Below are positions 1 to 64,000 of a stretch of 64,000 nucleotides of DNA, one piece after another (position 1 is the stretch's first letter; each line of letters opens with the position of its first letter). The translations under genes were made by a program, and so were the position numbers. Location: NCBI GenBank assembly GCA_029204225.1, contig CM055104.1, positions 42,653,502 to 42,717,501 on the forward strand, read 5' to 3'. Origin of the DNA: Diphasiastrum complanatum (taxonomy: Eukaryota > Streptophyta > Lycopodiopsida > Lycopodiales > Lycopodiaceae). Under the pieces are notes generated by a model. The model searched no databases. It saw only the letters and a list, made by a program, of their open reading frames with translations, and was not told where the DNA came from.

Positions 1-183
1 ATGTGCCGTGGTACGGCACCTATATATTTTTTTTACTTGAAAAGGGGCATTTTATGGTTTTTTTTGATAAATAAAAAAAAAAAGTTATGTAGGTGCCGTG
101 GGTGCCGTGGCACTGAAAAGGTACGGCGCCTTTGGCACATGTACCGTACCAGGTGCCGTAACAAGGCACCCGGAACTTTGCAA
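1..183. repeat. GTGCCGT / ACGGCAC motif cluster
   Basis: The first 180 bases contain at least five exact copies of GTGCCGT or its reverse complement ACGGCAC, including a near-palindrome at 3-19, separated by T- and A-rich runs. It is probably the edge of a larger repeat that starts outside the window. The open frame through it is not gene-like. Confidence 0.5.
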
Positions 184-186
184 TGA

Positions 187-1962
187 AGTTTGATCTTATG
201 CCTTTAAAAGGCCCTCATCAGACATACTTTTTCTAGTTTGTGTATTCAAGATGCTGTAGGACATTAACCAAATTAAGAAACAAAACCACTCCAGCTTTTG
301 TTCTCTTTGAACCAGTTCTGAAACAATCATAGTGGAAATGTGTCATAAAACATTTCCCAAGAAGCTTGGCTTTGTGAGTTGGACCAGGTTCTCGTTAGCT
401 CCATGGGTCCACTTCAACAAGCTCTCGATTTACAAATAATACTTGAATTGATAATGCTCGTCTGGTTTAAAGGATTGATGAACACAGCTGTGTGTGGGCA
501 CTTCATTATCCCTTGTACAATCTGTAGTGGCACTCACAAGGAGAAAAAAATTTAGTAAATATTTGAAAAGAAGAACCTTGTACGGAAAGGGGAATATGGG
601 GGCCAATGAATCCGTGGGACCAGTGAAAGCTAGAACTGTCAATGCTTCTCTCTATATCGTCGACCGTAGCATTTAAAACATAACAAGCTACAACCATAGC
701 CTAAGTTTCTGCAGATTAAATTTGAAATGAATAGGAGCCTTTATTCATTTTCTTGAAAGTTGAAACACAAAGACGAAAGGGGGCACTCTGAAAACGACAT
801 CAACCTGGAAAGTATGAGCCGGGAGCTGCCATCCATGGCGTCGCACCATTGCGACAGAGAGACCTAGCTGATCAGGTGCAGCCGCATTCAAGAGTTTCCT
901 GGTACCTTAAAGAATAATGCAGGTGTGTATAGTTGTCAACTGAAAGCTCAAGGTCGATTCTGAATGGTTGCAAGAAAGCACTCCTCTGCTTTTGCTCGAA
1001 TGGTAAACTGGTTGTCCCCTCATCAGATAAGGACCGTGAGGACTCCATGAAACAAATGTAAATGTTTGCTAAGCTTCAAACTGAAAGAGCCGAATTCGGC
1101 CATCATCCCTTGTAGCTATTATACATTTCCAAGATCTAAAAGCATTTCATCTTGTTCAAAACACTTGCCATGTCGCCACACGTCCAACTGTAAGCGTTTT
1201 CAGAACATCGAACCTTCGCAAAACACATAACTACACGTTCGCTGATCTCCTCGCCTTTTTCCTCAAAATATGGCAAGATCTATTGGATTTTTTCAGAACA
1301 CCAAAGTGTCTGAAGAGTGCTAAAATAGATGCACTAGGGCAAAATAATCCTATTGGCACTTTAAATCCTGTGTAACTTTCTTCCATGCTGTTTCCATTGG
1401 TGTCCATAGCACTGGTTGGCGTTAATAGCATTTCCTGAAGGTTCAACTGCCAGTCACATATTGGACCAAGGCATGTCACTGACCCGTTTCTTTTCCTTCT
1501 TTTACACTATGGATTTTCCCTCACTGAGCATGGCCATTGTGTGTTTCAGCTAGCCTAGATTGTCATCTTCCCAACCTCAAGATACTCGTATTTCACAAAC
1601 TGCTGCTGAAGTACAGATTTCTTGCTCAAAATGTAGGGGAAACACAAACTTCCTGACACATTGCAACAAAATAATTTCGTCAGGAGTATGACAGGAAAAC
1701 CAGAAGCCTGCTCGGAAACATTACTCACAATGCTCACGGAGCAACAACAACCAAAGGATGGAATCATCAGCTCCAAGCTGAGGGCAGGTAATATTTTGGC
1801 ATCGAATCAGCATTCAGCAACAGCAGCAATGATCGTTGCATCATGAAAACAGAACGATTCAGACAAACACTCAAACCCTAGCAAGAAACCGATCGAAAGA
1901 ACAAATGCTGGAAGAAAAATAGCAGAGAAAACAATGCCAGCGACAAGAAAAAAAAAACAGAC

Positions 1963-1968
<6 letters not shown>
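187..1968. other. No gene recognised
   Basis: I see no gene, transposon domain or strong repeat here. Short open frames on both strands lack recognisable motifs and overlap one another. Confidence 0.5.
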
Positions 1969-2014
<46 letters not shown>

Positions 2015-2023
2015 AATAGACAG

Positions 2024-2060
<37 letters not shown>
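1969..2060. repeat. (GA)n microsatellite, interrupted
   Basis: Two GA tracts are separated by a short AAT/ACAG-containing spacer. Open frames across them are composed of alternating Arg-Glu or Ser-Leu and are artefacts. Confidence 0.95.
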
Positions 2061-2061
<1 letters not shown>

Positions 2062-2519
2062 GCGGGAGGATGGTAAGGCAGCGACGACCTCCGTGGACCG
2101 TAAATATTTTCGGGTTTTTGGCCTATATATCATATATATATATGTATGTATGTATTATGGTCCTTTTCATGATTGTCGAAAGTGATCATTTATTATAATG
2201 AATCAATGTCGATGTCGACGTCGCTGCTTCGTTATTTATTTTTCAATACACGTTGAGAGTTACCTTATATCTTATCAATTCCTGCACCGCAATCTACATT
2301 TCATTTAATGCATTTTTCTTTTGTGATGATGGCCATGCTGCCTCAAAAGTACATTCATGATTCTATGATTTTAGTGAGTATGACAAATGTACCATTAATC
2401 ACCATATTTATTTCTGATACTTTACATTTATGTAACATGATTGTTTATGTTTTTTTAAGTTCTAGTACACCAATCAAGTCCAAAAGTTCAAAACTCTCTC
2501 ATAATTAAAACATAAGTCA
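2061..2519. other. No gene recognised
   Basis: AT-rich sequence with a short (TA)n run near 2125-2145. No coding or mobile-element signature was seen. Confidence 0.5.
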
Positions 2520-2719
2520 ATGACATTGGGAGGACTCAGGAGTGGGAACTTGGGTCATGACTCATACCTAGATTTTTGCCCATTGCAATATGCTCTAACT
2601 TTGAGTCTTTGCCCCTTGGTGCACTCACAAGTCACATTGTCACCTGCACAGTCCTCCTCCTTTGACGAGGATAGTTTCAACTTTCTTGCTCGCACAAGGC
2701 TCAAGTGAGCCCTCTCTCT

Positions 2720-2995
2720 CTCTTCTCTTGCTTTGACAAGGGCATTGTCTTACTAGCATGGGGGAGTGATCCTCCTCCTTTAACAAGAGTAGTTTTTTAC
2801 TGGCAAAAGGGGAGCCTTCTCTCTCCTCTCATGCTTTGACAAGGGTAGTCTCTTACTAGCATGGGGGAGCCAGGTCTCTTACTATTACAGTGTGGTTTTG
2901 ATTCCTATGACCATGGCCACTCACCATGGGCATAAATTGGTCATGGGGGAGTCAGTTCTCTTACTATCACAATGTGGTTTTATGCCCATGGCCAC
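2720..2995 (+). repeat. Degenerate tandem/direct repeats
   Basis: A block reading GCTTTGACAAGGG...CTTACTAGCATGGGGGAG occurs near 2731 and again near 2832. A second block, CTCTTACTAT...GTGTGGTTTT...CCATGGCCACTC, occurs near 2876 and again near 2957. This is a diverged array with a period of roughly 80-100 bp. Confidence 0.7.
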
Positions 2996-3520
2996 TCGCT
3001 CAAAATAAGACATTCAAGATTCTCCCTCTTCCATTTAGTTTTTAAGAACTTTAGTTCACCCGATTAACCTCATTATGTGGTTGAGGTAGCACACCTATCA
3101 TGTCTTTGAGCTCAAACCACAAGGAAATTTGGCACCTAATGATGTTCTCATTGACGAATTCAAAACTTTTCCCTCCCCCGGGTTTCAAGTCCCCTTGTTA
3201 CCCTCGTTAAACTCATTGAGTGGTTGACGGAGCGTGGGGGTAAAAGACAATCATGTCTTTAAGCCCCAAGGGTTTTGACATGTTTGGAGCCTTCTCCTCT
3301 GCTATGTTCCTCCTCCTATCATTGTATGCTAGCATTCATTAATGCTGACATATTTGGAGCCTTATACTTCTTGATTAGGGGTTAACATTATCCATGGCTC
3401 GCTCTCTCTCGCTTAATGCTCTTTCTAAACAATTTCCAATATTGGGCTGAAGGCCCTTTAATTCAGTTGAGGCCTAGTACATTCTCACTATGCATACAAA
3501 GATTCGAACTTGGGTGGGCA

Positions 3521-3641
3521 AGTGCACACCAAGGGAGCAAGGAGCAAGTGCACACCAAGGAAGCAAGGAGCTTAGCAATCATGATCACACTCCAAGTGCA
3601 CACCCAGAGAGCAAGGAGCTTAGCAATCATGATCATATTCC
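3521..3641 (+). repeat. 48-bp tandem repeat, 2.5 copies
   Basis: A 48-bp unit beginning AAGTGCACACC and ending in TCATGATCA-CTCC lies at 3546-3593 and 3594-3641. A truncated first copy lies at 3521-3545. Confidence 0.8.
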
Positions 3642-4953
3642 TTAGACTTAAAACTAAACCATTAAGTGGTTATGATCTTGATCATTCAAAAAAATTCATT
3701 GCATTATTATAATTTCAAGAAATGTTGGCCTTCTTGAGCACCAATGATCATTTCAGACATAGAGTCTCTCCTATATGGCACACTTTCATTGGTCCATGTT
3801 TCAAAACTAGCTTCCCCCCCTTTCATAATATTTTTAAAGTTCCCACCTTGTGGTACCCGAGGCAACACTCCTCTATCCATGTACGGCAAACTTTAAAGTG
3901 CATTGTTTGGGCACATCTTAAGATCAATGTCAACCTAAAGCATAATGCTTTTGGTTGCAAGGGCCCTCAGATAGGAGATAGGACAAAAAGCCACAACAAA
4001 TTGGTGTACTTATAGTTTGAACCCACCCCGATTCAAATCAACGAAAGAATATGCTTGTTCTTTAAGCTTGTAGTTTTGCATAGGTTTAAACTGTACAAAT
4101 AAACTTGATCCTCAAAATTAGGAGTAAGAAAAGTAACGAAGTTGTCATGGACATTTGTGCAACGTTAGTACACATATATTTCACCTAACTCTAAGTACAT
4201 TGTTTTTCCATACCTTTTAAATAGCATGTAGAAACATTTGAGGACATATTATAGTTTATGAAATTGATGTGCTTTATTTTACGAACATGTTATGAATCTT
4301 GAAGTTCATGAAAAAGAAGTTAGCAAGTGATGCCATGGTATACAAAATAGAAAATTATAGCCAATAGAAAATTTGAGTCACAAAAGAGCAATATCCTTCT
4401 ACTATGTTCAATTGTCGTTCATTTATGGCTCAATCAAACATACTTGCCATAAATTTACAGTCACTTTACTTCATGGAATGGCCATTGAAAATCCATATAC
4501 TACATTGAATGATCAACTTCCTCAAAGTTTGGGAGCGACAATGAGAATCCATTCCTTGGTGAAAGCTCATGTCCAAAACATAAATGTCTCATGTAGAATG
4601 CAAGGAACATAATCACATATTTTACATGTCTTTTCTAGCCCATAGGTTCTTTTGTTACTAGTAAAAAATGTCCCAACTCAAAAGAAATTTATCATATTAT
4701 AAAATGCCACATGAAAGCTATTGCATCAAATTCGACTACCTTTGAGTATGAGTAAGTAGCATCTTAGTCAACTCTTATGTAAGAGACTGAACTTTTGTAT
4801 TAAGGATTGTGTGAAAAAACGCCATCTCTTTCACATTGAAGATTTGGCCATCTTCAATAACTTCAACAAATCAGTCTTTTCTATCTGTCTGCAGAAATAC
4901 ACTGTCTTCGCAACAGTCTGCATAAATGAACTAATTGTCACGCAGTTCGCATT
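3642..4953. other. No gene recognised
   Basis: Open frames at 3722-4015 and 4373-4612 on the plus strand have no recognised motif. The stretch next to 4954 may be the diverged downstream part of the adjacent copia gag relic. Confidence 0.4.
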
Positions 4954-5403
4954 TTATCCAACTCCTAAAAAAGTCTCTCTATGCTTCAAACCATATCCAC
5001 TTGCATTACAAACACCCTCATCACAATATACATATTGGTCTTGAGAAATGTTACCTTCATGCGAAGAAATACTCCCTTTCTCCATGATCCTTAATTTTTT
5101 ATTGTTGACCCTTGATCCATGAAGTCTTTGGAGAAGCTCCCATGCATTCTTTGCTGATGTAGCACACCTTACTTCATATATGAGGTTATTTGAGACATTC
5201 ACTCTTATGTATGCTAGAGCTTTTCTAGCTCTATTCTCGTAGTTTGCCAAGTCTTGCACTTGATGAGGTTTTGCCTCAATCCCAAGCACAATTTATATCA
5301 TATTATGTTCAAGAAGAAGTGACTTCGTATTCTCCCTCCAAATGAAATAATTAAAAAATGTAAGCCTATCACAACTTCTAAACATAAAACTAGAATGAGA
5401 CAT
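4954..5403 (-). pseudogene. Ty1/copia gag (UBN2-type) relic
   Basis: Reading down from an ATG at 5401-5403, the frame gives a copia Gag N-terminus with LTFFNYFIWREN, the usual 'L-x-x-x-N-Y-x-x-W' opening. After one in-frame TAA it continues with KALAYIRVNVSN and AKNAWELLQRLHGS, the conserved middle of UBN2/Retrotran_gag_2 proteins, which form the capsid of copia particles. About 150 codons remain of a gag that usually exceeds 200. No zinc knuckle, protease or pol follows on this strand, so this is an isolated fragment. The family assignment is firm; which copia lineage it belongs to is not. Confidence 0.8.
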
Positions 5404-7261
5404 CTTGAATGAACTTGAGTAGATTGGAAAGAACTTGATCACAACTTGACCAAAAATCAAATAGAATGGTTTGCAAACTCTTTTTCCCTTCTAAATAGAC
5501 CATAAGAGTGTTCAACGAAAGAATCTTGGACTCAAATCAAAGAACGATAGGATTTAGAAAAAGATGTATGCATAACCCTACTCACTTTTCAAGATCATTA
5601 TGCAAAGCTTTGAATGAATCCATGACAAACTTGATCAACCTTGATCAACCTCAAATAGAATTTGATACAGCCTATTCTAGTGCCAACTTGCACTCTTTTT
5701 GTGTCTATTAGACTCTCTAAAATCACAAAAAATAGATCACACAAGATCTAGAAGATTGAAATCAAATTATGTGCTAGAATTTTTATTAAGAAATGACCAA
5801 ACTTTCAAAGATTGATATTCCCTCAAATCAAATGTTACAAACACATTTCATCAGTGTTATAAAAAGATTCTAACACCTAAGAATAATTCAAATATAATTC
5901 TCAGTTACTGACAAACAATCTAACTTTCAATTTCAATGAAACTAGCAATCAAAGGCAAGTGAGAAATCCTAACACTACCCATTTCTAAAAAGAATAAACC
6001 TGAATGTTTAGACCTCTATGTGGAGTGCAAAACACACCAAATACAGCAAGTTTTGGTATGAAGTGAAACTTCGAGTAATGTCTTTTCATTTATGTATGAA
6101 ATTATATAAAACATTGTGCCCAAAATTCTAACACATAAGAACTAGCTAGTCATGGAGAAGTGGATATCAAGCACATAACATGACTTGATCTAAGACTTGA
6201 GCTCTGAAAACTTTCTTAATAAAGGTTATAGGAAGATGTTGAACTTGATGAATAGCCTCCAATAGATCTCTTGATGCAAAACAATGTCCTTGTCTTTCAA
6301 GCTCATATTTCGACATATGGCTTCTTGATTCTTCAAGATGCATCGAATATTCATAACATCAACCACTACCTTTGTCACTTCAAATGGCCTACAAAATAAC
6401 AAAGAGAAAAAATATATTGGCTAAAAAACTGATGGTCCTCACCACCAAGCCTCAAACACCAAAAACAATACTTGTTTTGGCAATGTTATGTGACTAGCTT
6501 AATGCTCCACTTGTTGTTTTCCTTGTAGCTCTTTACAACTTTGAGAACATCTTATAATGAGTTGCACAATCCTATAAATGCTTTTAGATTTACCTTGGCC
6601 TCCTACCAAAGTATCTTCATCTTCAGGCACACCAAATGCAAAATCTTGCACTTCTACTGTTGATAATCCTCAATCTTGCACTTCTAGTGTTGATAATCCT
6701 CAAGCTTGTGGATTCCGGTCTGACTTCTCTTTGAAACAAATGAAAAATGCTTTAAAATGACCTATATGAAAGTTTAATGAAGCCTTAAGAAAGATCTAAT
6801 ACCATGTTAAAATTTTTCAACAATGAGCATAAGCTGGCAAGCTTGATTCTACTTAAAGACCACAAAATGCAATGAGCCACAAAATCACACTACAGCTTCA
6901 TTACATCACCAAGATTTTTAAGGTTCAATTCAAGCATTTCGCAAGAGCTCTACATATGATCAACAATAATCTTCATTCATATGCCCATACACAGTACATA
7001 AGAAAGATCACACTACTAGCTAATGAAGTAATAGCCTCTTCCTCTCCTGCTATCCCTCCACAATAAAACAAATGAGAAGTGCAATGAAGGAATGTTATCT
7101 CTATTCCAATAATGAAAATGAATGGTTTAATCCCTATTTACATGAAGTATGGAGGGTAAGATTACCCTCCAAACCTTGATCTAATCTGCAACTTACATTA
7201 TCCTAGCCTTACATTGTCACCAATGGTCAAGATGAGACATTGGTAAATGTAGCCAATAGAA
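5404..7261. other. No gene recognised; AT-rich
   Basis: AT-rich sequence without recognisable genes. A TTGATCAACC decamer is directly repeated near 5635. Sequence near 7020-7260 may be the rest of the LTR-like repeat annotated at 7262-7465 (read on the minus strand it includes an 'ATGTAAATAGGG' TATA-like run), but this is not proven. Confidence 0.4.
6642..6701 (+). repeat. 30-bp perfect-period tandem duplication
   Basis: AATCTTGCACTTCTA followed by TGTTGATAATCCTC is present at 6642-6671 and again at 6672-6701, differing at one base. The duplication keeps an open frame, but no protein is recognised. Confidence 0.85.
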
Positions 7262-7465
7262 TCTTTGTAGCACTCCAAAGAGATAAATTGAGGCTGAAGT
7301 TTGCACAATGTTATCCTCCTAAGTTGGCCTCACATATTGGCGTAATTTGACATTTTAAAATACCATGTGGACAAACTCCCCTAATGTGAACAATACCACA
7401 TTTGCCTAAGTTTAATATTTGCAATCTTGGCCTAAGTTGCCATTTGCAAATCTTTGACAAAGGCG
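7262..7465 (-). repeat. Dispersed LTR-like repeat, copy 1
   Basis: Read on the minus strand, this block matches the plus-strand block at about 17320-17530. Shared landmarks are TTGTCAAAGAT, GCAAATGTGGTATTGTTCAC, GGGGAGTTTGT-CACATGGTATT and TCTTTGGAGTGCTAC. Copy 2 starts at a TGTG dinucleotide next to a purine tract, so the family is probably the LTR of an unidentified retrotransposon. Confidence 0.65.
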
Positions 7466-8239
7466 ACTACTAAGAACATGTCATGTCTTAATCTGATTTG
7501 TAAAGTACAAACTAAGCATTCTTTTAATCAGTTAGCCATATGTATATATCCAATCGATCAATCGAATATCTAGAGCGCGATTATTTGTTCTTTCTCTCTA
7601 TTATCACAGAGCATTGTTTCAGAAAGAATGCAATTATGTCTGCATTCAAACTTGTATTTATTCATGACTGAATATTCCATGTTCCAGTAATCTAGGTCGT
7701 TGTTTGTGTGACTAATAGTCTGTGTTGATTGCAATGCTCTAAAATCCACACTATTATGCTTCCGCAATCAAAACTATAAATCAGTATAACTTCATGCATG
7801 GCTACAAAATCAATTGTGTCGATCCAGTGACTTCAAAGCTGTGATCAAGTAGGATGGTCTTCGAACTATCGAAGTCGGCCTGAATCCGGTAGACGTATTT
7901 TCATGCGTGCTTAAGTGCCATCTTTTAGGATCATGATTGTTGGAGGATGTGTCCTGTGAGAGATTATGCAAATGCCAACTTAGACCAATATTATAGAGGT
8001 TCTATATGGACATGATGAAGGTATTGTTAAGCCGCCGAATGTTCGCATCGACTATTTGAGTTGATATATTAGCCAAATAGTCGGTGCCAGCCGAATAGTC
8101 GATGTCGGTTGAGTCACATAACATTGTCATCGATTCTTTTGTATTTCTGTAGACATATTTACATACAACAAATGAATGGATCTAGATTAGCAATGAGATA
8201 AGGGATGGAGAGGATAAAATCCCAACACCCTTCTTGAAT

Positions 8240-8710
8240 TAGAATCCCTGAATACATTGACTTTAAGATTCAAGATAGCACAAAAGTTCTTGTGTGCTTC
8301 CTGATTTAACCCCTTTGTAAAAATATCAGCTGCCATGTACTAGGTTCTGCAAAATTTCATACTTACCTCCTTGTTGAGTATTTTGCTCCTCATGTAGAGG
8401 TACTTAATCTCAATGTGCTTGCTCCTAGAGTGAAATCTAGGATTGATCGATAATGCAATAGCACTCTGATTGTCACACTGAATAATTGTTGGGGCAGTTT
8501 GTCTGAGACCAATGAATTACTCAACCAAATTGTCTCTTTAGTAGCTTGAGAGGCTGCAATGTATTAAGACTCTGTTGACGACATTGCAATGGAGGTTTGC
8601 TTTCAAATATTCTAGGAAATTGGACCATTATTGAACAAGAAGACAAATCCAGAAGTTGATTTCCTGGCATCGACATCGCCTACCCAATTTGCATCTGTAT
8701 ATCCATGAAC
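8240..8710 (-). pseudogene. Ty1/copia RNase H / pol C-terminus relic
   Basis: Reading down from about 8710, the conceptual translation opens with HGYTDANWVGDVDARKSTSG, the classic start of the copia RNase H domain containing its first catalytic Asp. It then passes through frameshifts and two stops to PRFHSRSKHIEIKY, the conserved 'H-x-R-x-K-H-I-E' segment, and ends with ADIFTKGL, the usual last motif of copia Pol. This covers the last 150 or so codons of pol. A 3' LTR would be expected just below 8240, and the sequence down to about 7950 shares a short match (GAGATTATGCAAATGCCAAC) with the LTR-like block at 17275. The relic is non-functional. Confidence 0.82.
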
Positions 8711-10735
8711 GGTAACCATAATTGTAACAAGAATGGTTTCATACTATAAGTATTGTGAGCAGACACTTCTTGTATTTTAATATTTGATTTTGACGAAATT
8801 TTCCATCCCACGTGGCATTTCTTATAGGGCCCTTTTGTAATCATGAACTCTTGTAATGGTTGACAGATCCCAAAATCAATTGTAAGTGTAATGATTGTGA
8901 CCTCATAAACTGACTGATTGCATCTCGGTAAGGTCATTCATTGTTTAAGCCAAATTTATTTTAATCAATAATTGACATATTTAAGAAAATTTGAAAAAAA
9001 TTCAGCTTACATAATTGGGACTTTCAAATTCTATTTGATATGGACTAGAATTGTGAAAATTGATTTCCATCATCGAACTCTCAATTTCATTGTTATCAAT
9101 CCAAATCGAAATGATATCTATATATATGGCATCAAGTCCACATGTAGTGATTTACAAAAAGATTAACTTTTTTACGTAAACTGCCTAACTAAACTGAAAA
9201 ATTGCTTCTTAAGAAAACTGTACTCATGCATGAAATTTCACCATCCAAACTATTGTAACACCTAGTACCATGTTCCTAGACATGAAAAGTGACTTAACAA
9301 TGATTTTTCCACAGACATGCACAACTATTGCTTGACTTTTTGACATGCAATTAGAACATTCCGATATTTTGCCAATTTCTGAACAAAAAATTTCCAAACT
9401 TTTGACAATCATAACTTTTGCTATAGAGCACCAAATTGAATGTTGTAAAGCATAGTATGAGGGTAGGTTAGCAAGATGCCTTCTACATCACCCTAGGTTA
9501 TATTGTCCACATGTGTGAGCTGTTAGGCTAGAAAAACCAGTAGGAGGATGCACTTTTTAAAGGAGGATTTGTCAAAAATCACATCTACACTTGCATGACA
9601 TTAAATAGACATTACAATAGATTTATTCATGAGATATTAGTAGAAGCTTTAATCAGGTCCGTCAAAGGTCTGTAGGCTCAAATCAACCAAACATTGTTTT
9701 CTAGGAGGGCGCCTACCAAGCAAGGTTTGGTATTTTGTTGACTAAGCCTCCAAGCACCAAAATAGGTGCATGAAGGCTTGAATCAAAGGTAATTCAACCT
9801 ATCTGCACCTCTAAGAACATGCATGCAAAGCTTTACAAATAGCAATTGACTCAAACTCCCAAAATAGTGAGAGAAAAAAAAACCATATTTTCTACTTTTT
9901 GGCATGTTCTGATGGATCATAACCACATGCAAGTGCAGTCATATCTTGACTATTGTAATTTGACCTCATGAAAGCATTGAATGTTCTGATTATACTCAGT
10001 ACTAACTCTTACTAATTGATTTTAGCCAAACATCAAATTTGCCCATAATGTGATCTTGATCTATTATTGACCATATAACTAGCATGCAATTAGAACATGT
10101 CATAATGACTGAAAAACAGGCTTTGGTACTAGTGAAAAGGGATAACATTAGATACTATTAGAGAGAGAAAATCTCCTCCTCTTTCTACTTTATTTTGCTT
10201 GCATTTGATCATGTTATAGATGGTGAATGCTTGTATTGTTTTTGTTAATCATGCTCTCACATTCAAGCACAGCCATTGGCACACGCATTCTCCACATTTA
10301 GTTCACAAAACTAATATGCACAAGATCCACATTCAAGAAAAATAAGTGTTAGATCCATACATCCCAATAAGTGATCATCAAGATCCATAGGTAGGGCTTT
10401 GAATACATTGTTTAGCTCCCTTGAGAAGATCGACCTCCAGAGGAGAAGATGTAGAACCATTGATGCTTAGATTAACCAAAAAAGATTATGATTTAGAGCC
10501 ATTCATGTCTGTCGGGGAAACAAAATGGATTGAGTCCGTGGTGGTCAGACGGGTCAAAACAATCGGATCGGAACGATCCTACTACTACTTGAAGACAGTG
10601 GTCGACTAATACCCTTGGTGCGTGCACTACTACTACAATAGGCAAACACAAAATAGAGTTTGATTGTGAAAGTAGAAGAGTACACAGTCAGACAAATCAA
10701 TTAGAGAGTCAAAAAGGAGCGAAAAGCATCCAATA
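8711..10735. other. No gene recognised
   Basis: Two kilobases of AT-rich DNA without a recognisable gene. Short open frames at 8680-8937 (minus) and 10421-10609 (plus) have no family motif. Confidence 0.5.
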
Positions 10736-11235
10736 CTAACAAAATCTGAACGCAAAATCATCTCCATACCAGATGCATAGGTCCATCGTAGCTCGGATGT
10801 ATCTCATGACTTTGAGAAGAGCCTTACAATGTATGATTCCAGGATTAGACATGAACTGGCTTAATGAGCTAACTGCAAAAGCAATGTCAGGTCTTGTATA
10901 GACCATTACATACATGAGAGAGCCGAGTATCAATTGATACATTTCTCATTTGCTCCTTTTCCTCGCTTTGTCTGAGGACATTGGTCCTTCCACAGTCATA
11001 GTTTTCCTTGAATTCGGTAGAGATATACTCTCCACCGTTGTCGGATCTTAGGGCTTTGAACTTCTTACCAGTTTCTTTCTCTACACTCTCCTTGAATATT
11101 TTGAAACAATTGAAAGCTTCTGATTTCTTCCTAGTAAAGCACACCATTGTCCTTCTGGAAAATTCATCAATAAAAGTGATGAAGTACTTTGCATCCTTTA
11201 ATGACGAATTCTACATTGGGCCACAAATGTAAGAT
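10736..11235 (-). pseudogene. Ty1/copia integrase-RT deletion chimera
   Basis: Two distant parts of one copia polyprotein are joined. From about 11235 down to 11010 the translation gives SLKDAKYFITFIDEFSRRTM and LRSDNGGEYISTEF, the integrase core with the first two acidic residues of the DDE triad. Immediately after, at about 10985, it switches to the end of reverse transcriptase: EEKEQMRNV, then in another frame LGSLMYVMVYTRPDIAFAVS. The integrase C-terminus and nearly all of RT, which usually separate these segments by more than a kilobase, are gone. The integrase piece closely resembles those at 38.4 kb and 60.2 kb, so all three belong to one copia family. Confidence 0.85.
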
Positions 11236-11470
11236 CTTTGCTAGCTTCTTTATTATGTCATAGTTTTTTTCGGTATGTGATTATGAAGAAAGATTCTTTA
11301 TCAAAAGGATTTTGAAAAGACAAAGCATCAAGACTCAAGTATTCAGGTGATCAAGTTTGCAACAAGTTTCTCAACATATGTAGCACACACCAACTTCCAA
11401 CCTCAATATTACTTTTAGATGGGGTAGATGAGAGAAAATATAGAACAAGCTTTGTGTTTCTACATTTGTC

Positions 11471-11885
11471 TTATGTTGGTGAGGCTATTGATCGTGTTAA
11501 TATTGTTGAGAATAGGTTGTTAAGTGAGGCCTTAAATGACATGTGATCACATGTTTCCTTGTTTGAAAGAAAATTGAGTGCAAGTTTTTTGAGTGGCTTT
11601 GCTAAAAATTGTTTTGTACATACTTCACTAGAAGCCTTATCTAGGGATGAGGTGAGACCCATAAAATTTGTTTTTATAGGATGTAATGGCAATATTAAGG
11701 GGGAAATAAGTGTGGTTGAAGGTAATATCTTTGTAAGTCCAAGTATTATTGATTTTCAAGATGCTTATGATGTTGAATCATTAGCATATTCATTATCTAA
11801 TGTAAGGAGTGTACCTAGGGAGAGTATTTTAGTTATCATGAGCTCAAAATTTCTAGAATTTGATCACCCTAAGGGAAATCTTTAA
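11471..11885 (+). pseudogene. Orphan retroelement-associated ORF, copy 1
   Basis: The open frame 11559-11885 begins in a segment shared with the plus-strand copy at 15910-16390. Common protein landmarks are FLSGFAKN, HTSLEALSRDEVRPIKFVFI, GCNGNIKGEIS and YDVESL. I do not recognise the family. Relative to the second copy it lacks about 26 codons between GEIS and GNIFVSPS. The retained reading frame in both copies argues that it was coding when amplified. It could be an accessory ORF of an LTR element, because copy 2 lies directly upstream of a purine tract and LTR-like sequence. No start context could be judged; an upstream portion is frameshifted. Confidence 0.5.
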
Positions 11886-12084
11886 TGACAGGCACCAAAT
11901 TTGAGTTATCCCAAAAGATGCACATTGAATTTTAGTTATCACGTGTGATAGGGGTTTGACAAGGGGTTGAACTTGAGCTGTCTTAATATTAAGCAGCAAA
12001 ATCATATGTTAGGTAGCAAATTTTGGCTTTCTCGAGAGATAGAGGCACAAAAATGGGCTATTCACATTGATAGACACCAAGTTT

Positions 12085-12830
12085 GAGCTATCTAATGTGA
12101 TGTTGGTCAATTATGATCACTCAATGAGCAATGTCAAGATTAGGACCAAAAGTGAGTTGTCTCACATGTAAGCACTACATTCAATTTACATGAATGTCCT
12201 AAACTCACAATTACTCTAACTTGATCCCTCAATGGACAATCTCAAGCGATAAGGGCCAATATGTGATATCTCAAGTGATAGACAATAGTTTTGAGCTATA
12301 TCGCATGATAGGGGTCAATTACATTGATAAGTGATAAAAAACAATCAATCTAAATGTACTAAACTCGATATTAGTCAATTTTGATCACTCAATGAGCTAA
12401 GTTGAGTGATAAGGACCAAATTTGAAGTTTCTCACATGTAGGAATCAAATTCAAGTTTATTTGAGTGATAAACATCAATATTTTAGCTATATTGAGCGAT
12501 AACGGTCAACTCCATCCATGAGGGATCAAACTCAAGCAATATGCATGTCCTCAGCTTGAGGCTAGCCAAGTTCAATCCCTTCATCAATGATGTCGAGTGC
12601 TAAGGAAAAAAATCATAGCGTAGGCATCAAAGTCAAACCATGTTGAGCAAAGAGATTAAATTTGAGCTACTTAAATGTCCTAAAGCTGAGATTCCTCTAA
12701 TTTGATCGCTCAATGGGAAATATCGAGTGATAAGATCCAAAATTAACTTTTTATGATGATGGACATCAGATTTGAGGTATTTTGTGTGATAGGGGTAAAT
12801 CCCATTGAGAAGGGGCCAAACTCGATCAAT
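12085..12830 (+). repeat. Diverged long-period tandem repeat
   Basis: The phrase 'GTCCTAAACTC...TTGATCNCTCAATGRGNAA...CGAGTGATAAGGNCCAA' recurs with variations near 12105, 12201, 12355, 12547 and 12667. Spacing is irregular (about 100-190 bp). Related 'GATAGGGGTCAA' phrases lie between. This looks like an old degenerate satellite or minisatellite. Confidence 0.6.
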
Positions 12831-12840
12831 CTTAATATAA

Positions 12841-15909
<3,069 letters not shown>

Positions 15910-16486
15910 GTGTTTGTACATTTGTCTTCTGTTGGCGAGGCTATCGATTGTGCTAAGATTTTTGAGAGTAGGGGTTGTCAAGTGAGGCCTTAGATGACAA
16001 TCGATCACATGTCTCATTTTTTTAAAGGAAATCAGTGTAGGTTTTTTGAGTGGCTTTGCTAAAAATCGTTTTGTACACACTTCACTAGAAGCTTTATCTA
16101 GAGATGAGGTGAGACCTATAAAATTTGTTTTTATAGGATGTAATGGCAATATTAAGGGGGAAATAAGTGAGGTTCAAGAAAATAAGAGTGTTCATGCTTG
16201 TAGAGAAAAAGACGAGGGGCTTACTCATGAGTGGAGAGAAAAAGAGAGGAGTGAATATGAAAGGAAAGGTAATATCTTTGTAAGTCCAAGTATTGACGTT
16301 GATATTCAAGATACTTATGATGTTGAATCATTAGAAGATTCATTATCTAATGTAAGGAGTGCACCTAGGGAGAGTATTTTTACTAATCTTATTTTGGTGG
16401 TTCACTTGCAAGGTGTTGGAAGGATCTTGGTGTGTGTCAAGAAATGCAAAATCTCATCATGGATCTTGGTGATAATCAAGAATTAA
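15910..16486 (+). CDS. Orphan retroelement-associated ORF, copy 2
   Basis: The frame open from 16046 to 16486 carries the same landmarks as the copy at 11.5 kb (FLSGFAKN, HTSLEALSRDEVRPIKFVFI, GNIKGEIS). It has an extra charged stretch rich in Glu, Lys and Arg between about residues 48 and 73. Homology starts earlier, near 15910, but that part is frameshifted. It is followed at once by two further plus-strand open frames and then a polypurine tract, so it may be the first part of one larger disrupted ORF in the 3' half of an LTR element. The family is not recognised; no known pol, gag or env motif was seen. Confidence 0.45.
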
Positions 16487-16503
16487 TGGATTTGATCAAC
16501 AAT

Positions 16504-16589
16504 GGCATGAAGGGAATAGAGCTTGTAGCCAAGGATGGGTATGCATGGCATGAAGGGACTAGAGCTAGTAGCCAAGGATGGGTATGCAA
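16504..16589 (+). repeat. 43-bp tandem duplication
   Basis: GGCATGAAGGG-TAGAGCT-GTAGCC followed by AAGGATGGGTATGCA is present at 16504-16546 and 16547-16589 with a few substitutions. It sits at the start of the next open frame and duplicates the residues around its ATG. Confidence 0.85.
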
Positions 16590-17008
16590 GGCATGATGTT
16601 GCATTTGGAGCGTTTCTACTCTTGGGTTCATCTTGGATGGACATTGTTTTTCATCTATTGTCTAACACTTCTTCATTGGCTTATGAGATTGATAAGCTTG
16701 AGGGAGAACACACTATCTCAATTTTGCTATGTGCATATGACTTTGGAGTAAAAGTCATAAGAATGAAAGTTGACTATATCTTTCATATTTGGTATGAATG
16801 GTGGTTTTTTCGTCTACTTGCTCTTGGATGTTTTAGAAGCAAGTATGATTTTTCCATCCATAAGTTGGCATGTTGCCATTCCTCATTCATAGAAGCATAT
16901 TGTGAGCTTTGTATGAGAGTAAGTGAATCATTCTCAAAGGACACTTATCTTCATTTTTTCCCATTGTATCTAAGCTTAGTTATGTTGATTACAAGCTTAG
17001 AGAAGTAA
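16535..17008 (+). CDS. Hypothetical ORF upstream of LTR (157 codons)
   Basis: The frame opens at ATG 16535, inside the 43-bp duplication. It encodes a hydrophobic, Trp/Phe/Cys-rich polypeptide with several candidate membrane-spanning runs (for example around residues 24-40 and 135-152). It ends in TAA at 17006-17008, which overlaps the ATG of the next frame as TAATG. I do not recognise the product. The position between the orphan ORF and a polypurine tract suggests a third ORF of an LTR retrotransposon. An env-like role is only a guess, and chance openness of AT-rich DNA is a real alternative. Confidence 0.35.
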   Translation: MGMHGMKGLELVAKDGYARHDVAFGAFLLLGSSWMDIVFHLLSNTSSLAYEIDKLEGEHTISILLCAYDFGVKVIRMKVDYIFHIWYEWWFFRLLALGCFRSKYDFSIHKLACCHSSFIEAYCELCMRVSESFSKDTYLHFFPLYLSLVMLITSLEK

Positions 17009-17196
17009 TGCAAGATACTAGTAGTCAATATTTGTGGACTAATTATTTTGGCATGGATGATCTTTGTAATCAAAAGAAGACAAAGAAACTTCAAGATTTT
17101 TCCAAGGAGGAGAAAGCCTCTGGATCAAGTACTTATTTCAAGCATGCAAAGGATGGTGTGTTTGGAAGAAAGCTCTTTATGACACTTGAAAGTTGA
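17008..17196 (+). CDS. Hypothetical ORF (62 codons)
   Basis: This frame begins at an ATG overlapping the preceding stop and ends about 70 bp before the purine tract at 17264. The product is hydrophilic, Lys/Ser-rich, with no recognised motif. If the three consecutive frames were once one gene, this would be its C-terminal part. Confidence 0.3.
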   Translation: MQDTSSQYLWTNYFGMDDLCNQKKTKKLQDFSKEEKASGSSTYFKHAKDGVFGRKLFMTLES

Positions 17197-17263
17197 TCTT
17201 CATCAAATAAATCTTATCTTGGTTGTGGTAAGCGTATGTGATATTAGATTGGCTAAGTATAAT

Positions 17264-17530
17264 TTGAGGGGGAATGTGAAAGATTATGCAAATGCCAACT
17301 TATGCGAATATTAGATTGTCAAAGATATGCAAATGGCAATTTAGACCAACATTACAAATGTTAAATTTAGCAAATGTGGTATTGTTCACATTATGGGAGT
17401 TTGTGCACATGGTATTGTAAAATGTCAAATTAGGCCAGTATGTGAGGCCAAATTAGGAAGATAACATCGTGCAAACTTTAGTCTCAAGTTACCTCTTTGG
17501 AGTGCTACACAAGTTATTATCATGTCTCCA
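17264..17530 (+). mobile_element. Polypurine tract and LTR-like sequence, copy 2
   Basis: TGAGGGGGAA at 17264-17274 looks like a plus-strand priming polypurine tract. It is followed directly by TGTGAAAGATTATGC at 17275, a plausible LTR start. Bases 17320-17530 match the minus-strand block at 7262-7465. The LTR end was not found. Confidence 0.55.
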
Positions 17531-18864
17531 AAAGGACATAGTTACAAGATTGGTTTTTGGATCAATGGCCATGCTAGCAGGGAAGAGATTTATAGCTTAT
17601 GGCTATAGCTAAGTCATGAGTCAAAAAACATTATTGCGAATCTTCTTTGGTGGAGAGCTTGGACTTGGAGGTCCATTTACTAGTAGCCAAACTTGAGTTG
17701 ATTAGCCATGCAAAGTCATCATCATGGATGAGCATTTGCGGCAAGGGGAGTATGTTTATTGCATGGAATCAGACTTAGAAGTCATTGTAGAGTCGGGATA
17801 GGGTTCATGCTATCACTAGTATAGATGCACTTGTCATGTATTTTTTAAACATAGGTGCTTAGAAGAGAATAATAATATCCATTGTAAGCATCGTCGGTCC
17901 CAAAAGGAATTATTAGCTTTAAGAATGCAGCGATTCTATCTTTAGACCTCTCAATGTGCCTTAAATAAGGATAATAAGCCAAAAATGACTTTAAAAAGAG
18001 TTAACAAGGGGTAACAAAGCCTAAACTGACTTGAAGTTATGTTTAATTAGAGACGAGCCTTGCTAGAAATACGCAATTTGAATTAGCAACAAGAAAGTTA
18101 TGATCAAAACTGTGAGAGAGGGTCAAAATTGACAAAAATTTGAATTTTCCTTCATAATTTCTTGGGGTGAGAGAGGAGACCTTCAACATTTAATTTTGAA
18201 CGTTGTCTCAAAGCAAAAAAAAAAAAAAAAAAATTGAACTCTTCATTTTGAAGTTTTGGAAAAGAAAATTTGTAGTTGGATGGCAACAGCCATCCAGGTA
18301 GGTTTTTTTTGTTTTATTTTTTAATATTTTAATAATTTTAGTGTTCTAAATATAGGAAAAGAAATTTCACCTTGCCAAATGATTCCCAAGTCATTGATAA
18401 TTATCAGAGAACAGAAGATGATATATTGAAAAACATAATCTAATAAAATATAAGAGTCATTCTTTAGGAAAGTTCCAAGAATATTCTTCAAACGGAATTC
18501 TCACACCAAAAGCAACTCTTCTACTCAAGTCAGTTGCCAATGACTTAAAAATCCTTAAATGTCTTGGGGTAGGCCCCACTTATACATGTAAAACACCACA
18601 TTTTAGATTCATTATAAATCTTATATGCATTAATAAGTTATCTTCTTCTTAGTAGGACTTATTAACTCATTACTCTCACACAATACTCATTAATATGCCT
18701 ATGTTGGCTAACTGGTCTAAGTATACAAGACAAAACCAATAACAAGAAACACATAGCAAATCCAACAAGATTAATGATGCAAACTAGGAATAATCCCACT
18801 GAGACCCTATAAATAAACATATAACTAGCAGATTCCCGCGCAATTTGCATATGTTACTTACATA
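17531..18864. other. No gene recognised
   Basis: AT-rich DNA with a poly(A) run near 18217-18236. It may include the rest of the LTR that starts at 17275, but the boundary is not visible. Confidence 0.4.
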
Positions 18865-19552
18865 ACTAGTTGAAAATCTAGTCACTTGTAGAATAATATT
18901 CCTCAAGAGTAAACAACATGATGGCAAAAACTTACCCACTCACATGAGTCTTTCAAAACATCTTACCTTTTATAGTGAATTTTTCTTAATTCAATCAATC
19001 TCTCATAGATCCCAATACACATACTAAGGTTAGGTTGACCAATACAGAATTTTAAGAGTATAAGAGTAGAACATAATCTTATTTAATCTTGATTTAAATC
19101 ACAATAGATATGTGATTGATTATTTGATTAGTATAACAATGTTAATCTTTTTCTATATCATCCGCTCATATGAATAATGTCCTTATAAATTACTAGCTAA
19201 AAGTCTTGTCACTCAGTCATTTCTACAAGAATAATATTCCTCAAGAGTAAACATCATAACTAAAAAATCTTTGTGACGGAGAAAACGTAACCACTCACAA
19301 GAGTCTTTCAGAACATCTTATCTTTTATAATGGAATTTCTTTAATTCAATCAATCCCTCATAGATGCCATTACACATACTAAGATTAGGTTGACCAATAC
19401 AGATTTTCAGGAGTACAAGAGTATAACATAAACTTATTCGATCTTGATCCAAATTGCAACGGATATGTGATTGGTTATCAAGTCAATATAAAAGTGTATA
19501 TTGATCTTTTTGTATATCATCCATTCAGATGAATAGTAATGTCCTTATAAAT
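18865..19552 (+). repeat. 327-bp direct tandem duplication
   Basis: Two diverged copies lie head to tail at 18865-19191 and 19192-19552. Shared landmarks in order are GAATAATATTCCTCAAGAGT, AATTCAATCAATC-CTCATAG, AGGTTGACCAATACAGA, ATATGTGATTG and ATGTCCTTATAAAT. The second copy has small insertions near its start and end. The sequence is AT-rich and non-coding, and could be an LTR-internal or satellite unit. Confidence 0.85.
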
Positions 19553-20009
19553 CAATTTCCAATTTTACTCCAGTCCCAGATTGTTCACAATAACAATCCC
19601 TAGAGGATTGTTTTATGCATTCAATAGAGCTTTACTTTTGTACACATATTGGAATTTTGAAAAAAACAACAAATAGATTCACAGAAATAACCATTTATAC
19701 ACAAAAGCCCCCTCCTCCTCCTCCCCCTCCTCCCCCCCCTTCTTCCCCTTCTTTTTATAAGAAACACTAATTTAGTTTCTATAAAAGATGCCTTGGGTGA
19801 TGCTTATGCAAAAAAGTCTAGAGATTTTAAAATTTTAGTAATAGATGCGCACAACTGAGTAAGTTTATACTCCTACTACTCCAGCCAATTACATTCATGA
19901 CTTTTCCTCTGATCCTAAAATGTTTTGTACTAGTAGGTGATAGAAAACATCATCTACTAATAATCTAAATTATCTAAATGATAATAGAGATTCAAATTCC
20001 TTATCTAAA
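19553..20009. other. No gene; C-rich low-complexity tract
   Basis: A CCT/CCC tract lies at about 19708-19752. No other structure was recognised. Confidence 0.5.
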
Positions 20010-20330
20010 TTTCATCAAAGGCAAGTGGGTTTTACAACCCTTAAAAGTACCTCCTAGTATGTGGGAGAGTATTTCCATGGGTTTTGTAGTAGGCTTGCCT
20101 ATGACCCATAAAGGTCATAACACCATATGGGTCATAGTTGATTGTTTGACCAAAATAGTTCATTCTATTCAAACCAAAAGAATGTCACAACTTCAAAATT
20201 AGCAAGGTTGTTTGTAGAAGGGCTATCTAAACTTTACGTTCTTCCTTTTCATAATGGTAGCAACCAGGATAATAAGTTTAATGGGGGGTTTTGGAGAGTA
20301 GTATTTCATCGCCTCTATACCAAACTTAAC
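20010..20330 (+). pseudogene. Ty3/gypsy integrase core relic
   Basis: The frame 19978-20202 contains KWVLQPL, WESISMGFVVGLPMTHKGHN and TIWVIVDCLTK, the chromovirus-type integrase core that carries the first catalytic Asp in 'D-R-L-T-K' (here a Cys replaces the Arg). A frame change near 20175 leads to KLARLFVEGLSKLY, the next conserved helix. The segment with the second Asp ('S-D-R-D') is unrecognisable, so the catalytic core is incomplete. About 100 codons survive of an integrase of some 400. No other part of this element was found nearby. Confidence 0.8.
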
Positions 20331-20576
20331 ATGAGTGTGCCTCCTTTTCATGAATCTTCATCCATCAATTCTTGCAATTTTGAGCAAAACCAATTGAATT
20401 CAACATTGAATTTTGTAGCTTGAATTCAACATTGTTAATGCCTTAGTGCTTGTTTCCAAGTACAACTTACCTTTTGTGAATCAATATGATTATTATTCCT
20501 TTTAGCATCCTTGAAGGTTATGGTATTCCCTATTTGAATAATGTATTTGGTTGGCCTTGCATCCTCCAAATGTATG

Positions 20577-22284
<1,708 letters not shown>

Positions 22285-22381
22285 GGGTGTAGTCAAGGCT
22301 CCACCCCCGTTAGAAAGCATGACTCTAGCATCTCCAAGGCTTCTCCACCCTTGGAAGAGGGTGGGGCCTTTGACTACACCC
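22285..22381. repeat. Inverted repeat, 22-23 bp arms
   Basis: GGGTGTAGTCAAGGCTCC at 22285 pairs with the reverse complement in GGGGCCTTTGACTACACCC ending at 22381. The loop of about 52 bases itself contains a CCACCCTTGGAAGAGGGTGG hairpin. It could be a small foldback element. Confidence 0.7.
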
Positions 22382-22994
22382 TTAGTCACAGTTGAAAATA
22401 TGCTCTTCCCCACATTGCCTTGTCATGCAATTGGAACTATGTTGATTTGGACTCTACAATTACCTTTTCACTATGTGAATGACTATGTATGTATGGGGAA
22501 GTCATTAGACCTTGTCATAAATAGTTTAATTATTAACATAGTGTCACTAGGAATGTGAGATAGACCCTCTATGTAGTCGATTTTTCCTTTTGAAATTGGT
22601 CGAGTGCATCACTTTCAAGGTACTAGCATACTTTAAGCACAAATGTACAATGATAGGCATAACCTAAAGAGCACAATGCTCCAAACACGTTAACGTAGTA
22701 GAGTGAAGGGAGAGTTCAAACCTCCATTAAACATGGTAGGAATTCCCTTATTACCCAACTAGTCCCATTGTTCTTGACATGGTTGAAATTGCTCAATGGG
22801 GCACACTTTGTCACTTTTAATTGAGATGTAATATTTGTCTAAACCTTCATTAGAACCATTTTATGAACTAAAACATAATATTCTACATGGATGTGAATAT
22901 TCATAAAAGGCTACCAAGAAGGTCATGTCTCTTTCAAAACCCATAATTTGGCCCTGAATATTTGGGGGACACCTCCAAAGAAAGGATCAACAAC
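22382..22994. other. No gene recognised
   Basis: No coding, RNA or mobile-element signature was seen. Confidence 0.5.
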
Positions 22995-23117
22995 GGTTTC
23001 CAAGGGGAGTCTCGAATGTGGGACCAAAGAAACTTTTGATGTCAAGCTAACAAACTCAGCCAGGACCAAAGAAACTTTTGATGTCAAGCTAACAAACTCA
23101 GCCAACCCCGTCGGGTA
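22995..23117 (-). mobile_element. tRNA-derived SINE-like element, internally duplicated
   Basis: Read on the minus strand this matches the short element at 28707-28790. It has GACGGGGTTGGCT-AGTT (A-box region), CAAAAGTTTCTTTGGTCCCA, then the degenerate B box CCACATTCGAGACTCC and CCTTGGAAACC. A 42-bp segment containing the A-box half is perfectly duplicated in tandem (23021-23062 and 23063-23104). No target-site duplication is clear. Confidence 0.75.
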
Positions 23118-23581
23118 GGCAGAATGGGGTTCCAAGGAATGTAAAGCTTTGCATATAGTTTCCCAAGGAATGTACAGCTTTGCATAGATCAGTCCTATTG
23201 TTGGATGAATATTAGACTACCAAGCAAATTTCTTACAGTTGCCTAACATTTTTCCTCAATATTCCAGGGTGGAAAGGTCCCATTCACTTTTTCCAAGGTG
23301 GAGCAAATTTTCATCTTAGTTCAGATAATTTGAGAGAATTGTATACTATTGAAGATGATCAATCTATGGTATGATGACTGAAAATATAATCTTATCAACA
23401 TTAGCATTTCGGAAGAAATTCATATCTGACAAAACCTAGCTGAACCAAATGCATGAGAAAGGGAAACTTCTTGTGACGACATTTGAGTAGGAATAACGAT
23501 AGCTCTTTTGACATATACACACAACTGAATCAACAAAAGCATCTGTACATGGCTTATAAAAATCATCAGTCGGAGACTGTC
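23118..23581. other. No gene recognised; downstream of MIZ1-like gene
   Basis: Nothing recognised. It includes a near-duplicate of TTTCCAAGGAATGTA-AGCTTTGCATA around 23130 and 23160. Confidence 0.5.
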
Positions 23582-23587
23582 TTTATT
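23582..23587 (-). terminator. Candidate poly(A) signal AATAAA
   Basis: AATAAA on the minus strand, about 320 bases past the stop codon of the MIZ1-like gene. Plant signals are loose, so other nearby A-rich sites could be used. Confidence 0.4.
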
Positions 23588-23907
23588 CACCAAATCTGGT
23601 GAGAGGCCTGGAATGGATGTGCATGGATTTGGCCTATGCAGACTGAATCTTTCACTTCAGGAGAATTGCAGCAATTTCAGAAGTAAACCAGAAGAGTAGC
23701 CAATATTCAATCTACTCAACTATAAGGGAAATCAACTTATTACAGATCCACTCTAGTATAGTTTCTGTAAGTTTTTCACACTTGTTCAAACGAGAGAGAT
23801 GTAATAGGGAAGATTTCTAGTGTATATGACACTCTCAGAGAAAGAATTATATAATGATTGAAGGAAAAGATTACTCTCACTGATTGTACAACAAGCTTCT
23901 GCACTGA

Positions 23908-24600
23908 TCAGATTCTTAGCAAAAACACACTGAGTTCTGGACCTCCTGTTCCGTCAGGGTTCATCATGTAAAAGGCTTCTGAATCTTTCGATCCGATAAC
24001 CCTCTCAAAACGAGCTCTCATGTACATCAGCTCTCCTTGCGATCCTTCCACATGCATGGGGAGGACTCCTGCCCCCATGGATATGGCCTGCAAGATACTC
24101 AGAATCTGTAAATCAGTTTCGGAACAAGTTTTTCTGAGGGCGTAGCCAGTCTTTCTTCCATTACAATACATTGTCCAGAAAGGTTCCTGAATAAGCTTTC
24201 CAACGTTTGTTGATTTCTCACATTCCAGAGCGATTCTCACTAAACCAGACGACATCTCTTTAACGAGAGAGCTTGTTGGAGTTGCCAACTCGAGTAACAA
24301 AACAGGAGGCATTTTTGGATCGTCCTGAACAGCGAAGTGGACATGACCTTTTCGATTTCCAAAAAGTGTACCAATGACACGGCTCCCTTGAGATCGTGTA
24401 GCGGAGGGCCTCGAGGGAAGGGTTAGCAGCTTACAAGAGATCATGGAAAAAGGAAGGAAACTGAAAATGGCTCTGAAGATTGTGTTTAATTTTCCTTGTT
24501 TCTGAGGTTTGTCGAACGGCATAAGAGCAAGCTTTCTTCCTACTAAGGGTCTTTCAGGAGTTTGGGGCTCATCCTTACTCATAAACATCCGAGCACCCAT
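23908..24600 (-). CDS. MIZU-KUSSEI1-like (DUF617) protein
   Basis: A single open frame of 230 codons. Residues about 75-230 form the plant-specific DUF617/MIZ1 domain: GTLFGNRKGHVHFAVQ near 77-92, LLLELATPTSSLVKEM near 101-116, RIALECE near 122-128, EPFWTMYCNGRKTGYA near 139-154, and the C-terminal stretch with GELMYMRARFERV near 189-201 and DSEAFYMMNPDG near 206-217. Arabidopsis MIZ1 is needed for root hydrotropism and associates with the ER; this paralogue's role is unknown. I chose ATG at 24598-24600 because it is the first in-frame ATG after a stop at 24661-24663. The N-terminus is short and variable, as is usual in the family. No introns or disabling changes are visible, making this the only apparently intact gene in the window. 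It is flanked by a TATA box and a poly(A) signal. Confidence 0.93.
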   Translation of the reverse strand: MGARMFMSKDEPQTPERPLVGRKLALMPFDKPQKQGKLNTIFRAIFSFLPFSMISCKLLTLPSRPSATRSQGSRVIGTLFGNRKGHVHFAVQDDPKMPPVLLLELATPTSSLVKEMSSGLVRIALECEKSTNVGKLIQEPFWTMYCNGRKTGYALRKTCSETDLQILSILQAISMGAGVLPMHVEGSQGELMYMRARFERVIGSKDSEAFYMMNPDGTGGPELSVFLLRI

Positions 24601-24865
24601 TTGCACTAGATTTGCAGTACTGTACACGCGGTGCTGATTCGTCGTCCGACCAGCTACATGTCAAATTCTTTCAACATATGTACCTTAAAATATGAGAACA
24701 TCGAATACTGAAGACTAATAATCAGCATGTGAAAATGCTAACGCATCTTGGACGTCGTTCAGACGTTAGCGGCCAACGAAAAGAACATTTTTGTTTTTCC
24801 ACATTCTGAAACTTCCGGTAGAAGTTGGAGGTCAGCAGACATGCGCTCAACGTCGTCAAGAGGCG

Positions 24866-24872
24866 ATTTATA
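24866..24872 (-). promoter_or_regulatory. Candidate TATA box (TATAAAT)
   Basis: TATAAAT on the minus strand in the context TTGATATAAATCG, about 265 bases upstream of the MIZ1-like start codon. It would give a 5' leader of roughly 230 bases. The leader contains an ATG near 24842, so an upstream ORF may exist. Confidence 0.5.
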
Positions 24873-26179
24873 TCAACCTTAAGTAAAGTGCGTTGCAGGC
24901 TGCGACAATTGATTACTTATTTGTCGCCTTCCGATGCAACAAATGACAAGAAGGAAGCACATACATTCGTCTACCAACGAAGATAGAAAACGGCACTTCA
25001 GACAGTAAACCTGAAAATCACATGTTCGACCTGAGCTTGAAATCCACAATTTCATAAAGAATCGGTTTAAAAAGTTGAAGAACGTGATAATTAGAAGCCA
25101 AGGGGCCCTACACACCGCCATGATCGTGTTATGCAGCATTCAAGTGGCTCTATTGCATAATTATCCAACCACCTATCCCAGAAGATGACTTCTAGATATA
25201 TTGAGAACGATTGATTTCTAAGATAATAGATACGAATCTGCTAAGCAATAAGAACTATGATATTTCACCACTTTGCATGCAAATCTGCAATCAAACAATG
25301 AACTCAAATATACTTTCTAAGCTATATGCTGGCAAAGTATTGTTTCTCGCAAAATAAAGATGTGAATGTCGTAGCAGCAGTAACTTTCTGTCCAGAGACT
25401 CCATTTTCCGAAAAAGTGAGAAAAAATAAGATTCAGAAGATTCTCAAGAATTATATCTAACATCCCCATTATCAAGCATTTGCCTAAAGTACCTCAAACA
25501 AAAAATACATGACATAATCAAGGACAGCGTGTAGAAAGACCTTCACCTTGCGGGTTTTGTGAGAATCCCTGCAGTCCGTACAACCTAGAAACAGCATGTC
25601 AACAACTTCTCACAAATCCTGTATGGCTTTGAACTAGATTTGCCTACATAAATCTGCTAAGCCTTATTCTTGATCACAACCTTAAACATTATAATACAGA
25701 AACAAATTCATGACAATAGATTATCCCCCGAGCAAACGGCGGACGAGAATCAGCTACAAACTACAACTCCAAAGAAACTTCAAAACCTCCCTTTCTTTCT
25801 CTATCTGCAAATAAGCCTCAAATACTTCCTTCTTTTCCGATCCATCCAATCAACTCCAACCACCAACAGCGCGCCGCTGCTGCTGCTGCTGCTGCCGACA
25901 GAGGAGCCACAATGCAGATCCCTCGTCACAATTCCATTAAATTAATGAGTAAAGAAGAATAATCTGTCCAGACGCCATCGCAGTCAGAGAAAAAGGGAAT
26001 CACCATCATCACATGCATCAGAATCGAAGGACTACGGATCTGATTCTCCCACAGACCACAGACGACGATCCATGCACACAGAAAAGGCTCTATACTACAC
26101 GATATCACAGACATATGGTGGTAATTTCTCCTCAAGCCACATGGGCTTCACGGTGGCACCGCCACCGGCACCTTCGATT
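24873..26179. other. MIZ1-like upstream region; no second gene
   Basis: Presumed promoter and intergenic sequence of the MIZ1-like gene. It contains a short (CTG)n run near 25874-25895. Open frames at 24879-25139 and 25670-25945 have no recognisable product. Confidence 0.45.
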
Positions 26180-26290
26180 AGCGTTAAACTAACTCGACCT
26201 AGTTGGTAGCTTGACGTAGTTGGTAAGTACTTCCTTCTCATGAGGTCAGGGGTTCGACTCCAGTCCGCCATACGGAATAGCGTAGCCTAC
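26180..26290 (+). mobile_element. tRNA-derived SINE-like sequence
   Basis: A Pol III-type internal promoter is visible: A-box-like TAGTTGGTAAG at 26217-26227 and a perfect B box GGTTCGACTCC at 26251-26261, spaced about as in tRNA genes. The connecting CTTCCTTCTCATGAGGTCA is typical of plant SINE heads. A second TAGTTGGTAGC lies just upstream. It does not fold into a complete tRNA cloverleaf, so a SINE is preferred over a tRNA gene. The 3' end was not located. Confidence 0.65.
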
Positions 26291-26926
26291 ATTCCTGCGT
26301 CCGCTCGTATATTAATAGCTTATATAGAATCTCACCACCGTTGGATTTCTGTGAGAGCGATCTCAATTTGCCAGGTGTCATGAATCTAACGGTTAGAGTA
26401 CTTTAATGCGTTTTTTAACGTGGGCCGTCCCATTAAGCAATCATCCAGCGTTGGATATTCTCAGGGCAAGCAGATTGTGCCACGTATACGATATCTAACC
26501 GTTTAAAAGCTTCCAGGTGGTTACATTGACGCGTGGCTGACATCCAAAAGCGTCCCTTGCTTTGCCCGGGTTTCCGAACCTGGCCCCTCTCCCGTGACAC
26601 AGGCACCAAAGCACAATTAACCGTGGTTAGAAGAATCAGCTCTGATTGCAGGGCAGGGCAACTGTGGTTCGGTCTGACGTAGGATTGGTCCGGACCACCG
26701 TCCATGCCCTACAGGGCTAGTAGTCACATTCTACAGCCCTGGCCCTGGGGCCACGGCCACGGCCCTGCCCAATAATTATTGGAATTTGGGACTATTGCAC
26801 AACAATGCCCACCATTGCCCCCAACAATTGGCCTCCATCTTGGACGCGCTGCCCATTTTGGCTCCAGCTTAATCACAGCCACATGTTTTTTTTTTTTTTT
26901 TTAAATTTTAAAATTGATTTTTTACT
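26291..26926. other. No gene recognised; GC-richer flank
   Basis: Somewhat GC-rich sequence with repeated GGCCCTG/GGCCACGG phrases near 26735-26770 and a poly(T) run near 26885-26903. Confidence 0.4.
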
Positions 26927-26965
26927 CACAGAAACCTGCCCAAAGACTCTGCCCAGGTTTCTGTG
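26927..26965. repeat. 12-bp perfect hairpin flanked by direct repeats
   Basis: CACAGAAACCTG at 26927-26938 pairs perfectly with CAGGTTTCTGTG at 26954-26965. CACATGTTTTTT occurs on both sides (about 26879 and 26971), so this could be a tiny foldback insertion. Confidence 0.6.
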
Positions 26966-27089
26966 ATTGACACATGTTTTTTTAGCCCATAAGTTCCTTG
27001 CAGTTCATCCAAATGCTAGCTAGATATATATTGAAAATCACACTTATTTTTTTAAATCGTGTGCACATAGATGTGTGGATATCGAGCAT

Positions 27090-27300
27090 TAGGGGCCATC
27101 AAAAATTTTGTGGGCTCGTCAACTGCGGTCGCGCATGCCCAGGCTCGTGGTAATTTCGAGGCCCACCAAAAATTTCAAAATTTTGGTGGGCCTTTGCTGG
27201 CCCCGCCCGTGCCACATAGCATGATGACATTGGGCTGGGGCCAAAAAAAAGGCAGTGCCTTGAAGGCTCCCCCCGGGGGGGGGGGGGGGCTGGCCTAGAG
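27090..27300. repeat. GC-rich repeat with hairpin and poly(G) run
   Basis: GCCCACCAAAAATTT pairs with AATTTTGGTGGGC across 27161-27191. A related GGGCCATCAAAAATTTTGTG motif lies at 27094. A CCCCCC then 15-base G run lies at about 27271-27290. Confidence 0.6.
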
Positions 27301-28169
27301 GAGCCTTTCATATTGAGTTTATTATGAAATTTGAGAGGAGAAGAAGAACATTGAGTGTGTAGACCAAACTCGGAATTTGTTGGTCCCATTTCTGAATTTC
27401 TTATGGCACTCGAAATTTTCCATACCATTCGAGGGTGTTGGCTGAAAGATTATTGATTTTTTTTATGCCATTTGAGTATTAATATAAGCATTTATTTTCA
27501 ACTTAAAAACCCACATAATTGACACGACCTATATATAAAACATAAATTTCAACAATGGGCCTATTTGGATTTGCAGGTTTTTACGAGCATTGCTCGATTA
27601 TCAACTGCATTTGAATATATACATAATATTGCTCAAAGCCAAACTTTTTTGAAGGAATGCATGACCATTCATGAATGCGCCAATATTCCACTATTGTATC
27701 CGGGGCACCATAAATAAAGATTATAAATGTAAATTTTAGGTTAAAAGAAAAATCTAATACTAATTGATTACAAGGGAAAACATATATGTTTGCCCCTATT
27801 TCAAGTCTCAATGTGAGTATTGACCAAAATTATATACCAGCCAAGCCGGTTCCTTGATATTTGGGCTCATACTAGAGTTGATGCCAACTGGGCACCTATA
27901 TACTTGCCTAACAATGGTGTATACAAAGTGCATGATGCTACATGCTAGACTAATGTATAGGAGAATGGTCTCTCTAGTGCCAGGTCATGGCCATTCTAGA
28001 AGGTCCTTGCTCGAGGGTGATTAAGATTTTTCCTTGAGTAATGCCTAAGAGTGAGGATGCTATTTAACATTTATTATCATTTTTTTTTAAATCATCTAAA
28101 TTTCTATGTCAATAACCAATGACTAGTTGCACAACACACATGCACATTAAAAAAACGTTTGTCCACAAC
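27301..28169. other. No gene recognised
   Basis: AT-rich sequence with no supported feature. Confidence 0.5.
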
Positions 28170-28238
28170 CAATTACTAGTTGCCACATAACACGTGCATT
28201 GGTGGAGTGTGCATGCATTATGTGGCAACCAATTATTG
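28170..28238. repeat. Inverted repeat, 29-bp arms
   Basis: CAATTACTAGTTGCCACATA (28170 onward) pairs with TATGTGGCAACCAATTATTG (ending 28238), with an 11-base loop. A diverged extra copy of the left arm lies near 28118-28148. It resembles a MITE-type stem. Confidence 0.65.
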
Positions 28239-28690
28239 GCTATCCACATCCATGTTCTATCGAAATGTGTGTGCTAAGTGGCAATGTTCATTGGATTTAC
28301 ACATGAGAGTTTCAGTGGAACATGTACACGCTTTGGAAGGTGATAAAAAAGTTGTCTACAAAAGTGACTCCAAACTACAAAGGGAAAAACGTAAACATCA
28401 CCTAACAAAAGGTCCTAGACTTATCAAATGCTTGTAGTTGCAATCAATCAAAGGTTGTTACAATGCATGATAGAACGCCATGCTAAAAACAAAATTAAAT
28501 GCAATATGCAATGAAAAACACATTATATTATTTAGGGAGTTGTGTATGCCTCTTTTGGACTTAAGGCGGAGGCTAGGCCCCACCCTCAACAATGCATGAT
28601 CATTCATTCATAAGCATGCTATATGCTCAAATATTTTAGGACTCATGTGTCCTTGGATGAGGGTGGGACCCTGCTTGCACCAAGGTCTTC
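28239..28690. other. No gene recognised
   Basis: No coding or repeat signature was identified. Confidence 0.5.
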
Positions 28691-28806
28691 CATTATTTAG
28701 GTTCACCCAACGGGGTTGGCTCAGTTGGTTGGCTTGGCATCCAAAGTTTCTTTGGTCCCAGGTTCGAGCCTCCCCTTGGAAACCAAGAAGCATTATTTAG
28801 GTTCAC
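28691..28806 (+). mobile_element. 84-bp tRNA-like retroposon with 16-bp TSD
   Basis: The 84 bases at 28707-28790 are bracketed by a perfect 16-bp direct repeat (CATTATTTAGGTTCAC at 28691-28706 and 28791-28806), a clear target-site duplication. Inside are the A-box-like GGCTCAGTTGG (28718-28728) and B-box-like GGTTCGAGCCT (28761-28771). Short GGGG and CCCC ends could close a tRNA-like acceptor. The sequence matches the internally duplicated element at 22995-23117. It has no long tail or A-tract. Confidence 0.82.
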
Positions 28807-28993
28807 ATTGTACTCATTATAGAGGGATAAAGATAAAACCCCCTAAAGGAAACCTTTACTATGTATCAACCAACAATGAAAGGTGGCTACTATACTTAGC
28901 TGATTTGAAGGTTTTACAAATAGTTTCTTCTCAAATTGTCAAGAAATAAAAAATGAGCAATTGATTTTACTTCTTGAATCTTTGAATGAGATT

Positions 28994-28996
<3 letters not shown>

Positions 28997-29077
<81 letters not shown>
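28997..29077. repeat. (GA)n microsatellite
   Basis: Nearly uninterrupted GA dinucleotide with one GACAGA interruption near 29041. Confidence 0.96.
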
Positions 29078-29079
<2 letters not shown>

Positions 29080-29572
29080 CTTCATAATCATTCATATATT
29101 AATCACAAAAGTACAATTGTGACAAATATAGCATCCATATTCTCACATAGAATAACGACTTTTTTATGCTCATTAATCATAGTGTCATATATATCTTCAT
29201 ATAATTCATCATAGCCTTCCATATGGAACAAAATCAAACACATCACTTTTTTATGATTTAGTTCTTTTTAAATAATAGAGTATAATGCTTAATTGTCATT
29301 CTCTATTAATTCTCAAACGTTTGATGCTTTAATAGATTAATTCTCAATCGTGAATTCACTAACATTGTGATATAGTAGCATGGAACTTTATGTGAGTTAT
29401 TATAGGTGTGCTTTTATCCACATTTTAGAAATCCTACAACCAAGTCACACTTAAAAGGATTATGATTTTATAACTAGGAAGTGACTGAGAATATAGAGTT
29501 CTCTCAAACAATTTAAGCTTTTGACTTTTATTCCTTGAAGTGTCATCAATCTTTGCTCACGAGTAGAAGCAA

Positions 29573-29710
29573 CAATGATTATCATGTTTGATGTGCAGTT
29601 CACATATATAATGTTTTTTTTTCATAATACACCACTTGGTGTTGCAAGTACTTCAATGATTATCATGTTTGATGTGCAGTTCACATATATTAATGTTGCA
29701 AGTACTTCAC
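29573..29710 (+). repeat. 81-bp period direct duplication
   Basis: AATGATTATCATGTTTGATG and the following GCAGTTCACATATAT occur near 29574 and again near 29655. Each copy is followed by GTTGCAAGTACTTCA within a short distance. Confidence 0.8.
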
Positions 29711-30401
29711 TGATACTGTCACAATTTTTTTTTTATTACCACTTAGGCCAAAAAGCACATAGGTTTGTTGTCATCATCAAAGCTACTACTTTAAGTAAAT
29801 GATGCTTTAGCACATCAAGTGCCCTCTACAATCACGAGGACTTCATAAAGCACATTTAGTATAAGAACTACAAATGAGCTACATGATTAATATAAAATGG
29901 GTCATAGATCCACTACTAAATGGTGGAGAGTTGTGTCAGTTTCACCCAATATGAATATTAGCAAGACATGACCTGTTAGCACAATTGTATACTAGGTAAG
30001 TGTGTCTCTCTCATATACTTGCATTCATCATATGGATGTATCTTCATACATGTCACCAGTAGATGAAAAACAATTTCTCTTGCACACTTAATGCTTAGAG
30101 TAATTCAACGTAAAGATTTCACTCACAATTATCAGTATCATGATATACATAGCCCCAATAGTACATACCAGTAGCACTAAAGAAACATATCTATACTCAA
30201 AGGTATGAGTGTACGATCCAATACAATACTACCATTATCATATCATTGTTGTGGCTCACATTTTGTGCTCTCTTTTATGAACAAACATAAATCAACCTTG
30301 CTTCTTATGCCTTACCTTCACTAAAAGTGCCGCTCTCAAAACTGCTCACTTATACATATCACTATTGAAAAATAGTAGGTATGGGAAATATCGAACAATC
30401 A
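29711..30401. other. No gene recognised
   Basis: AT-rich sequence without a supported feature. Confidence 0.5.
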
Positions 30402-30426
30402 CACACACACACACACACACACACAC
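30402..30426. repeat. (CA)12 microsatellite
   Basis: Pure CA dinucleotide run. Confidence 0.95.
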
Positions 30427-30514
30427 ATTCATTTATACTCTTTTATATTTTGTTGATGATTATACAACTAAAACGACTCCACAATGCTATGAGACTAATT
30501 ATGGTATCTGTGGT

Positions 30515-30743
30515 TACAGTGGCCTACAAAGGGTGCTGCCAAGTAAAGAGGGGAAAAAGATAAATGAAGCAAACTGTCGGCTGACTACAATTGATTTATA
30601 CTGATGTATTTGTTCAGTGGTTTTTAGTGTACAGTGGCCTACAAAGGGTGCTGCCAAGTAAAGAGGGAACAAGACAAATGAAGCAAACTGTCGGCTGACT
30701 ACAGTTGATTTCTACTGATGTATTGTTCAGTGGTTTTTAGTGT
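30515..30743 (+). repeat. 115-bp tandem duplication
   Basis: Two copies, starting TACAGTGGCCTACAAAGGGT at 30515 and 30630, differ by only a handful of substitutions and one small indel across about 114 bases, so the duplication looks recent. Confidence 0.92.
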
Positions 30744-30919
30744 ACTAGCTAGTAGCCATACTTTGCAGAGACTACCATGGACCAAGACTTTGTTACATGA
30801 TAACTTTTGATTGTTAAAGGCAGTGGTTACTGCTACCAAGAACTTTCTAGTTCATTCTACTCAAACAATAGTTTACTCTACTTCACCTGTTGTATTAAGA
30901 GACTGGCTTGGGGGCTAGA

Positions 30920-30955
30920 TCCAGGTTTGATCCAGGTTTGATCCAGGTTTGGTTG
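30920..30955 (+). repeat. 11-bp tandem repeat x3
   Basis: GATCCAGGTTT is repeated three times in tandem just downstream (on the minus strand) of the copia RNase H relic. Confidence 0.85.
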
Positions 30956-31003
30956 GGCGGTTTGGCTCCATAGTCTCTCCTATTGTGTTCTCATATCCTC
31001 ATC

Positions 31004-31500
31004 TTAGAGGTTATCCCTTCGGGGCATTACACATTTCTTTGAGGACACATGTTGAAGCTCCACCTCCTTTGCAATGACTTGTTCCCTCTCAAAATGATAT
31101 TGCACCTCAATATGCTTGCTCCTAGCATGAAAGATAGGATTGGTTGCCAACCTTTGGGCTGATTGATTGTCATAGAAAATGATTGGGTTGTCTGAAAAAT
31201 CCAGTAAGTGAAGATCCTTGATCATCCTCTTAATCCATACCACTTCCTTTGTGCAATGTGTAAGAGCTTTGTACTCGGCCTCACTAGATGTCAATGAGAT
31301 AGTGGCTTGTTTCTTCGACATCCACGATATAACTCCATCACCTATGAAAATACAATGAGCACTAATGGATTTTCTATCCATTACATCTCCAGCATAGTCC
31401 GAATCTAAAAATCCAAAAATATTAGATGATGATCCCTCTCATACAATATGCCAAAATCTCGAGTTCCAATGATGTACCTCAAAACTCACTTTCCTAGCTT
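31004..31500 (-). pseudogene. Ty1/copia RNase H domain
   Basis: Reading down from 31500 the translation gives VLRYIIGTRDFGI, then after one frameshift DSDYAGDVMDRKS (first catalytic Asp), WMSKKQATISLTSSEAEYKA (second catalytic Glu and the S-S-E-A-E-Y motif), YDNQSA (third Asp) and HARSKHIEVQYHFEREQV. RNase H removes RNA from the RNA/DNA hybrid during reverse transcription. From 31381 to 31004 the frame is open for 125 codons, better preserved than most relics here. It is joined upstream not to reverse transcriptase but to the unrelated frame ending at 31486. No LTR was identified below 31004. Confidence 0.88.
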
Positions 31501-32304
31501 CCAATGCTCCTCACTAGGACATGAAGAATCACATAGAATGTAAATGAGATGATTCCTCCATGCTATCAGTTTTGAACTCTCTGGAAAAATACAGCAACCA
31601 AATAGTAAATGTGATTGATCAACATTTGCTTGCATGTCTCCTCCTTCTTTGTCCTTTGTTGCCATGTATCCACAGTGACACTCCATGAATAAGCCTCCAT
31701 CTTCATCTTTCCATAAGAAACCATCAAGACTTGGAAATTCATGAGTAAGTGAGTTCATCCATGATACTAAAGCAGCAACACATGACTCCATAAACCAAGC
31801 AAGTTTTACTAGTCCATCTTCAAGATCTACTTCACAGAAGAAAATGACCATGAATTCACCAAAAATTGACAATCTCCAAATCTTGGCACCAAGTAGCTCA
31901 ACACTTGAGAACTTGATCATGGACGAGTGATATAATGAACCTCCAATAGCTTCATTTCCATTAGCAAAACCATCCAAGAATGCTAGTACAAATCCAACAC
32001 CAAAATGATGCTCACCAATGTAGCTAGTTTTACCATATCTTGACAATTTGCACACATCCACATGAAAATGCTCAAACATGAGATAGAACAAGTAAAGTAA
32101 ACTTGAACAACACTTCCCTGCTGCTCCTTTGACCTTACTTGAGTCTTCAATAAGCTGCGAAAACAGATCCACAACATCTTTGCCAATTGACTCTCCTTTG
32201 ATGCTCTTGACTAGCTCCAAATTGCCAACTTCCCTTTTGACTAGTTGAAGCCCTTTGAGATCAACCTCTTGATCATCAACTTGACGATCAAAGTCATTGA
32301 ACAA
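31486..32304 (-). CDS. Unidentified 272-codon ORF inside copia element
   Basis: This frame occupies the place where copia reverse transcriptase should be. Upstream in the same orientation is the integrase-RT linker (VPSRLTYDEKGKQVVSRN). Downstream the frame runs into HWKLGK, the end of copia RT (usually 'HW-x-A-x-K-R-V-L-R-Y'), so the last dozen codons are copia. The rest shows none of the RT motifs (no YVDD, no 'LYGLKQ'). It has a Cys/Trp/Phe-rich composition, a hydrophobic central part (about residues 85-190) and a CCSSLLYLFYLMFEHFHVD segment near 88-106. It is open for over 250 codons in a region where most frames are broken. It is probably captured host or foreign sequence; the source is unknown. 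The start shown is only the first open ATG. Confidence 0.5.
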   Translation of the reverse strand: MFNDFDRQVDDQEVDLKGLQLVKREVGNLELVKSIKGESIGKDVVDLFSQLIEDSSKVKGAAGKCCSSLLYLFYLMFEHFHVDVCKLSRYGKTSYIGEHHFGVGFVLAFLDGFANGNEAIGGSLYHSSMIKFSSVELLGAKIWRLSIFGEFMVIFFCEVDLEDGLVKLAWFMESCVAALVSWMNSLTHEFPSLDGFLWKDEDGGLFMECHCGYMATKDKEGGDMQANVDQSHLLFGCCIFPESSKLIAWRNHLIYILCDSSCPSEEHWKLGK

Positions 32305-32604
32305 ACTTTGTTTTCCAGATCCACTCCTTTCCTTGCTTCATCTACACTTGTAGGTTCATCAAAAGAGGTTAGGAAAGCAACATAATTTCTAGAAACTACT
32401 TGCTTACCCTTTTCATCATATGTGAGCCTTGAAGGTACTTGTCTTTCCCTTGACGTTCTCCTTGGATTTTGACTTGATGAAGGTCCATCATCATCACGAT
32501 GCAAAGTAGGATCCTTTACATCAACATCAAGAATGTTAGATCCATCGACATCACTATCAATCATGCTTGAAGACACTTTTGGAATGTTCCCCTCATAAAG
32601 ATGA
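32305..32604 (-). pseudogene. Ty1/copia integrase-RT linker relic
   Basis: The frame from 32576 down carries an acidic Ser/Pro-rich linker, then RRTSRERQVPSRLTYDEKGK and YVAFLTSFDEPTSVDEA, the standard transition from integrase to reverse transcriptase in this copia type. Just above, RDVIFMRG at about 32583-32606 is the usual end of the integrase domain. After DEA the copia similarity stops and the unidentified 272-codon frame takes over. Confidence 0.8.
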
Positions 32605-32862
32605 CATCTCTACCAACAATCACTTTGTTAGTGCTAAAGCCATGAGGTTAAGTGCTAATCTTGACAAACCATTTTGGGATCAAGCTTTGTTGTGTGCCAA
32701 TTTCTTGTTCAAGAGGAGGCCGAGTGTCAACTTTCTAAGAACCTTGGATGCACATGCTATGTCAACATTACTCTTGATGATAGGACCAAGGAGGATCCAT
32801 CTTCAAGAAGAGGTATTTGTTGGATATAGTGAGGTGAGTAAAGCCTACAAGGTCTACATTCC
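32605..32862 (+). pseudogene. Inverted segment of copia integrase C-terminus
   Basis: On the plus strand this reads NLDKPFWDQALLCANFLFKR, then EEVFVGYSEVSKAYKVY. This is the part of copia integrase that belongs between the NGVAKRKNR motif (minus strand, 32863-32950) and RDVIFMRG (minus strand, about 32600). Both flanks are on the minus strand in the right order, so about 258 bp has been flipped in place. Internally there is a small deletion: the usual 'T-P-x-E-x-W ... F-G-C' section is scrambled. The inversion alone would inactivate the element. Confidence 0.8.
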
Positions 32863-32955
32863 TATTCTTCCTTTTAGCCACTCCATTTTGTTGTGGGGTC
32901 CTTGATGTTGTATACTCCCTCTCGATCCCATGCTCATCACAAATCTCCACTGGCC
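32863..32955 (-). pseudogene. Ty1/copia integrase core fragment
   Basis: Thirty codons reading EICDEHGIEREYTTSRTPQQ then NGVAKRKNR, the region carrying the last Glu of the DDE triad (here Lys replaces that Glu in 'V-A-E-R'). It is the only surviving piece of the integrase 5' side, and the element is cut off at about 32955, where an unrelated adenine-poor block begins. Confidence 0.82.
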
Positions 32956-33850
32956 TTGTATTTGGTGTTTTGGTGCCTTTTTTAGTATTACGGTTCTCGG
33001 CTTGTGGTTTGTTTATTGGGCTTTCCTTCCCTCTTCGGCTTGGTTGTTTGCCTCTGGTTGGTCAGTTCTTTTTGGTGTTGGGTCTCGGATAGTTAGTGTT
33101 GGTGTGGTTTTTTTGAGTTTTCCTGTTTGTTGCATACCTTTGTCGTTTACCTGTACCTCTTCATTTTCTTGCTTTTGGTTTTTTCTCGGGGCCTTGGGGG
33201 TGGTTCTTCCCTTTTTCAAACCCTTGTGTCCCTTGCCTGCTTCTCCTCTCTGCCTTTTTCGTGGCTCTTGAGCTCCTTGCTTGCTTGCCCTCTTCCTGCT
33301 CGTGTGGTGGTGCTTTTATGTTCTGGCAGCGTGTGTTGGTTTGGTTTGGCGCTCTCCTGCGTGCTTCCCGCTCCTTCCCTGCTCCATGCTTGTGCCCTCC
33401 TTTCTTTTCTTGGGTTGATTTGTATGCTGTGGCTATTTGCCTTTTGCTGGTTGCCGCGTGCTGGGCTTTCTGAAGGTGGTTCTTTTGAGGTGCGTGGTGC
33501 TGTGCTGATGAGTTTTGCTTCTGGTTTGCTATCCTTCCGCTTTGTCTACTACGTGTTCTCTGGCTTGTGGTTCCTGTAATGGCTTTCGATAAGGTACTTG
33601 CTGAGGTTGTTTTTTTCTAGTGCGTGGTGTTGTTGTTTCTGCCCTTGGTTTGCGCTGGTTGTTGTTTGTTCGTGCTTTGGTAGGATAGGTGGTACCTCAG
33701 TGGCTTTTTGTCTGGTCTTCTTCCTCCTCCTATTGTGTTCCTGATGGGGGTGTGGGTTGGCTATTTCTGTTGTTGTACTTTTTTTACTGTTCTTTTTGTG
33801 TTTTACTTTGTTAGTTTGTTTACTTGCTACTTTGGTACCTTTTGCCAAGT
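32956..33850. other. Adenine-poor, T/G/C-rich asymmetric block
   Basis: For roughly 900 bases the plus strand is rich in T, G and C and strikingly short of A, a skew found nowhere else in the window. This keeps frames open on both strands by chance: plus-strand frames are strings of Leu/Phe/Ser/Cys, and minus-strand frames are Lys/Gln/Thr-rich. I do not support any of them as genes. It may be the untranslated leader of a retroelement or a transcribed strand-biased repeat. Confidence 0.6.
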
Positions 33851-34099
33851 CAGTACTATTGTTTCTTTAGTTGATTGATTTTGGAGCCAAATGTCAGTTT
33901 TCTACAAATGGTTGGCTTTCTATTGCCTTATTCACATGTGGTAATGGACTGGTTTTAGTAATCACCACTACTTCTCATTTCCTTCCAATAATTATCAGTA
34001 ACTTTACTTTGGGAAGAATAACGAGAGATGGTCTTGCCTCTTGTGGTTGATCTATCCGTTAATGGAGACTGGATCTGACTGTGGCTGTGTGTTTTATGA
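33851..34099. other. No gene recognised
   Basis: Short AT-rich intergenic sequence. Confidence 0.4.
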
Positions 34100-34483
34100 A
34101 ATATGCCCTTGTTGCAGTGATTCAGTTTTTCACTTATAACTTCTTGCATTGTAAAAGACTGCAATGGAATGATTACATTATTTGGATTCTATTACATGCA
34201 GTCTATTTATGTGTGTCACAATTATTGTTGTATTTTGGTACATTGCCTTTGTTGATGAGGCACTTAATGGTACGAGGGTGGTATATATCTTTCCTATAAA
34301 AAAAACTCCTATGTTAAAATTAGACATAGGTTGTACCCAGCTGAATCAAATGGGTTACTATTTATTTATGTGAACTTTTACCAGTTCAGTTATGCTTTTT
34401 ATGATACTTCATTGGTTTCAAATGTCATAATTCAACTTTGATTGGTCTTTCTACCATATTATTTACTAATGGTAATGGATTAG

Positions 34484-34582
34484 GTATTCGTGATGCGGAG
34501 GTGGGCTACCGGCTGTAGCACTCCGAGCCGCTGGAGCGGCGAGGGTGGCTACAGCAGTAGCCCACCGTCGGATCACGAATAC
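34484..34582. repeat. 35-bp foldback within direct repeat A
   Basis: GTATTCGTGAT-CG and GGTGGGCTAC at 34484-34519 pair with GTAGCCCACC and CG-ATCACGAATAC at 34548-34582. The inner GCCGCTGGAGCGGC adds a second stem, giving an almost completely self-complementary 99-base unit. It lies at the left edge of the insertion absent from copy B. Confidence 0.85.
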
Positions 34583-34586
34583 GAGA

Positions 34587-34714
34587 CATAGCAGTTGTGA
34601 TCCAACGTTACAGATTAATTGCATTTTCAAATCTCTGCTATGACTCAGAACGTGGCTCTTCATATCCAACCGGATGATGCCATGTGTCCGATATGACTCC
34701 TCACAACTGCTATG
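34587..34714. repeat. Second inverted pair in the same insertion
   Basis: CATAGCAGTTGTG at 34587-34599 is perfectly inverted as CACAACTGCTATG at 34702-34714, at the right edge of the inserted segment. Together with the neighbouring foldback it makes up the whole insertion. Confidence 0.7.
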
Positions 34715-34850
34715 AACTGTTTTTTAGTAACTCCAACAAAAGGTAAGCGTGTTTGAGTGTTGCTGTTTCAGACGGACAGCCTTGAATGGTGGCTCAATTT
34801 GTTGGTTAACTACTTACTTAGCTGCAAACCTACCTTGAGGCTGTTTCCAC

Positions 34851-35586
34851 ATACCTCCATAGTTTGGTTTAAGTCAAAATTTACGGACGTTGTGCTTGGG
34901 AAACTGATCTACGAAAACATGTGACATAGCGACGTTCCTGCTATGGTCTCCAACTTTTTTACTTCAATAGTTTGTTATTAATTTTTCTTACAAGCTGATT
35001 ATTATGTGATATTCTTGTTCCTTTCTACTCCTCAGAATACTTACTATTAAGAAATGTCGAGAAAATTTCTGCCTAAGTGATTTATGGCTCCTCAAATAAC
35101 TTTACGGAGTTTATTTGAGTGGACAATTTTGACTCTTTTACTTCATTTACTTAATTGCTTATGAAAGAGAGGAGTTAGTCAAGATTCCATTTTTTAATCG
35201 ATTAAACGCCATGAGTTCTACTTTCAAAGGTCTTGTGGTGTGTGATGCTCCGAGGCTACTATGATAATTTTCCACTGTGGTGGCCTAGACTTTCATTGAA
35301 GTTGCAATTTTTGGAATTTTTTTTATGGTGGTTAGTTTACTATTTTGATTTTTATTACTAGAAAAATGGGCCAGCTTCCCAAGGTTTACTTTCATAAGCA
35401 TCGATCATGGCCATAAATTTAGATATCCTACTTCTACTTCACCTACGAGATTTCTTATGTGACTCCTTATGTTGTTACAATATATGAGGCTGTTCTACAA
35501 AGTGAGTTACTATTTTGCTTGTACTTTTGAATAGATAATCTGTTCCTTTGTAAAGTTGGTTGTTAAATTACTATGAATCGGCAATG
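34851..35586. other. No gene recognised
   Basis: AT-rich sequence between the two copies of the direct repeat; nothing recognised. Confidence 0.45.
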
Positions 35587-35700
35587 TGCTGGCCAAAACT
35601 TAACTTTAGTTATATGTGTTTAGAGTTACTAAAGTTAAGTCTTGGCCAATGTGTTGGCCAAGACTTAATTTTAGTTATGTGTTTAGAGTAACTATAGTGG
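35587..35700 (+). repeat. Short tandem duplication with palindrome
   Basis: TGGCCAAAACTTAACTTTAG... and TGGCCAAGACTTAATTTTAG... are two copies about 70 bp apart, each followed by TTATATGTGTTTAGAGT or a near match. Between them the inverted ACTAAAGTTAAGTCTTGGCCA can pair with the first copy. Confidence 0.7.
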
Positions 35701-35727
35701 ATGGCTGCTTAGTTGTAAGTGCTAGTG

Positions 35728-36240
35728 TTGAAATTCCTTGTTGCAGAAATTCAGTTTTTCACTTATTATCTTGCAATGTAATAGACTACAATGGAATGTT
35801 TACGTTATTTGGATTATTTCATGTGCAGTCTGTTTATATGGATCACGATCATTGTTTTATTTTGGTAGATTGCCTTTGTTGAGGATGCACTTAATGGCAT
35901 GAGGGTGGTGTACTTCTTTCTTATAGAAAACTCCTATGTTGAAATTATACGTAGGTTATACCCAGTTGAAACAAATGGGTTACTATTAACTTATGTGACC
36001 ATTTACCATTTCAATTATGTTCTTTAAGTTGGTCAACATTAGTTTCAAATGTCATAATTCGACATTGATTGGTCTTTCTACCATATTATTTACTAGTGGT
36101 AATGAACAATTTTCTAGTAACTAAAACTAAAGGTAACCGTGTTTGAGTGTTGATGTTTCACTTAGACAATCTTGATTGTTGCTCAGTTTGATGGTTAACT
36201 ACTTACTTAGCTGCAAACCTACCTTTGTGTTGTTTCTATT
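35728..36240 (+). repeat. Direct repeat copy B (without insertion)
   Basis: This is the partner of 34100-34850. It runs continuously through the point where copy A carries the foldback insertion, so it shows the pre-insertion state. Confidence 0.85.
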
Positions 36241-36354
36241 GGATTTATCTCTTCTACTTTCCTAAATCCCATGTTAATCTAGTTTCATTGATTGTTGCAT
36301 ATTTACTTGCATTGTCACACAACTCAACTATTGAAGATGAGCAAGAGAAGAGGT

Positions 36355-36456
36355 CGACATATCGGGTTCTTCCGACTTATCGGGAAGACCCAACTTGGTC
36401 GACTTATCGGAGAAACCTTACCTCTCCGACATATCGGGGAAGTTCGGACTTATCGA
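36355..36456 (+). promoter_or_regulatory. Five-fold CGACWTATCGG motif cluster in an LTR
   Basis: CGACATATCGG or CGACTTATCGG occurs at 36355, 36373, 36400 and 36427, with a weaker CGGACTTATCGA at 36445. It lies about 200-300 bases before the primer-binding site, in the presumed 5' LTR. Such U3 repeats often bind a transcription factor; which one is unknown. Confidence 0.5.
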
Positions 36457-36658
36457 ACCTCCTCACGCTCACCTTCTATATTGTGCAACTAGCTTGACAA
36501 TGACAATAATCACGATATTGAGTCGGCACTTACTAGTCGCATCTCTAACATGTGAGCTGAAACATAATCTCTCCAACTCTACCAACGATGCATAACGCTA
36601 TCAGTAGTGCATGCACCGAGGGAATTTACGCTTCCAACTTCTCTATTGTTCTCCACCA

Positions 36659-36670
36659 TGGTATCAGAGC
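36659..36670 (+). other. Copia primer-binding site (tRNA-iMet)
   Basis: TGGTATCAGAGC is complementary to the 3' part of plant initiator-Met tRNA, the usual minus-strand primer of Ty1/copia elements. It directly follows ...CTCCACCA, the presumed end of a 5' LTR whose start may be TGTCACAC at 36313. That start is uncertain because no partner 3' LTR was found. Confidence 0.85.
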
Positions 36671-36859
36671 TTTGATATCAAAACCTATCTGATTCCTTAG
36701 GTGGTTTTATGTTAGAGCTATTTCTATAGCCTGATAAGCTTTCCAGAGAACTTGATCTTACAGGCCGATAAAATAATTGTTTTCTTGTTCTGTAAGTTGC
36801 TTTAGATTTTCATTCTTAAGTCATTGATAGTCGTTACTATTACTTAGACTAATCTTCCA

Positions 36860-37620
36860 CATGGATTCCCAAGGGAAATCTAGCTCTATTATGGACAAGC
36901 TTGATGGAGCCAATTACCATCTGTGAGAATTTAAGATGAGAATTGTGCTAATGGCTAAGGAGTTGTATGTCATTGTCATAGGTGCAAAGGCAAGACTCGA
37001 AGCTGACGACGTTGCGATCTTCCGATGGAAGCTAAAGGATGGCAAAGCTTTCAGACACTCAAATCAGCCATGTGTCTGAAGCTCAGACCTCCAAGGAAGT
37101 TTGGGACATTTTGAACACATTGTACAAAGTGCGAGATATAGCTTCTAAGCTACATCTCAGGAAGAAATTTTACTCCTTCAAGATGACGAATGGTGATTCA
37201 CCTACAAATTCAATCACATCAATCAGTTCAAGAACCTGTTGAAGCAAATGGCCATTGTCGGATCTGTCATAAACGATCAAGATTCAGTAATGACACTACT
37301 TTCAAGTTTGTCAAGCTCATACGACAGTTGGGTGATGATCATCACGACACACCCAGAGCTGACTCTTTCAAGAGTCATTGCGATGTTGTTGCAAGAAGAC
37401 ACTCAAAGGAACAAAGCCTCAAGTTTTTTGACTTTTGACTCTCATGCCTTATACACCAACAGAGGCTCAACTAAGCATAAGAAGAAAGGCCTGAAGCCAT
37501 CGAAGCAAAATCAAAAGCAATGCACTATAGAGTGGATGCATGACACAATACAAAAAGCAACAAAAGAGGGACAAAAAATATCAAACGCAGGACACAGCGT
37601 CAAGAGCAGTTGAATGAGTT
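36860..37620 (+). pseudogene. Ty1/copia gag relic (family A)
   Basis: ATG 36860 opens with MDSQGKSS then MDKLDGANYHL, the usual copia Gag start ('L-x-G-x-N-Y'), stopped at once by TGA where Trp is expected. Later pieces in shifted frames are SEAQTSKEVWDILNTLYK, SKLHLRKKFYSFKM and QMAIVGSVINDQDSVMTLLS. The same last motif occurs in the minus-strand relic at 60.5 kb, so both are one family. A zinc knuckle ('C-x-x-C-x-x-x-x-H') is not clearly preserved. It lies 190 bases downstream of the primer-binding site, as expected for a Gag leader. Confidence 0.85.
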
Positions 37621-38920
37621 AACAAAGAAGAAGATGTTCTACAGATAGTGCAAGCATTTCAACCACGAGATCTAAGACTGTTGCATACTACAAGCAAAGA
37701 ACAACAACAAGGGATAGTCGAATCAAGTGGCAAATGTAGCTGCAGAAGTATCATAGCCCATTCAGAAATCGGTTTATGATGCCTTCATGACAAACTATCA
37801 AAAAGCATTGAATGATAGCTCATGGTTTTTTGATTCTAGAGCCACACAACATATGACCAGTTATATTGGTTGTTAACGGTATATTGACCTGGGCGACAAT
37901 AGCACACAAGCTATCAAAGGTGAAGGTATGCTAAGATTGAGCTTTGCCAATAGTCAATGTAAGCTATTTTCAAATGTCCTTCATGTCTTGAATTTGTTGA
38001 CAAATCTGCTCTCTGTAAGCAGAATTACAGATCTAGGACATAAAGTAGAGTTCAAATGTGATCAATGTAAAGTAGTCAATAGGACAGACAAGACTCGAAA
38101 AGAGGCATGGATACTCATATAGATTAAGTCATTGCTTTTCTGCCTATAGGTAGACACTCAGTACTTCTATTGAAATAAATTAAATTTTAGTTTGGCATTA
38201 TAAACTTGGTTACTTGAATCATACTTCTGTACAACAAATGTTTAAGCAATCCATTGTTCTTGATCTTGACTATCTTGATTGGAAAGTCGAGTTACTTGTT
38301 TCTCAAGACTGTCTAGTCGATAAACAGGTCAGAAAACCATTTAGATCAAGCCATCAACATAATGCTAGAGGATTAATAGATGTTGTACATACAAATACCT
38401 GTGGCCCAATGCGAAATCCTTCATTGAAGGATGCAAAGTATTTTATAACTTTTATTGATGAATTTTTCAGAAGGACTATGGCTTATTTTATCAAGAATAA
38501 ATCAAAAGCTTTTAATTGCTTTAGAATCTTCAAGGAGCGTGCAAAGAAAGAGACTGGTATACAGATCAAAGCTATGAGGTCCGACAATGGTGGAGAGTAT
38601 ATCTCTACTGAATTCAGGGAGTACTGCCAGAGCCAAGACATTGAACAACAATTTATCACTCCGTATTCACCTCAGTCTAATGAAGTATTTGGATGCATCT
38701 CTTACGTGTAGATCCCGAAGGAGACAAGGAAGAAATTTGACTTCCAAGGTCTCAAGACCATCCTTATTGGATATACTTCATCTGACAACACCTACAAGCT
38801 GCATGAACCCGATACCCAGCAGATTCTATTCAGCAGGGATATAGTCTTAATCGAGGATCAGTTTATTTTCTACATTGGAAAAAATAATAGTGATCGACTT
38901 ATATGCAATGTTTGGACCTA
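37621..38920 (+). pseudogene. Ty1/copia protease-integrase relic (family A)
   Basis: Protease is seen as WFFDSRATQHMT near 37830; the catalytic D-S-G-A has become D-S-R-A, which would abolish activity. LLTNLLSVSRI near 37995 is the usual following motif. The GAG-pre-integrase and integrase domains are open from 38214 to 38711 and include VVHTNTCGPM, KDAKYFITFIDEF (first Asp) and MRSDNGGEYISTEF (second Asp). At PQSNEV the frame jumps to FGCISYV, so the Glu-containing segment and about 80 codons are deleted. IPKETRKKFDFQG and SRDIVLIEDQF then end the integrase region at about 38890. No RT or RNase H follows, as a Ty3 relic begins. Confidence 0.87.
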
Positions 38921-40340
38921 ACAAAGAATCAAATGACTGTAGAACATAGAAGTAAGTTGTTTCTACACTTGATTACAAGTAAGATGGGTTGTTGGTGGGT
39001 CTGGAAAGCATGAACAAGTAACACAAGAGCCCTTATACTGTGCAGGCTATGAAGGAACGAGCAATGTCCTCCACATTGGGGCAGATGGGAAAGCGAAGAA
39101 CACAACATCATCCTACCAATTAAGCACAAGAGATTCCAAGATGAGGTAGCAGTGGTAGATGGAGGATTAGGTGTAAATTTGATCTCCACTACTTTGCCAT
39201 CAGAAGTGGGGTCTGCAAGGATTGAAACCAACGAAATTTTTCATCAAATTAGCTAATCAATCCTATGTAAAACCAAAAGTTGTAGTTGACGACATCCTGA
39301 TGAAAATAGCGAGAATGTAGTTTGTAGCCACTTTTGTGGTGATGGACATACCAGAGTCCTCTTCTGCCTACCGTGTTTTACTAGGAAGACCTTGGTTGAG
39401 GATTGCGCAAGTGGTTCACAACTGAGAAACCGAAAAACTGACCTTCGAAAACAGAGAATAGGTTGTAAAGGTCGATCCAACCACATGGGCGATGAAACCG
39501 ATTACACCAAAAGTTGATGACGGATCGTCCACCACTGATCACATAATTGATCGCCCAAGGCAAGCCAAGGGAGGCCATTACGACTCTGAAACAAATATTG
39601 TGAAATGGACAGACACATTGGTAACCGTTGGCTGTATGGCTGGGCATGCTTGTCAACTGGATTCAGATCCAAAACCCAGCACATCTTCACCCAAGTGCTA
39701 TACATTGGACACACCAATCACTTTCAGGGTGAATATGATCAATGTAGCATGATTATCAGTGGAAGCTATTGAGAACTCTGTGGACGATGATTTATTCCCT
39801 TGGCAACATGCTTTTATCTACAACAAGGAGATTCAGCTGACTAATGAGCAGGTCCTGCAAGATCACTACTATGGAATGAAAAATGTATCAGCTCAGCCAC
39901 TACAGAAATCGACAATGGCTAAAGTTTTCAAGATAAATCAGCCTATAGCTACGATGGATGTTGATATTCACAATCATAAAGGAAATATCGCACCAGTTCC
40001 TAAGAAAAACAACAAGGATGAACCCAACTACATGGGCATGAAAGGAAAAAATGTGTTGGACTCCTTGAAGTCAGTCCGAATGGACCCAGACGCAGCATCA
40101 TCTTTTTCACAGATGACTGATAGCCCAAACGTTACAAGTCGGGCTAAGATCAATATGTTGAAGGAGGAATCCTGCCGAACGCCAATTCACGAGATGCCAG
40201 AAACCTTCAAGTACTATAATTTAGACGACGTAGTAATCATGATGTCGCAAGCTCAAAGAGAACCTAATCAAAATCAAGAACCAATGGAGCAAGTTTTTGA
40301 AGGACCTGCGCGGACGCAACCAATGAATCTAGCTGAACCA
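38921..40340 (+). pseudogene. Ty3/gypsy protease and connector relic
   Basis: Broken frames from about 39130 read VDGGLGVNLISTT, KLANQSYVKPKV and AYRVLLGRPWLRIAQ, an aspartic protease region of the Tat/Athila type, although the catalytic Asp-Ser/Thr-Gly reads D-G-G here. A long connector follows, with an 86-codon frame at 39492-39752 and the start of a 271-codon open frame at 39759. Its composition is hydrophilic and it has no further motif before the RT. The 5' end with gag and LTR is missing; the relic abuts the copia integrase at about 38920. Confidence 0.75.
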
Positions 40341-41398
40341 GGTGAAGAAGAGAAGATTGTGCGTGTGGGAGAACAGTTAACACCCACTCAATTCAAAAGA
40401 CTACGCTCATTATTGGTGGAATACAAAGACTGTTTCGCTTGGAATTATAGTGATTTGAAGGGTATACCACCAATCACACCATACTCTTGGTGGATGGAGC
40501 AGCCGCTACTACCGGTGCAACCCGAACTTTACAGAATTGATCAAGCAAGAGTTGTAGAAATTGCTAGATGCTGATTTCATGTACGAAATCGAACACACTG
40601 AATGGGTGTTGCCGATAGTCATAGTACCCAAGAAGAATGGCAAAATGCAAATCTGTGTGCACGGCCTACCTCTGAGCACTTATCCAATTTGAAAAAGGTG
40701 ATGAAGAAATGCTGTGAATATCAGATATCTTTGAACCCAGAGAAGTATCAGTTTTGGGTGACACATGGCCTAATTCTTGGCCATATAATATCCAGACACG
40801 AGATTGCCATGGACCTGTCAAATATAAGGATCATTGTCAATCTGCCATTGCCAGGAACGATCCGTGAAATCTATATTTTCATGGGTCACGCTAACTACTA
40901 CCGAATCTTCATTTTAGACTTTGCGGAGTTAGCACGACCAATCTACAAATTCACAATGGAACCACATTGGACAGAGAAAGCCCTACAGGCTTTCCAAAAA
41001 CTTAAAGTTGCATTGGTCTCAGCGATTGGTCCATAGAGTTTCATGTGCATACGGATGCATCAAAGTATGCAATGAGAGCTGTCTTAACACAACCAAGAGA
41101 ACAGAAAAAGGATTTCCCAATCCGATTTGCTAGCTGACAGCTCAGTGATTCAGAGATAAATTATTCGACAACAGAACGAGAGACATTGGCTATGATTTAT
41201 GTGGTTAAGAAATTTCGGCATTATTTGATGGCCACACATTTTGCTTTTTATATAGACCATCAACCCTTGTTTTATTTGGTTAATAAAACTTGCAACACAA
41301 GGAGAATCACTCGTTGGTTACTTCTGTTGTTGGAGTTTGACTTTCAGATAGTAGTTCGCAAGGGAAAGCAACATTATATGGCAGATCATGTGTTGTGA
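40341..41398 (+). pseudogene. Ty3/gypsy RT-RNase H relic lacking the active site
   Basis: The RT start is clear: LVEYKDCFAWNYSDLKGIPP near 40405-40460, then after a frameshift YEIEHTEWVLPIVIVPKKNG near 40580-40640. Immediately after KMQICV the sequence jumps to SEHLSNLKKVMKKC, which normally follows the catalytic Y-L/M-D-D box. Fingers, palm and both catalytic Asps are therefore deleted. The thumb and connection continue: KYQFWVTHGLILGHIISRH, FMGHANYYRIFI. RNase H starts with HVHTDASKYAM (catalytic Asp) and has ETLAMIYVVKKFRHYL and FYIDHQPL. One stop separates RT from RNase H. The deletion makes the element incapable of copying itself. Confidence 0.86.
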
Positions 41399-42150
41399 AT
41401 CAAGGGAAAGGAGATTGCAGCCCTACTTGATGATGATAAAGGGAAAGAAGACTGCAGCCCTACTTGATGATGAGCTACCTGACGTTGCCTTGTTTTACAT
41501 TGACACTATACTTGAATGGGCTGCATATATAGTTGAATATTTAATGTGGGACGAACTGAATAAATCTCTACCCAAGGCAGAACAACGAAAACTGATACTA
41601 AAAATGAGACCTTATCAACTAATTGCCAACCAATTATATCGGAGAGGTCCAGATAGTATTCTTCCACACGAGGCCACCCAAATTATTTCAATTTCACATG
41701 AAGGCATGGGAGGTGGACATTTTGCATTTGACATTATAGTTCGAAATATTCTGCAATCAGGATGTTGGTGGCCAACAATACATAAGGATGTGGATGAATA
41801 TTTGAAGAAATGTGATGTGTGCCAGAGAGCTAGGAGGCCAACAAGGTTGAACTATGATCTTTTACATCCAATTCTAGCTCAAGCACCATTCGAGAAGTGG
41901 GGATTGGACTATATCGGTCCAATTCATTCTGTCATAAGAAGTTCACAAGTTCGATACATTATTGTAGCTACAAATTATCTCACCAAATGGGTAGAAGCCA
42001 AGACATTGCAGATAGCTGATGCTCGAACAACTGCCAAGTTCTTGTATGAAAATATCATTGTGCATTTCAGATGCCCGGTAAAGATAGTAAGTGATTGCAG
42101 AAGCCATTTCCCCGGCGAAGGTTTCTGGCACACAAGAACACAGTTTATGT
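41399..42150 (+). pseudogene. Ty3/gypsy integrase relic, 3'-truncated
   Basis: A 254-codon open frame. After a 36-bp tandem duplication at its start (GCAGCCCTACTTGATGATGA is present near 41418 and 41454), it contains the zinc-binding HHCC motif (H-E-G-M-G-G-G-H then CDVCQRARRP) and the core WGLDYIGPI (first Asp), ATNYLTKWVEA and VSDCRSHF (second Asp; the usual Asn-Gly is Cys-Arg). The Glu-containing helix and C-terminal domain are missing because similarity stops at about 42140. The zinc-finger residues are otherwise intact. What follows is the leader of an oppositely oriented Ty3 element. Confidence 0.87.
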
Positions 42151-42916
42151 AGTTTGGCAAGGGTTGAAATCAAGATTTTCTATGATCTGGATAAGATGAA
42201 TGTTCGTCGAACTCAAAAATAGTATTTTACTATAAATAGAATATTTTGCTCGACGAAGGGTTTGGCGAAGAATCCAGAGTAATACTGATGTTTTTGCAAA
42301 AAAGAGACTTTTGGCAAATAATATGACAATATGACAACTGATCCTCTGAAAAAATCTTCTATTTATGATATTATTCTTCGTCGACTTGATAGTAGATAGA
42401 TCTGAATCACACCTATGCACAGTGAATTGGACGAAGGTTCTTTTTTTTTTTTTGTATTTTTAGGATTTTGGTGATCTTTTGGTATTTTTTGATGGTTTTT
42501 CTGATGTTTCTGGAATTTTGTTGGGAAGGATTGTTCACCCTTCAAACTGAAGGTTCTATGATCAAAACCGAAGGTGTCTACAACTCGGCAAAGATTTTTT
42601 GAAAGAGGGCAAAAAGTTATTAGCTTCGATGTTGATTTTTGTCTCCTTTTGACCAAAATCTAGCAGATTTGATCGATTTTTGTTGTTTTTTTTTCTTATA
42701 TCTCAGATTCAAATGGATCTTAACATTGGTGATCTGAATAGCTTTTCCTGTTCCACAATCAAATTAGATTTTAAACAAGCAAATCCACTCAAATCAAGCA
42801 AAATCACTCCCAAACTAATACTAAATGCAGATGTAACACTATTTATGCAACGACAAGATGCCTAATGTAGGCTAACCATCCAACAAACATGCTGCAAACT
42901 GAAAAATTGGTGTAGC
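42151..42916 (-). mobile_element. Leader region of minus-strand Ty3 (Athila/Tat-like)
   Basis: AT-rich, non-coding sequence that follows the minus-strand primer-binding site. No gag or pol frame is recognised on that strand before it abuts the truncated plus-strand integrase at about 42150. It is probably the 5' untranslated leader of an otherwise deleted element. Confidence 0.5.
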
Positions 42917-42934
42917 TCCCCGGCGACGGCGCCA
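42917..42934 (-). other. Ty3 primer-binding site (Athila/Tat type)
   Basis: On the minus strand, TGGCGCCGTCGCCGGGGA differs at one position from the TGGCGCCGTTGCCGGGGA site typical of Athila/Tat elements (tRNA-Asp primer). It lies four bases after the LTR end. Confidence 0.88.
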
Positions 42935-42938
42935 AAAT

Positions 42939-43681
42939 TGTAGTGGGTTTCTTTTCTTGCCTAACCTCAACCCAAGATCTAAGAAATCTAGCATCAAAGA
43001 GATGAAGTTAGTTGTCACGCATAGATTCGTTTCCATGAGAGCGATATTATAGTTCAAATTTCAGCATGAATGGAAGATTCACATCTAACTCTAACATCCA
43101 TTAACCCTAAGCATTAACACTACATCCGCTAACATTAGATCCACAACAAGATAGCTTACTCTTTCTCTCTTTCCCTTTCTCCCTCATAGAAAGTATAATA
43201 ACATGCAATCTCAATAACAATCAAATCCAACAATTAGCAAAACACAAATAAAGCATGAGAGATGGAGGAAAAGTGATAGAGAGCAAGGACATTCATCAAT
43301 TCATTTCACAAGAGAACCAATTTGCTTTATGGAAATGAAGAAATGAAACATGTGTAGGAACTCGAATTGGTCTCTTTTATAGTAGAGGAGGAACCTGGCC
43401 TCTGAATCCTATTGGTCCATTTCTGCCTCCCTAATTATTCAAATTTAAAAAAGAGTGGGCAACATCCAAATTGGAGGGAAATCCAACTTGATTCACTAAC
43501 TTGACATTTAGGCCCTCCGAAATTTAAAGTCTCGCAAAAAGGCCTAAAGTCCTTTTATTGACTTTCTAATTAAGCAATTAACTATGTGATCATCGGGTTG
43601 GACTTACACACGCAGGGTGACAAATTCCTCTCACTTATTAACTAGGGTTAGGGTTGCCTTGGATCCGCAAACCCTCCAACA
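42939..43681 (-). mobile_element. 5' LTR of minus-strand Ty3 element
   Basis: About 743 bases beginning TGTTGGAGGGTTTGCGG at 43681 and ending CCCACTACA at 42939, with the standard TG...CA termini, directly before the primer-binding site. No second LTR is visible in the window, so the element is truncated or recombined. Confidence 0.75.
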
Positions 43682-43689
43682 ACCGGAGA

Positions 43690-44260
43690 CTTATTCGGGG
43701 GAGAAGAAGGAGAAGAAACTAGAGGTCGTGGAAGACTGGAGTGGAGCAGCTACTTAGGCTTGCATGGAGTTCCAGATGAGAAGAAGATTGAAAGTGTCGT
43801 ATTGTTCTTACGTGGCACGACGTCACATCGTGGTGGTGGGATTTACCGATGAAGTTTACTACTTGGGATGCTTTTGCGGAAGTCTTTAAAAAGCTTTTGT
43901 GATAGCTGATGATGTGTACTACTACCGCAAATTTGTGAATTGCAAAATGGGTAGTAAGAGCTTGGACACTTATATCCAAGAATTTATGGCCCTCTAGAAT
44001 AGAGTGCCATCATTCGATGCGAATTTGGCTCTATGGCAATTTGTTCTAGGTTTGCCTGTCAACTATCAGAACGAATGAAGGAGGAATGTGCTTCAAAGCC
44101 TCGAGAATGCTTTTCGGATTGCAAAAGCATATGATTCCATAGTGGTGGCATCCAGGAAGCAGCTTCAACACATTCCAACCACCTTGAAAGCCAAGAAGGG
44201 GAAGAAGCACGGTCCAGACCGAACAAACAAATGCTTTGAAGTTTCAAAATATTCTGAGGT
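43690..44260 (+). pseudogene. Ty3/gypsy gag relic
   Basis: Plus-strand frames give HGVPDEKKIESVVLFLRG near 43760, then DVYYYRKFVNCKMGSKSLD and TYIQEFMALQNRVPSF-like sequence near 43915-44010. These match the retrotransposon Gag domain of chromovirus-type Ty3 ('F-x-x-L-x-Q-x-x-S-V-x-x-Y'). FRIAKAYDSIVVASRKQ near 44110 is the Gag C-terminal helix. At least five frameshifts or stops are present. The relic starts within ten bases of the end of the minus-strand LTR, so the LTR probably inserted here or a rearrangement joined them. It continues after an interruption at 44395. Confidence 0.78.
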
Positions 44261-44395
44261 CTCAGCCAACTGAGTATGGCTTTAACCTTATTTGGGTCCA
44301 TCTTAATCCCATCTGAAGAGATAATGTGACCCAAACAAGAAAAACATTTGTATTTTTTTAACATCGTCCACGTTCCTGATTTCAACTGGGCTAAT
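44240..44395 (-). pseudogene. Ty3 RT-thumb fragment on the opposite strand
   Basis: About 50 codons on the minus strand read MLKKYKCFS, LGHIISSDGIKMDPNKVKAI and LSWLRPQNILKLQS, the end of Ty3 reverse transcriptase ('F-L-G-H-x-I-S-x-x-G-I'). It sits exactly between the plus-strand Gag relic and the plus-strand zinc-finger/protease relic, so a piece of pol from the same or a related element was inserted, or copied by template switching, in inverse orientation. Confidence 0.82.
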
Positions 44396-45338
44396 CACCA
44401 ACCTACAATAAATTAGACCAATTGGCGTCGGATCCCCATAAATTGAAGAAAAATAAGTTCAAGAAATCTATCTCGGAAAAAGACTAAGAAAGAGAATCTT
44501 TATTGCGTTTGTAGAACGCATGAATATATGATGAAGTTTTGTTCTGAAAAGAAATTTGCAGCACATACGATCGAGATCCCTGGTGGTAATGACAAAATTT
44601 TGGAAATTAACCTGTCAGATTGTGAGTGTGAATGTTCTTTTAGTAATGCTCATTTTTAGCCTAATGAATTTTTTCATTTAATTGGCACAATTAAAGATCA
44701 AGAAATGAGTATTCTATTAGACAATGGTTCTACTCATACTTTCATTAATTCTCGTCTTGTGCAGAAACTCAGATTGGAAACTGAAGCCAACAATCATAGA
44801 TGCAGAGTTTATCTAGCTTCAGAAGCAGAGTTGGAGACTTGGAACGTGAAAGTGCCAAATCTCCCAGTTTTAATACAAGGACATAGCGAAATAATTAATT
44901 TTCATGTTTTAGACATTGCTCATACTGATTTAATTTTAGGTTAATGGTTATTTAGTAAATCACCTTATCTGACTATTGATTTTGAGAAACATGTTCTCAC
45001 TTTCAAGGAGGATGGTAAGGTAGTTACTTTATTTGGCAGTAATTTTGTACATCCGTCAGATGGGATTTCTATAGTTAATGAAATGGAAACAACTGACTAT
45101 TCACAAATATGAAGTTTTTTCAGTATTTGCTATTCCAGTTTTGGATGTTCCTAATAGGTATCTAAATAGTTGTGAATTCTCTACAATTATTAACTCAATA
45201 AGTTTAGATCACGAACAAGCAATGAAAAATCAGATCATAAGCGAATTTAAAGATGTTTTTTCATCAGAACTACATCATCGTTTACAACCATCTAGGCCAA
45301 TAGAGTTAATTCCAGGAAGTCAACCTATCTCTAAATAG
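44396..45338 (+). pseudogene. Ty3/gypsy zinc knuckle, protease and RT start
   Basis: Near 44500 ENLYCVC-THEYMMKFC resembles a damaged Gag zinc knuckle. Protease follows in an open frame from 44705: ILLDNGSTHTFINSRLVQ, with the catalytic Asp present but Asn where Ser usually stands. It continues to HTDLILG, the usual 'D-x-I-L-G' end, then TAA. Broken frames give the connector and, from 45078 to 45338, the RT entry ISEFKDVFSSELHHRLQPSR and ELIPGSQPISK. RT proper is then deleted. This is a chromovirus-like order and lies in the same orientation as the preceding Gag relic, so they are probably one element. Confidence 0.83.
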
Positions 45339-46030
45339 CCTTATAGGCTCTCTCTGGAAAATGGAGATAGAGATTTCAAAGTTGGTTTATCTCAGTCACA
45401 AGATCACTATGTATGGAATCAAGATTGAGGAGGATAAAATCAAGATAGTGGTTGATTGGCCAATTTCACAAAGTATGAGGCAAGTTCATTTTTTTTTGGG
45501 ATTTACGGTTTTCTTTAGAAGATTTATTGAGGATTATGCTAAGGTAGCAGCTCTGCCCAATAATCTGACAAAAGGGATTGTTAATAAAAAGAAAAAGATG
45601 AATCAACCTAGTTCACCTGTTGTATGAAATGAGGCATTGAAGTGTTTTGAGAAACTTAAAACTCTGGCTGTTTCAGCTCCCGTGTTACAAATTGCAAATC
45701 CAGATTTACCTTACGTCATGAGAAGTGATACTGCAATTGGAGCGCTTTTATTACAAATGGATAGGCCGTAGCATTTGAAAGCAGAAAGATTCACTGGTCC
45801 TCAGTTGCGTTATACTATGCATGAAAATGAATTATTTGTAGTTATCCATGCACTTAAGACTAGAGACACTACTTGTATGGTAGTAAGTTTATAGTGGATA
45901 CGGATCACCATCCTCTTAAGTATTTTTGCAATCAACTTGATGTTTCTGTGGATCTATATCTTTCACTGAGAGGAAAATATGAGTTTTGGTCATATTTGGA
46001 ACATTGTTCAGACCGGAAGAAATGTGGACA
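45339..46030 (+). pseudogene. Ty3/gypsy RT thumb and RNase H relic
   Basis: From 45361, LVYLSHKITMYGIKIEEDKI then VHFFLGFTVFFRRFIEDYAK is the thumb/connection of Ty3 RT, entered directly from the RT start because the catalytic palm is deleted. After a stop at 45627 come NEALKCFEKLKTLAVSAPVL, SDTAIGALLLQ (RNase H with its Asp), YTMHENELFVVIHALKT, and TDHHPLKYF-like sequence near 45900. The last recognisable bases run into the left arm of a long inverted repeat at 45984. No integrase follows. Confidence 0.82.
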
Positions 46031-46237
46031 ATGTTGAGCAAGTTCACAGGAGACTCAATTAACAAAGAAAGATAAGAAGACACACAAACTTTTCCATTCC
46101 GAAATAGCAATTCATCTCAAATGATAAATTGTTTCACAATCTTCTTATCTTTCTTTGTTAGTTGAGTCTCCTGTGAACTCGACTCAACACTGCCCACATT
46201 TCTTCCGATCTGAACAATGTTCCAAATATGACCAAAA
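45984..46237. repeat. Long inverted repeat, ~97-bp arms
   Basis: The left arm 45984-46080 (TTTTGGTCATATTTGGAACA to GATAAGAAGA) is the reverse complement of 46140-46237 with only a few mismatches. The loop is 59 bases. The left arm continues the Ty3 RNase H sequence, so the right arm is an inverted copy of it. A transcript would form a near-perfect 97-bp hairpin. Confidence 0.92.
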
Positions 46238-46459
46238 TTGTAAATGGTAAATTGTCACACGCAAGATTTTGTTTGAATGTCATGACATAACTATCTTGGT
46301 ATAGACAATGTTGAAAATGTAGCAAAAAGACTATAATAAATATTTGAAATGATGGAGGAAGCACCTTGAATGGATCCAATTGAGATCCTTTAGCCAAAAC
46401 ACCAACCAATTTAGTGTTTCCTATCGTTCCCTTGGCTTGAACTCCACTATAAGGCTCAA

Positions 46460-46979
46460 ACACTTGAATTTTTTTTCACACGTGTGAATGTACAGATTGG
46501 CAAACCTTAATTTGCTAATCGATCCCACAATTAAAAAGAACTCAACACAAGCACATAGATCACCAACAACATTGGTAGATGGAAAACCAAATTTGTACTC
46601 ATAATTTGATGGAGAAACCATCACATATTTATACATTTGTAGCTCGGATATGAGCATTTTAAGGCTTCTCTAAACTCATCATAAATTAACCCAAACATCT
46701 AATCTAATTAATCATTGGATCCACCCTAATTAGGGGTCTAGGTCTTGATATCCAAAAACAATGAAAAACATGCTATTTTTGGCTCCTATTTTTTCTCTGC
46801 CCTATCTATGCACTTTTTGGCCTCTTCTCAAAGGTTCCACAACAATATAACATGTAGAATAAATCTTTGGAAAAGAATCCTGTGCTATTTGGCACGTGCG
46901 ACATCCAATTACATGGCCATCTTGCCAATTACAATATTTATGACCAAAATTGGTCCAAACTAGCTTGTGAATTTTAACA
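46460..46979 (-). mobile_element. 3' LTR of minus-strand copia element (partial)
   Basis: On the minus strand a GAGGAGGAG purine tract near 46982-46990 is followed by TGTTAAAATTCACAAGC at 46979, a plausible LTR start. A TATA-like GTATAAATATG lies near 46626-46636, consistent with a U3 promoter. The LTR end is not firmly placed (about 46460). Confidence 0.5.
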
Positions 46980-46992
46980 CTCCTCCTCACAA

Positions 46993-47669
46993 CTAGTTTG
47001 GATCTAACATAGATCTACTAATCACTCCAAGAGAGGGTCTCAACTTTATGAACGCTGCTCTTTGAAAAGGTTTAATGAGTACATCAACAACACATTCACT
47101 ACTTGATACATCTTCCAAAGAGATCTCTTTTGCTTGAATCTTTTCTCTCACAACGTGATGACAAATCTTTATTTGTTTGGATCTTGCATGAAAGAATTGG
47201 ATTTGATGCAAGATGTTGAGCTGAAGTGTTGTCATTATGGATGATTGGTACATCCTTTGGATCCATAATCTTTAGCTCTACCAATAGTCTCTTGATCCAA
47301 AGCACTTCCTTGGTTGTTATAGTAAGTGCCGTGTACTCGGCCTTGGTTGAAGAGAGTGAGTTTGTTTCTTGCTTCTTTGATAGCCAAGAAACTTCTCCAA
47401 CACCTATGAAAGTTGCATATGCACTTGTTGATCTTATATCTCTCTTGTCACCTGCAAAATCTGAATCACTAAAGGCATACAAGTCAATTACATCTCCTCC
47501 ATATACCAAAGTCTAGTGTACCGAAGATGTACCTCAAGGTCCTTCTAGCTTTCTTCCAATGAATGTTCAATGGCTCTTGCATGTATTGACTCAATCTACA
47601 TACACTATCAAGCCTAGTAATAGTAATCCACATTAAGGAGCCTATAAGCTGTCTATATTGAAGAAACAA
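46993..47669 (-). pseudogene. Ty1/copia RT end and RNase H relic
   Basis: From 47669 the frame gives YRQLIGSLMWITITRLD, LSQYMQEP and ARRTLRYIFGTLDFGI, the end of copia RT. From 47509 RNase H follows: YAFSDSDFAGDKRDIRSTSA (catalytic Asp), WLSKKQETNSLSSTKAEY (Thr-Lys replaces the usual Ser-Glu), VLWIKRLLVELK, HNDNTSA. A frameshift near 47180 leads to FHARSKQIKICHHVVRE and DVLIKPFQRAAFIKLRPSLG, the Pol C-terminus. The rest of the element upstream is missing: sequence above 47669 is unrelated. A purine tract and LTR lie downstream as expected. Confidence 0.87.
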
Positions 47670-47756
47670 AATGTTACTATTTACAAAGCTTTGCTAGCTT
47701 TTAGCCCTCTGCTTAACGAATATGTTTACGAACACGAAAGTCAAGAGACACAAAGC

Positions 47757-47850
47757 ACGAAAGTTTTGCGAACACCTGACGGGAAGACACGAAGTACGAA
47801 AGTTTCGCAAACACCTGACGGGAAGACACAAACACGAAAGATTCGCAAAT
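47757..47850 (+). repeat. 39-bp tandem repeat, 2.4 copies
   Basis: ACGAAAGTTTTGCGAACACC then TGACGGGAAGACAC begins at 47757 and again at 47796, with a third partial unit (ACGAAAGATTCGCAAA) at 47834. It lies about 390 bases upstream of the histone-like frame, and GAACACGAAAG variants precede it. Confidence 0.88.
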
Positions 47851-48238
47851 GAGAATCTTTTGCGGTCCAGCACGAGAAAGTCAGACGATGGAAACATAAC
47901 CAACGACGCAACACGAAAAACATCGCGAAACCTTTTCTACCCTCATGCTCCAAAGGGTACCAGTAAGATCAAGCAAGTACCCAGAAGTACAAATATTTGA
48001 TCTGATGGCATGATGTCAGTAGATACACTCTAGGTTGTAGCTAATCCGCCACTCTTATAATTTTTTGATTAGTTGTAGATCTAGTTACTCTAATCTAAAA
48101 GGTTAAAAGAGTGACTATATACTTACTGGATAATATTTGATAGATACAGAGAGATGTATGAAGTAGGTTTTTTTTTTGTTTTCATCCACTTTTGTTTTGT
48201 TCAAACTTCTTTTTGTTAATTTTCTTCTTCTGAGAATA
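47851..48238. other. Upstream region of histone H3-like frame
   Basis: No gene is recognised. A TATATA-like run lies near 48115-48121, about 120 bases before the candidate ATG, and a long T-rich tract precedes the ATG. This could be promoter and leader sequence; no E2F-type or octamer histone-promoter motif was noticed. Confidence 0.35.
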
Positions 48239-48919
48239 ATGGCCAGGACCAAATCCACTGCCCATGCCGTCACCACTGTACAACCATCCCATTCCCGTGT
48301 TCCCCCTGGTACTGGCCGTAGGCATGGCAGGAAGTAGGTCTGGGTGAGGGAGATTAGAAAACTCCAGAGATCAACTGAATTGTTGATCCCTAGAGCTCCT
48401 TTCGGCCGATCTATTCGGAATGTCACTCTGTCACTTGGGCTAAATGTTCGTTTTGCCGTGACAGCCATGCAAGCCTTACAAGGTGCTGCAGAAGATTTTC
48501 TGTCCCAGTTTTTTGAGGATACTTGTCTTTTGGCAGTGCATGGTAAGCGTGTCACCATCATGCCAAATGATTTCGTCATTCTCAAAAGGCTTCGAGACAG
48601 ATATTCTGGTCTGCATGTTGATAATGTCAGCACCTCCAGAGACCTGTCTCTGGATAGAACCAACGTGCCTACTACCTCTAGGAGGAAGAGAAAGCAGTTT
48701 GTCCCCAAGAAGGCTGGATCTCGAAGGCCAGCTGCTTCCCTTCCTCCTAGACGTATCCCGACCAAGAGACCCCGTGTCTTCTTGGGCTCTGAGTGGGATG
48801 TTGGAGAATCTGACTCAGATCGAGAATCTTCACCTCTTCTTCCTCTTGTTAATCGTCTAGCTCCTCAGCAGGTTTCATCACCAAAAGTGTTGATTACCCA
48901 AGAGGAGCTAGACAAATAA
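48239..48919 (+). pseudogene. Divergent histone H3-like protein with C-terminal extension
   Basis: From ATG 48239 the frame starts MARTKSTAHAV, matching the invariant MARTK of H3, with Lys4 kept and Lys9 replaced by Ala. After a short Pro/Arg/Gly tail an in-frame TAG (48335-48337) interrupts. The histone fold follows at 48347-48604: REIRKLQRSTELLI, ALQGAAEDFLSQFFEDT, HGKRVTIMPNDF, KRLRDRY. The loop-1 spacing equals canonical H3, not the lengthened centromeric form. H3 normally ends here, but the frame continues about 104 codons with two basic clusters (SRRKRKQFVPKK; PPRRIPTKRPRVF, likely nuclear signals) and an acidic Ser stretch (WDVGESDSDRESS). Stop TAA at 48917. The histone-fold call is firm; the nonsense codon, if real, makes it a pseudogene unless translation starts elsewhere. 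The H3-specific tail is unprecedented to my knowledge. Confidence 0.8.
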
Positions 48920-49367
48920 TAGAGAAATCTGTAAATATTGTTGCCACTTCTGTTTCTGCTCTTGTACATAATCTTTTTGTGAGAATTCCATATGATTCAG
49001 CCCAGGTTTTTTTTTTTTGATTATGACCATTATAATCAATACGAGGCCTACCTAGCTAACAAAATTGATCTTCTCGGCAACCTTTGATTTTTTTCTTCCA
49101 AATACCCGTAGAAGCTTTAGATTAGGTCCCAAATTTTGTGCCGAGCTAAAAGATAAGACCTCAGAAATTTCAGATGCAACAGTAGAGGCCGAAGTTTCTT
49201 TTTTGCTAAACAGTATTAGTTTCGATTCCCATGGTACAATGTTTGTAGTTAGTCCATTTTTCATGGGAGCGGTAAAGGCGAAAGAAGCCAATTTTGAGAA
49301 GGCTGTCTATTTTATCGAGTGCAGTCCTATGGCAAAATTCTATTTGATTCCATATGAAAATAATTAA
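48920..49367 (+). pseudogene. Frameshifted continuation of the H3-like reading frame
   Basis: Directly past the stop at 48917 another frame reads IEKSVNIVATSVSALVHNL and FVRIPYDSAQ. A T-run (slippage site) near 49007-49018 switches to FDYDHYNQYEAYLANKIDLL, and another shift leads to an open frame 49084-49364 with FDFFLPNTRRSFRLGPKFCA and FEKAVYFIECSPMAKFYLIP, ending TAA. Each segment is protein-like and they abut, so they are probably one former coding region broken by three indels, making the H3-like protein over 350 residues long. No domain is recognised in this part. Alternatively it is a separate gene just downstream. Confidence 0.45.
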
Positions 49368-49486
49368 GGATTGCTCTTTAGTTTTTTGTTACTTTAATCT
49401 GGATTGTTGCATGTTTCATTGCTTTAATAAGAACAAATTTTTTCATAAATATGAATTTATCGATATTTGTATTTTGGTTCTTGCAG

Positions 49487-50330
49487 TCGGCATTGGAGCC
49501 TGAACATTCTTTTTGTAAAGATAAATAAGGAGGGAGTATCAAATTTTCTATGTGTAAAATTAAACTCAGCCGCAAATACACATAGAGAATTTGATTCTCT
49601 ACTTCATGATGTCGTTCGGGAAATACCTTCAATTGGAGAGATAACCATTAAATCTCTCAAGGTATATTCAATCTATCTATAATATGCATGTATTCTTTTT
49701 TTTACTTCAAATGTATCGTCATAGCATAAATAAAATTTCTATCATTATATTACTAATTTTCGTTCTATATATGCAGTGTGTACAACAACAAGACGTAGTT
49801 GTGCATGGTTCGTCCTATACAATACGAAGCTATTTTTTGAATGGTATAATTTACAAATGGATGTAGATATTGAAAAGGTAATATTCTATTCAATTGTAGT
49901 TCATTTCATTCTGATTCATATTTTAATACTACCATTGTTTGTAATTTGCCGATTCTCGTGTTTTGTGATGACAGTTCACTCTTGAGCTGTATACTCCTGA
50001 TGATGTATATAGATTTCGGCAAGAGTTGATCAGAACCTATGCCCAGTACAATGTAAGCGTTGCACCTACAATCGAGGGCCCTCAAAAGGAAGCTGTTCCT
50101 GCCTTAACAACCTTTTAGGTTGTTTAGGATGCAGATCTTATTTTATATATGATCAAAAAGAAATAAAAGTCCTTCTTTATACAGAGGAAGACAATTTTGT
50201 AGCAGATATTCCTCTTGCCTTAAAAGGCATTGAGGCCCTTCCCAAAAAAGAGGAGGGTGAGATTATAGGAGCTATTGCCTTACCAGTTCCTAATACTGAT
50301 ATAGAAAATATAGAAAAATTGATTGAATAG
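49487..50330 (+). pseudogene. Intron-containing orphan gene, plus strand
   Basis: Three exon-like blocks have canonical borders. 49487-49661 (preceded by TTCTTGCAG, followed by GTATAT) codes RHWSLNILFVKINKEGVSNF and IPSIGEITIKSLK. 49777-49877 (TATATGCAG / GTAATA) codes RRSCAWFVLYNTKLFFEW and DVDIEK. 49975 onward (GATGACAG) codes FTLELYTPDDVYRFRQELIR, joined in phase with exon 2, and stops at 50118. A shifted frame then runs to TAG 50330 (EIKVLLYTEEDNFVADIPLA). Exons 1 and 2 are out of phase by one base, so at least two indels have damaged it. Introns of 115 and 97 bases are plant-sized. The product is not recognised. It may continue the H3-like frame upstream. Confidence 0.5.
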
Positions 50331-50402
50331 AGATCTATTTGTAAATATTAAAAAAAAAGATACAATCATTTTACTTGTAAACAACCCATTTATGGGTTTT
50401 TT

Positions 50403-50408
50403 TTTATT
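50403..50408 (-). terminator. Candidate poly(A) signal, minus-strand gene
   Basis: AATAAA on the minus strand, about 60 bases past the stop at 50469. It also places the 3' end of the minus-strand gene about 70 bases from the last plus-strand stop. Confidence 0.4.
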
Positions 50409-50468
50409 GATATCACAATAGATTCTTACAATCAGCTTGTGTCCATAGTCTACTGGAATGCAATTTTT

Positions 50469-50878
50469 CTATAATGATAAAAAGACATGATGATTGGCAT
50501 GTATTTGGTGATAGTGAATCTCAATGTTCTTCCATAAGTTGGATTGTTTCGCCAAAATTTCTGCATTTGATCTCAAGCTCATGTCTTTTACGTACCTGCA
50601 TAAAACTAATACAAAGTTAGTTAGAATTAGTACAAAGTTTGTATTAGAAAGGTTTGATTGAAACTATTCATAAAAGATTGAGTGTTTATAGTTACTTACA
50701 AGTTTACCATTGAAAATGGATCTGAATTCTGAAAGTACATCATCTTGTAGGAGCAATAGTTCCGCCAGATATAGTTTAGACTCCAATTTTCTTCCACCTC
50801 AACACATGTCAAAACGACATCAGTGTATATAATTTGAATATTTTTCGTTTTGAATGTCCACTTACTTCCAAGTCTTGA
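50469..50878 (-). pseudogene. Spliced orphan frame, minus strand (3' part)
   Basis: An open frame from 50878 down to 50700 codes KWTFKTKNIQIIYTDVVLTC and NYIWRNYCSYKMMYFQ, ending at a donor ACTT|GTAAGT. A 104-base intron (50596-50699) ends TTTATGCAG. The next exon, 50595-50469, joins in phase and codes YVKDMSLRSNAEILAKQSNL then WKNIEIHYHQIHANHH before TAG. Phase agreement across the intron is good evidence of a real former exon pair. Upstream, 50880-51060 holds another broken coding-like frame with CLPCASVIKLKNKC. I recognise no family. It may be the 3' end of the gene that starts at 51884. Confidence 0.5.
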
Positions 50879-51225
50879 TCAAGTGGCACCCATTTACCTT
50901 TATTTTTTTTTCATCTTTGATAATGGAATCATAAGCTCAACATTTGTTTTTCAATTTGATAACGGAAGCACATGGAAGACATTTTAATTCTGCATTCTAC
51001 TTTTCCATCTGATCTTTTGTCCTAGCCTTCATCCATAAGTTCAGATAATAAACTATCTGATAAATTTTTGCATACAAACGTCGTTGGGGTTTTGTGTACA
51101 TTGACACTTGAAAAGAAATCCACAAATATATTCAAGGAAATAAACCAACTCAATCTGACTGTTTTTGATCCCGTGCTCATTTTTAGTGAATTTTTTACAT
51201 CATTATATATCTTGCAACGAAATGA

Positions 51226-51884
51226 TTATGAAACTGTAGCATCTGGTGCAATCCATTCATCACTTTCAAAACTAGGTAATGGGATTGGTACTATTTGTCC
51301 AAAATTTTCTTTTGTATCAGGAATGTACATTGATTCATAAAAAAAGATCCCACTATCATCTAGATCTTTTGCAGTTCTACCTCGATATTGCAGCTGTCTA
51401 ATATCAGTGTGAATAACATCTAACACACCTGCTAAAGATCCACTCGGTTCCCATTCATTTATGTTGGATGGATATAAATCTGCAAGAGAAAAATGATCAG
51501 ATTGGCAAGTTTACTATTAGATATTTATGAATGACAAAAATCAAAGTATCAGAAATATCAATACTCACAGTTGTTTTTTTTGTGGTCTTGACGGTTGAAT
51601 CCTTGCACATTTATCTCAGAATGCATATATACATGTTGGACTAGAATTTCAGAAATAGATTTTCCTCCTGATGATGTTCTGAAATCCAAAATTCTGGCCT
51701 TCCAATAAGATCAAAATGATAGTTTTGACCTTTTCCTTTTTTGAAATGCTCCTCTTGATGATGGATGCATCAAAACCCAAGAGTTTTTTGAATATTTTCT
51801 TGGCACCCATAATCCATTATCATCTGTCTCGTTGAATAGAAGCACAGAGTCGATTGAGGAGCACGGCTTCCTTGATGGCGCCAT
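51226..51884 (-). pseudogene. Two-exon orphan gene, minus strand
   Basis: ATG 51882-51884 opens MAPSRKPCSSIDSVLLFNET and runs to a donor AACAACT|GTGAGT (last exon base 51569). A single in-frame TGA at 51711-51713 breaks it, readable as a former CGA. The intron (51480-51568, 89 bases) ends TTTTCTCTTGCAG. Exon 2 (51479-51226) joins in phase (codon TAT across the junction) and codes YPSNINEWEPSGSLAGVLDV, RQLQYRGRTAKDLDDSG and FGQIVPIPLPSFESDEW before TAA. The total is 189 residues. WKARILDFRTSSGG followed by ILVQHVYMHSE faintly recalls a BAH-type domain, but this is not established. One nonsense change and intact splice sites suggest a recent loss. Confidence 0.55.
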
Positions 51885-51971
51885 TCGTAATTTGCATGCA
51901 AAATTCTGAAACAATGAACTATGAATCTGAAAATTTGCATAGACAAAAAGCCATGAATCTCAGAAAAAGTG

Positions 51972-52007
51972 TTGGCGAAAATTTGAAACACTAATCTATT
52001 TGGCGCC
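51972..52007 (-). promoter_or_regulatory. Two E2F-like sites upstream of orphan gene
   Basis: TTGGCGAAAA (reverse complement TTTTCGCCAA) at 51972-51981 and TTTGGCGCC at 51999-52007 match the E2F consensus TTTSSCGC-type core. They lie 88 to 123 bases upstream of the ATG at 51884. If functional they would link the gene to S phase, as for replication-dependent chromatin genes. Confidence 0.4.
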
Positions 52008-52481
52008 ACAAATTAACTCTGGTTAACCCTGTTAACCATGGTTTGACAATGCATATACATTAATGGTACATCGATTTTCTCATCTCAACCATCTGTCATA
52101 TTTATTTTCAATATTTTTGGGTCTCTTCGGACAGTGATGAGCTAGAAGGGCAGGCCTCATCAACCAATAGCATTTTCACATGCTGCCCGACGAAACAACA
52201 ATATATTTAAGAAGTTTTTATTTTATTTATATTTGAAAAATTCTACGTTACATAGAATCTTGAAGCTAAGGTTTCAATTGGTCCACATGGCAACGAAAAT
52301 AAGAAAAAAAATAAAAAAACATCTTTTTGATAGGCCCTCGTAGGGCTCTAAGTTTCTCTAATGTCAGCTGACAGTGTCCAGCGATCGCATCTGAACTCCA
52401 TCCAAATTAGAAACTATTCGCGATTGTTTCGCTTTCACGACTGTGTTTCGCTTTCACAATTTCTTTTCTTCATCACATCAT
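52008..52481. other. No gene recognised
   Basis: Contains GGTTAACCCTGTTAACC near 52021 and a GCCCTCGTAGGGC hairpin near 52334. No coding or mobile-element domain was seen. Confidence 0.4.
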
Positions 52482-53323
52482 ATATAAAGTGTTGTCCATG
52501 AAGGACCTTTCATCATCTTTATTAGGCACTTTTACATCTTGCTCCATGAGAGTCTCTACATACTTGCAATCTTGCATCTTAGACTTAAATAGCAAACTTT
52601 GAGCATAGTTTTTTTAACAAATGAAGATAAAATCAGGTCCTCTAATGACTTCTATGCCCAAAATATAATGAAGATCACCTAGATCTACCATCTTGAACTC
52701 TAATGAAAGATCTATATTGACTTTCTTGATTTCAACAATACTATCACCATTAAAGATGATGTCATCAACATAGATTAGCAAGAGTAAAATACCATGGTCA
52801 TCAAACTTAAGATATAAGCTAGGATCATATTCACTTTGAGAGAAACCAAGTGAAATAAGATAATCATGTAGTCCTAAATTCCAAGACCTAGAGGTTTGCT
52901 TCAAGCCATAGATGCTCCTTTGTAGATGACAAACCTTGTCATCCAACCCGAGCTTGATGAATCATTGGGGATGCTCCATGAAGATGTATTCTTTCAAGAA
53001 TCCACTAATAAATCCATTTGACACATCCACTTGACAAATCATCCATCCAAAATGAGAGGCAAGAGCAGGAATTAACCTTATTGTGACCATCTTGGCCACA
53101 ATGGTCTCCACAAAATCTATACCCTCCACTTAGGCATATCCCTTGGTAAGTAGCCTTGATTTGTGTTTGATTATGTTTCCATTTGAATTGAGTTTGGACA
53201 TCCTATCACATTCTTAGGTCTATCAACAAGGATCCAAGCGCCATTATCCATCAAAGCATTATACTCATCTAGCATAGCTTGGTGCCATTATTCTGAACTC
53301 AAAGTGTCTTTTACTTTTGAAGG
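52482..53323 (-). pseudogene. Ty1/copia reverse transcriptase relic (element B)
   Basis: Reading down: WHQAMLDEYNALMDNGAWIL and RPKNVIGC begin RT. Frameshifted pieces SNGNIIKHKSRLLTKGYA, VEGIDFVETIVAKMVTIRL and GWMICQVDVSNGFISGFLKE follow. From 52946 the frame is open: VCHLQRSIYGLKQTSRSWN, then LLLIYVDDIIFNGD with the catalytic Tyr-Val-Asp-Asp intact, and FKMVDLGDLHYILGIEV. Past a stop at about 52612 it continues SKMQDCKYVETLMEQDV to DNTLYM near 52485, where it is cut off; RNase H and the 3' LTR are absent. RT copies element RNA into DNA. Despite an intact active site, at least four disruptions make it dead. Confidence 0.88.
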
Positions 53324-54010
53324 TTAATCAAAACTTGACATATGAGCAAAATAATTCGATGGATTAACCTCGGCTTGCTTCCCCTTGCTTTGATATGTGA
53401 TTCTTACCCTTGATGATCTTCTAGGTATGGTAGGTTGACTTGGTTCAAGCTCTTCCTCAAAATCAAGATCATCTTGATTCTCGACCACTATCCTCTTGAG
53501 ATTGTTGAGATACCACAAACTTATCCAAGGATGGAAGATATACCTTGTATCATTACTTGCACTGATCATGATCCCCTTTGTTGATGATGGATCTTCCTTT
53601 GTCCTTGCAAATACTTTCAAGTGCTTGAGGTTAGATTTTCCTCCCTACAAAACTTCATAAGGAGTTTTACCATTAATAGATTTACCAGAAAGTCTATTGA
53701 TCAAATAATTGGCACAAGTGAGTGACTCACCCCAAAATGACTTTGGAAAGCATGCATCTAATCTCAAGGCTTTAGAACATTCACATAATATTCTATTTCT
53801 TCTCTCGGCCACCCCATTTTGTTGAGGGGTGCTGGGACAAGATAGCTCCTTCTTGATTCCCTCTTCCTCACAAAGATCTTTGAACTTATTGAAGATATAC
53901 TCTCTTCCATTATCACTTCTAAAGATCTTTATGCCTTGATTATGATGCTTCTCAACAAAACTTTTGAACTTGACAAAGGTATCAAATACTTGAGCCTTGG
54001 AAGAAAGCAA
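53324..54010 (-). pseudogene. Ty1/copia integrase and linker relic (element B)
   Basis: Integrase from 54010 to 53645 is open for 121 codons: FVKFKSFVEKHHNQGIKIFR, SDNGREYIFNKF (second Asp; Arg replaces one Gly), STPQQNGVAERRNRILCECS (Glu present), FPKSFWGESLTCANYLINRL and GKTPYEVL. The first Asp lies just upstream in damaged sequence near 54030. After a short gap the linker 53620-53324 gives KVFARTKEDPSS and RRSSRVRITYQSKGKQ, leading into RT. The usual middle section of the integrase C-terminus ('F-G-C', 'F-x-G-Y') is deleted between 53645 and 53620. Confidence 0.87.
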
Positions 54011-54186
54011 GAAAACCCAACAATATCATGAAAAGTCATCTATGAATGTTACAAACATTAACTTAGTGCTAACAAAGTGAATTTTCCTCCTTTTCTAAGG
54101 ACCTTGGAAGGCCTAAAGCAAGCTCCTCCTTGCACACAACCTCCATGGAACTTGGATTGATGTGTCCAAGTCTTTTATGCCAAAGG

Positions 54187-54950
54187 TCAAAATTTGACAA
54201 TTTTGTCTCCCTCAACTAGCATCACAACATTGGTGTCAACAAAAGCATCTAACTTGTAAAGCTTTCCAATTCCAGTGACATTAGCAATAACCTTGCCTTT
54301 CTCCTTTAGATAACAATCATTAGAAGTGAATTCCACACAAAAACCGTTATCAACCATTTGCCCCATTTTCCCAACACTAAGTAGATTCTTAGTGATGCTA
54401 GGATTGTACAAGGCTCCATCAACATTGACCCTTTATGAGGATCCTAAGCTCAAGGGGATAGAACCTACTCCTTATATCTTACAACAATCATCATTTGCTA
54501 TAAACATATACTTGCTAGGCCCTTCATAAGACAAAAGAGTTGAAAAGTATTCCCTCTTGCTTGTCATGTGGGGACTTGCGCCACTATCTATCCACCATGG
54601 ATCTTCCCCTTTGAAGCTTGATGAAGAGAAGCTTGACATCATTAGTGAGTCCTCATGTGGATTCTCTTCCTCCTCTTGGCCGATGTTTGCCTCTCCTTGT
54701 GCTTTCTTCTTCTTGAAACATTCAGAGGCATTGTTCCCCATCTTGCTACAATAGTAGCATTTAATCTTGGACTTGTCATTCTTGGTCTTGCTTGGAGTTG
54801 AAGTTGAAGATTCATCTTGATCCTCAATCTTTGCTAGATTCTTCTTGAATGTAGCTTCTTTGCTCTTGGCTTTGCCCTTGATCTTGATGAAGAGTGCTTG
54901 ATCATCTCCATCATGGATAGAAAGCCTATCCATCCTTGCATTGAGTTGTC
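54187..54950 (-). pseudogene. Ty1/copia gag end and protease relic (element B)
   Basis: The frame 54933-54472 starts in Gag and contains the zinc knuckle CYYCSKMGNNASECFKKKK, an Asn replacing the usual His (CX2CX4-N-X4C). The protease start is DPWWIDSGASPHMT with the catalytic D-S-G-A intact. After a frame break, 54411-54187 gives NPSITKNLLSVGKMGQMVDN and GIGKLYKLDAF, the protease end and start of the GAG-pre-integrase domain. The N-terminal half of gag is missing above 54950, where similarity stops. The element lies in the same orientation as the copia at 56-59 kb but is a different lineage. Confidence 0.87.
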
Positions 54951-56336
54951 TCCTTAAAATCTATCATCCTAAAGGATAAGGGTCGAAACCCACAGTCCTT
55001 TTTCGATGATCGACAAAATTTAAAGAAAAAGAAAAGTGATTTGATGGTCGGAGTTCAGTTTTGTACTATGAAGTTGGAATTTGTGACCATTTTTGAGACC
55101 TTCGCATAGTACGGATTTGCTCAAAAGTTACATGAGTAATTCCATAAATTGCTTTCTGGAAAATTAGATTGGCGGGTGGATGGTTCTCCTGGAGGAAGAA
55201 CCTATGCTATGGGACACATGCAACTCCAAAGGGAAGATCTAAAACTAACTAGATCCGGTTGATCTTAGTGCACGGTCGTAAATAAAAAATGAAGCCAAAT
55301 ACTATTGGTCATAGAGGGTGTTTTTTTTTTCAAAAATTTGAGGTATTGGTCATGACCCCTTATAAATATCTCAATTTCTTTATTTTAAGAATATATGAGT
55401 GAATTTTGCATCATCAATTATCCCGATTTCATTAGATTCCTTGAATGATAATTGTTATTACTAGATGACCTTAGATGATGTCACATGAATGGATAATATG
55501 ATTGTTTTCTAGTAAGTGGTTTTCCTTCTCTAATCCATAAATTCTTTTCTAATCCATAAATCTGTATTTGGTTACATTAATGCAACACATTATCTTCTTT
55601 GAAACTTCTCCTAGATTATATCTAGACTGATATGCACTTTTTGGAAACTCATGTGGTTTTCTATTAAAAGGAAGAGAAGTAGGAAGGATAGAAAATTATC
55701 TAGGAGAAACATCTATTGCATAGATTCCAGGAGGAATCCGTAATATAAATAGATTTGGGACCTATTTTCAGAATCAAGATTAATAGGATGTTTTGATATT
55801 ATAAGAGTCTTCTAAGGATTGTAATACATATCTAGTTAAAAGATGTGAGGGAAGAAAAATTAGAAAACACTCTTAGAAAAGTTGTTGATTACAAGTCCAA
55901 ATGATTTATATGAGAACTAGAGAGCTCTATTTCAAGAAAATGGTTTGTTAAAACTAGTTCCTTGCGAGTTGAGATCAACTTGATCTTATTGTGAACTAGG
56001 ATTTGTGAGTTGATGGATTGCATTTTGATGACGAGGTAAATTCTATAACATACAATTGTTATTTCGGCCGACATACATCTTAATAACCATCTCTTACATA
56101 CCAATACACTATCTCTAAAGAGCTTTCGGTTAAACATATTAAACATAAAGATGGATTGCTTGAAGGATATATGAATGTAGGGATAATAACTTACTTTAGT
56201 TATTCCTACTATCAACTTTTATAAAAACCAACATGTGCTTGTATTGTAATTGTTGTCTTTGCAAAAGTAAAAATACAATGCATTGTGCTATGTTAGGTTG
56301 ACATTGTAGACTGCATTCTCAGACCAACTTCTGTTT
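54951..56336. other. No gene recognised, between two copia relics
   Basis: AT-rich sequence with no clear LTR signature or coding motif. The 108-codon minus-strand frame at 55889-56215 has no recognised family. Confidence 0.45.
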
Positions 56337-57545
56337 TTAGTCTCTGTGGATTTGTATACCAAGGTAGAAATGAGCTTCGCCCAGATCGGTCATGTCAAAT
56401 TTGGAAGATAGCATTGTCTTGGCCTCTTTTATCAGATCGGTACTGTTGCTGAAAAGAAATGTATCATCCATGTATAAAGTGATAATGATAAAAGATTGTT
56501 GCACTGCTTTGAAGTAAACATTTGAATCTGAAGAGCTAGGTGTGTAGCCGTGATTAATAAGGAAAGTATTGATCCTTTGAAACCATGCTCGAGTAGATTG
56601 CTTCAAGCCATAAAGTGCCTTATGGAGTTTACACACATGATTGTGTTTACCCTCGATACTATAACCTTCGGGTTGCACCATGTAAATGTCTTCTTCGATA
56701 ACTCCATTGAGATATGCTGTCTATACATCCATTTGATGTATTTTCAAATTTGCTGCAACGACAAATGATAGCAAAAGTCAAATAAAAGAATGCTTGACTA
56801 CTGGACTGAAGGTCTCAGTATAATCGACGTTGTATACCTAAGAAAATCCTCTGGTAACAAGTCGTGCCTTTCTCCTATTGATGCTTCCATCTGCATTGTA
56901 CTTGACTTTGAGAATCCATTTGCGATCAAATACGTTTTTGCTAGTAGTTAATTCAACAATTGTCCATGTCTGGTTCTTGATAAGAGATGAATACTCTTTA
57001 TCCATAGCTTCTTTCCAGAGATCTGAATCAGGCTGACTGAGTGCCTCTTGGACAGACATCGGTTCCTGAACAAGGTAAGCTGCAGACTCGTCGATATACC
57101 GGTTAGGTGGTTTGCTTGCTCTTGAAGATCTTCTGGGTAATAGAGGAAGTTGATCATTTTCATCATACTGTAGTTGCTGAGCTGCAACATCATCATCTTC
57201 TGATTCACCGTTGATATGTTATTTGTCGAAAGTAGATGAGCTTGGACCATCAATGAGAATAGTCAACTGAGGAACTGGGAAGTTCAATATGTCAGGAGAA
57301 TATGATAGGTCAACTACATGGGGACTGCCTTTTCTTTTGAGGTGTTGAAACTGATCTTTGATGAAGATGACATCCCGACTAGTGAATATCTTTGACTCGA
57401 TGGAAATGAACAACTTGCAGGTTTGATCTGAAGTAGAGTAGTTGATGCAAATACATTTGATACTACTAAGAGTCTTGATTTTGTATGAAAATTGCTTTTC
57501 AACTATAGCTTTGAGCTTTAGGAAATAGTCAAACACCATAGACTT
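56337..57545 (-). pseudogene. Ty1/copia integrase end, linker and RT (element C)
   Basis: From 57539, FDYFLKLKAIVEKQFSYKIK (integrase before the second Asp) runs in frame into INYSTSDQTCKLF and FTSRDVIFIKDQFQHLKRKG (integrase end), so the catalytic 'D-N-G-G-E' and Glu segments are removed by an in-frame deletion. The RT follows: LSQPDSDLWKEAMDKEYSSL, then NVFDRKWILKVKYNADGS and RRKARLVTRGF to 56838. A frame break precedes 56681-56337: HKALYGLKQSTRAWFQR, ITLYMDDTFLF (Met in the YMDD box) and FDMTDLGEAHFYLGIQIHRD. RNase H is absent below 56337. Confidence 0.88.
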
Positions 57546-59150
57546 TGAAGCTAGAAGATATAACCAAGTAAATCTTGTGAAATAATCAATGAAAGTTACA
57601 AAGCAAGTAGCACCACCCTTGCTCTTTGAAGATGAGAAGGCACATCCGAGTGTATGAGCTCCAATGGATGTGTAGTCTTAATAGATGTCTTTGAAAAGGA
57701 CTTCTTATGAGATTTAGATATGGCACAAGCCTCACATGGCTTGAAATTCTTGGAAATAAGATTAGGCAAGCCAATAGCTTTGGCTTTCTTGACCATGGAA
57801 ATCATAGAATTATAGTTAGGATGCCCCAACCTTCTATGCCATAGTTCCTCCAAAGAAATATGAGAAGCAAAAGCACCATCACAAGAGTTAGCATACTCTT
57901 TGGGATCAAGCTTGTAGATTCCACCATATCTAGACCCAAATGCAAGGATCTCATCATGATTCTTGATTGTACATGTATCAACATTGAAATTCACATCTAG
58001 TCCACTATCAAACAATTGCCCAACACTTATAAGATTTTTTGTTAACTTAGGAACAAAAAGTACTTTAGACAGAGAAAGAACTTTTGATGATGAAAGCTTT
58101 AAGGGAATGGTCCCTATGCCCTGAATAGCACACTCATGATCATTTGTTGTGTAGATGGACTTCTTGGCTCCTTCATAAGGTGTCATGGATGAAAAAGAAT
58201 GCTTGGAGCTACACATATGTGAGGAAGCTCCACTGTCGATGTACCACAAACCATCCTTCTTGAAAGGCGATGAAGAAAAACTCGAGACCATAAGAGATCT
58301 CTCTCCATCACTTGCATGAGCATCTTCCTTCTTTTCATTGAAAATGTTGGCTTGCTTGAATTGACTCTTCTTCTTGAAGCAATTGGTGGCATAATGTCCC
58401 TTCTTGCCACAAAAGAAACACTTGATGTTTTTCTTCTTCTTCTTGGTTGTGAAAGCTTGAGAGGACTCATCCTCTTCTCCTTTCTCCTTGGAAATAAGAT
58501 TGTTCTTGCTTGAAGAGGGTTGGTGTTGATTCTTACTTCTTGACTTGTGCTTGTCTTTGGTAAAGAGGGCTTTACCATCAATGTTGCGAGATAGTCTTTC
58601 CATTTTCAAGAGTTTATACTCTTGTCTTGATTCTTCAGAAATGAGCACACTTTGGAGTGCTTCCAAACTTGGTAGCTCCTCCTTAATGGCATAACTCTGA
58701 ACAAGGTTGTCATATTCCTCCTTTAACCCATTAAGTATGACTTGAACAAGTTCATTTTGGTTGATGGAGTCTCCTATGCATGACAATTATCTATGGAGGT
58801 CTTTAACTCTCATTACATAAGCTGAAGCACATTCATCACTTCTCTGTACACTTTGAAAAATTTGGTTTCTTAGTGTTAGAAGTCTAGAAGTATTCTTTGC
58901 CTCATAGATAGACTTGAGAGTATCCCAAGCATCTTTGGCATTAGTACAAGCACCAATTTCTCTTAAGATGTCATTTGAGACATTCATCTTAATATAATGC
59001 AGAGCCATCTCGGCTCTCTTTTTGTACTTTGGAATTTCTTGAGGAATTTGTGGTTCTTCTTCAATACCATGTGCAATATCCATCACATCTTGTAGAATTA
59101 AGACAGATTCCATCCTAACCTTCCAAATTGAGTAATTGGAGGTTGACAAT
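57546..59150 (-). pseudogene. Ty1/copia gag-protease-integrase start (element C)
   Basis: This is the best-preserved retroelement coding region here. Gag runs from about 59150 (STSNYSIWKVRMESVL, MALHYIKMNVSNDILREIG, NAKDAWDTLKSIYEAKN) through a single TAA at 58787-58789 into a 396-codon frame. That frame continues Gag, then the zinc knuckle CFFCGKKGHYATNC (perfect CX2CX4HX4C), protease LWYIDSGASSHMC (intact D-S-G-A), TKNLISVGQLFDSGLDVNF, and GAG-pre-integrase WHRRLGHPNYNSM with CEACAISKSHKKSF. At 57640 a frameshift leads to GGATCFVTFIDYFTRFTWLY (first integrase Asp). One stop and one indel separate it from integrity. Confidence 0.93.
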
Positions 59151-59222
59151 CTTTCACTTGCTCTTGAAATCTGATCAAATTTGCAAGCTTTTTGATTAGA
59201 TTGGCTTGTAAATCTTAAATAG

Positions 59223-59234
59223 GCTCTGATACCA
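59223..59234 (-). other. Copia primer-binding site (element C)
   Basis: TGGTATCAGAGC on the minus strand, complementary to initiator-Met tRNA and directly adjoining the CA end of the LTR. Confidence 0.92.
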
Positions 59235-59820
59235 TGTTGAATTCACACGTGTGGGATGCCCTACACATGTACTTTTGATCTCTTAGCCCAATAATACCAT
59301 AAAGATCAAACTAGCATTGATTGACAATAGGAAAGCTGATCATACAGGAAATATTATTGTGTTACAAGCAAGATCTATCAACAAAACATAAAACTAAGTA
59401 CAATAAATGCCTCAACTCGACTAGAGAGAGAATATGAATGTACAAACTCGAGCAGAGAGAGAGAGAGCACAAAGAGCTTAGTCTCCAAATTTGCATTACA
59501 CACAAAAATCATCATCTTCTCAATGAGAGTACATCACATATATATAGATCCATGGACTCTCCTCCTACTTTGAGTTGAATTGGAGTTATGAATCCACCTC
59601 TCAAGCTATCTAGACTTATTCAAGCCACCTCAATATGTCTAATTGTGCCACCTAGTATTTTCATGCATTAAATGTTGCATGCAAAGTACAAATGGCAGTT
59701 CCTATGGTAGCTCAAGTTTCTACTTCTACCTACCTTGAATAGTTTATTCTAAGATGAGTCTTTACTAAGCCAAAAGAGCTCAATTCATCTTTGGCATTTT
59801 TAGGATCCCTACTTACAACA
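59235..59820 (-). mobile_element. 5' LTR of copia element C
   Basis: About 586 bases beginning TGTTGTAAGTAGGGATCC at 59820 and ending GTGTGAATTCAACA at 59235, with TG...CA termini. A TATA-like CTATATATATG lies near 59541-59551 on the minus strand. It interrupts the older copia integrase at 59845-60660: that reading frame is cut within about 25 bases of the LTR start. No partner LTR was found. Confidence 0.82.
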
Positions 59821-60660
59821 TTAGATAGATTTTTCCAATATTTCAACAATCTGTTCTAAATATAGGTTGATGTTGAAACAGCTTCAGTCCAAAAGGACTT
59901 CGGAAGTGTCGCATGTGATAACATGCACTTTGCCAATTTGACTAAGGTTCTATTAGACTTTCTCTCAGCAATACCATTTGACTGAGGCGAATAGGAGGTA
60001 ATGTATTATTGCTCAATGTCGTTAAGGCAACACTCCTTGAGTTCGGTGGAGATGTATTCTCTCCCATTATCTGACCTCAATGTTTTGATTCGTTTGCCAG
60101 TTTGATTCTCAGCATGCTCTTTGAATTGTCTGAATTTGAAAGCCTCCGATTTTTGTTTAATGAAATAAACAGTTGTTCTTCTAGAGAATTCATCAATAAA
60201 AGTAATGAAATACTTTGCATCTAGCAATGAAGGAGTTTGCAGAGGTTCACATATATCTATATGAACAACATCTAACAAACCTTTTGCTGCATGCCTATGA
60301 TTTGATCTAAGAGGAATCCTAGCCTGCTTTCCAAAGATGCAGCTATGACAGACAGGGAGATCGACCTTACCAGAAGGATAGTTGAGATCAAGAACCATGG
60401 ATTGTCTGGACACGTTCAAAACAGATGCATAAGTCAAGTGTCCTTAGCGATGATGCCATAGTAATGCTTTATTGACTAGAACAGAAAGCAATGTCATAAT
60501 TGCGTCTTGATCGTCTATGATTGATCCAACAACGACCATTTGTTGCAAGAGATTCTTAAATGTCAAAAATTGTGAACTCTTGCAATGAGGTGAAGTGAAA
60601 CGAATGGCAAACGATTTGCAAAAGTCAAACATATCTCAAGGACCAAAAGACACGAAACAA
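59821..60660 (-). pseudogene. Ty1/copia gag-integrase relic (family A, minus copy)
   Basis: From about 60600, FKNLLQQMVVVGSIIDDQDA is family A Gag. It jumps, by deletion of the rest of gag and protease, to the GAG-pre-integrase domain: MVLDLNYPSGKVDLPVCHSC and FGKQARIPLRSNHRHA. The integrase is open from 60437 to 60006: LLDAKYFITFIDEFSRRTTV (first Asp), IKTLRSDNGREYISTELKEC (second Asp). Past a stop comes SYSPQSNGIAERKS (Glu) then LPKSFWTEAVSTSTYI. It ends where the element C LTR starts at 59820. The sequence closely matches 38.2-38.7 kb, but keeps the Glu segment that copy lacks. Confidence 0.88.
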
Positions 60661-60702
60661 AACGAAACGAAACGAAAAGAAAACAAAAAAAAAAAAACAA
60701 TT
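60661..60702. repeat. AAACGAAAC-type A-rich tract
   Basis: Short imperfect repeats of CGAAACAAAA and a 13-base A run directly before a candidate LTR start at 60703. Confidence 0.8.
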
Positions 60703-61201
60703 TGTGCTGCCAGTTGGCAATTCGACGGGCGTGGTGTCTTGTACTTCATGCTCAACTGAAAGAGTTAGCAATAACGGAGAATAATTAACTAGTTGATTAG
60801 CGTTAACTACTCTTGTAATTCTCTATTTAGCTATTTTGTAAACTCCACACAATGGAGATATAAACACAATTTTGGATCAACACAAACATAGAAGGAAAAG
60901 AAGAGATAGAGCAGAATATAAAAAGATAGAGAGACAAAAAATAGTTGTGCATGAAAGTTTGCCAATGAGCATAACAAAACGATTGAGCTGAGTGTCAGGC
61001 CGCAACGAGCGAGACATCTATCATCTTGCTCCAAAATCAAAAATTGATAATACAATTGCTCTCTTCTCCATCTCATTGTTTTTCATCGTCTTGATTGCTA
61101 GAATGTTTTATGTTCTGTGATCTATAGTCGCATAGGATCTTGAAAGCTTCCGCATAAGAAAACTAAACGAAAAGAATCTGTTTGTAAAACCATTCGCAAC
61201 A
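60703..61201 (+). mobile_element. 5' LTR of plus-strand copia element D
   Basis: The LTR ends ATTCGCAACA at 61201, directly before a copia primer-binding site. A plausible start is TGTGCTGCCAGTTGGC at 60703, giving a length of about 499 bases with TG...CA termini. The 3' end is certain; the start is inferred, since the 3' LTR lies beyond the window. Confidence 0.65.
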
Positions 61202-61213
61202 TGGTATCAGAGT
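61202..61213 (+). other. Copia primer-binding site (element D)
   Basis: TGGTATCAGAGT, one base different from the standard initiator-Met tRNA complement, followed about 45 bases later by the gag ATG at 61261. Confidence 0.85.
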
Positions 61214-61260
61214 TGTCAAGCTATCACTATTGATATCTAAATAGTAATTTTCTAGGCAAT

Positions 61261-61670
61261 ATGGGTACAACGATCCAAACAAGAATAGCAATCAGTCTTG
61301 ATGGCAAAAACTACAGAGTATAGAAATTCAAAATCAAAACACTTCTGAAGGGTAAAGGCATCTGGTCGGTGACCAAACTCTCAGAGGTGCAGCCTCCAGA
61401 GGGAGACCCGAGTGGATAAAAAAAGATGAGCATGCAATGGCGATCATCATTTCATCTATCAATGAGAAACTACTCATGTAGATTGAAGACTGTGAAAACA
61501 GCCATGCAACATGGAAAAGACTAAAGCAGAAGTACGAAGTGAGGACTACCGCGTCAATGATTCATCTTTACAATCAGTTGCAATCCATATGATGGGATAG
61601 CAACCAGTTGGATCAGCATGTTGAGAAGATCAGAATGGTCTTACTCGATGAAGCTTCAACAAGATACACT
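61261..61670 (+). pseudogene. Ty1/copia gag relic (element D)
   Basis: ATG 61261 starts MGTTIQTRIAISLDGKNYRV followed by TAG where Trp is expected, then KFKIKTLLKGKGIW. After a frameshift it reads AMAIIISSINEKLLM, stop (again Trp), IEDCENSHATWKRLKQKYEV and SMIHLYNQLQSI. The gag C-terminal half with the zinc knuckle is missing: LDQHVEKIRMVLLDEA runs almost directly into protease. It is a UBN2/Retrotran_gag type Gag of a lineage different from families A, B and C. Confidence 0.85.
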
Positions 61671-63010
61671 GAACAAGACTACAATGTAGTCATTGATTCA
61701 GGAGCAACATCACACATCACCTGCAACAAAAGAATCTTGATCAACTTCAGAGAACTCTAAAACAATAGAGCAGTGATTCTAGCTGATGGGAGCTGATACG
61801 ATGTCAAGGGCATCGAGACTCTACAGTTGCAAACATTGTCAAGTCAAGTAGAGCTGCCAGGAGCACTCTACATACCTTCACTAAAAAAAAGACCTACTAT
61901 CAGTCTCCAAGATGGCATATCTTGAAATTCAAGTCCTGTTTGATGGCAATACATGCCGAATGATTGAGAAAACAACACAAATTGCTGACAGCTGGATGCA
62001 GAGAAGAAAATATCTACCAAGCCAAGATAATCAGCAATTCTGATAGTATATTAAATGCATCAAAAATTGAAAATAAGCCTGTATGACATGTGCAAGAAAG
62101 ACATAGTCACAGGTCTAAAGATATTCAGATCTGATACTGAGTTCTACGAAGCCTGTAAAAAAGGCAAACAACATCGGAATCCATTCACACATGAGGGAAG
62201 AAGAGCCAAAGAAATTTTTGAGCTCGTCCACTCAGATGTCTGTGGACCGATGAAAGTGGATTCACTCTCAAGATCGAGGTATTTCTTGATGTTCATTCAT
62301 GACTACAACCAGATGACAATGATCTACTACTTGAAGAAAAAATCTAAAGTGTTTGACTCTTTCAAGAAGTTCGTGCCATTTGTAGAGCGACACATCTCAA
62401 AGAAGATTCAGATCATCAGATCTGACAATGGAGGTGAGTACAAGAGCACAAAATTTTCTAATTCAACCAAGAACAAGGGATAGAGCATCAATTCGCTCCT
62501 GTGTAGACACCCAAATATAATGGTGTCACAGAAAGAAGAAACATGACACTAGTCGAAGGAGCCAGATGCATGATGGCACAAGCTCGATTGCCAAGTCAAT
62601 TTTGGGCAATAGCTGCAACAGTACACCTGCAAAATAGATCAACAATGACAGCCCTGAAAAACAAGACACCGTACAAAATGTGGACATGTAGAAAGCCTGA
62701 TCTATCATACGTGCGAGTATTCGGATGTGCAACATACAAGCACATTCCAAAAGAAAAAAAAAACAAGATCGATGATAGGTCAGAGCAAACAATCATGGTC
62801 GGATACTCAAATGGATCACAAGTGTATAGACTCTACAATCCAACCACGAAGAAGGTTGTTTCGAGTAGAGGTGTGAAGTTCCATGAGTCCACATTCCTTG
62901 GATGGAAGGATGAAAAAGATCATGAGATCTTCACACTGCTGCCAATTCAAGAGGGAGATCGAGGACAGACGTCAAATCGGAATGTTGTGCCCCAGACTCT
63001 AGAGCAGTAG
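61671..63010 (+). pseudogene. Ty1/copia protease-integrase relic (element D)
   Basis: Protease starts YNVVIDSGATSHITC (intact D-S-G-A) at about 61690. Broken frames lead to an open stretch at 62055-62483 with YEACKKGKQHRNPF, HSDVCGPMKVDSLSRSRYFL, MFIHDYNQMTMIYYLKKKSK (first Asp; His precedes it) and IQIIRSDNGGEYKSTKF (second Asp). After a frameshift and a TAG, TPKYNGVTERRNMTLVEGAR carries the Glu. The integrase continues in the open frame 62543-63010: LPSQFWAIAATVHLQNRS, FGCATYKHIPKEKKNK, IMVGYSNGSQVYRLYNP and SRGVKFHES. The DDE triad is thus complete in conceptual translation. Confidence 0.9.
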
Positions 63011-64000
63011 GAAGCAAAAGATCAACCCCACGAAGCAAAAACTTTTGAGCAGCGACGAAACAAACCCAGAAGGTCAACAAAACAAAGAAGACCTCCAGAT
63101 TGATACACTGACAATATTTAGTTAGCGAAGACACAGATTTTGAGTACTGCAGCTTCACTGAAGAGCCAACTACATATCTAGAAGCTGTCCAAAGTCTAGA
63201 GAGAGAATCTTGAAAGCAGGCAATGTCAAAGGAGATTGAATCAATGAGGCGAAATGAGGCATGGACACTAGAGCCACTGCCAGAAAATAAAAAGATCGTC
63301 GATTCCAAGTGGGTATACAAAAGAAAAATGAAATTAGATGGCATTGTTGGACACTACAAAGCAAGACTTGTTGCAAAGGGCTACACATGAAGGTATGGAG
63401 TTGACTATTTTGACACATATTTGCCAATGGTCAAGATGACAAGCATTTGACTGCTCCTTGCATACGCTACACAACACAATCTGGAAATTCACCAGATTGA
63501 TGTAAAGACAGCCTTTCTCTACGGAGATCTAGAAGAAGAAATTTTCATGAAGTAGCTTGAAGGACTTGAAGACCTCGACAATTGACAATATGTCTGTCGG
63601 TTGCAGAGATGCATTTATGGTCTGAAGCAGGCATCACGAGCTTGGTACAAGAAGTTCGAAAGTCCTCTAAAGTCTCTAGACTTCAATCCTATACAACCAG
63701 ACTGTAATGTCTTTATAAAAAAAGTAGGAAGAGATTTTGTGATTCAAACTATTTTCATGGATGACTCTCTTATGATAGGAAACTCCTTGATACTAATAAA
63801 GGACACGAAGAGTCAGAATTTTGAAAATTATGAAATCACAGATCTGGGAGAAGCAACGAAATGCCTTGGGCTGAAGATCAGAAGAGAACAATAACATGAA
63901 AAATGCATTTGAGTCAGCCAAAATATGCCAAAAAAGTGCTAAAGCAGTATCAAATGATGGACTGCAAAGAAAAAGTCAATCAATGATAGCTGAAGCCAAA
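63011..64000 (+). pseudogene. Ty1/copia reverse transcriptase relic (element D), runs off window
   Basis: RT opens TYLEAVQSLERES, stop, KQAMSKEIESMRRNEAWTLE, then KKIVDSKWVYKRKMKLDG and HYKARLVAKGYT. Two stops on, LLLAYATQHNLEIHQIDVKT and AFLYGDLEEEIFMK follow, with the first catalytic Asp in Q-I-D-V. From 63601 to 63893 the frame is open: CIYGLKQASRAWYKKFES, IQTIFMDDSLMIGN (active site FMDD, Phe in place of Tyr) and ITDLGEATKCLGLKIRREQ. Past the TAA, SQPKYAKKVLKQYQMMDCKE continues to the window edge, so RNase H and the 3' LTR lie outside. All in-frame stops are one C-to-T or G-to-A step from a sense codon. Confidence 0.9.

Follow-up and report, generated by a model that had tools for sequence, protein, structure and literature searches.

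A reading frame for a divergent histone H3, cut by an in-frame stop codon and drawn out into a long C-terminal extension, raises the question of what kind of gene it represents and how it came to lie where it does in the genome of Diphasiastrum complanatum. An earlier note on the window (the whole 64,000-nucleotide stretch analysed here) had proposed either a captured, neofunctionalised H3 in a mobile element or virus-derived segment, or a decayed lineage-specific nuclear gene. Judged from sequence comparison, the locus is very probably what is left of one copy, truncated at its 5′ end and decayed, of a high-copy plant mobile element whose protein combines a divergent H3, a linker with basic and acidic stretches and a cysteine-protease domain of C48/Ulp1-like type. 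We favour a mobile element because the frame is repeated across the genome, its copies share a fixed 3′ terminus with differing flanks, a transposase-like gene is linked to it, and its fold is under purifying selection; in this part the proposal of a captured H3 is supported, and the virus-derived segment found no support in narrow viral scans.

The features on which this reading is built are collected in Table 1. The gene at 48239-48919 has the make-up described before, namely a MARTK tail with Lys4 present and Lys9 absent, a stop at 48335, an H3 fold and an in-frame extension of about 100 codons, with the frame after the TAG (48338-48919) running open for 193 aa. By profile, the fold is a member of the histone family with H3 nearest, as the note had proposed to check: it matches Pfam Histone with 78.5 bits (E = 6.6e-22), and in a PDB sequence search H3 and its variants account for all 60 listed of 179 matches (best E = 3e-20). 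When the tail is joined to the fold across the stop, the Histone score rises to 86.8 bits (profile positions 6-118), so tail and fold were once a single gene. AlphaFold2 places helices at residues 2-12, 19-32, 37-69 and 78-89 (mean pLDDT 62.5, with the extension at low confidence), and by title the 50 listed of 116 Foldseek matches are nucleosome or other histone-complex entries, the global fit being poor (rmsd ~7). Identity to canonical H3 is 46-51%, and loop 1 of the fold aligns with canonical H3 without a gap, in line with the H3-length loop noticed earlier. In what we take to be H3 numbering, the H3-H3 interface residues H113, R116 and D123 and the DNA contacts R69, R72 and R83 are kept in the window copy. 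Among 5.8 billion proteins, the window frame found 11 matches, all H3-like and all via the fold; the extension alone yielded 24 candidates from the same collection (proteins of up to ~338 aa), none with E ≤ 10. There was no match in Rfam and nothing relevant in NCBIfam. Chance would seldom produce such a frame: of 20,000 first-order Markov shuffles, 87 keep the extension open and 2 the full 193 codons.

Table 1. Positions in the window of the H3 gene, the element fragment that carries it and the surrounding Copia sequences.
Feature	Position	Strand	Basis or remark
Outer Copia, RNase H side of the split	47099..47658	-	by eye; no Pfam match for 47099-47512
Candidate target-site duplication TATAT of the LTR	47654..47658 (left); 52481-52485 (right)		
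Left part of putative Copia LTR (TG...CA) around the fragment	47659..48170	+	36/40 scored matches start at its first base
Element fragment common to dispersed copies, 5′ part absent	48171..52363	+	~91% nucleotide identity
H3-like N-terminal tail (MARTK...), K4 kept, K9 gone	48239..48334	+	ATG at 48239
In-frame TAG, nearly private to the window copy	48335..48337	+	comparison with family copies
Histone H3 fold	48338..48610	+	Pfam, PDB, AlphaFold2, Foldseek
C-terminal extension/linker	48611..48916	+	in-frame conservation across family copies; stop at 48917
Linker remnant and beginning of C48-like domain, shifted out of the H3 reading frame	49080..49364	+	by eye
C48-like exon with HW motif	49487..49661	+	splice sites by eye
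C48-like exon with QQ..C region	49777..49877	+	frame-shifted in the window, in one frame in L073
Last recognisable C48-like exon	49975..50118	+	
What remains of a second element gene, in opposite orientation	50640..51885	-	by eye, limits approximate
3′ terminus (...CTAATG) after a short hairpin	52345..52363	+	16/16 fetched copies
Right part of the same LTR	52364..52480	+	only 52364-52449 aligned directly
Outer Copia, reverse transcriptase side of the split	52481..52961	-	Pfam RVT_2, E = 2.1e-24

The frame is far from unique. Searching the window's own genome (1.74 Gb) for copies, a check proposed in the earlier note, gave at least 149 further matches to the 193-residue frame at 80-91% identity (150 scored of 7,520 candidates, window included), some of the 150 rows being assembly duplicates with identical scores recurring on small contigs. 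All 150 cover at least 188 of the 193 residues and, besides the window copy, have E ≤ 1.2e-94. Since the whole frame recurs genome-wide, the extension is evidently part of a repeated protein and not a chance downstream ORF; an unrelated ORF, the outcome that the note had named as contrary to its idea, is thus excluded by family-wide in-frame conservation. Stops interrupt the aligned part in 119 of the 150 scored copies, and 31, window included, have none. The TAG at 48335 is a case of its own. Of 23 other copies that could be compared at this site (L014 and L036 could not, and L051 and L010 are one locus), 22 have a sense codon there; L031, too, carries a stop. The window copy therefore shows private decay, the family keeping open frames elsewhere, so the suspicion of a decayed gene holds for this copy and fails for the gene as a whole. 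An intron hiding the stop was thought unlikely by eye; family copies have a sense codon at the site. Loss of Lys9 is shared, as position 9 is not Lys in nine of the ten tails readable among 27 rows, window included; L035 has Lys9.

The fold is under purifying selection as a mobile-element gene. Across 25 copies of the window's family, family 1 (30 fetched loci without L009, which is the window, and without the duplicates L011, L012, L019, L021 and L033, the window then being added), the fold has a mean dN/dS of 0.42 and the extension one of 0.84; for the 11 stop-free copies the values are 0.38 and 1.00. Constraint on the family-1 extension is accordingly weak or absent, and the extension is not clearly constrained.

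Where the repeated unit ends is well defined on one side. The window copy and all 16 fetched copies terminate in GCTCTAAGTTTC[TC]CTAATG, beyond which the 16 fetched copies run into 15 different 3′ flanks (L064 and L065 share one), and in a dedicated search with a 164-base query the alignments of all 40 copies scored (out of 1,545 candidates) extend to its base 163 or 164. On the other side, family copies continue for at least 1.3 kb beyond the upstream limit of the window copy; neither a native 5′ end nor terminal repeats nor a target-site duplication of the H3 element was found. The terminus was considered as that of a Helitron and rejected, CTAATG being constant through its G in 16 of 16 copies as against CTRR with a target constant only in its first T, and the frames given to Pfam held no Helitron domain. 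An inverted repeat of ~553 bp at the left of L073 was likewise dropped as a native terminal repeat, L074 continuing differently there. At positions 120-672, L073 has the element's 3′ end in inverted orientation, with the junction inside the transposase-like gene, and L073 is probably a recombinant copy.

The H3 gene lies ~2.7 kb from this second high-copy gene, represented by a 361-aa frame (L042:7775-8857, minus strand) with 120 matches of at least 75% identity scored from 13,559 genome candidates, 58 of them without a stop. In 24 H3/linked-gene pairs, chosen by eye for closeness among the listed matches with unpaired matches left uncounted, the two genes have opposite orientation in 22 and are spaced 2.6-3.0 kb apart in 19; in L046, C8 and L073, too, the H3 gene has a relative of the linked gene on its upstream side. 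We infer that the gene is transposase-like from its acidic and zinc-like motifs, its copy number and its linkage. It has no match in PDB, NCBIfam or, for the partial frames submitted, Pfam, where neither a mudrA-type MULE transposase nor a hAT transposase/dimerisation domain appeared, and it possibly marks an unclassified, recently active group of transposons. A BAH domain considered in the second element gene of the window (50640..51885, E = 0.06) was gone on another stitching and was rejected.

In the window, the element fragment would sit inside a Copia LTR that itself lies within another Copia, as we infer from the two LTR parts and from outer Copia reading frames that break off at DNTLY and restart at YRQLIG across the inner LTR. 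The left LTR part has relatives in the genome (40 scored of 5,767 candidates, the window itself included). At the fragment site, the window LTR is without 258 bases present in L054 and 448 present in L056, so the insertion was not a clean one. The alternative parse of 47659-52480 as one element with CpG-rich ends was set aside, both ends belonging to one LTR.

Family 1 is one of several. A genome-wide Pfam histone search (150 scored of 6,325 first-look candidates) lists 13 genes at 163-165 bits, which we take as separate canonical H3 genes, and divergent H3 frames at 109.5 bits or less. A second family (L046, L047) has a single open frame of 347 aa and 327 aa, respectively, that runs from the H3 fold up to the start of a C48-like domain, comparison of the two copies giving a dN/dS of 0.13 over tail and fold together and of 0.43 over the remainder. 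In a third (L039-L045, L048 and L050), the H3 fold ends the frame, C48 was not seen, and a long proline-rich N-terminus precedes the fold in the translated copies L040, L041 and L042; L049 is a further variant of the H3-like frame. Between families, synonymous change is saturated and the fold differs at 23-37% of nonsynonymous sites. Across all three diverged families, the H3 gene is found near homologous transposase-like genes, and the order of these and two further frames, compared by eye, suggests that gene order is conserved. Long stretches are 89-99% identical between third-family copies, and this family is probably rather young.

The protease part was traced in steps of unequal weight. 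Ulp1-like protease was first recognised by eye in the window exons at 49080-50118, where the C48 catalytic motifs are broken. For the window's family, Pfam Peptidase_C48 gave no match in a first search and then E = 0.037 and E = 0.21, all below cut-off; in the latter stitching SATase_N ranked above Peptidase_C48, and a shorter piece matched SATase_N alone (E = 0.02). Exons of other family-1 copies reached E = 0.058, again below cut-off. Second-family exons stitched from L046 and L047 match Peptidase_C48 with E = 1e-8 and 35.7 bits (cut-off 20.7), this query being a mosaic of two copies that each lack part of the catalytic motif: stops occupy two motif sites in L046, and the catalytic Cys is absent from L047. 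Within family 1, L073 carries HW, NS and QQND..SC in one open frame, read by eye against the catalytic H, D/N, Q and C motifs of C48. PDB searches with two stitched C48 pieces returned no protease and chance matches only; the stitched H3-C48 protein found 18 matches, all with histone domains, from a scored set of the 7,998 candidates sharing most words, which is no fair test of the C48 part. The C48 identity and its fusion to the H3 fold are supported, most firmly in the second, sister family.

If the locus is a mobile element, its H3 could still be cargo. That the element copies an acquired H3 gene without using it, as in transduplication, is the alternative that survives best, and we regard it as rather improbable. 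H3-like genes (H3L) do occur in fungal hAT transposons of Pyrenophora tritici-repentis and other Dothideomycetes (PMC3538342, PMC6710886), which resemble the present element as multi-copy DNA transposons with a histone H3-like gene beside the transposase; they differ in having a hAT transposase, the partial frames of the linked gene here being without a Pfam match, and no C48 fusion is described in the available parts of those reports. The stops in 119 of the 150 scored copies and the nearly unconstrained family-1 extension would also suit a passenger. A gene carried idly is, however, hard to square with constraint on the fold within families (dN/dS 0.13-0.42), with three diverged families that retain the H3 gene near homologous transposase-like genes, or with an H3 frame that continues into a C48-like domain in two of the three.

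Histones occur in some large DNA viruses, and several neighbouring genes are without a convincing Pfam match, so endogenous remains of such a virus or of a virus-like element with a histone have to be weighed. We consider this origin very improbable: in IMG/VR, scans with one to six peptide patterns each found no relative of the H3 frame, the H3 alignment or the transposase-like protein, and 16 copies that share one 3′ terminus and run into 15 different flanks fit transposition.

The window gene also has a likeness to plant CENH3, presumably in its H3 fold, MARTK start, LIP-type helix 1 and divergent tail, and we take the MARTK tail and LIPRAPF motif to recall CENH3. In a 20-sequence tree the window fold falls in a divergent, weakly supported area (local support 0.19-0.83), which would leave room for a host H3/CENH3 variant family with the window copy as its pseudogene. 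That reading is the least probable of all, since loop 1 has H3 length, two residues shorter than in human CENP-A and Arabidopsis CENH3 (a longer loop 1 is common in CENH3, not universal), and since the gene has a long C-terminal extension, candidate copies scattered in their thousands over the genome, a shared 3′ terminus and a linked transposase-like gene, in a genome where the 13 canonical-type H3 genes stand separately.

Transposons counter silencing with DNA-binding anti-silencing proteins. For the mobile element favoured here, we put forward, tentatively and at somewhat less than an even chance, that the H3-C48 protein acts at the element's own chromatin. The element-encoded H3 fold would take H4 as its partner or bind H3 chaperones, the resulting nucleosomes could not be marked at K9, and the protease domain would strip SUMO from nearby silencing factors; the element would thereby escape heterochromatin, as VANC does for VANDAL elements by another route. 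A broader picture, which we hold to be less likely still, is of an unclassified plant DNA transposon superfamily with its own K9-less H3 variant, joined to a SUMO protease in some families and carried long enough to split into families, that coats its own copies in chromatin evading the host's K9-methylation loop. If true, a transposon supplying its own selected histone together with a SUMO-protease-like domain would strike directly at the nucleosome. The H3-protease gene of the element suggests that mobile DNA can arrive with a chromatin protein of its own.

In function, the closest parallel is the VANC/KIU system of VANDAL MULEs, in which VANC is anti-silencing: a protein encoded by the element takes DNA methylation off members of its own family, and Ulp1 is present in some copies (PMC13317346, PMC5735166). 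These non-TIR MULEs (Kaonashi/KIU and VANDAL-VANC) share with the present element that they are plant DNA transposons with a Ulp1 domain and with tandem repeats in noncoding parts; they differ in that no histone domain is mentioned in the accessible portions of the two papers, and in that the partial frames compared here gave no MULE transposase match. ULP1-like proteases have been captured repeatedly by plant DNA transposons, as in grapevine MULE and CACTA families (PMC2528002), and the word 'histone' is absent from the main text of that report. A limited search of the open-licence literature, covering titles and the starts of abstracts, found neither a plant element encoding H3 nor an element-encoded H3-C48 fusion. 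The many open-frame copies in the genome make the idea testable by chromatin and RNA profiling.

Other observations concern the surroundings. Elsewhere in the genome, in L002 and L003 (C11), a 3′ end of the H3 element stands at a distance of ~1.3 kb from canonical H3 genes; L002 and L003 are perhaps duplicates of one another, and the proximity could be chance. In the window, a DUF617 open frame stands amid retroelements at 23908-24660 on the minus strand (Pfam E = 3.4e-71) and is presumably of the plant-specific MIZU-KUSSEI1 type (MIZ1); with this gene and many LTR elements, the window is read as plant DNA. Two open frames on the plus strand, 11547-11885 and 15998-16486, have repeats of 92-94% identity in common, ~4.5 kb apart, and long (GA)n, (TG)n and (AC)n microsatellites occupy 1966-2058, 15216-15317, 20648-20866 and 28998-29076.
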